In this document: one piece after another, positions 1 to 22,044 of the stretch
How positions within the stretch are numbered: the stretch's first letter is position 1
Layout of the letters: every line of letters starts with the position of its first letter
IMG/VR virus record: IMGVR_UViG_3300029798_000040
Location: 1 to 22,044 of that record
DNA from: a virus
DNA: 22,044 nucleotides
Direction: 5' to 3' (one strand)
Program-made: the position numbers and the translations under genes
The notes under the pieces: model-generated
Told to the model about the DNA's origin: nothing
The model's database searches: none
The model's input: the letters and a program-made list of their open reading frames with translations, nothing else

Positions 1-496
1 CATAAACATCATCTATATAATTACCATCTAGTACCATTGCTATTTTGGTATCTTTTCCTATGAGATAAATGAGAACATCTAGATTATCTGCATATTCATA
101 CCAATGTTTATATAAGCTATGATGGGCAGTGCACCACTTGGCAGTACCTTTACCTATCTTGTTTGATGCGATTAGTTTGCTAGCTTCCCAGGTAAGTGGG
201 ATGTAGGCCTGGAATGGAAAATCTGCAGGTACCTTTAGTTCAAGATAATCCTTGCCATCTTTGAGCCCGGCGATGCCCTGCTTCTTTACCATCCTGGTTC
301 TTTCGGTCTTCGTCGTGGCCATGACATCCGCAAAATCCTTAAAGGCAAGACCCTTCTTTTGCCAGTCAATCTTGTTCTCTAGGTTTGGTTTCTTTGCAAA
401 AAAATCCTTAAGTTCCTTCTTTTGGTGATCGGTAATCGCTAGCTTATCTATCAGGTGGTCCTTCTTCTCTGTTATGTATGTCTTAAATGATTTCAT
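1..496 (-). CDS. Partial phage protein of unknown function, runs off the left edge
   Basis: An open frame of 165 codons starts at an ATG at 496 and is still open at position 2, so the C-terminus is outside the window. The start MKSFKTYITEKK is basic and short, a style common at the N-termini of T4-like virion and prohead proteins. Around residues 115-135 there is a segment GKGTAKWCTAHHSLYKHWY. A G-T-x-K-W-C-T/I pattern followed by aromatic residues recurs in phage proteins of unknown function, and I know no activity for it. The ATG overlaps the stop of the gene at 493-1329 as ATGA, implying translational coupling. Positions 181-480 are about 45% G+C by hand count against about 32% next door, and lysine is mostly AAG rather than AAA, so base and codon use differ from its neighbours. 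Confidence 0.8.
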   Translation of the reverse strand, partial: MKSFKTYITEKKDHLIDKLAITDHQKKELKDFFAKKPNLENKIDWQKKGLAFKDFADVMATTKTERTRMVKKQGIAGLKDGKDYLELKVPADFPFQAYIPLTWEASKLIASNKIGKGTAKWCTAHHSLYKHWYEYADNLDVLIYLIGKDTKIAMVLDGNYIDDVY

Positions 497-1329
497 TTTT
501 TATTTTTAAATTCTGTTATAGAATCTAATGATACTTTACCATATTTTAAAAAACATATTTGACCTGTAGTCTCACACTTCAAGATAACTGGCATGTTTGG
601 GTTACTAATTGCATATGATCTAATTTGTTCTCCCAACTCAGCTCTTCCTACATATTTATCATATTTGTTATATCTATTCTTTGCAGACTTTGCTTCTATA
701 AATGTTGGGGTATCAACAGTGAAAACTTTAAAATCACCATGTGATTCGACTCCATTGCCTTCTGGTATTGCATAAACAACTGGAGCTCTTCTAATCATAG
801 CATCCTTTTTCTGTTTTCTTCTTAATGCACCAACAGTTGAAGTTGGTATTTGTAACGTAGGCAGATCTCCAGTTACTTCTTCATTTATCATTTTATCTTC
901 TTTAATGAGACAATGAATCTCTGTTAATATTGGTATGAAATTTGTATTAGATGAATGAACTTTATCGTATATTTGTTTATATTTTTCTATAAGAAGTTTT
1001 TCATCATTTTCTTGTTCTATATGAAAAGTTCTATTCTTTTCCTCTTTAAGTAAAAGCAATGCTGCAATTAAAGAAGCCATCATCGTTTTGCCCGCAGGAA
1101 GTTTACCTAAAAGTTTCTTTAAGTTAAATACCATCACTGTAAAATAGGTATATGCATTTTTTTGCTCATCTGTTGTGAAATCTTTTCTAGGAATTAAATT
1201 ATTGCCATATTTATCTATAATACCAAGTTTAAATGCGTCTGTTTTATCAAATGGAATAACAAGACGTTTAATAAATTGATATGCATATAGCAAATCCCAG
1301 TATTTCCCTTCAAATAAAAACTGAGTCAT
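493..1329 (-). CDS. Conserved T4-like phage protein, function unknown
   Basis: A 278-residue soluble protein with no signal peptide or membrane segment. The N-terminal half carries stretches such as AYQFIKRLVIPFDKTDAFKL, then KNAYTYFTVMVFNLKKLLGKLP near residues 58-79, which I recall from uncharacterised proteins of T4-like phages. The C-terminal half is basic around residues 165-180 (ALRRKQKKDAMIRRAP), as in many phage structural or assembly proteins, but that is not evidence of a role. The start ATG at 1329 overlaps the stop of the upstream gene as TAATG, and the stop overlaps the next ATG as ATGA, so it sits inside a translationally coupled run of four genes (2869 to 1). The gene call is secure; the function is not known. 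Confidence 0.85.
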   Translation of the reverse strand: MTQFLFEGKYWDLLYAYQFIKRLVIPFDKTDAFKLGIIDKYGNNLIPRKDFTTDEQKNAYTYFTVMVFNLKKLLGKLPAGKTMMASLIAALLLLKEEKNRTFHIEQENDEKLLIEKYKQIYDKVHSSNTNFIPILTEIHCLIKEDKMINEEVTGDLPTLQIPTSTVGALRRKQKKDAMIRRAPVVYAIPEGNGVESHGDFKVFTVDTPTFIEAKSAKNRYNKYDKYVGRAELGEQIRSYAISNPNMPVILKCETTGQICFLKYGKVSLDSITEFKNKK

Positions 1330-2480
1330 TAGTTAGAATTCTTCTTTGATTTTATAATATCAACACTCTCATGTTGAAGTGGTCTATAAGATGAGTTTAC
1401 TCTACCTTTCTGCTTATTGTGCCATTCTACACCATCAGAATCTATTTTTCTATGATTCTTACCAACATTATAACCATACGTATAGTGATCGCCAAATCTA
1501 CCAAATGAAGCGTCAGGACTATCTAATGGTTTTCTATTATTCATACCATGGTTTAAGCCCATATCGTATGCCTTTTTTGCACCGCCTGTAAGTCCTTCGA
1601 CCTCTGAGTCAACAAATTCTTTAGATGCTGTGCCAGATTCTTCGTTAATTCCACAATTTTTGAATTTTTTGATTTGAGACCACCATTTAGATAGAATTTT
1701 CTTAAAAACGAGTTGTGTAGCGGGTTCTTTAATCAGTTCTATTTCATGTTCTGCTTTATTAAGATATCTAGTAGCAGTAATCAATTCTTTCTTTTCAACA
1801 CAACGTCTTTCATTAAATTCTTTAATCAATTTACTAATATATGGTCCAACAACTCTAACTAAAAATATAGCAGCATCTGCAACTAATTCTTCTTTCTTGT
1901 TTTCGGGAGTCATAAATAATTCATCTAACGATTCCTCTGAAATCGATTCTTCGATTTCGTCATCAGATTCCCAATTAGAATCAACATAATCAAAGAATTT
2001 TTTCTTTTTATCTCCTGTTAATTCATCTTGTGATTCAACACCGAATTTTTTTAGCGCATTCTTAAAGAATGTTCTATATTCAGATCCCTTTTTTAAAGAT
2101 TCTGTAATATTACCAATAAGGGTATCTACATCTTTACTTTCTTTTAAATTTCTTTCGAGTTTTTCTAGTTCAGTTTCCCACACATCGCACTGATGTTGAT
2201 ATCTATCTTGAACACTTTTGTTTATAATGGTAGCTATTTGTTCCTCTGCTCCTGTTAATATTGTATGAGCTTTCTGTATTTCTTCTCTTTTAACTCTTCT
2301 CTTCGTCATTAAATTAGAGATGTAAGGACTTATTGTTCTTACAAAAAGAACTGCTATATCTGATGCAACTTCTGCTGCTCCCTGTTCCAAATCTCCATCT
2401 GGTCTTATAAAAAGTTCTTGTAAAGGTTCAGATGCCTTTTTGTCTATAGTTTCCCAGACATTTTTGAAATTTATTGTCAT
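1329..2480 (-). CDS. Conserved phage protein with an internal duplication
   Basis: A 383-residue charged protein. Residues about 17-102 and 182-268 look like two copies of one domain: both open with a (E/L)xLxELF pattern, continue through an alanine-rich helix, then VLFVRTISPYISNLM versus IFLVRVVGPYISKLI, a basic patch, and an acidic helix (TGAEEQIATI versus NKAEHEIELI) ending near a tryptophan. Between them, residues 138-175 hold FFKNALKKFGVES, then KKKKFFDYVDSNW, a module I associate with several T4-like phage proteins. The C-terminal segment (300-345) has two short Gly-rich repeats, AYDMGLNHGMNN and YTYGYNVGKNHR. The ATG at 2480 overlaps the upstream stop (ATGA). Function unknown; a virion or assembly role is a guess from context only. 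Confidence 0.85.
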   Translation of the reverse strand: MTINFKNVWETIDKKASEPLQELFIRPDGDLEQGAAEVASDIAVLFVRTISPYISNLMTKRRVKREEIQKAHTILTGAEEQIATIINKSVQDRYQHQCDVWETELEKLERNLKESKDVDTLIGNITESLKKGSEYRTFFKNALKKFGVESQDELTGDKKKKFFDYVDSNWESDDEIEESISEESLDELFMTPENKKEELVADAAIFLVRVVGPYISKLIKEFNERRCVEKKELITATRYLNKAEHEIELIKEPATQLVFKKILSKWWSQIKKFKNCGINEESGTASKEFVDSEVEGLTGGAKKAYDMGLNHGMNNRKPLDSPDASFGRFGDHYTYGYNVGKNHRKIDSDGVEWHNKQKGRVNSSYRPLQHESVDIIKSKKNSN

Positions 2481-2869
2481 AATTGTTTTAGTCTTTGTGT
2501 AATTAATGTATCTTCTTTAATTTCTGAACTCCATATATTATGACCTCTAATGCCATATATTATATCAGGCATATAATTAAGGTACGATAGAAATGATTTT
2601 AGAATAGGATAATCCATTTCATCTAATTTATAAAATAACATTTTTACCACAGCATCAACAGTAAACACGTTACTCATAGTTATAAGATGATTCAAGATTA
2701 ATCTTTCTTGTAAAGATCCTGTATTTTTGTAGCGATTAATTAAAATTTTAATGTACCGTATACTTCTAAGATCATCGTGAAATTCTGTTAAATCAAAACA
2801 AAAGTCATTTCGATAATTTCGCATAGCATATGGTTCAAAATTATCTTCGTTTAATAATTCGATTGTCAT
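2477..2869 (-). CDS. Conserved small phage protein, function unknown
   Basis: A 130-residue protein, mostly predicted helix, with the stretch SIRYIKILINRYKNTGSLQE followed by RLILNHLITMSNVF. I recall this pattern from small uncharacterised proteins encoded near replication or structural genes in T4-like phages, but I cannot attach an activity. It is the first gene of the coupled run that ends at the left edge: its TGA overlaps the ATG of the next gene. The start ATG at 2869 lacks a clear Shine-Dalgarno site. A TATAAATA box lies 13-20 nt upstream (2882-2889), so the mRNA leader would be very short if that late promoter is used. Confidence 0.8.
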   Translation of the reverse strand: MTIELLNEDNFEPYAMRNYRNDFCFDLTEFHDDLRSIRYIKILINRYKNTGSLQERLILNHLITMSNVFTVDAVVKMLFYKLDEMDYPILKSFLSYLNYMPDIIYGIRGHNIWSSEIKEDTLITQRLKQL

Positions 2870-2881
2870 TTATCATAAGAA

Positions 2882-2889
2882 TATTTATA
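2882..2889 (-). promoter_or_regulatory. Candidate T4-type late promoter (-10 box)
   Basis: The minus strand reads TATAAATA, the T4 late-promoter consensus recognised by gp55-type sigma with the gp45 clamp. It lies in a gap upstream of the gene starting at 2869 and points the right way. Five such boxes occur in intergenic gaps of this window, all on the coding strand, which is what makes them credible individually. Confidence 0.5.
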
Positions 2890-2946
2890 AAAAGAGAGGT
2901 TTATAAACTTATTTATGATATATCGGAGACTTATTTAATAAACAAC

Positions 2947-2976
2947 AATGGCCCTGGTGAATTCACCAGGGCCATT
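2947..2976 (-). terminator. 30-bp perfect palindrome, likely terminator hairpin
   Basis: Positions 2947-2961 (AATGGCCCTGGTGAA) are followed directly by their exact reverse complement, centred on GAATTC. As RNA this folds into a stem of about 13 bp with an AATT loop. It sits 17 nt after the stop of the gene at 2994-3221 and is far more G+C-rich than its surroundings. Downstream on the minus strand the sequence is U-rich (ATTGTTGTTTATT), and on the plus strand TTTT follows the stem, so it could end transcription in either direction. Terminator is the likeliest reading; a protein-binding palindrome is an alternative. Confidence 0.65.
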
Positions 2977-2993
2977 TTACAGTGTTGACAAAT

Positions 2994-3221
2994 TTAATTT
3001 AATGATATCTTAGAAAACGTTAATGATTCTTGTACTTGATTAAATTTTTCGAATATAAGTCCAGATAAAAACATACTGTATGCTATCATCTTTTCATCTT
3101 CTGTAAGATCTCTTTCTATTGCTAGAATAATACCTTCTATACTAGATTCTATACAATTTGCACTAAGAGGATCAAATTTTCTTAGATCTTCCATTACTTC
3201 TTCGAACTGATTTCTTTTCAA
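2994..3221 (-). CDS. Small phage protein, TTG start
   Basis: A 75-residue acidic protein of unknown function, mostly helix, with EEVMEDLRKFDPLSANCIES and a hydrophobic helix near residues 47-58 too short to call a membrane span. The start is chosen as TTG at 3221 because a strong Shine-Dalgarno GGAGG lies 6 nt upstream; the first in-frame ATG is nine codons further in and lacks one. It overlaps the end of the gene at 3172-3363 by 50 nt in another frame. A strong terminator-like palindrome follows its stop. Confidence 0.65.
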   Translation of the reverse strand: MKRNQFEEVMEDLRKFDPLSANCIESSIEGIILAIERDLTEDEKMIAYSMFLSGLIFEKFNQVQESLTFSKISLN

Positions 3222-3363
3222 CTAAATCCTCCATTAATTTTGCATTTTCTGCCTTTATAAAATCATTTTCGTCTTTTATTTCTTGCATTTTATCAAGTAT
3301 ACCTTGAAATGTTTGCCACCATTCTAAAGGTTCTGTATTATTTATAATTTCTTTATTTTCCAT
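3172..3363 (-). CDS. Small phage protein, function unknown
   Basis: A 63-residue protein with an aromatic patch (PLEWWQTFQGIL) followed by a charged helix likely to form a coiled coil (KMQEIKDENDFIKAENAKLM) and a very basic C-terminus (SVRRSNGRSKKI). I chose the ATG at 3363 because GGAG stands 9 nt upstream. The frame is open ten codons further to a GTG at 3393, but that start has no ribosome-binding site. The ATG overlaps the last codons of the zinc-ribbon gene, so translation is probably coupled. The basic tail could bind nucleic acid, but that is inference. Confidence 0.65.
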   Translation of the reverse strand: MENKEIINNTEPLEWWQTFQGILDKMQEIKDENDFIKAENAKLMEDLVEKKSVRRSNGRSKKI

Positions 3364-3781
3364 TCCACTTTTCTCCAGTCCAAGGATTAACACGAATTAA
3401 ATTTTTTCTCAATTCCTTCGTTTCTTCGATGTTTGTCCAATGTCTATAATCAATAACTCCATCTATTGGTTCATTATAAACTGAAGCTTCATATCTACAC
3501 ATATAACATCTCCAAGTATAATTGTCTATAGTACTACCACAATGAGGACATTCAAAAAATTTATCTACATCTTCGTAAACAGGTTTTTTAGAATTTTCAT
3601 TATTACCGGGATGCTTATAATTAACAAATTTTCTTTGATCTGCTGGAATTGGTATATACTTTGTCTTCTTCTCTGGTATTCTATCTAATAAAAATGGAGA
3701 ATCTACTTGTGGGTAATGATCAGGGTCAGTAAGTTTCCTGCTGTGTGGAGCTTGTAATTTTTTTCGTTTCACTTGTTTCAT
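3353..3781 (-). CDS. Zinc-ribbon phage protein
   Basis: A 142-residue protein. Residues 1-15 are highly basic (KQVKRKKLQAPHSRKL). Residues about 78-98 contain CPHC...CYMC, two CxxC knuckles 14 residues apart, the pattern of a structural zinc ribbon. The rest has many Pro, Tyr and Trp residues and no catalytic motif I recognise. Such small zinc ribbons in phages usually bind nucleic acid or protein partners. Its 5' end overlaps the DUF3310 gene by 56 nt; no later ATG would avoid that, and there is no clear Shine-Dalgarno site, so the exact start is uncertain. Confidence 0.7.
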   Translation of the reverse strand: MKQVKRKKLQAPHSRKLTDPDHYPQVDSPFLLDRIPEKKTKYIPIPADQRKFVNYKHPGNNENSKKPVYEDVDKFFECPHCGSTIDNYTWRCYMCRYEASVYNEPIDGVIDYRHWTNIEETKELRKNLIRVNPWTGEKWNGK

Positions 3782-4004
3782 TTTTTATTTTTTCTATTGA
3801 TTTTATTTCATGTTGAATATAATATACAGCTTTTTTTAAATCCTGAACTGCATCATCTTTTCTTCCCATACGAGCAATATATTTTAAAGAACTTCCAAGG
3901 TTAAAATTGAGATCCCAATCTCTAATAACATCAATTGGTTCATACGATCTACCCTCGGCATAATGTGCAGGATGTTCTACTGCTTCCTTTTGTTTATTTG
4001 TCAT
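3726..4004 (-). CDS. DUF3310 family protein (T7 gp1.7-like)
   Basis: A 92-residue protein. Residues 8-60 match the DUF3310 pattern: VEHPAHYAEGRSYEPIDVI, then W-x-L-x-F-x-L-G, KYIARMGRKDD, DLKKAVYYIQHEI. The family includes T7 gp1.7, a nucleotide kinase affecting thymidine nucleotide metabolism; most phage members are uncharacterised, so a role in nucleotide metabolism here is inferred from family only. The Ser/Thr-rich C-terminal tail is not part of the domain and overlaps the next gene. The start ATG overlaps the stop of the upstream gene as ATGA. Confidence 0.8.
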   Translation of the reverse strand: MTNKQKEAVEHPAHYAEGRSYEPIDVIRDWDLNFNLGSSLKYIARMGRKDDAVQDLKKAVYYIQHEIKSIEKIKNETSETKKITSSTQQETY

Positions 4005-4276
4005 TTGTTGTATATAATTATTGTTATAAGCTTATTATCTTTTGACCTAGAATTAAGAATCCACGATTGAATTTTATTAGTACCTTCTTCAAATTCAAAT
4101 TCATGAAGTAAGAAGTGCATCTTTTTTCCCGTAACGTGACTTTGGATTAATAATCCTTTTTCAAAATTCTTATTAACAGATGTTATAAATCCTTTATCTA
4201 CGTTGCTCAAATCTGATTTATAAGCGAAAAGAGTTGGAGGATTTTTTTGATATTCGAAATGTTTTGTACTTAGCAT
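4001..4276 (-). CDS. Small phage protein, function unknown
   Basis: A 91-residue protein with no motif I recognise. It appears to be a small beta-rich domain (KGFITSVNKNFEKGLLIQSH, then KKMHFLLHEFEF). It begins with ATG at 4276 without a clear Shine-Dalgarno site and ends with a TGA overlapping the start of the DUF3310 gene. A TATAAATA late-promoter box lies 52 nt upstream in the gap after the helicase gene, suggesting these small genes can be transcribed separately from the replication operon. Confidence 0.7.
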   Translation of the reverse strand: MLSTKHFEYQKNPPTLFAYKSDLSNVDKGFITSVNKNFEKGLLIQSHVTGKKMHFLLHEFEFEEGTNKIQSWILNSRSKDNKLITIIIYNK

Positions 4277-4327
4277 TGCTTATTTTATTACTTATTAAAT
4301 ATAATCTTTTTCCCAAAATTAAAAAAA

Positions 4328-4335
4328 TATTTATA
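4328..4335 (-). promoter_or_regulatory. Candidate T4-type late promoter (-10 box)
   Basis: TATAAATA on the minus strand, just after the stop of the helicase gene (4340) and 52 nt upstream of the gene starting at 4276. Orientation and intergenic position fit a late promoter for the small genes that follow. Confidence 0.5.
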
Positions 4336-4339
4336 CCAA

Positions 4340-5743
4340 TTAGACGTTTATAGAAGAAAATTTGTTTTTAGATGTACCAAAAAATCCTCCAGCTGGTTTT
4401 GTTACTTGACTTTGCCCTGATTGAATGATAGTGTTTTGAACACTTGTTTCTAAATCAAAAAGTTTCATCTTTGATTTGTTGACACCAACTAAAAACCTTG
4501 TTGGTGAATTAACATCATTATATCTATTTTTAAGTTGTTTGAACTGAAGCTGTCCAAGTTCTGACAATTGCTCTGAAGATATGATTGCGAGCATAAGATC
4601 ACACGTTGAAGAGAGGCCTGTCGATTCTGAAACGTTGGTAAGATCTACATCAGATGAATTTTGCGCATTTCTATTAGTTTGAGTAGCAGAAACTATTGGT
4701 ACATTGAATTCTACTGCCATTCCTCTTATTTCTTCTGCTATAGATTTTATGTATGAATAAGAATTTCCATCCATTTTCATTCTCATACTTAGACATATGT
4801 TTATATAATCTATATAGATAATATCTGGTATAAACTTCTCTTTTAATTTCAATTCATCTAAGAGAAATCTAAAATGACCGGCATGTGCTGATGCAGTTGG
4901 GTATTCCTTAATAATAAGTCTACCCATAGTTTTTCTTTTTATATCATCTACATGATTATGATATTCAGTTTTAGACATAGAAGATATATCTTTAATGTCA
5001 ACGTCAAAGACATTTGCATCTATTCTTTTTGCTGTCTCTAACTCAGACATTTCTAAAGTTATATAGAGAACGTTATTACCATCCATTAGATTGTTAGCAG
5101 CAAAATGACACATTACCATAGACTTTCCAGTTCCAGTTCCACCAAGAATAATAGAAAGTGCTTTCTTTGGAAGTCCACCATTAGTTATGGTATTGAGTAG
5201 TTCTATGTCAAATGGGATCTTCTCATCTTTCTCATGATAATGTTCATATCTAGAATCAGAATCACCTATGTAATCATGACCTACCTTACTATCAAAAGTA
5301 ACAGCTAGAGCCTTTGTGAGAACTGATGGAATGGAAGTTTTAGAAAGGTTTTTGTGTGTTGTAGAATTTTTGTCTGCATTCATGATCTCTATAGACTCCA
5401 TAATTGCATTATAGAGTGCTTTATCCTGACAAAATTTCTCTGTATTTATTAACAGCCATTCTAACTCTTTATTATCTACAGTAGAATCCCCGACTGTAAT
5501 AAGAAGTTCTTTCAACGATTTGAAAGCACTTTCATTAATATCTACGATATTTTCTATCTCTATCGATAAAGCTGAAATAGATGGTAATTGTCCATATGTT
5601 GTTATATATTTGTGTATTGTGTCAAAGAGATAACGTTCCTCCAAAGAAGCAAAATATTCTGTTTTTATAAATGGGAGAACTTTTCTAGAAAATTCTGCTT
5701 GTGTAATTAATCCGGAAAGTATAATTATTTCAATTCGATTCAT
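4340..5743 (-). CDS. 41: Replicative DNA helicase, T4 gp41-like
   Basis: A DnaB-type hexameric helicase that would unwind the fork 5'-3' on the lagging strand and partner the phage primase. The 467-residue protein aligns from its first residues with T4 gp41 (IEIIILSGLITQAEFSRKV against VEIILSHLIFDQAYFSKVW). The N-terminal domain spans about 1-140; the RecA-like ATPase core carries Walker A GGTGTGKS at 201-208, the conserved LYITLEMSELETAKRIDAN near 226-244, and Walker B IIYIDY at 298-303. The region ESTGLSSTCDLMLAII also matches gp41. Start: ATG at 5743 with AAGGA upstream, because T4 homology begins there; the frame runs 19 codons further upstream without homology. The gene follows uvsX by 60 nt. 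No separate primase (gp61) is visible in the window. Confidence 0.95.
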   Translation of the reverse strand: MNRIEIIILSGLITQAEFSRKVLPFIKTEYFASLEERYLFDTIHKYITTYGQLPSISALSIEIENIVDINESAFKSLKELLITVGDSTVDNKELEWLLINTEKFCQDKALYNAIMESIEIMNADKNSTTHKNLSKTSIPSVLTKALAVTFDSKVGHDYIGDSDSRYEHYHEKDEKIPFDIELLNTITNGGLPKKALSIILGGTGTGKSMVMCHFAANNLMDGNNVLYITLEMSELETAKRIDANVFDVDIKDISSMSKTEYHNHVDDIKRKTMGRLIIKEYPTASAHAGHFRFLLDELKLKEKFIPDIIYIDYINICLSMRMKMDGNSYSYIKSIAEEIRGMAVEFNVPIVSATQTNRNAQNSSDVDLTNVSESTGLSSTCDLMLAIISSEQLSELGQLQFKQLKNRYNDVNSPTRFLVGVNKSKMKLFDLETSVQNTIIQSGQSQVTKPAGGFFGTSKNKFSSINV

Positions 5744-5803
5744 TTTTTTGTTTAATCCTTTATTTGATAGTATAAAATAATATATAACAACAATTTTCAC
5801 ATT

Positions 5804-6919
5804 TTATTCTTCAAACTCTTTGAAATCTTCAACTGTATTGGAGATATCACTAACATTAGCACCTATTTTAAATAATTCTGATTGATCTACAGATACTTTA
5901 AGTCCTTCCTCTATAGTTTTAACAAATGTAGTATTCTCAAAAATATTTGTCCAGAATTCTTCAGAATCCTCTATATCTTTTTTCCATGCCTTTTTAAATT
6001 CTGGTAATTCAGGGACAGCATACATCATTCCTTCTTTCATTAAAAAGCCAGTCTCTAATGCAAGATCAAACAGGCCTGAATATTTCTTAATCTGTCCACC
6101 TTCAGGTATTGTAATTGGAAATTTAATTCCTTCTTTTATAAATCTAGATTTCTCTGCTTTAATCATAAAATCGAACCCAGCTTCTTCCTTATTATCATTC
6201 TTACGACGAGACATGATGAGTGCAGAATTTGCAGATAGGAGTACTCCTGTTCCACCACTTATTACTGCTTTGCTATAGATTTCCTGAGTCATATAAATGT
6301 GATTAACAACAAAAAGTGGAATATTTTTCAGATTTACTCTTGGCGTTATCATTCTAAAAAAGCTTTTTAACATTTTTGCGCGGGACATATCTTGAGTTGA
6401 TTTTCCATCCTGTGCATCAGATACTTCTTTAAGAGATGCCAAATTTCCAATACTATCTATTAAAATGAAGATGTGTTCTCCATTATTAATGGAATCTACC
6501 TGACTTATAATATCGTTCTTAAGTTTGTCTATATCAACTATAGGTGTTATGAATATTCTGTTAATATCTATCCCAAATGAAGCTAAATACTCTGGGGTAA
6601 ATGAGAACTCTGAATCATAAAGCATTCCTATCGCGTCTTCATGTGCGTCCATATATGCCTTTAAACAAAGAAGGCAAATGTTAGTCTTAAAGGTTTTTGA
6701 CAGTCCCGCAAATACAGTTAAACCTCGTGTTATTCCTCCTTCAAAAAATTTACCAGATAGTGCTAAATTTATTACTGGGATAGGAGTTGGGATGGATTCC
6801 TTTATCATATAAAGATCAGAATCTGAAAAAACTGACGATTCTTCAACAGAAGACGTCTTCTTCATTCTTTTTAGGATATCATATGCTTTGCTATTTTTTG
6901 TTACTTCTGCTTTTGCCAT
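5804..6919 (-). CDS. uvsX: Recombinase UvsX (RecA-like)
   Basis: A strand-exchange ATPase that coats single-stranded DNA and drives recombination-dependent replication and repair. The 371 residues follow T4 UvsX throughout: PTPIPVINLALSG near 44-56, Walker A GLSKTFKT at 72-79 (T4 has GPSKSFKS), YDSEFSFTPEYL near 101-112, Walker B IFILIDSIGN at 150-159, the VVNHIYMTQEIYSK region with the following GGGTG-like segment (L2 loop), and an acidic C-terminal tail (TVEDFKEFEE) like that of T4, which modulates loading. Length is close to T4's 391. Neighbours are the tRNA-like RNA 45 nt upstream and helicase 41 downstream. There is no clear Shine-Dalgarno site. Confidence 0.96.
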   Translation of the reverse strand: MAKAEVTKNSKAYDILKRMKKTSSVEESSVFSDSDLYMIKESIPTPIPVINLALSGKFFEGGITRGLTVFAGLSKTFKTNICLLCLKAYMDAHEDAIGMLYDSEFSFTPEYLASFGIDINRIFITPIVDIDKLKNDIISQVDSINNGEHIFILIDSIGNLASLKEVSDAQDGKSTQDMSRAKMLKSFFRMITPRVNLKNIPLFVVNHIYMTQEIYSKAVISGGTGVLLSANSALIMSRRKNDNKEEAGFDFMIKAEKSRFIKEGIKFPITIPEGGQIKKYSGLFDLALETGFLMKEGMMYAVPELPEFKKAWKKDIEDSEEFWTNIFENTTFVKTIEEGLKVSVDQSELFKIGANVSDISNTVEDFKEFEE

Positions 6920-6964
6920 TGTGTAGTATTTGTATTATTAGGAAGGATGTTATATATTAATTTG

Positions 6965-7109
6965 TGGAGTAAATGGGGTTCGAACCCAATAAATAATCAC
7001 GGTATTACTAAAGAACATTCTCTGTTCATCAAGTCCTCCAATGTTGCGATCATTGTAGAGTTATAACCAGTTCTGTTTTTCGCTAATTATTTCTAACCTG
7101 TGTTACCCC
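6965..7109 (-). ncRNA. 145-nt tRNA-like RNA with tmRNA-like closing helices
   Basis: The minus strand gives a 5' GGGGTAA (7109-7103) that pairs with a 3' TTACTCC (6972-6966; one G-U), followed by A as discriminator. Before it stands a T arm, GGG TTCGAAC CCC. A further 9-bp helix joins AAATAATTA (7092-7084) to TGATTATTT (6999-6991), placed where tmRNA has its P2 helix; no D arm is seen. Inside lie CAATG-ATCGCAA-CATTG (7055-7039, a 5-bp stem with a 7-nt loop like an anticodon arm) and GAACA-GAGAA-TGTTC. It begins 6 nt after the tmRNA 3' end, the spacing of phage tRNA clusters. CCA is not encoded. It is far longer than a tRNA and shorter than any usual tmRNA; a degenerate or interrupted tRNA is an alternative. 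Confidence 0.6.
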
Positions 7110-7115
7110 ATTTTG

Positions 7116-7481
7116 TGGAAGTGGAGGGAGTCGAACCCTCGTACAACCAAACGAAAAATAAAAGTGTTACAGTCATGTTTGTGTTATTGTTCGGTAATTG
7201 ACTTCCCACAAACAGGAAGAGATATACCTAGTTTCAAATTTAGTACATTGGTGAGATGAAACTTCGGACCAAAGACGACTGCTAATATTTTTAGATGATA
7301 ACTACTCAGCGTCTATATAGTTATCAAATTTGGTGTTTGTCTGTTAAGATCAAGCAGCCATGCGATACTCGAAAGTGTCTGCATTTATTGTTTACATAGA
7401 CTTCTTTAACGAGTCCATCCATGCTGAAACTCGAACTGCACTCCTATTTAACTATTTGACTGGCAAAATCCCGTCACCCCC
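7116..7481 (-). ncRNA. ssrA: Transfer-messenger RNA (tmRNA)
   Basis: A 366-nt tmRNA, an RNA that is charged with alanine, enters stalled ribosomes and adds a degradation tag. The acceptor stem pairs GGGGGTG (7481-7475) with CACTTCC (7123-7117; two G-U), followed by discriminator A at 7116. The T arm is GAGGG TTCGACT CCCTC. Helix P2 is 11 bp: AAATAGGAGTG (7449-7439) with CACTTTTATTT (7166-7156). A hairpin ATGGACT/AGTCTAT fits pseudoknot 1, ending 13 nt before the resume codon. The tag frame (7382-7350) reads GCA GAC ACT TTC GAG TAT CGC ATG GCT GCT TGA, giving ADTFEYRMAA, with the expected terminal M-A-A. An 8-bp hairpin GATAACTA/TAGTTATC and others follow. CCA is not encoded. No SmpB gene is visible, so host SmpB is presumably used. 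Confidence 0.94.
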
Positions 7482-7495
7482 ATTATTACAACTAG

Positions 7496-7684
7496 TTACT
7501 CAGTTAAAAGAGTTTTATCAGATGAGTTTTCTTCTGCTACGGTTGAATTATCTATCAATGCTTGCTTATAGCCCAGCAACTGTTGAAACTCTGTAGACAA
7601 ATTGTTGATCGTCTGATTCTCTTTTGCAACCTCATTTTGAATTTCCTTTAGTCTCGATTCTACTTGTTCAATTGTTATTGCCAT
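7496..7684 (-). CDS. Small coiled-coil protein
   Basis: A 62-residue protein whose residues 5-45 (EQVESRLKEIQNEVAKENQT onwards) look like an amphipathic coiled coil, ending in an acidic, Ser/Thr-rich tail. No family recognised. The start is well supported: GAGG stands 8 nt before the ATG. The leader and first codons are identical over 21 nt to those of the gene at 7711-7947. Its stop lies 14 nt before the 5' end of the tmRNA, so the RNA is probably processed from the same transcript. Confidence 0.75.
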   Translation of the reverse strand: MAITIEQVESRLKEIQNEVAKENQTINNLSTEFQQLLGYKQALIDNSTVAEENSSDKTLLTE

Positions 7685-7696
7685 TGTTTTTCCTCG
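7676..7696 (-). repeat. 21-nt duplicated ribosome-binding and start region, copy 1
   Basis: On the minus strand this segment runs CGAGGAAAAACAATGGCAAT plus one further A, covering the Shine-Dalgarno site, spacer, ATG and the first codons. It is identical to 7939-7959, which begins the preceding gene. Confidence 0.8.
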
Positions 7697-7710
7697 GTTT
7701 AATTATTTAT

Positions 7711-7947
7711 TTATGAAATATAGATTCCTTTTCCTCTAACAGAAATATTTTCTATGTTGTCTTCGCCAAAATGCTTAAGTATTTTGACAATACTGCTTCC
7801 AACTACTAAATAAGTTTCCCACTTATATTCAGATAAATTTCCAGAAACAATGCCTAAAGAATTAGGCAAAACTTCTACACCTTTCTCGCTATTGGTGTTC
7901 GGGATCCTTACTGTTACCTCATAAGATGTCTTTTCTACTATTGCCAT
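7711..7947 (-). CDS. Small beta-rich phage protein, function unknown
   Basis: A 78-residue protein with alternating hydrophobic residues (SYEVTVRIPN, WETYLVVGSSIVKIL) that suggest a small beta-sheet domain, ending in VRGKGIYIS. No motif or family recognised. Start at ATG 7947 with GAGG 8 nt upstream, within a 21-nt segment repeated at the start of the next gene (7684); the two proteins both begin MAI but are otherwise unrelated. It follows the C-terminal polymerase gene by 19 nt and likely shares its transcript. Confidence 0.75.
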   Translation of the reverse strand: MAIVEKTSYEVTVRIPNTNSEKGVEVLPNSLGIVSGNLSEYKWETYLVVGSSIVKILKHFGEDNIENISVRGKGIYIS

Positions 7948-7959
7948 TGTTTTTCCTCG
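7939..7959 (-). repeat. 21-nt duplicated ribosome-binding and start region, copy 2
   Basis: Identical over 21 nt to 7676-7696, covering the GAGG site, the spacer and the codons for M-A-I of the gene at 7711-7947. Outside this stretch the two leaders differ. Confidence 0.8.
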
Positions 7960-7966
7960 TTTTTAA

Positions 7967-9064
7967 TTAAAATAAATCTATCAAATTCACACTTGGTTTT
8001 ACTTGCCATCCTACTGCATCAAGAATATTAGAAATAGGTGCAACAAACGCCTTTTGAAACTGCAATTCATAATCTATATACTCCTCTAACTCAAATTCTT
8101 TTGGCATTAAAGAAACAAACCCTATTACATTTGAATTTAAAGGATTAGGCATCTTAAGATATGTAAATCTTATTTTATCGCCTTCATGAATATGCTCATA
8201 CTTCTTATCTAATCCTAATTTATCTACATATCTATTGAAGTTTAAAGCTCCTCTTACATGTATTGGGCATCCTTTGTTAAGATTTCCATTTATATCTATC
8301 CATTTTTTAAGTTCGTTAATTCCTCTAGGAAAAGATGTAGAATTAACTCCGCTAGATATAAATTTATTCTTAAATTGTTTAATATGTTCTTGAACAGCTT
8401 TTTCACCAGAATCAAATATTATTTGAACGGCTTCTTTAAGAGAAGATCTACATATTTCGGGAGTAGATGATCTTATTATCTCTATTCCTTTAACTTTCAT
8501 TTTTGGTTTTGCATAAACAATTCCTTCGTTAGAATGAACCATAAGAGCATATTTCTTTCTACATAAAAATATACCTGCACTTGCCAAAGATTCTGATTTG
8601 ATAACCATTCTTGGTTTATAACAATTCAAATATTCATAAAGCTCGGCAAATGATTTTGCCATATTAGGAAGTATTTTCTTTTCTGTTATTTTTTGCATTG
8701 TTGATATAACAGTAGAAGTATCATTTACATCTGGAAAATATTTATTAATCATATCCTCCATTGTTATAAACACTGAATCAGTATCAATGGCAATAATATA
8801 GTCTTTATCTGTCTTTAAAACCTTATTCATATATTCATTGGTAGACTTTTCGCACCATTTAACAACACTCTGACCTGTTAAAGTTACTGCAGAAGCCATT
8901 CTTACATCAAAATACCTAAAATATCTATTAGCTAGGGCTCCGTATAACATATTCAAAGCTACCTTTAACGCATTTTGAGTAGAATTATTAGCTCCTATTT
9001 CATCTTCCAAATTCTTTTTATATGAAATAAGTTCCTCATCACTCATCTCCTCTATTGCTTTCAT
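7967..9064 (-). CDS. 43: DNA polymerase gp43, C-terminal part (split gene)
   Basis: The C-terminal half of a family B replicative polymerase. Residues 34-53 are motif B in the fingers, with K34, N38, Y41 and G42 (KVALNMLYGALANRYFRYFD; T4 has KILINSLYGALGNIHFRYYD), and residues 91-98 are motif C with the catalytic DTDS at 94-97. The thumb follows, with CPIHVRGALNFNRYV matching T4 CPFHIRGVLTYRRAV. The C-terminus SVNLIDLF resembles the T4 tail SLDFLFG that binds the sliding clamp. Motif B has methionine where Ser or Ala is usual. The ATG at 9064 overlaps the stop of the N-terminal gene as TAATG, so the two halves are probably made in equal amounts by coupled translation and assemble into one enzyme. 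Nothing of the usual protein seems missing at the junction. Confidence 0.94.
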   Translation of the reverse strand: MKAIEEMSDEELISYKKNLEDEIGANNSTQNALKVALNMLYGALANRYFRYFDVRMASAVTLTGQSVVKWCEKSTNEYMNKVLKTDKDYIIAIDTDSVFITMEDMINKYFPDVNDTSTVISTMQKITEKKILPNMAKSFAELYEYLNCYKPRMVIKSESLASAGIFLCRKKYALMVHSNEGIVYAKPKMKVKGIEIIRSSTPEICRSSLKEAVQIIFDSGEKAVQEHIKQFKNKFISSGVNSTSFPRGINELKKWIDINGNLNKGCPIHVRGALNFNRYVDKLGLDKKYEHIHEGDKIRFTYLKMPNPLNSNVIGFVSLMPKEFELEEYIDYELQFQKAFVAPISNILDAVGWQVKPSVNLIDLF

Positions 9065-10536
9065 TATAATTTTCTTCTTTTTATTTCTTCTAGTACTTTC
9101 TGCAATTTAGCTTCACCTGCAAGCATCTTCTTTTTATATTTTGTTCTAGTCTCGTAAAGTTCTTCTAGAATTTCTGGAATAAACCCTTGTTTTTTCTTAG
9201 AAAAATATACCCCGTTTGCTGCTAAAGTAATATCTTCTTTAAGCAATTCTGAATTATCATACTCTTTATTTAATATAGAATCTACAGTAACCTGAGAATG
9301 TTTTCCATTAATTAAAGTTTCTGGAGAAATGTTCCACTGAATAAGTACAGATGGATATAGCGAATTCAAATCAAACGTTGATACCCATTTATGCATACCT
9401 ACGATTGGATCTTTTACAAAACCACCTGGATATTCTTCTTTTCTTGTATCTTTAGGTTTTGGTGGAATTGCTATTTTCTTTTTGTAAAGATGATTATATA
9501 TCTTAATATCCCAATATTTCACAGTGCCAAATACATCCTCGTAATTTACTTTTCCGAGGTATGCATATGTAACTACTAAATCAAAATATTTAAGTTTATC
9601 ATCTAGTTTTTTAACCAATTCTGTATCACGTAAATTGTATCTAATAAAAGTTTTCCAATCTTTTTTATAAAGGTCCATGAGAGAATCGAATTCGGAATAG
9701 TCTAGTTTTTTCTCTCCAAGTTCTTCATAACAAATATTATTAAGAGAATATGATTCTCTAGGCGTCATATTAAATTTCTTATATGTCTCCATATAATCTA
9801 AAATAGCAATTCCTGGAATAGTATACTGTTGAATTTCATTTCCTACTAATTCTGGTGCATGTCTCCAAGGAGACATTAAATTTGCATATTCTCTTTTACC
9901 TAAAAATGAAACTCTATTGAATAAATATGGAATATCAAATCCATTAATATTCCATCCCGATATGATATCCGGTTTTTCGTGTTGAACAAACTTAAAAAAG
10001 TCATGCAACATTTCTAATTCATCGGTAAATTCTCTATATTCATGATCTTCTCTTTCTGCTTCAAACTTACCGAGTCCCCAAGAAACATATTCTATATTAT
10101 TTATCCACACACAGATTGCATTTATTTTCTGATGAGGATTTCCCCAAACTAATTTTTTAATATCCTCATGACCACCTTCTGTTTCTATTTCTATATCAAA
10201 TATTAAAGTCTTTATGAGATCCATTTTATGTTCAACTTCACCAGGGATGATGTCGTTGATAAATGCATATTTTTGATCACGAGTATCTATAAGTCCACAA
10301 ATATTATCTAATCCATTCACATATTCTTTCATATCAAATACAGAACGCATTTTTACGGGCTTTACTGGATCTCCGTAAATAGTTCTCCAACCATCTGATT
10401 CTTCTATTTTATTTGTAGGTACAAATATTGTTGGCTGGTAATCAACTTTTTTAGAAACATATTTTCCATTTGTGTCGTAACCACGAACATAAATAGAACC
10501 TCTATGATATTGTGAATTTGTATAAAAGAAACCCAT
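9064..10536 (-). CDS. 43: DNA polymerase gp43, N-terminal part (split gene)
   Basis: A 490-residue N-terminal half of a family B polymerase holding the proofreading exonuclease and the first polymerase motif. Exo I is LIFDIEIE (D114, E116), Exo II is SGWNINGFDIPYLFNR (D201), and Exo III is YNLRDTELV (Y300, D304). Motif A is STFDLNSLYPSVLIQWNISP (D389). The chain ends in the fingers with a helical segment (ELYETRTKYKKKMLAGEAKL) and the stop at 9064. The C-terminal gene begins on the same bases (TAATG) and carries motifs B and C. Split gene 43 is known from some T4-like Aeromonas phages. The region upstream holds a large hairpin; no clear Shine-Dalgarno site is seen. RegA may repress this mRNA as in T4, but no operator is evident. 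Confidence 0.95.
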   Translation of the reverse strand: MGFFYTNSQYHRGSIYVRGYDTNGKYVSKKVDYQPTIFVPTNKIEESDGWRTIYGDPVKPVKMRSVFDMKEYVNGLDNICGLIDTRDQKYAFINDIIPGEVEHKMDLIKTLIFDIEIETEGGHEDIKKLVWGNPHQKINAICVWINNIEYVSWGLGKFEAEREDHEYREFTDELEMLHDFFKFVQHEKPDIISGWNINGFDIPYLFNRVSFLGKREYANLMSPWRHAPELVGNEIQQYTIPGIAILDYMETYKKFNMTPRESYSLNNICYEELGEKKLDYSEFDSLMDLYKKDWKTFIRYNLRDTELVKKLDDKLKYFDLVVTYAYLGKVNYEDVFGTVKYWDIKIYNHLYKKKIAIPPKPKDTRKEEYPGGFVKDPIVGMHKWVSTFDLNSLYPSVLIQWNISPETLINGKHSQVTVDSILNKEYDNSELLKEDITLAANGVYFSKKKQGFIPEILEELYETRTKYKKKMLAGEAKLQKVLEEIKRRKL

Positions 10537-10594
10537 TAGTAATTCTTAATTTTCATTATGTTAATAATATAGCAATGAAGTTGTAAAATAAAAA

Positions 10595-10660
10595 TGGGAA
10601 GAGGAGTAAAACTGCGTATGATCCGTGTCGAATCAGCAATTTTCCTCTTGTCTCTTCCCA
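10595..10660 (-). terminator. Large hairpin with U tract, terminator of the hsp20 transcript
   Basis: A 9-bp outer stem, TGGGAAGAG (10595-10603) and CTCTTCCCA (10652-10660), encloses further pairing (an imperfect stem around AAAACTGC/GCAATTTT and a small hairpin near 10619-10635). Reading the minus strand, the stem is followed by CCCATTTTTATTTT, a good U tract. It lies 10 nt after the hsp20 stop and 58 nt before the polymerase start, so it fits an intrinsic terminator or attenuator between them. Confidence 0.65.
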
Positions 10661-10670
10661 CTAGATATGT

Positions 10671-11225
10671 TTAAGATTCACATAATAACTGTTTCGAGTC
10701 ACCTTTTATTGAATCTGTTTTAGATCCCGCTAAATCACCTCCAGTGACAGGATCTGTGTTGGTTTGATTGATAAGAATTTGTCTTTTTTGAAGTCTCTCT
10801 GGTATCCATTGACGACATGTTATAGTTAAAAGCCCATTTTTTAGATCAGCTCCTGTTACTTCGATATTATCTGCTAATGTAAATGTTCTTGTAAATGCTC
10901 GATTAGCAATACCATTGTAGACTACTTCAACATCGTCATTATGTTCCTGTTCTGAATTACCTTTAACTGTCAACGTCTTATCAAAATACTCTATTTCTAT
11001 TGCTTCCTTTGTAAAACCGGCTATAGCAATAACAATATTGTAAACATCATCTTTTTTCAGTATATTATATGGTGGAAAACCAATAGGTTTCTGAAATTCA
11101 ATGAATCGATTTGATGATTTGTTGATAAGGTTATCGAATAATCCAATTGAAAACGGACTGAATGCTTTATTTAGTCTGTCCAATTCTTCGAATGTTGTGA
11201 GTGTTCGTTCTGAGATGCGTGTCAT
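10671..11225 (-). CDS. Small heat-shock protein (Hsp20/alpha-crystallin)
   Basis: A 184-residue Hsp20-family chaperone that would hold unfolding proteins without ATP. The alpha-crystallin domain spans roughly 50-145: PYNILKKDDVYNIVIAIAGF, then IEIEYFDKTLTVKG, NGIANRAFTRTFTLADNIEV and the hallmark GADLKNGLLTI, followed by a C-terminal QILI that can act as the I-x-I oligomer anchor. A 30-residue hydrophilic tail follows. The start is ATG 11225, with GGGGAG 6 nt upstream; the frame is open for 43 codons further upstream, but that stretch holds a hairpin and is unrelated to the family. Hsp20 genes are common in T4-like marine phages. Here the gene sits between regA and gene 43 with its own candidate late promoter, leader hairpins and terminator, so it may be a separately controlled insertion. 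Confidence 0.94.
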   Translation of the reverse strand: MTRISERTLTTFEELDRLNKAFSPFSIGLFDNLINKSSNRFIEFQKPIGFPPYNILKKDDVYNIVIAIAGFTKEAIEIEYFDKTLTVKGNSEQEHNDDVEVVYNGIANRAFTRTFTLADNIEVTGADLKNGLLTITCRQWIPERLQKRQILINQTNTDPVTGGDLAGSKTDSIKGDSKQLLCES

Positions 11226-11229
11226 AAGT

Positions 11230-11250
11230 CTCTCCCCTTTTAGGCTAGAG
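11230..11250 (-). promoter_or_regulatory. Hairpin that would mask the hsp20 ribosome-binding site
   Basis: On the minus strand CTCT (11250-11247) can pair with AGAG (11233-11230), and CC with GG inside, leaving a small internal loop and an A-rich terminal loop. The Shine-Dalgarno GGGGAG of hsp20 lies in the 3' strand of this weak stem. Such weak masking stems are typical of RNA thermometers on small heat-shock genes; here the function is inferred from shape and gene identity alone. Confidence 0.35.
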
Positions 11251-11298
11251 TTTGTAAATATAGAATCCCTATAAGGCGATTCCTGTTGTTTGTTAATT

Positions 11299-11321
11299 CG
11301 GAGTCTGCAAGCAGCACTCCG
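11299..11321 (-). promoter_or_regulatory. Hairpin in the hsp20 mRNA leader
   Basis: CGGAGT at one end pairs perfectly with ACTCCG at the other (6 bp), and CTGC/GCAG pair inside with one bulged base, giving a stable 10-bp hairpin. It lies just downstream of a TATAAATA box (11335-11342), so it would stand near the 5' end of a transcript from that promoter, where it could protect or regulate the hsp20 mRNA. Confidence 0.5.
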
Positions 11322-11334
11322 TGTATCTAAAATA

Positions 11335-11342
11335 TATTTATA
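11335..11342 (-). promoter_or_regulatory. Candidate T4-type late promoter (-10 box) for hsp20
   Basis: TATAAATA on the minus strand in the gap between the 196-residue gene (stop 11348) and hsp20 (start 11225). The 110-nt leader it would produce contains two hairpins. Confidence 0.55.
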
Positions 11343-11347
11343 TAAAA

Positions 11348-11938
11348 TTACCAAGAAGAAAATCTAATTTTTCCAAATAAATCATAATCATGTATTTGCT
11401 GATTATAAAAATTACCAATTGTATTATTTGATAAATCTTGCATAGCATCATATTCTTCATCAGAAACGCATATATAATTTTTACTTTTCTTATGATAATG
11501 AGGAATTAATAGTTTATAAAGTGAAAAGTTTTTTCCAGAAGATTTGATAGTTTCAACAATATCAGATAGAGACGAACCATTATCTATTTTTATTGTATGT
11601 GCAATAATTGGATCTAACATATCATAAATAACTCCATTAAAATGAGGAAAAGTAACTGGCTCTGTCATGTTATCCCAAACTTTAATTCCATTTAATTCCA
11701 ACTCATCTTTTAATTCTTTTTCTGTAAAAGGAATTTTCCAAGTAAGAATAGGTGCTTCGTAGGAATCGATTGCATCCATAATAGATTTACCAATTATAAT
11801 ATAATATTCGTCTGTTCCCTTTGAAGGTCCATCTAATTTTTGAACAAGTTCTAAAGGCCACTCAAATTCCGCATGAAAAGCTGGTTGAAACGTATAAGGA
11901 TCTATTCTCATTCCTGCTTTAATAATGTTAATTTTCAT
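11348..11938 (-). CDS. Phage protein of unknown function in the regA-43 interval
   Basis: A 196-residue protein starting MKINIIKAGMRIDPYTFQPA. I recognise no domain; it has no signal peptide or membrane segment and several aromatic-rich stretches (FPHFNGVIYDMLDP, NFYNQQIHDYDLFGKIRFSSW). I placed the start at ATG 11938, 4 nt after the regA stop, which suggests coupled translation. The frame is open 18 codons further upstream to an ATG inside regA, but those residues would overlap the RegA C-terminus. T4 has no gene here: regA is followed directly by gene 43. Its position within the replication operon suggests a replication or regulatory accessory role, but that is only context. Confidence 0.8.
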   Translation of the reverse strand: MKINIIKAGMRIDPYTFQPAFHAEFEWPLELVQKLDGPSKGTDEYYIIIGKSIMDAIDSYEAPILTWKIPFTEKELKDELELNGIKVWDNMTEPVTFPHFNGVIYDMLDPIIAHTIKIDNGSSLSDIVETIKSSGKNFSLYKLLIPHYHKKSKNYICVSDEEYDAMQDLSNNTIGNFYNQQIHDYDLFGKIRFSSW

Positions 11939-11942
11939 ATTT

Positions 11943-12377
11943 TTAAATTTTATTCCAGTTATCTTCTTCCTTATTAGAATGAAATTTCCCAATAGAATAT
12001 TTTTCTATAAGTTCCCATTCTCCTTTTTCTTTAAAACTTAATACTTTAATTTGATTCATTGGCAATTGATCTTGTATTTGATCTGGTCTAACTACCGATA
12101 ATAATTTCCAATCAGAAAGAAGTCTAACTATAGTATTTCTACGTCTAATATCCGTTTCATCAATATTAGATGGTTTTCCATCTAATTTAAATAACTCTTT
12201 AAAGTTTACGATGTAATATTTACCACGTTTATGCAAAATATGACAGCTTTGGTAAAGAGTTTTTTTGTGCTTCGACGATACGCCAATACGTGTTAAAGAT
12301 TCCTTAATTTTTAGAAAATTGTCGGGTAAAATCAATTCTACCTCTACCAAATTTTCTATAATTTCTTCAATGTCCAT
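11943..12377 (-). CDS. regA: RegA translational repressor
   Basis: An mRNA-binding protein that represses translation of early phage genes by covering their start regions. The 144 residues match T4 RegA closely: DFLKIKESLTRIGV against DFLKVKETLTRMGI, LYQSCHILHKRGKYYIVNFK against LYQSCHILQKKGLYYIVHFK, DIRRRNTIVRLLSDW against EVRRDSIAWLLEDW, and ending with KGEWELIEKYSIGKF. Compared with T4 (122 residues) it has about ten extra residues at each end. The ATG at 12377 overlaps the end of gene 62 by 11 nt, and GAGG lies about 10 nt upstream. The position between 62 and 43 is the T4 one. Confidence 0.95.
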   Translation of the reverse strand: MDIEEIIENLVEVELILPDNFLKIKESLTRIGVSSKHKKTLYQSCHILHKRGKYYIVNFKELFKLDGKPSNIDETDIRRRNTIVRLLSDWKLLSVVRPDQIQDQLPMNQIKVLSFKEKGEWELIEKYSIGKFHSNKEEDNWNKI

Positions 12378-12762
12378 TTTGTCCGCCCTCGTAATACAGG
12401 TTTGAAATTAGTTTAAATTGATCATCCGATAAAAGTTTCACAACATCTTTAGCCTTCTTATAAGAATATTTATAATGCTTTTGTATGAGTGATATTTTAT
12501 CCGATTTTTCACGTTTTTCCCATTTTGTGTATCTTTTCTTTTGCCTAACAACATTCAATAAATATGCAAATTGCATACTGTTATCAATAACTCTAATATT
12601 CATCTCATTTGCAAAGAGAATAGTATCAGCGAAATAGCTTAGGGTTTTATTTGCAATAAAAGGGGAATACATTTTTTCTATAGCATCGGTATTTGTAGTA
12701 CCTCGCATAATATTATGTTTTCCATAATTTATTTCATTTAAGAAATCAAATGGGCTTATCAT
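12367..12762 (-). CDS. 62: Clamp loader small subunit gp62
   Basis: Partner of gp44 in loading the gp45 clamp. The 131-residue protein is shorter than T4 gp62 (187 residues), but the best-conserved stretch is clear: FAYLLNVVRQKKRYTKWEKR near residues 65-84 corresponds to T4 NYLMAAVPRGKRYGKWAKL. The position between 44 and regA is as in T4. The 3' end overlaps regA by 11 nt. No Shine-Dalgarno site precedes the ATG at 12762; a TATAAATA box stands 14 nt upstream, so a transcript from it would be nearly leaderless. The truncated length compared with T4 means the C-terminal part of gp62 is reduced here. Confidence 0.88.
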   Translation of the reverse strand: MISPFDFLNEINYGKHNIMRGTTNTDAIEKMYSPFIANKTLSYFADTILFANEMNIRVIDNSMQFAYLLNVVRQKKRYTKWEKREKSDKISLIQKHYKYSYKKAKDVVKLLSDDQFKLISNLYYEGGQNGH

Positions 12763-12775
12763 TATCTAGTATAAT

Positions 12776-12783
12776 TATTTATA
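12776..12783 (-). promoter_or_regulatory. Candidate T4-type late promoter (-10 box) before gene 62
   Basis: TATAAATA on the minus strand in the 33-nt gap between genes 44 and 62. Being only 14 nt from the gene 62 ATG, it would give a very short leader, much like the box at 2882-2889. Confidence 0.45.
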
Positions 12784-12795
12784 GTTATTCGAATT

Positions 12796-13737
12796 CTAAA
12801 TAAAATTAATCTCTGCCATTATAGATGTTAACATCGCAACAGTATTTATTTCTTCATCTATAGAGAAACAATTTTTGTAAGAATAGTCTGCTAAAATGAT
12901 TACCAAAGGAGGAATAGATTCTGGTAAAATAAATTCATACGATAAATCAAAGAGTCTTCTGCATAATAAAGAATGATTTATGTCACTTTTAGCGACCCAA
13001 GTTCTCATTCCTTTAAAATTTTTTTGTTTTAAGAGCGAAACTAAATTTTTTATTTCTGCATCAGAAACTGTTGCAAGAATTCCAGTATCTATCCTACCTG
13101 ACATTCCATATCCCTGAAGTTCATTAAGGATTTTTCTCCAATCTGGAAAATATAATGTTATATATTCCACCAAAACCTTAACATCATAAGTAACATTTTC
13201 GGCGTCTAAAATCATCTTTACTCTAGATAAAAACTGTCCTGCCAATTTAGCCGATTCTGATTTTGATATCTTAAAATCTATTCTAGTACATCTAGAATGA
13301 AGAGCATCGATTATTTTTTCTGGGAAATTACAGGTAAGAATAAAACCACAATTAGAAGAATATTCTTCTGTAAAATTTCTAAGAGCTTGTTGCACTGGAG
13401 AGACTCCTGTACTTAACAATTGATCAGCCTCATCTAACAAAACATATTTTCTACCTCCATTAAAACTCATACTACTAGCAAAGTCTCTTATATCTCCTCG
13501 TAGATTTTGAATATTAGCATCCATAGAACCATTAATTACAATGTAATCGTTTCCAAGTTCTTCTAACATAGCACGAGCTGCTGTAGTTTTTCCACAACCA
13601 GAAGGTCCTGCTAACAAAAGTGTAGGAATATTACCTACTTCTATAAACGATTCGAATTGAGATTTTATAGAAGTAGGTAATATGATATCTTTTACTAACT
13701 TGGGTCTATATTTTTCTACCCACAAGAATTCTTCCAT
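12796..13737 (-). CDS. 44: Clamp loader ATPase gp44
   Basis: AAA+ ATPase subunit of the clamp loader that opens the gp45 ring and places it at primer ends. The 313 residues resemble T4 gp44 (319): EKYRPKLVKDIILPTSIK near 8-25, Walker A GPSGCGKTT at 44-52, Walker B VLLDEAD at 99-105, EEYSSNCGFILTCNFPEKI near 124-142, and the SRC arginine-finger motif at 148-150. FPDWRKILNELQGY matches T4 FPDFRKTIGELDSY. The ATG at 13737 has AAGG about 11 nt upstream. It lies between gene 45 and gene 62, the T4 order, separated from 45 by a 250-nt gap. Confidence 0.95.
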   Translation of the reverse strand: MEEFLWVEKYRPKLVKDIILPTSIKSQFESFIEVGNIPTLLLAGPSGCGKTTAARAMLEELGNDYIVINGSMDANIQNLRGDIRDFASSMSFNGGRKYVLLDEADQLLSTGVSPVQQALRNFTEEYSSNCGFILTCNFPEKIIDALHSRCTRIDFKISKSESAKLAGQFLSRVKMILDAENVTYDVKVLVEYITLYFPDWRKILNELQGYGMSGRIDTGILATVSDAEIKNLVSLLKQKNFKGMRTWVAKSDINHSLLCRRLFDLSYEFILPESIPPLVIILADYSYKNCFSIDEEINTVAMLTSIMAEINFI

Positions 13738-13877
13738 GATTTAATAACCTTTATTTATTTTTAATTATAAAACATTATTCTTAGCCATTTCACCAAAAGG
13801 TTCTAATAACACAAAATTTGAGGATGTCGAGTAAATTTTGTTATTTTGTTCAGAGAGGTATTAACTCTATCATATTT

Positions 13878-13976
13878 TTAGTCATCTGCAGCGTGTCTAT
13901 CGTCATAAACATTCAATATTGCTTTCAAACCCATTGGGTATTGTTCTGGGTTTCCAAAATATTCAAAAAATTTCAT
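13878..13976 (-). CDS. Possible 32-residue peptide between genes 45 and 44
   Basis: A short open frame beginning MKFFEYFGNPEQYPMGLKAI and ending in DDRHAADD, 11 nt after the gene 45 stop. The composition is protein-like (aromatic N-terminal half, acidic end) and the start context ATAATATATG-like is similar to other genes here, but there is no Shine-Dalgarno site and I recognise no family. The rest of the 250-nt gap (13738-13877) holds only a 9-bp A+T inverted repeat (13811-13819 with 13833-13841) and no other gene that I can see. Confidence 0.4.
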   Translation of the reverse strand: MKFFEYFGNPEQYPMGLKAILNVYDDRHAADD

Positions 13977-13987
13977 AATATATAATT

Positions 13988-14656
13988 TTAAATTTCAGGA
14001 CCGAACCAATAAGTAATATTGTTACTCGAAAATTGACATATAGTTATTCCTTTTCTTATTCCAACTGTAACAGCATAAGAATCAGGTATACATTTCAGAT
14101 TATCATTATTAAGAATCACATTATAATCACCCTTAATATCTGACTTTTGAGTTACTGTAAATGTATTGGAACTTTTACTTTTAATATTACACACTGAAAT
14201 TGTTCTCTTATTATCTTTTCTATTAATAACAAAATCTGGTATAGACATAATCATAGCAGCTTTGTTTAATTTTGTAAGGGATGAATTGTCTAAAGTAAAT
14301 TCATCCATTACTTCATCTAAAACAAATCTTTTGTCTGGTGGTTGGGTATCTTTAAAAAGATTAGCTGCTGCATAATAATATCTTATTTTATTTTCTGAAT
14401 TAGTATCATTTATATCTACATAACATGAACCAAATTCTAATTCAGGTTCTTCAAAAAGAGTTATTGCAGCCAGAAATTTTGGTAATTCGTATATTCCGCA
14501 TTCTACAGGAAATTCTTCTGATAAAAAAGCTTCTGCTAAAACATTTCTTTGAGGGATTCGTATTGTTCTTTGAGTATTACCAGGTCTAATTAACATAGAC
14601 TGATTAATAATAGAGAAGTTTTTTAAAATATCAAGTGTTTGTTTTGAAATCTTCAT
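13988..14656 (-). CDS. 45: Sliding clamp gp45
   Basis: The trimeric ring that tethers the polymerase to DNA and, in T4, also activates late transcription. The 222-residue protein (T4: 228) matches at both ends of the fold: MKISKQTLDILKNFSIINQS against MKLSKDTTALLKNFATINSG, then ECGIYELPKFLAAITLFEEP against DVAIYDLNGFLGILSLVNDD, and a conserved IRYYYAAANLFK region. Sequence conservation is low elsewhere, as usual for clamps, but the order 45-44-62-regA settles it. No Shine-Dalgarno site is visible before the ATG at 14656. Its presence is consistent with the TATAAATA late promoters, which need gp45. Confidence 0.92.
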   Translation of the reverse strand: MKISKQTLDILKNFSIINQSMLIRPGNTQRTIRIPQRNVLAEAFLSEEFPVECGIYELPKFLAAITLFEEPELEFGSCYVDINDTNSENKIRYYYAAANLFKDTQPPDKRFVLDEVMDEFTLDNSSLTKLNKAAMIMSIPDFVINRKDNKRTISVCNIKSKSSNTFTVTQKSDIKGDYNVILNNDNLKCIPDSYAVTVGIRKGITICQFSSNNITYWFGPEI

Positions 14657-14713
14657 AGTATCATTAACTGTTTATAATAAATATAGCAAAATATTTGACT
14701 TTTATAAAATAAT

Positions 14714-15709
14714 TCACTTTCCTTTATTCATATGGGCTTTTACAGAATCGTTATGACTTGGATCGATTCCTGAAGGATTTATAGGCTTACCTAATTGTGC
14801 ATGATGAGCAATTGACCCTCCAAAAGTATACGTCCCTGTATGACCTAATGAAATCCATGGTGTAATCCATATATGTAAGCCGATTTTCCTAGACATCTTA
14901 CAAAATTGATAATCTTCACTCAAATACCGACCTGTTTCTGGATCTATTCCACAATCAAATATTGCATAAACAGGTCTTGAACCATCAAAATTAGCGGTTC
15001 TTGCATGGTCTGGTATGTACTTCTGTTTTGGATATTTCTTCCTAAATGTCTCTATAGCTTCTTTAGAAATACACATGAAACCAGTACCCGTTTCCATAAC
15101 TTCTAAAGGTTCATTTAATTTGAAAGAGCTATTCTCTGAAGTTATTGGATTAAATACAAAATCGCCAACAAAGTTTCCAAGTTCCATCGGATTCCCATCT
15201 ACTATACCCGATTTGGCTGCATCATAAACCTTTTCCCATGCTATAGATTTTTTTGGATATGGAGCACCTATAATATCATATTTAGGTTTTCCTGGTTCTT
15301 GAATACCACATAGAGATAGTAATGCAATAGCATCCCTAGCATCGAAAGTGATATCTGCATCTATGAAAAGAAGATGTGTAGAATCCGAACGATAAAATTC
15401 GTCAACAAGATAATTTCTTGCTCTTTGTATCAGTGATTCATTGAAGAGATATTTAAATTTTATAGGCAATCCTATTTTCATACAAATCATTGCAAGATCT
15501 ATACATGACTTTGTATAAGAGCCTAGACATTGACCCCCAAACATCGGAGTCGCAACCATCAAAGACTTACCTTTAAGTCTTAATGACAATAAATCTAAAT
15601 ATTCTTTTTGGGATTTTAATTGGGCTTCCTGTTGTTCAGCTGATGTTCTTTGAGGTTCTTGATTTTCAACTGTTGGATCAAATACTTTAAATTCTTTTTC
15701 ACTTGACAT
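14714..15709 (-). CDS. Glycosyltransferase-like protein
   Basis: A 331-residue protein with features of a GT-A nucleotide-sugar transferase: MVATPMFGGQCLGSYTKS near 51-68, LFNESLIQRARNYLVDEFYR near 88-107, and a DxD-like metal site in LLFIDADITFDARD near 113-126. Later GTGFMCISKEAIETF and the acidic YLSEDYQFCKMSRKIG near 264-279 complete the pattern seen in family 2-like phage glycosyltransferases of T4-like cyanophages. The acceptor (DNA base, host surface polymer or virion protein) cannot be told. The N-terminal 45 residues are charged and probably disordered. It has its own candidate late promoter (15774-15781) and lies upstream of gene 45 without overlap. Confidence 0.82.
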   Translation of the reverse strand: MSSEKEFKVFDPTVENQEPQRTSAEQQEAQLKSQKEYLDLLSLRLKGKSLMVATPMFGGQCLGSYTKSCIDLAMICMKIGLPIKFKYLFNESLIQRARNYLVDEFYRSDSTHLLFIDADITFDARDAIALLSLCGIQEPGKPKYDIIGAPYPKKSIAWEKVYDAAKSGIVDGNPMELGNFVGDFVFNPITSENSSFKLNEPLEVMETGTGFMCISKEAIETFRKKYPKQKYIPDHARTANFDGSRPVYAIFDCGIDPETGRYLSEDYQFCKMSRKIGLHIWITPWISLGHTGTYTFGGSIAHHAQLGKPINPSGIDPSHNDSVKAHMNKGK

Positions 15710-15773
15710 TCTATTTTATGGTTTAAATATGATGTAAAAATAAACATAGTATTAATATAGAAATATTATTGTA

Positions 15774-15781
15774 TATTTATA
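15774..15781 (-). promoter_or_regulatory. Candidate T4-type late promoter (-10 box) before the glycosyltransferase
   Basis: TATAAATA on the minus strand in the 125-nt gap after the RNA ligase gene, 65 nt upstream of the glycosyltransferase start at 15709. Confidence 0.5.
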
Positions 15782-15834
15782 GTACATCATACTAAACAAA
15801 AATTTCTAAAAAGAATTTTCTCTTTTTATATTCG

Positions 15835-16926
15835 TTAATCTTTCTCCTTAACAAGAAAGATGTTTGAGATTGCCTTGAATGACTTCTCTCTCTTTAAAGT
15901 CTTAAAAATAATACCTTCACGATTTATATTGGAGTTCAATATAGATTTACCATCAGCTAAAGATAAAATATTTTCTATTGTAAGTAATTCAATACTATTC
16001 AACATATCTATGAACGGTACTTGTTTAAGTTCAAAAATTTGACATATATCATCCAATTCATTCACAGAAAGATATTTTTGTTTATCAATATCATATCCAT
16101 TAAATATATAAATATCTTGACCTTTAATTTTGTATGGATTTTTTTGAATACCTTCACCAATCACTTCACCCTGAATGGCTATATTTCTTCCAATATTCTT
16201 AAATTTTTCTTCTAAAGAATATCTTCTAGCAATAGACCAAAGAGTATTACCTTCTATTTCCTTCAAGTCAAGATTTCTTGAACATACACCAAAATAGTCA
16301 TTGTTTTTATAGATGGTACAAGATGTGCCGTCGAGCTTTTCCGTAACAATATATGATAATTTCTTCAGATTATCCCATTCATTAGTAAGATTTTGACATC
16401 TTTCTTCGTCTGTCCGTGGAATAAAAGAAGGAAACATACCAATAACCTCACCTGCTAGACATGCTGGAATAGGTGCTTCATATTTAAGAATACCCAAAAG
16501 ATCAGTAAAATCTAATTTTGTTATTTCTTCTTCTCCTTGTGTTTTACCTAATACTGCAATTAAATCATCCAATAAATCAAGAACAGGATACGGTCCATGT
16601 AATACATCAAGAGAATAATTTTTAATGCATGTAAGTGGAAGCAAAAGACCCTGAGAAATTTGTCCTCTCAATTTAATTGTTCTTAGTCTTTCTCCTTTAA
16701 CACCATTATATTCACGCGGTTCTTTTCCCTTTGAAAGAAAAGATGCTATCTCTGTGGGAACCCAGGAATCTACCTCTAAATAAATTACAAGATCGCCTGG
16801 CTGGTATAATCCTTTTTGCGAGACGACCTTCCATCCATCGACGGTAACGACCTCAATAGAATCTGCACCTTCGATGGGATTGATTTCTAAAATTCTTCTT
16901 ACTGTTGCTAATTTTCTCTCAGACAT
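15835..16926 (-). CDS. RNA ligase, DraRnl/Rnl5-like
   Basis: An ATP-dependent RNA ligase of 363 residues. Residues 1-60 (SERKLATVRRILEINPIEGA, then GWKVVSQKGLYQPGDLVIYL) form the N-terminal OB-like domain typical of the Deinococcus DraRnl (Rnl5) group, whose studied member seals 3'-OH/5'-phosphate nicks in RNA. The nucleotidyltransferase domain follows: motif I EKLDGTS with K197, SRN at 216-218 (motif Ia), motif III IAIQGEVIG near 249-257, IIIa YIFNGYDI at 273-280, motif IV REGIIFK at 336-342, motif V SFKAISNIFLVKE near 349-361. Start: ATG 16926 with GGGAG 8 nt upstream, preferred over a GTG seven codons earlier. It overlaps the stop of the upstream gene by 8 nt. Likely substrate: cleaved tRNA or other nicked RNA. 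Confidence 0.93.
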   Translation of the reverse strand: MSERKLATVRRILEINPIEGADSIEVVTVDGWKVVSQKGLYQPGDLVIYLEVDSWVPTEIASFLSKGKEPREYNGVKGERLRTIKLRGQISQGLLLPLTCIKNYSLDVLHGPYPVLDLLDDLIAVLGKTQGEEEITKLDFTDLLGILKYEAPIPACLAGEVIGMFPSFIPRTDEERCQNLTNEWDNLKKLSYIVTEKLDGTSCTIYKNNDYFGVCSRNLDLKEIEGNTLWSIARRYSLEEKFKNIGRNIAIQGEVIGEGIQKNPYKIKGQDIYIFNGYDIDKQKYLSVNELDDICQIFELKQVPFIDMLNSIELLTIENILSLADGKSILNSNINREGIIFKTLKREKSFKAISNIFLVKEKD

Positions 16927-17191
16927 AATCAATTCTCCCAACTTCACTCAATTTATAAGTTACAATTTTTATTCCTTTATTTTTTGCTACTCTTTGTGCT
17001 GCTTGTAATGCATATTGACCAGGATTTGCCTTTTTAAGATATAAATCTGGTTTAGGAAAAGCATTTGTTAATGCACTAGTTGCATGATTTTTCTTTTTCC
17101 ATACCTTTCCTAGTTCTTCTTTTTCGACCCAATCTCCTCCCTCTTTCATCCAGAGTGCACTATTCTCATTGTATATTTTATAGACTATCAT
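16919..17191 (-). CDS. Small phage protein, function unknown
   Basis: A 90-residue basic protein. The opening YKIYNENSALWMKEGGDW followed by GKVWKKKNHATSALTNAF recalls a family of small uncharacterised phage proteins with a pattern YKI-x-x-x-x-x-G-L-F-S-x-GG ... GKxW ... HL. The C-terminal half is lysine-rich with an amphipathic helix (YALQAAQRVAKNKGIKIVTY). It overlaps the RNA ligase gene by 8 nt, so the two are co-translated; whether they work together is unknown. Confidence 0.75.
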   Translation of the reverse strand: MIVYKIYNENSALWMKEGGDWVEKEELGKVWKKKNHATSALTNAFPKPDLYLKKANPGQYALQAAQRVAKNKGIKIVTYKLSEVGRIDYV

Positions 17192-17251
17192 AATTTACAC
17201 TTTTATTTTATTTTGAAGTTCTTTAATCTTATCTATAGGATTAAAATCATT

Positions 17252-17530
17252 TCATTTTGTGCATAATGAACAAAATTGAGAAGGATACGATCTTATTTTT
17301 CCTTCTGTACAATAATGAAACACAACAGGCGCTCTTAAACTTTCAGTTAATTCTTCTATAATCTTATCCTTCTCGCATATTACATCTTGATGCACTTTAT
17401 ATAATTGACTAACAACATGTTCAATTACATCTGCATCATCTGAACCCTTAAATATCCCTTTAATCCTCTTTAATTCTTCTACAAAGATGTTTCTAGACAA
17501 ATCAGGAACACTTAGTTTTTGGAAAATCAT
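17252..17530 (-). CDS. Small Cys-containing phage protein, possibly cut short
   Basis: A 92-residue protein with an N-terminal helical region, a charged helix (HQDVICEKDKIIEELTESLR) and a C-terminal half with HYCTEG and FCSLCTK, which could form one zinc site. No family recognised. It ends with TGA at 17254-17252. The same frame stays open after that TGA for 18 more codons (NDFNPIDKIKELQNKIKV) to a TAA at 17195, reading like the natural continuation of the protein and filling the gap before the next gene. A nonsense change from a Trp codon is one explanation. Confidence 0.65.
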   Translation of the reverse strand: MIFQKLSVPDLSRNIFVEELKRIKGIFKGSDDADVIEHVVSQLYKVHQDVICEKDKIIEELTESLRAPVVFHYCTEGKIRSYPSQFCSLCTK

Positions 17531-17554
17531 GTTGTTTAAAAAAAATAAATGTTT

Positions 17555-17923
17555 TTACGAATTTAGTTCATCGCTCATCTGTTCATCGGTAAATGCTTTT
17601 AGTATTTCAATTCTTTTATAAGCATCATTCAAAAGAATTGCATTTATTTCCGCATTTGTTTTAGCTTGTTCAAAATCCAATTCAGTTTGTGCAATCGTAT
17701 TTGAATAACCGAATTGTGAAACATCATCAGCAAAAGCTCTACTAATATCTCCTTGTGCATCTCCATGTTCAAAGTAACCATACCTCTCATTCAATACTAA
17801 CAATTGTTCATCTGTAATAAATGCAATTCTTTGATTAAATTTAAATAGTTTTTCTAAATCTTTAATTCTATTAGACTTTACCCGATTTTCAATATTTGAT
17901 AATAGAAGTTGATCTCCAATCAT
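17555..17923 (-). CDS. Phage protein, probably the 3' part of a frameshifted gene
   Basis: A 122-residue acidic, helical protein from the first ATG at 17923. Its reading frame is open further upstream to 18001 without an ATG, giving GYVQEDIKNKISDLHKSEIL before the Met, and this joins smoothly onto the frame of the 47-residue gene at 17973-18116 if one base of the G5 run at 17994-17998 is removed. The joined protein would be 186 residues. No family is recognised. There is no ribosome-binding site before 17923, which supports the view that this is not an independent gene. Confidence 0.6.
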   Translation of the reverse strand: MIGDQLLLSNIENRVKSNRIKDLEKLFKFNQRIAFITDEQLLVLNERYGYFEHGDAQGDISRAFADDVSQFGYSNTIAQTELDFEQAKTNAEINAILLNDAYKRIEILKAFTDEQMSDELNS

Positions 17924-17972
17924 TCTTCTAACATCAAGAATTTCTGATTTATGTAAATCACTTATTTTATTT

Positions 17973-18116
17973 TTAATATCTTCTTGTACGTATCCCCCAC
18001 CTTATCATACCTTCGGTTGTACGGTATCTCTTTGACTCTCCAAATGCCTCTGATAAAATATCAGATATGATTGTTTCAATCTTGTCGTCAAAATCTATAT
18101 ATTGCTGTTCACTCAT
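17973..18116 (-). CDS. Probable 5' part of a frameshifted gene (47 residues)
   Basis: A short frame starting MSEQQYIDFDDKIETIISDI at ATG 18116, whose first base overlaps the stop of the upstream gene (TAATG). It reads as ordinary protein up to EGMIRWG and then degenerates into IRTRRY before a TAA. The change occurs at a run of five G (minus strand) at 17994-17998; shifting there leads into the frame of the 17555-17923 gene. It is either a real frameshift mutation, a sequencing error in a homopolymer, or less likely programmed shifting. Confidence 0.55.
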   Translation of the reverse strand: MSEQQYIDFDDKIETIISDILSEAFGESKRYRTTEGMIRWGIRTRRY

Positions 18117-18334
18117 TATCGTGGCTTAGTTGGCGTAGTTTTAATGTAATATTCGGTGTGATCTGGAGTTTTTGCATATGGAACAAATACCATAGATACT
18201 GGACCGGTACTTATATTAGTAACAGAAATATATCTATAAATCCATCCACCAGGCACCTGCATATAAGATGTATTATCGTCAAGGTTATACCAAATTGAAG
18301 ATACTAACATCAAGGAGAGTAATAATTTTTTCAT
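18116..18334 (-). CDS. Small secreted or membrane-anchored peptide
   Basis: A 72-residue protein with a typical short signal sequence: KK at positions 2-3 followed by LLLSLMLVSSIW and then a polar mature part (YNLDDNTSYMQV). The mature region is beta-like and ends basic (TTPTKPR). No lipobox cysteine is present. Export to the periplasm or outer membrane of a Gram-negative host is inferred from the leader. The stop overlaps the next ATG as TAATG; the start at 18334 lies 4 nt after the stop of the kinase-like gene. Function unknown. Confidence 0.7.
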   Translation of the reverse strand: MKKLLLSLMLVSSIWYNLDDNTSYMQVPGGWIYRYISVTNISTGPVSMVFVPYAKTPDHTEYYIKTTPTKPR

Positions 18335-18338
18335 AGTA

Positions 18339-18845
18339 TCAGTAAAGTTTGTTATAAATTAATTCTGGAATATCATCACCTGCAGTTATTATTTCAAAAT
18401 GAAATCCTTCTGTAATAAGAAAAGAAATAATTTTTTTATCAATTAATATCGCTTCTTCTATCGTTTGATTTCTACCTAGAGGTGAATATTCAAAATTTCT
18501 TTTTATAAAATAATTCACGTTATCATATCCATTAAACAAATCAATGCAAAGTTGTGTAAAACTTTTAGGATAACTGTCTTTTGCATAAAATGTAGATAAA
18601 ATAAGTGGTGAATCTGTTATCGCAATATCCACTTTATCGATGAGTCTTGCTATGCGGTATTCTTGATTTGCGAATACATAATTCTGTTGAGAAAGTGCAT
18701 GATTAGATCCCTCGTATACTAAATCCTTAGCAAATTCTGTAACGAGTTCTACGTTAAACTTTTTCTTTTTCATTAAATAGAAAAGCCCTGCAGCAGCTGT
18801 TGATTTACCAGAGCCAGGGCCGCCGAAAAAATTAATAACCCTCAT
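18339..18845 (-). CDS. P-loop nucleotide kinase-like ATPase
   Basis: A 168-residue P-loop NTPase. Walker A GGPGSGKS occupies 8-15, followed by helix TAAAGLFYLMKKKKF. The lid and acceptor-like parts include VTEFAKDLVYEG near 39-50 and a Walker B-like IAITDSPLILS near 73-83. This arrangement resembles the AAA_28/NadR-like ATPases frequent in large phages, some annotated as nucleotide or NAD-related kinases; the substrate cannot be inferred. Its ATG overlaps the stop of the small gene upstream as ATGA, so it belongs to the chain of coupled genes from 19260 down. Confidence 0.82.
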   Translation of the reverse strand: MRVINFFGGPGSGKSTAAAGLFYLMKKKKFNVELVTEFAKDLVYEGSNHALSQQNYVFANQEYRIARLIDKVDIAITDSPLILSTFYAKDSYPKSFTQLCIDLFNGYDNVNYFIKRNFEYSPLGRNQTIEEAILIDKKIISFLITEGFHFEIITAGDDIPELIYNKLY

Positions 18846-19021
18846 ACTTCTTCTTCAAATGCTGTTATAGTATATTTCTGATGAAAGTTTTCAAACAATA
18901 TATTAATAAGATGTTCTTCTTTTTCTTTGCTATCTAAATGTTCGAATGCGTCTGGAACATCTACTATGCATGTAAATGACATTAAAGAATCTTCTTCTTT
19001 AAAATTTACCTTTATATCCAT
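18842..19021 (-). CDS. Small acidic phage protein (59 residues)
   Basis: A short acidic protein starting MDIKVNFKEEDSLMSFTCIV and ending TAFEEEV. Both ends are translationally coupled: the ATG shares a base with the stop of the membrane-protein gene (TAATG), and its TGA overlaps the ATG of the P-loop gene (ATGA). AAGG lies about 12 nt before the ATG. This tight fit, rather than any recognised family, is the reason to call it a gene. Confidence 0.65.
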   Translation of the reverse strand: MDIKVNFKEEDSLMSFTCIVDVPDAFEHLDSKEKEEHLINILFENFHQKYTITAFEEEV

Positions 19022-19260
19022 TATTGTTTTTCCTTATCTTCAAAATTAACTTCTTTAATACATGCAATTAAAAGTAAAATGCAAATGAACAATATTATGA
19101 CAGAAATTAATGCTAATTCCTTACCAATCAAAGTTGCTAGTATAATTGTTAAATATGACAAACTTCCAAAAAATAATACTAAACATAGAATTAGTAAAAT
19201 TAGTATACCTATAGTAGAAAAGAATTTCTTAGCAACTCTTTTTAAATATCCTTTTTTCAT
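19021..19260 (-). CDS. Small inner-membrane protein with two transmembrane helices
   Basis: A 79-residue protein: a basic N-terminus (KKGYLKRVAKKFF), a first hydrophobic segment around 17-43 (IGILILLILCLVLFFGSLSY), a short turn containing GKE, a second segment around 47-68 (LALISVIILFICILLLIACI) and an acidic C-terminus. The charges suggest both ends are cytoplasmic. The size and topology would fit a small holin or membrane-modifying phage protein, but no lysis gene is near, so no function is assigned. It is coupled to the following small gene by TAATG. Confidence 0.7.
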   Translation of the reverse strand: MKKGYLKRVAKKFFSTIGILILLILCLVLFFGSLSYLTIILATLIGKELALISVIILFICILLLIACIKEVNFEDKEKQ

Positions 19261-19276
19261 TTGTATTATTTGAATT

Positions 19277-19711
19277 TTATTTTATGATCCAACAATTCAC
19301 AATATATCTTAATGCTTGCAGCAACCCAGCTTCTATAGCATCTTCGTAAGTATCAAAAATAGCATAAAAATAATATTTATTAACGGTATTGGAGAGTTCG
19401 TTATGACCAATTGGCACGTCAATATGAACATTCCACCCTTCAAATATTGGTGATGGTTCAAGGTGCCATTCGTATTGTCTTGAAATTACAAGGTGAATAT
19501 CATGATTTTCCCTTAACCATTTTTGAAGTAAATTTTGAGTAGGAACAGAAACCCGAGGCTTATAAAAATTATGATTCTGTGGAATTACACCTAGTTCTGT
19601 TCCTTCTAACTTTTCTGTATCAGGAAGATAATAAACAGGTGCAGTAGGAACATCAAATCCTGCATTTTTAGCAAGAATTTCTGTATCAAATGTTACAAGT
19701 GCATCTTTCAT
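19277..19711 (-). CDS. Conserved phage protein, Bacteroidota-phage type
   Basis: A 144-residue protein from the ATG at 19711, beginning MKDALVTFDTEILAKNAGFD. Conserved-looking segments are VPTQNLLQKWLRENHDIHL near 75-93 and FDTYEDAIEAGLLQALRYI near 120-138. I recall this pair of motifs from uncharacterised proteins of phages and prophages of Bacteroidota; that is memory, not a search, and no function is known to me. The frame is open 18 codons upstream, but that part is the 68-bp repeat and is unlikely to be coding. The repeat directly upstream probably carries its promoter. No Shine-Dalgarno site is present. Confidence 0.8.
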   Translation of the reverse strand: MKDALVTFDTEILAKNAGFDVPTAPVYYLPDTEKLEGTELGVIPQNHNFYKPRVSVPTQNLLQKWLRENHDIHLVISRQYEWHLEPSPIFEGWNVHIDVPIGHNELSNTVNKYYFYAIFDTYEDAIEAGLLQALRYIVNCWIIK

Positions 19712-19713
19712 AA

Positions 19714-19781
19714 TATAATATTTAGTTATTTTTCTTATAATATAATATACAACAAAATGCAACAAAAAAGAAATTTTATTT
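19714..19781 (-). repeat. 68-bp promoter-like direct repeat, copy 1
   Basis: Matches 20090-20157 over 68 bp with one substitution. It ends 3 nt before the start codon of the gene at 19277-19711. On the minus strand it contains TTGCAT, a 17-nt spacer and TATAAG, a plausible sigma70-type promoter, followed by an A+T-rich leader with no Shine-Dalgarno site. Duplicated promoter cassettes of this kind often drive early phage genes. Confidence 0.75.
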
Positions 19782-19818
19782 TCTGAAAGTTTCTACTGTA
19801 GCAAATTCTGTTTGAATA

Positions 19819-20085
19819 TTACATTATAATTGAAAAACCCATTGCTTCCACTTCAAAAGAAGTACCATCCAATACTATAATATCTCCAACAGAAGTGCTA
19901 CGATGTGAATCTTTTAAATTAAAAACTGCAATGTCTTCATTTTCTGTCCACGCGTCATAAAGATTCTGAGTCTTTTCATAAACATATTCCAGCGCATCAG
20001 TTACTACTTCAGCATCAACAGCAATCATTGCTACAATTTTTTCTTCTTTTTCGAATGCTTTATGAATAACGGTTGCTATCATCAT
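19819..20085 (-). CDS. Conserved small phage protein with RSTSVGD motif
   Basis: An 88-residue protein. The middle ALEYVYEKTQNLYDAWTENE and the C-terminal HRSTSVGDIIVLDGTSFEVE followed by MGF form a pattern (W-x-E-N ... RSTSVGD-x-x-x-x-D-G ... G-F) that I recognise from small conserved phage proteins of unknown function. The start may be either of two adjacent ATG codons (20085 or 20082). It is preceded directly by copy 2 of the 68-bp repeat, which probably supplies the promoter. No activity can be assigned. Confidence 0.8.
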   Translation of the reverse strand: MMIATVIHKAFEKEEKIVAMIAVDAEVVTDALEYVYEKTQNLYDAWTENEDIAVFNLKDSHRSTSVGDIIVLDGTSFEVEAMGFSIIM

Positions 20086-20089
20086 GATA

Positions 20090-20157
20090 TATAATATTTA
20101 GTTATTTTTCTTATAGTATAATATACAACAAAATGCAACAAAAAAGAAATTTTATTT
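20090..20157 (-). repeat. 68-bp promoter-like direct repeat, copy 2
   Basis: Nearly identical to 19714-19781 (one A/G difference). It lies between the Thg1-like gene, whose last two codons it includes, and the gene starting at 20085. The same TTGCAT-17 nt-TATAAG arrangement is present on the minus strand. Confidence 0.75.
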
Positions 20158-20967
20158 ACAAATTGTTACTATCGGTTCTGCATTATTAAAAATAACATCA
20201 ACTTTATTCGTGATTTTATGAAAAATAGGATATTCTATAGATTTGATTATATGACGTTCAAATGACATCTGAGGATCTTTATGTGCTCTATGTTTTACTG
20301 GTAGATCTTTTAATTCATCTTCTGTGAATTCATTAAAAACTTTGACGCGTTTTACATATGAACCTCTTTTATTTTTTGTAGGTAAATCATTCCAATTTAC
20401 AGATTTTTCTAACATCATCTTATCCTGCATTTCAGAACCACTAAGACCCTGCAACTCTTTATGTGAAAATAAACTTTGTGCAACGCTGGAAATGCTATTT
20501 TTTGTAGCATCGTTTTCTATCCATAGTAATTGAACACACGCATCATGTAAAGTCGGAGTCTGGTATATTCGACAATCAAATGTAGCTATTTTATTATGTT
20601 CTGGTAAATATGATTCCCTAACAGAATTGAAATGATTTACACATTTAGCAGTTAGCTTAGAAAGAATTTTTTGTTTTTTTCCGTCGTTATATAATGATGA
20701 CTTTTTATCATCACTGTAAAGAATAAGAGTAATCTCATCGCTTTGTGTATAACCAATAACAGCATTAGTTTCTTCTACTAAAAACTTAGTAGTATCAATC
20801 ATTAAGTTGTTCAAATTTTCATCGAATGGTCTATTAAGTCCCTTTGTCCAAGAATGAAAATTATTACCATCTAATCTGATTATAACGGGAAGAGTTGGAA
20901 TCATCACTTCTGTTGAAAAATTACGTTCCAACCATTTACACCAATCACCTAAAGTTTTAAATTTCAT
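20152..20967 (-). CDS. tRNA-His guanylyltransferase-like 3'-5' polymerase (Thg1 family)
   Basis: A 271-residue Thg1-superfamily enzyme, which adds nucleotides to the 5' end of RNA in the reverse direction. Thg1 itself adds G-1 to tRNA-His; bacterial and archaeal Thg1-like proteins (TLPs) can repair 5'-truncated tRNAs. Diagnostic features: VIIRLDGNNFHSWTKGLNRP near 28-47 with metal-ligand D33, and YTQSDEITLIL near 73-83 with S76, D77 and E78 (the catalytic SDE). The later FDCRIYQTPTLHDACVQLLW region and the basic segment KRGSYVKRVK also fit. It lies 10 nt after the HNH/RNA-ligase gene, so the two are probably co-transcribed, which suggests joint work on damaged tRNA. No Shine-Dalgarno site is seen. 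Confidence 0.92.
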   Translation of the reverse strand: MKFKTLGDWCKWLERNFSTEVMIPTLPVIIRLDGNNFHSWTKGLNRPFDENLNNLMIDTTKFLVEETNAVIGYTQSDEITLILYSDDKKSSLYNDGKKQKILSKLTAKCVNHFNSVRESYLPEHNKIATFDCRIYQTPTLHDACVQLLWIENDATKNSISSVAQSLFSHKELQGLSGSEMQDKMMLEKSVNWNDLPTKNKRGSYVKRVKVFNEFTEDELKDLPVKHRAHKDPQMSFERHIIKSIEYPIFHKITNKVDVIFNNAEPIVTICK

Positions 20968-20977
20968 AATATTTAAT

Positions 20978-22018
20978 TCAACATAATTTATTGATTTTGT
21001 GATTAGACGAACCGTAGAACCAATGCTTCTGTGTTGCTACATGGTTCGGTCTAACATATTTTGCTATACTCTTCCTAAACTCGATATAAGAGAATTTTGA
21101 CGCAGTTCTTACAACATAACCTTCATGTACATCTCTGTCTGTTTTTTCATTATACAGTTGCCTTATAATATCTTCATCCCAAATACCATCATAAAGTATT
21201 GGAACCATAGGAAACGCCAGAAGTTGGAACCACTCTACAGTATCATCCCATGAAAGACATTCGTTCTTGTCGTTCCATATAGAAAAACCAAGAAGATATC
21301 CTTCCAAGTCATTATAAGACAAAGAATGTTCGGCGTACATATTCTCAGCACAAACTCTCCATCCCTTAGGTAGTTGGTATGACCTCTGCATCCAGAAATT
21401 TTTTGCCCAGTCTCTTGTATAATGTGAACGACCATCGACCGACCTGGCGTGGCAATAATCTGTATACCCAGAAAAGTTTTCTCCGTCCATTTTCCTGGTA
21501 ACGATAACCCTTTTACCTTCAAACACAGATGTATCTGCCATAACCCTATCATCATCTGTTATTCCTGGTGACCAAGGTAAATGGTATGTTCTTGGATATT
21601 TTACATAATCGGTGAATAGGTATAATCTTGACTCAATAACCCTTTGCACAGATTCATCGTTAAATAATGGTCCTTTAGTTCGATTACCATTTCCCAGTAT
21701 TATATTTCCCCATTTATCGTAAATATGGTCTGAATACATATCATCAGGAAGACATATCGATTCTATTTTCGCTGCAATTCTGATATCTTCAACACTCAAC
21801 TCAGTTGTTTCTGCTTTGTAGTGACAACCGTTTTTACCATCATCACACAAAGTTGCGCCATTATCGACGTAGTAACCCCCATCATTCCATAGTCTTCTTT
21901 CTATGATATGATGAGCATCGAGTGATATACCATCAGAGATTTTCCTTCCACAGACAACACACTGGTTGTTATCTCTACTAAAAACTTCTTCTCTAAATTT
22001 TTCTCTACTTAATAACAT
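20978..22018 (-). CDS. HNH nuclease domain fused to an RNA ligase
   Basis: A 346-residue two-domain protein. Residues 10-70 are an HNH/zinc fold: CVVC at 20-23, DAHHIIERR at 34-42, VDNGATLC at 51-58 and CHYKAE at 65-70. Residues about 120-335 are a nucleotidyltransferase ligase: FTDYVKYPRTYHLPWSPG near 135-152, motif I RKMDGEN with adenylated lysine K176, RVCAENMYAEHS near 221-232 (motif III, E225), YLLGFSIWND near 241-250 (IIIa), HEGYVVR at 298-304 (IV) and SIAKYVRPNHV near 317-327 (V). I recall the same architecture from other phages and bacteria, where it is called an RNA ligase family protein without assigned biology. Whether the HNH part cuts or only binds RNA is unknown. It heads the visible transcription unit, before the Thg1-like gene. 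Confidence 0.9.
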   Translation of the reverse strand: MLLSREKFREEVFSRDNNQCVVCGRKISDGISLDAHHIIERRLWNDGGYYVDNGATLCDDGKNGCHYKAETTELSVEDIRIAAKIESICLPDDMYSDHIYDKWGNIILGNGNRTKGPLFNDESVQRVIESRLYLFTDYVKYPRTYHLPWSPGITDDDRVMADTSVFEGKRVIVTRKMDGENFSGYTDYCHARSVDGRSHYTRDWAKNFWMQRSYQLPKGWRVCAENMYAEHSLSYNDLEGYLLGFSIWNDKNECLSWDDTVEWFQLLAFPMVPILYDGIWDEDIIRQLYNEKTDRDVHEGYVVRTASKFSYIEFRKSIAKYVRPNHVATQKHWFYGSSNHKINKLC

Positions 22019-22044
22019 AATAGAAAATTATTTTATAATTATAC

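Follow-up and report, generated by a model that had tools for sequence, protein, structure and literature searches.

A tRNA-like RNA of 145 nt with an alanine-type acceptor beside the tmRNA gene of a T4-like phage

Mitochondrial tmRNAs that have no mRNA-like domain are known. In phages, tmRNAs were recorded in 402 of 18,146 genomes in one survey (PMC9004378), and mycobacteriophage DS6A is described as encoding a 'TLD-only' tmRNA, little more than a tRNA-like domain (PMC4131195). A molecule similar to this TLD-only tmRNA strongly inhibits tmRNA, perhaps by titrating SmpB (PMC4131195, citing Mao et al. 2009). Phage tRNAs, for their part, can differ so as to escape tRNA-cutting defences (PMC13096335, PMC10264068). 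Phage tmRNAs, one TLD-only form and T4 RNA C are thus already known. Here, we describe a 145-nt tRNA-like RNA lying directly behind a phage tmRNA; paired with a tmRNA in this way, an RNA that accepts alanine would provide a compact locus for testing titration of the rescue machinery directly.

Genomic setting and tRNA-like ends

The stretch of DNA analysed (the window, 22,044 bases) is a 100% identical slice of a 112-kb IMG/VR contig, with 31.6% GC, and has a T4-like phage gene set including UvsX, a DnaB-type helicase, a split DNA polymerase, a clamp and a clamp loader. On the minus strand, the tmRNA is followed by the 145-nt RNA, 45 bases and uvsX (Table 1). The coordinates of the 145-nt RNA given in the first-pass annotation proved exact, with G1 at 7109 and A73 at 6965, and so did the gap of 6 nt (CAAAAT) to the tmRNA, whose discriminator base lies at 7116.

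Table 1. Features of the tmRNA-uvsX locus and of the 145-nt RNA, with window coordinates
Feature	Position	Strand	Basis or remark
Phage tmRNA, tag ADTFEYRMAA	7115..7481	-	ARAGORN; Rfam RF00023, 104.8 bits, E 2.4e-40
145-nt tRNA-like RNA	6965..7109	-	Acceptor, T arm and A73, 6 nt past the tmRNA; uncalled by ARAGORN, Rfam tRNA and Rfam tmRNA
uvsX	5804..6919	-	PHROG 97, E 1.3e-69; start 45 nt beyond the 145-nt RNA, same strand
Acceptor helix, 5' strand GGGGTAA	7103..7109	-	Pairs with 6966-6972
Linker CACAGGTTAG, like tmRNA D-loop (GG.UU..GA)	7093..7102	-	Aligned to 5' end of permuted-tmRNA model, 18.3 bits, E 0.059, sub-threshold; compared with phage tmRNA ends
P2-like helix, 5' strand AAATAATTA	7084..7092	-	Pairs with 6991-6999; p 0.00185; outside minimum-energy fold
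Weak D-arm-like hairpin AGAACTGGTTATAACTCT	7057..7074	-	Sequence reading; 3 pairs, one base 5' of anticodon-like arm; retained in two-deletion variants called tRNA-Ala
Anticodon-like arm CAATG-ATCGCAA-CATTG, U33, anticodon CGC (Ala)	7039..7055	-	0.075% of 20,000 shuffled interiors, post hoc
Hairpin GAACA-GAGAA-TGTTC	7013..7027	-	Pair probability ~0.67
Tiny frame ATG..TGA (MNRECSLVIP)	6997..7029	-	GGAGG at 7035-7039; no tmRNA-like tag; may be chance
P2-like helix, 3' strand TGATTATTT	6991..6999	-	Pairs with 7084-7092; same basis as 5' strand
T arm TTGGG-TTCGAAC-CCCAT	6973..6989	-	4/5 pairs; no strict T arm in shuffles totalling 22.5 Mb
Acceptor helix, 3' strand TTACTCC	6966..6972	-	A73 at 6965, trailer CAAATT

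No terminator-like site was found from 6850 to 7700, an interval covering the tmRNA, the 145-nt RNA and the start of uvsX, and the single promoter-like site there, fewer than shuffles yield, lies upstream of the tmRNA; between the 145-nt RNA and uvsX, neither a promoter-like nor a terminator-like site was found. Two further unusual RNAs were read in the same virus. One, at L067:1501-1617, is a 117-nt tRNA-Gly(GCC) whose variable region is longer by about 50 nucleotides and holds, in the added part, a second T-arm-like hairpin; at 33.1 bits it lies above the Rfam tRNA cut-off in one scan and is missing from the gathering-threshold scan, and a pattern search of viral_contigs found no second copy of its insertion. 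The other, at L066:1501-1563, is a 63-nt tRNA-like RNA (Rfam tRNA, 49.8 bits) with a perfect acceptor, D arm and T arm, in which a 12-nt connector replaces the anticodon arm. With the RNA's last base written before the slash, the 3' trailer starts A/CAA in four of the five tRNA-type RNAs read in this virus, namely the tmRNA (A/CAAAAT), the 145-nt RNA (A/CAAATT), the tRNA-Gly (A/CAATTA) and the 63-nt RNA (A/CAAAAA), the exception being tRNA-Asp (G/CTAATA); the same four have T as the base preceding position 1.

Elsewhere in the window, a Thg1-like tRNA 5'-end enzyme (20152-20967) directly adjoins an RNA ligase whose start weakly matches HNH (20978-22018), and these form a tRNA or RNA repair set with a second RNA ligase (15835-16947, minus strand). 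A 69-bp AT-rich direct repeat (19713-19781 and 20089-20157, 98.6% alike), possibly a promoter, lies around or just upstream of two minus-strand gene starts. The segment of about 500 bp at window positions 1-501 occurs at three further places of the 112-kb contig with 85-92% identity, and a fourth, partial match spans 207 bp.

The acceptor helix of the 145-nt RNA is complete, as had been claimed, its 7 bp consisting of six Watson-Crick pairs and G3·U70. G3·U70 is the main determinant for alanyl-tRNA synthetase (AlaRS), and its presence together with A73 bears out the alanine-type acceptor. The T arm, likewise described earlier as complete, does abut the acceptor and has the loop TTCGAAC, but its outermost pair is U.U, leaving four of five pairs. 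Dinucleotide shuffling of the 112-kb contig, repeated 100 times (22.5 strand-Mb), produced no strict T arm (GGG-TTCRANY-CCC); the real contig holds two, one being that of the 145-nt RNA with its acceptor. A looser T arm with a 7-bp acceptor occurred 70 times in the 100 shuffles (0.0031 per strand-kb), which corresponds to about 6e-4 expected per 200-base stretch beside the tmRNA. From these counts, we conclude that the ends of the 145-nt RNA are real; the sequence elements and their positions are beyond chance. A chance resemblance, in favour of which it may be said that the interior, taken alone, barely exceeds shuffles in structure (z of -1.24 for the inner 127 nt), is almost certainly not the explanation, given the absence of strict T arms from the shuffles and the low expectation for the loose combination beside the tmRNA. 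The 145-nt RNA is very probably a real RNA that is processed as tRNAs are.

Its position also bears on the reading as a processing signal, in which the acceptor-T fold would let RNase P and 3' nucleases cut the transcript and thereby set the 5' end of the uvsX message. The same-strand location 45 nt before uvsX, with no promoter-like or terminator-like site between, agrees with this, but the 3' end of the tmRNA already provides such a cut just upstream and a simple tRNA would suffice, and we regard this reading as highly improbable.

Interior structure and tests against tRNA and tmRNA

A 9-bp helix at the position of tmRNA P2 had been proposed from the sequence. The complementarity of its strands was confirmed (p 0.00185, 20,000 dinucleotide shuffles) and the helix encloses 84 nt, in line with the previous figure of about 80, but the minimum-energy fold is formed without it. 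That fold, at -31.7 kcal/mol, keeps the acceptor and breaks both the T arm and P2. When acceptor and T arm are imposed, the RNA folds at -30.4 kcal/mol into two long arms and another 9-bp helix (AAUGAUCGC/GUGAUUAUU) is preferred; adding the Ala anticodon arm gives -28.3 kcal/mol, and adding P2, with or without the anticodon arm, -25.8 kcal/mol, so that P2 costs 4.6 kcal/mol relative to forcing acceptor and T arm. The energies do not discriminate among the candidate interior folds.

An anticodon-type arm that is absent from the first-pass annotation was found in the interior. A 5/7/5 arm with U33 and purine 37 has a p of 0.021 in 20,000 shuffled interiors, and the same arm with an Ala anticodon a p of 0.00075, a value for a property picked after it had been seen. 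The anticodon CGC agrees with the alanine-type acceptor of the RNA. The earlier statement that there is no D arm becomes debatable with the weak D-like hairpin 5' of this arm. P2 and the anticodon arm are mutually compatible, and the strands of P2 coincide exactly with the two segments that a tRNA-Ala reading treats as insertions; if both are real, the RNA would have a natural shape intermediate between tRNA-Ala and tmRNA. A protein remnant was also considered and rejected, the 50-residue frame through the 145-nt RNA having only matches with E of about 9 in phages.

ARAGORN, Rfam models and a deletion test agree with the earlier view that the 145-nt RNA conforms neither to the normal tRNA pattern nor to that of a standard tmRNA. 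ARAGORN, run with and without introns, made no call on it at default settings, and relaxed thresholds gave only calls off the acceptor register; the Rfam tRNA model had no match on it at E up to 10. The alternative raised in the first-pass annotation, a normal tRNA carrying an intron, was not recovered, as none of 1235 single-deletion variants was called a tRNA. Applied to 14 other enlarged tRNA-like RNAs of phages, the same test yields a tRNA call for 13, although it is permissive because interior-shuffle controls were positive (2/20 for the 145-nt RNA, 11/20 and 15/20 for two others). Among two-deletion variants, 77 of 4589 were called by ARAGORN, all as tRNA-Ala(CGC). Of 40 shuffled interiors treated in the same way, 15 gave some tRNA call and none an Ala call, with Ala calls in 4/40 and 8/40 at looser thresholds.

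These results bear on the possibility that the RNA is a stretched tRNA-Ala(CGC), whose core has gained two insertions, one of about 26 nt that separates the acceptor from the D arm and one of about 42 nt within the variable region, which pair with each other as 'P2'. Such a tRNA may be inactive, may be spliced or repaired, or may resist host tRNA-cutting defences. In this case, the match between the Ala anticodon arm and the Ala acceptor (post hoc, as stated) would be accounted for, as would the two-deletion calls of tRNA-Ala(CGC), of a kind seen in 0/40 shuffled interiors. The same virus has the tRNA-Gly(GCC) enlarged in its variable region, with Gly(gcc) in 427 of 748 single-deletion calls, and the 63-nt tRNA that lacks the anticodon arm; cleavage of variable loops by Septu and a resistant variable loop of T5 tRNA-Tyr are described in a published account (PMC13096335); and two RNA ligases and a Thg1-like tRNA 5'-end enzyme are encoded in the window. 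However, two separate insertions are required, the D arm has 3 pairs, 15/40 shuffled interiors also give some tRNA call, and no motif has been established as common to the insertions of other phages. Position 8, a near-invariant U in tRNAs, is C. Overall, we consider a stretched tRNA-Ala unlikely, yet a serious alternative to our preferred reading.

A reduced tmRNA, an idea also raised earlier, is possible. The acceptor, the T loop, the candidate P2-like helix and the D-loop-like linker CACAGGTTAG speak for it; the RNA's CACAGGTTAGAAA has GG.UU..GA, comparable to the tmRNA D-loop analogue without a D stem (UGGAUUCGAC type). Against it, RF00023 had no match on 6965-7109 at E up to 10, and no Rfam tmRNA match reached the gathering score. 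A sub-threshold permuted-tmRNA match (18.3 bits, E 0.059) spans the 3' end of the tmRNA and the first 18 bases of the 145-nt RNA, and the remaining Rfam matches at E up to 10 are the neighbouring tmRNA and two unrelated sub-threshold ones on the plus strand. GAC precedes the T stem in the tmRNAs of L106, L107, L108 and L271; the window tmRNA has TAC, and GAC is absent from the 145-nt RNA. The only frame found, MNRECSLVIP with a GGAGG of its own, is not of the tmRNA type that encodes a protease tag, and the 84 nt inside P2 would, judged by length, be too few for the four tmRNA pseudoknots. Outside the T arm, no similarity of the 145-nt RNA to its own tmRNA beyond chance was detected, 69% of shuffles scoring as high. 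As a side observation, tmRNA tags ending in FEYRMAA (ADTFEYRMAA, DDNFEYRMAA and GDNFEYRMAA) occur in four viral contigs (7115-7481 on the minus strand of the window, L106:5749, L107:7181(-) and L108:3555).

Relatives and other unusual tRNA genes in phages

In viral_contigs, an exact 20-mer of the RNA was found in the parent contig only, and the acceptor/T-arm pattern in the parent contig and L105 only, where it belongs to an enlarged tRNA-Leu-like RNA. A loose form of the pattern gave no homolog by eye after the acceptor filter among 80 of 106 stretches, and the pattern had 0 matches over genome_contigs. A search with UvsX returned 62 loci, two of which, besides the parent, are near (70-72%). 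ARAGORN, applied to 38 of the 62, found a tmRNA only in the parent, a lower bound because it misses the tmRNA of the 72% relative (L107). This relative has a same-tag tmRNA upstream of uvsX, followed by a hairpin element and another gene, without the 145-nt RNA; the element (L107:6940-6860, minus strand) is a hairpin-rich 60-nt stretch (GAAGG...CCTTC) between tmRNA and uvsX, and the gene after it was judged by eye to look like one for a mobile endonuclease. In the 70% relative, uvsX is not directly preceded by a tmRNA. A search with the C-terminal part of the polymerase gave three loci, one of them the parent, and no relative of the 145-nt RNA. Comparison of the 145-nt RNA with its own tmRNA, T4 rnaC and rnaD, the tRNA-Gly RNA and the element of the 72% relative revealed no shared sequence beyond shuffles. 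One copy of the 145-nt RNA is known, with no homolog in the sequences searched.

A single copy that is absent from the nearest relatives would also be expected of a decaying tRNA or tmRNA copy, whose 3' end (T arm and acceptor) persists by recent descent as the interior drifts, without function. The weak folding z, the U.U in the T stem and the other tRNA-like oddities of the same genome fit such decay. However, none of the seven acceptor pairs is broken, although some 130 nt separate the two strands, and the T loop, A73 and the trailer are preserved too, whereas decay would strike these equally; outside the T arm, there is no similarity to the neighbouring tmRNA (69% of shuffles, as above). 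We hold decay to be doubtful but, like the stretched tRNA-Ala, a serious alternative.

The survey brought up other odd tRNA genes in phages. Apparent circularly permuted tRNA genes, in which a T arm and 3' acceptor strand are followed, after 0-50 nt, by the 5' acceptor strand, a D arm and the start of an anticodon arm, were seen at L272-L276 (462-kb contig of L204), L278 and L280 (contig of L197), L146:12912 and 14139, L154:5704(-), L109:273, L108:3875, L175:8599, L190:7343 and 12787(-), L243:7277(-) and L257:2160(-), where (-) positions count on the reverse complement. In a T-arm scan of phage loci, partly picked for odd tRNAs so that the counts give no frequency, 84 of 879 distinct strong T arms had no upstream acceptor partner; a downstream partner was present in 10 of these 84 (control 1.3), together with a D arm in 8 (control 0.5). 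In the 462-kb phage contig, all six copies of the motif GGGTTATC...T arm are permuted, against none in a reversed-pattern control, and a helix of 7-14 bp flanks every copy, its sequence differing from one to the next with the pairing kept, for example TGTGACGGGC/GCCCGTCACA, AATGGGC/GCCCATT, GATGAGC/GCTCATC and ATTTGTGGGC/GCCCACAAAT. In a second contig, 3/3 are permuted with helices of the CAGATAC/GTATCTG type, one of them with a 6/7 acceptor. Permuted copies within one genome share the motifs GGGCCGATAG..AGGGTTATC and ACTTGCCC. Across 18 hand-picked cases, the longest flank helix averaged 7.94, compared with 6.54 for swapped flanks (maximum 7.33 of 100). The layout of these genes suggests small permuted introns. 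We found no description of permuted tRNA genes in phages in the literature searched, which mostly lacked subscription papers and preprints.

Phage tRNA genes with insertions of 50-90 nt, mostly in the anticodon region and too small for group I introns, were noted at L216, L237, L190, L178, L229, L139, L140 and L163; several of them have, by eye, a common ATAGT.A....GRGTTACTT-like 3' end. At L163:6128, a 45-nt acceptor-T element is nested inside another tRNA.

Possible role in ribosome rescue and comparison with known systems

Our preferred reading, to which we assign a probability of about 0.36, is that the 145-nt RNA is not a coding tRNA but a processed RNA that accepts alanine, has an upper half like that of a tmRNA and acts as a competitor for SmpB, AlaRS or EF-Tu. 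We infer its transcription, processing, charging, binding and function from the elements and positions described above. The tmRNA and the uvsX message would share one transcript, from which the 145-nt RNA would be cut, RNase P forming its 5' end at 7109 and host 3' processing with CCA addition its 3' end after A73. The top half, comprising the acceptor with G3·U70, A73, the T arm and the GG-containing linker, may be recognised by AlaRS, EF-Tu and SmpB, so that the RNA should be charged with alanine. Below it, the putative P2-like helix would act as a spacer, and the interior probably could not reach the decoding centre in the manner of a normal tRNA and would provide no proteolysis tag. The most likely action would be competition, in which binding of SmpB, AlaRS or EF-Tu damps or tunes trans-translation during infection, as proposed for molecules like the DS6A 'TLD-only' tmRNA.

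Consistent with a competitor, acceptor, T arm and A73 lie directly behind a bona fide tmRNA with no terminator-like site between tmRNA, 145-nt RNA and uvsX; G3·U70 is present, and the A/CAA trailer, found in four of five RNAs, is accompanied in those four by T before position 1. The P2-like helix (p 0.002) and the failure of any single-intron reading to give a tRNA point the same way. In addition, SmpB had no match at E up to 1 in the virus's 112 kb, with 12 of 14 control genomes positive, and the host SmpB would therefore be the target. On the other side, P2 is outside the minimum-energy fold, at the cost given above; the RNA lacks the GAC that lies before the T arm in most of the phage tmRNAs compared, and it is not matched by tmRNA models. 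The nearest relatives lack the 145-nt RNA and no homolog was found, and hence there is no sign of selection on the interior. A tmRNA inhibitor next to the phage's own tmRNA would also be odd.

A view that joins the competitor with the alanine tRNA is that of a stretched alanine tRNA standing between tRNA-Ala and tmRNA, with an acceptor-T minihelix, a P2-like spacer made from two insertions, and D-like and CGC anticodon-like arms beyond it, which, in tandem with the true tmRNA, would tune trans-translation. A phage locus for ribosome rescue would then have a second component that lacks a tag; we judge this combination improbable.

Still less probable, in our estimate, is a stable late RNA of the T4 RNA C type, with a tRNA-like fold, long arms and a role that is probably regulatory. 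The T4 tRNA cluster ends with rnaC (139 nt), which has the T arm CCGGG-TTCGAAT-CCCGG and long extra arms, and RNAC and RNAD are described as late-expressed, with roles unknown (PMC9697503, PMC3014915). Yet no similarity in sequence links the 145-nt RNA to rnaC (an equal or higher score was reached by 69% of shuffles), and rnaC has neither a clean 7-bp acceptor nor alanine identity.

Among the known systems, T4 RNA C (species 1 RNA, 139 nt) and RNA D (119 nt) are phage-encoded and similar in length to the 145-nt RNA, the T4 pair lying in a tRNA cluster; RNA C also has a T arm, together with long extra arms. Neither shares sequence with the 145-nt RNA, RNA C is without a clean acceptor helix or alanine identity, and no T arm was seen in RNA D. 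The DS6A TLD-only tmRNA, compared by its description (PMC4131195), is likewise a phage-encoded RNA with a tRNA-like domain; it is accepted as a tmRNA, whereas the 145-nt RNA matches no tmRNA model, has 84 nt inside P2 and has a full tmRNA alongside. Compared with tRNA-Ala, the 145-nt RNA is twice as long, has C8 and no clean D arm, and receives no ARAGORN or Rfam tRNA call, although both have G3·U70, A73, a T arm and, possibly in the 145-nt RNA, an arm with the Ala anticodon CGC. Phage tRNAs with group I introns or small inserts resemble it in having an intact acceptor and T arm around an enlarged interior, but a single deletion restores a tRNA call in 13/14 of those tested and never in the 145-nt RNA. 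Different from the one-piece tmRNA (RF00023), it measures 145 rather than 367 nt, is tagless and too short for the usual pseudoknots, lacks GAC before the T arm and has no covariance-model match; what the two have in common is an alanine acceptor with G·U as the third pair, the T loop and, as candidate elements in the 145-nt RNA, a GG-containing D-loop-like linker and a helix at the position of P2.

What the first reader, a model, noticed from the sequence alone, without database searches (positions are those of the whole stretch)
7116..7481. Phage-encoded tmRNA with tag ADTFEYRMAA
All parts of a one-piece tmRNA are present: a 7-bp acceptor, T arm, 11-bp P2 helix, a pseudoknot-1-like stem upstream and a ten-codon tag ending Met-Ala-Ala-stop. 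tmRNA genes in phages are uncommon, and this one sits inside the replication operon of a T4-like phage. The phage tag may differ from the host tag and thereby redirect which proteolysis route clears stalled products.
Basis: partly seen in the sequence, partly recalled or inferred. Interest (0 to 1): 0.75.

Follow-up and report, generated by a model that had tools for sequence, protein, structure and literature searches.

The report
Phage tmRNA with rewritten degradation tag
A T4-like virus of bacteria carries its own copy of the RNA that rescues stuck ribosomes, related to that of green sulfur bacteria but with an altered protein-destruction tag that two diverged phages share, and with an unexplained tRNA-like element right behind it.

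Summary
A complete one-piece tmRNA lies at 7481..7116 (minus): ARAGORN calls it, Rfam RF00023 scores 104.8 bits, and every core helix is there. It is in an IMG/VR T4-like phage contig; an identical 112-kb contig has one tmRNA, one tRNA and no SmpB. The only diverged relative found with it (tmRNA about 67% identical outside the tag) keeps the fold through compensatory changes and encodes the same tag, ADTFEYRMAA, with only synonymous and stop-codon changes. The tmRNA is sister to those of green sulfur bacteria (Chlorobia): pseudoknot 1 is 50/54 identical to Chlorobium. The tag is not: 68 of 98 Chlorobia genomes carry ADDYSYAMAA (or ADDHSYAMAA), and the phage tag occurs in none of about 85,000 species genomes scanned. 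It keeps the C-terminal MAA, so the likely job is ordinary trans-translation with host SmpB and ClpXP-type clearance. Redirected proteolysis is untested. Phage tmRNAs are known (402 phages by 2021), so this is a new member with two unusual features. The host is inferred from the tmRNA alone.

The parts
7116..7481 (-). one-piece tmRNA gene (5' end 7481, discriminator A 7116; CCA not fully encoded)
   Evidence: ARAGORN, RF00023 104.8 bits, helices verified
7475..7481 (-). acceptor stem 5' strand GGGGGUG (pairs with 7123-7117; G3.U70)
7117..7123 (-). acceptor stem 3' strand CACUUCC
7454..7462 (-). P2 5' strand CAGUCAAAU (pairs with 7152-7144)
   Evidence: replaced by UUGCUAG/CUAGUAA in L003
7144..7152 (-). 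P2 3' strand GUUUGGUUG
7395..7433 (-). pseudoknot 1 (CGAGU/ACUCG and CAUGGA/UCUAUG)
   Evidence: the region just before the tag is 50/54 identical to Chlorobium
7350..7382 (-). tag reading frame GCA GAC ACT TTC GAG TAT CGC ATG GCT GCT TGA = ADTFEYRMAA*
   Evidence: same peptide in L003
7129..7140 (-). T stem 5' strand and T loop (GAGGG UUCGACU)
6965..7109 (-). second tRNA-like element, 145 nt, starting 6 nt after the tmRNA: acceptor GGGGUAA/UUACUCC with G3.U70, A73, T loop UUCGAAC with a 4/5-bp T stem; internal fold uncertain
   Evidence: only such hit in the 112-kb contig and not seen beside other viral tmRNAs sampled; background; not called by ARAGORN or Rfam
6991..7092 (-). possible 9-bp P2-like helix in the second element (7092-7084 with 6999-6991), in tmRNA register
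   Evidence: shuffles P = 0.0002 in exact register, 0.002 in any register, but not favoured by folding energy
5804..6919 (-). uvsX, downstream neighbour (context)
   Evidence: PHROG UvsX-like recombinase
7496..7684 (-). small conserved ORF upstream of the tmRNA (context; left border of the variable site)
   Evidence: equivalents at L003:3352-3555, L004:5545-5751 and L349:2485-2691

Best explanation
This is a working phage tmRNA gene, derived from the ssrA lineage of green sulfur bacteria, whose tag was rewritten from ADDYSYAMAA to ADTFEYRMAA and then held constant. Inferred mechanism: after transcription and trimming the RNA is charged with alanine (G3.U70, A73), bound by host SmpB, and enters ribosomes stalled on broken mRNAs during infection. 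It adds the tag from the GCA resume codon and stops at TGA. This recycles ribosomes for phage translation and marks the stalled products for a ClpXP-type protease through the retained MAA end. Shown here: the RNA architecture, compensatory change in a relative, constancy of the tag, kinship with Chlorobia tmRNA, and no SmpB found in the contig. Inferred: expression, charging, use of host SmpB, and a Chlorobia host. Whether the four changed residues alter adaptor or protease choice is open.
For: ARAGORN and Rfam calls. A diverged phage, L003, has a tmRNA at 91.2 bits with different but fully paired P2 and PK1 stem a. Its tag is 30/33 identical in DNA against 67% elsewhere (Fisher P = 0.005); all three changes are synonymous or in the stop codon. 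Phage tmRNAs form one clade (SH-aLRT 97) sister to Chlorobiaceae (96). The pseudoknot-1 region is 50/54 identical to Chlorobium while the tag is 23/33 (P = 0.007). 68 of 98 Chlorobia genomes match a tmRNA pattern, all with ADDYSYAMAA or ADDHSYAMAA. The exact phage tag was found in none of the 84,980 species genomes scanned. SmpB was not found.
Against: No expression data. Only two independent phage sequences carry the gene; L004, L349 and L350 showed none. Host assignment rests on the tmRNA: no other convincing match to four Chlorobium genomes was found, and the phage tRNA-Asp is about equally close to other phyla. Bacteria in the tree were picked by tag similarity. A host with exactly this tag may be unsampled. 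The contig completeness is unknown, so SmpB could lie in a missing part.
Confidence: 0.72

Rival explanations
1. The phage tag simply matches the tag of an unsampled host (for example a Kapabacteria-, Balneolota- or basal Chlorobi-like bacterium with an RMAA-type tag), so nothing was rewritten. The tmRNA body resembles Chlorobia only because that family is the nearest sampled one.
For: Tags ADNFGYRMAA (Ignavibacteriota/Kapabacteria), ADNYEYRMAA and ADNYQYRMAA (Balneolota) exist and are closer to the phage tag. Only a single representative per species was searched. Host evidence outside the tmRNA is absent.
Against: The pseudoknot-1 region is 50/54 identical to Chlorobium but 35-37/54 to the RMAA-tag bacteria, and the tree places the phage with Chlorobiaceae at 96 support.
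Confidence: 0.3
2. The changed tag redirects tagged products to another protease or adaptor, or makes phage tagging independent of a host factor that reads the ADDYSY part.
For: Four residue changes, then constancy across two diverged phages. The changes fall in positions 3-5 and 7, outside the MAA end. In E. coli the SsrA tag holds binding sites for SspB, ClpA and ClpX (PMC9382460).
Against: No protease data for this group. The MAA end, which stands where the usual LAA signal is, is unchanged. Constancy between two phages could also reflect exchange of the segment.
Confidence: 0.15
3. The gene is a passively carried or decaying copy of a host gene in a variable, homing-endonuclease-rich site between a small ORF and uvsX.
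For: The site is occupied differently in each relative: tmRNA plus tRNA-like element (window), tmRNA between endonuclease-like ORFs (L003), a 66-aa ORF (L004), nearly empty (L349).
Against: Helices are kept by compensatory changes and the tag by synonymous ones across about 33% divergence.
Confidence: 0.1

Closest known systems
Bacterial one-piece tmRNA (Rfam RF00023), in particular Chlorobiaceae ssrA
   Same: Full-length model match, acceptor with G3.U70, T arm, P2, pseudoknot 1 nearly identical to Chlorobium, ten-codon tag at the same place
   Different: On a phage contig; tag ADTFEYRMAA in place of ADDYSYAMAA; rest of the body about 60% identical
Phage-encoded tmRNAs (mycobacteriophages Bxz1/Wildcat group, Bacillus phage G, Melnitz, others)
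   Same: Complete tmRNA on a phage genome; Melnitz also has T4-like replication genes (PMC4131195, PMC9004378)
   Different: Melnitz has a two-piece tmRNA with a glutamine riboswitch; this one is one-piece, related to green sulfur bacteria, and sits just upstream of uvsX
TLD-only tmRNA of mycobacteriophage DS6A
   Same: The element at 7109-6965 also has a tmRNA-type tRNA-like acceptor/T-arm end and no evident tag (DS6A reported in PMC4131195, PMC11915505)

Membership tests
tmRNA (RF00023) | covariance-model match above the curated cut-off | tested here: met
   104.8 bits against 47
tmRNA (RF00023) | tRNA-like domain: 7-bp acceptor with G3.U70, discriminator A, T arm | tested here: met
   7/7 and 5/5 pairs
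tmRNA (RF00023) | P2 helix and pseudoknot 1 before the tag | tested here: met
   9/9, 5/5, 6/6 pairs; P2 and PK1 stem a covary in L003
tmRNA (RF00023) | tag frame from an alanine resume codon to a stop, conserved as protein | tested here: met
   same peptide in two phages, synonymous changes only
tmRNA (RF00023) | alanylation, SmpB binding, tagging activity | not testable with these tools
   needs experiment; SmpB not found on the 112-kb contig
TLD-only (tagless) tmRNA, for the element at 7109-6965 | alanine-type acceptor, A73, T arm | tested here: met
   7/7 acceptor with G3.U70; T stem 4/5
TLD-only (tagless) tmRNA, for the element at 7109-6965 | P2 helix joined as in tmRNA, no anticodon arm | tested here: inconclusive
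   9-bp helix in register (shuffle P 0.0002-0.002) but folding energy prefers other arms, and an Ala-type anticodon arm CAAUG-AUCGCAA-CAUUG is about equally unlikely by chance (P 0.0024)
TLD-only (tagless) tmRNA, for the element at 7109-6965 | conservation in relatives | tested here: not met
   absent from L003; no other viral contig matched its 3' end

The most novel reading that the evidence does not exclude
The phage encodes a two-RNA system: a complete tmRNA with a tag rewritten away from the host's, plus, 6 nt downstream, a tagless alanine-accepting tRNA-like RNA that could titrate SmpB or alanyl-tRNA synthetase from host tmRNA, or tune phage tagging, much as a TLD-only RNA like that of phage DS6A was reported to inhibit tmRNA.
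Probability: 0.1. Interest if true: 0.75.

Novelty: new member of a known kind. Interest (0 to 1): 0.45.

Why it matters
Why phages carry tmRNA is not settled. Here a phage tmRNA can be set against a donor lineage whose tag is almost invariant, and the tag, not the neighbouring pseudoknot, is what changed and then stayed fixed in two diverged phages. That makes a direct test possible of whether phages use the tag itself or only the ribosome rescue. The tandem tRNA-like element is an extra lead. If the host is indeed a green sulfur bacterium, it also points to a T4-like phage of that group.

Tried and rejected
A covariance model of the joined tRNA-like halves could not bridge the long insert and did not settle the second element's fold; an earlier alignment misaligned the acceptor. 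CRISPR-like or other host matches in four Chlorobium genomes: only the tmRNA matched convincingly. Host by tRNA-Asp: not discriminating. A tag frame in the second element: by eye I found no convincing one. Nucleotide search of named phages with the region: no match. Promoter/terminator scan: no better than shuffles. Phage DS6A was not in the collection under the accession I tried. Paper search for the metagenome ids: none. Searches for more carriers by tag, by pseudoknot pattern and by UvsX found only L003 and the identical contig. One phylum-wide and two class-wide tag searches found no nearer bacterial tag than ADNFGYRMAA/ADNYEYRMAA.

Full report
OBSERVATION. On the minus strand, 7481 to 7116, the window holds a complete one-piece tmRNA gene. 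ARAGORN reports it with tag ADTFEYRMAA and Rfam's tmRNA model matches end to end with 104.8 bits. Written out, the acceptor pairs 7/7 with the G3.U70 wobble that alanyl-tRNA synthetase reads, the T stem 5/5, P2 9/9, and pseudoknot 1 5/5 and 6/6. The tag runs from GCA at 7382 to TGA ending at 7350. The discriminator A is at 7116; CCA is not fully encoded. This is not a chance match.

CONTEXT. The window is a virus record from IMG/VR. It is identical to part of a 112,339-base contig. Neighbours are T4-like replication genes: split DNA polymerase, UvsX, helicase, clamp and clamp loader. In the 112-kb contig ARAGORN finds only this tmRNA and one tRNA-Asp. SmpB is not found, so host SmpB would have to serve; the contig's completeness is not known.

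RELATIVES. Of the nearest relatives by UvsX, one (L003, 72%) has a tmRNA, 91.2 bits. L004 (70%), L349 (73%) and L350 (56%) have none in the DNA held. The stretch between a small conserved ORF and uvsX is a variable site: tmRNA and a tRNA-like element here; in L003 a tmRNA between two ORFs with weak matches to homing endonucleases; a 66-aa ORF in L004; almost nothing in L349. In L003, P2 is UUGCUAG/CUAGUAA where the window has CAGUCAAAU/GUUUGGUUG, and PK1 stem a is CGUCU/AGACG where the window has CGAGU/ACUCG. All remain paired. The tag peptide is identical: 30/33 bases against 67% identity elsewhere (Fisher P = 0.0046), the differences being GAC/GAT, TAT/TAC and TGA/TAA.

ORIGIN AND TAG. A genome-collection scan for similar tags returned mostly Chlorobiaceae (ADDYSYAMAA) with some Ignavibacteriota/Kapabacteria (ADNFGYRMAA) and Balneolota (ADNYEYRMAA, ADNYQYRMAA). 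The exact phage tag was found in none of 84,980 species genomes. By BLAST the best bacterial matches to the window tmRNA are Chlorobium (78% over the first 133 bases). In a maximum-likelihood tree of 112 tmRNAs the two phage sequences form a clade (SH-aLRT 97) sister to Chlorobiaceae (96). The bacteria in that tree were chosen by tag similarity, which limits the claim. The pseudoknot-1 region just before the tag is 50/54 identical to Chlorobium, while the tag is 23/33 (P = 0.007; 0.007-0.057 across eight Chlorobiaceae). In the class of Chlorobium, 68 of 98 genomes match a pseudoknot-plus-tag pattern and every match reads ADDYSYAMAA or, in a few, ADDHSYAMAA. So, if the donor was a member of Chlorobia, four residues (D3T, Y4F, S5E, A7R) changed on the phage branch and then stayed fixed in two diverged phages, while Y6 and the C-terminal MAA were kept.

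MECHANISM. The default reading, from established knowledge of trans-translation, is that the RNA is alanylated, joins host SmpB, enters stalled ribosomes, adds Ala plus ADTFEYRMAA and releases the ribosome; the MAA end then leads to ClpXP-type degradation. The common LAA-type end and the binding sites for SspB, ClpX and ClpA on the E. coli tag are described in PMC9382460. Whether the changed residues shift protease or adaptor choice cannot be decided here. I give redirection 0.15.

HOST CAVEAT. Only the tmRNA points to green sulfur bacteria. The first 20 kb of the window had no other convincing match in four Chlorobium genomes and the phage tRNA-Asp is about equally similar to several phyla.

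SECOND ELEMENT. Six bases after the tmRNA a second tRNA-like element begins (7109-6965, 145 nt): acceptor GGGGUAA/UUACUCC, again G3.U70, A73, T loop UUCGAAC with a 4/5 T stem. A scan for such ends found 4 in 1.2 Mb of other loci and 9 in 2.6 Mb of simulated sequence, none with a P2 longer than 5 bp in tmRNA register, against 9 here. With a looser scan it is the only hit in the 112-kb contig. None of the other viral tmRNA loci examined showed a comparable neighbour; one (L294) has a 74-nt, ordinary-tRNA-sized one. ARAGORN and Rfam do not call it. Its inner fold is uncertain. The P2-like helix has shuffle P of 0.0002 (exact register) to 0.002, but an Ala-type anticodon arm (loop AUCGCAA) is similarly unlikely (0.0024), and energy folding prefers other long arms. 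It is absent from L003 and no other viral contig matched its 3' end, so covariation cannot be tested. It may be a shortened tmRNA, a distorted tRNA-Ala, or a relic. Phage DS6A's TLD-only RNA, reported to inhibit tmRNA (PMC4131195, PMC11915505), makes a regulatory role conceivable, no more.

NOVELTY. Phage tmRNAs are known: ten listed in 2014 (PMC4131195), 402 phages or 2.3% by 2021 (PMC9004378). This is a new member of that kind. Its points of interest are the changed and then constant tag in a body related to the green sulfur bacterial gene, and the tandem tRNA-like element.

Noticed in passing
window 7109-6965, minus strand: 145-nt tRNA-like element with alanine-type acceptor directly behind the tmRNA, not called by ARAGORN or Rfam
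   Followed up: partly
window 10536-7967, minus strand: T4-type DNA polymerase (gp43) split into two ORFs of 490 and 365 aa that meet at 9064; a single 849-aa ORF in L004, and interrupted by a 248-aa ORF in L003
   Followed up: partly
window 20967-20152, minus strand: Thg1-like (tRNA-His guanylyltransferase family) protein by Pfam on a phage with almost no tRNA genes
   Followed up: no
window 22018-20978 and 16947-15835, minus strand: two RNA ligases in one window, the first preceded by an HNH-like N-terminal domain
   Followed up: no
window 11354-10671, minus strand: Hsp20/alpha-crystallin family protein by Pfam
   Followed up: no
L003:4985-5065: possible three-way-junction RNA between the tmRNA and the next ORF, in the place where the window has the second tRNA-like element; seen by eye only
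   Followed up: no
L004:5977-7620 and 7663-9480: uvsX and the helicase gene appear to carry intein-like insertions in this relative
   Followed up: no
L294:8748-9091 and downstream: another viral tmRNA with a long branch in the tree (tag DNAELAMAA) followed 3 nt later by a 74-nt element with a G3.U70 acceptor, probably a tRNA
   Followed up: no
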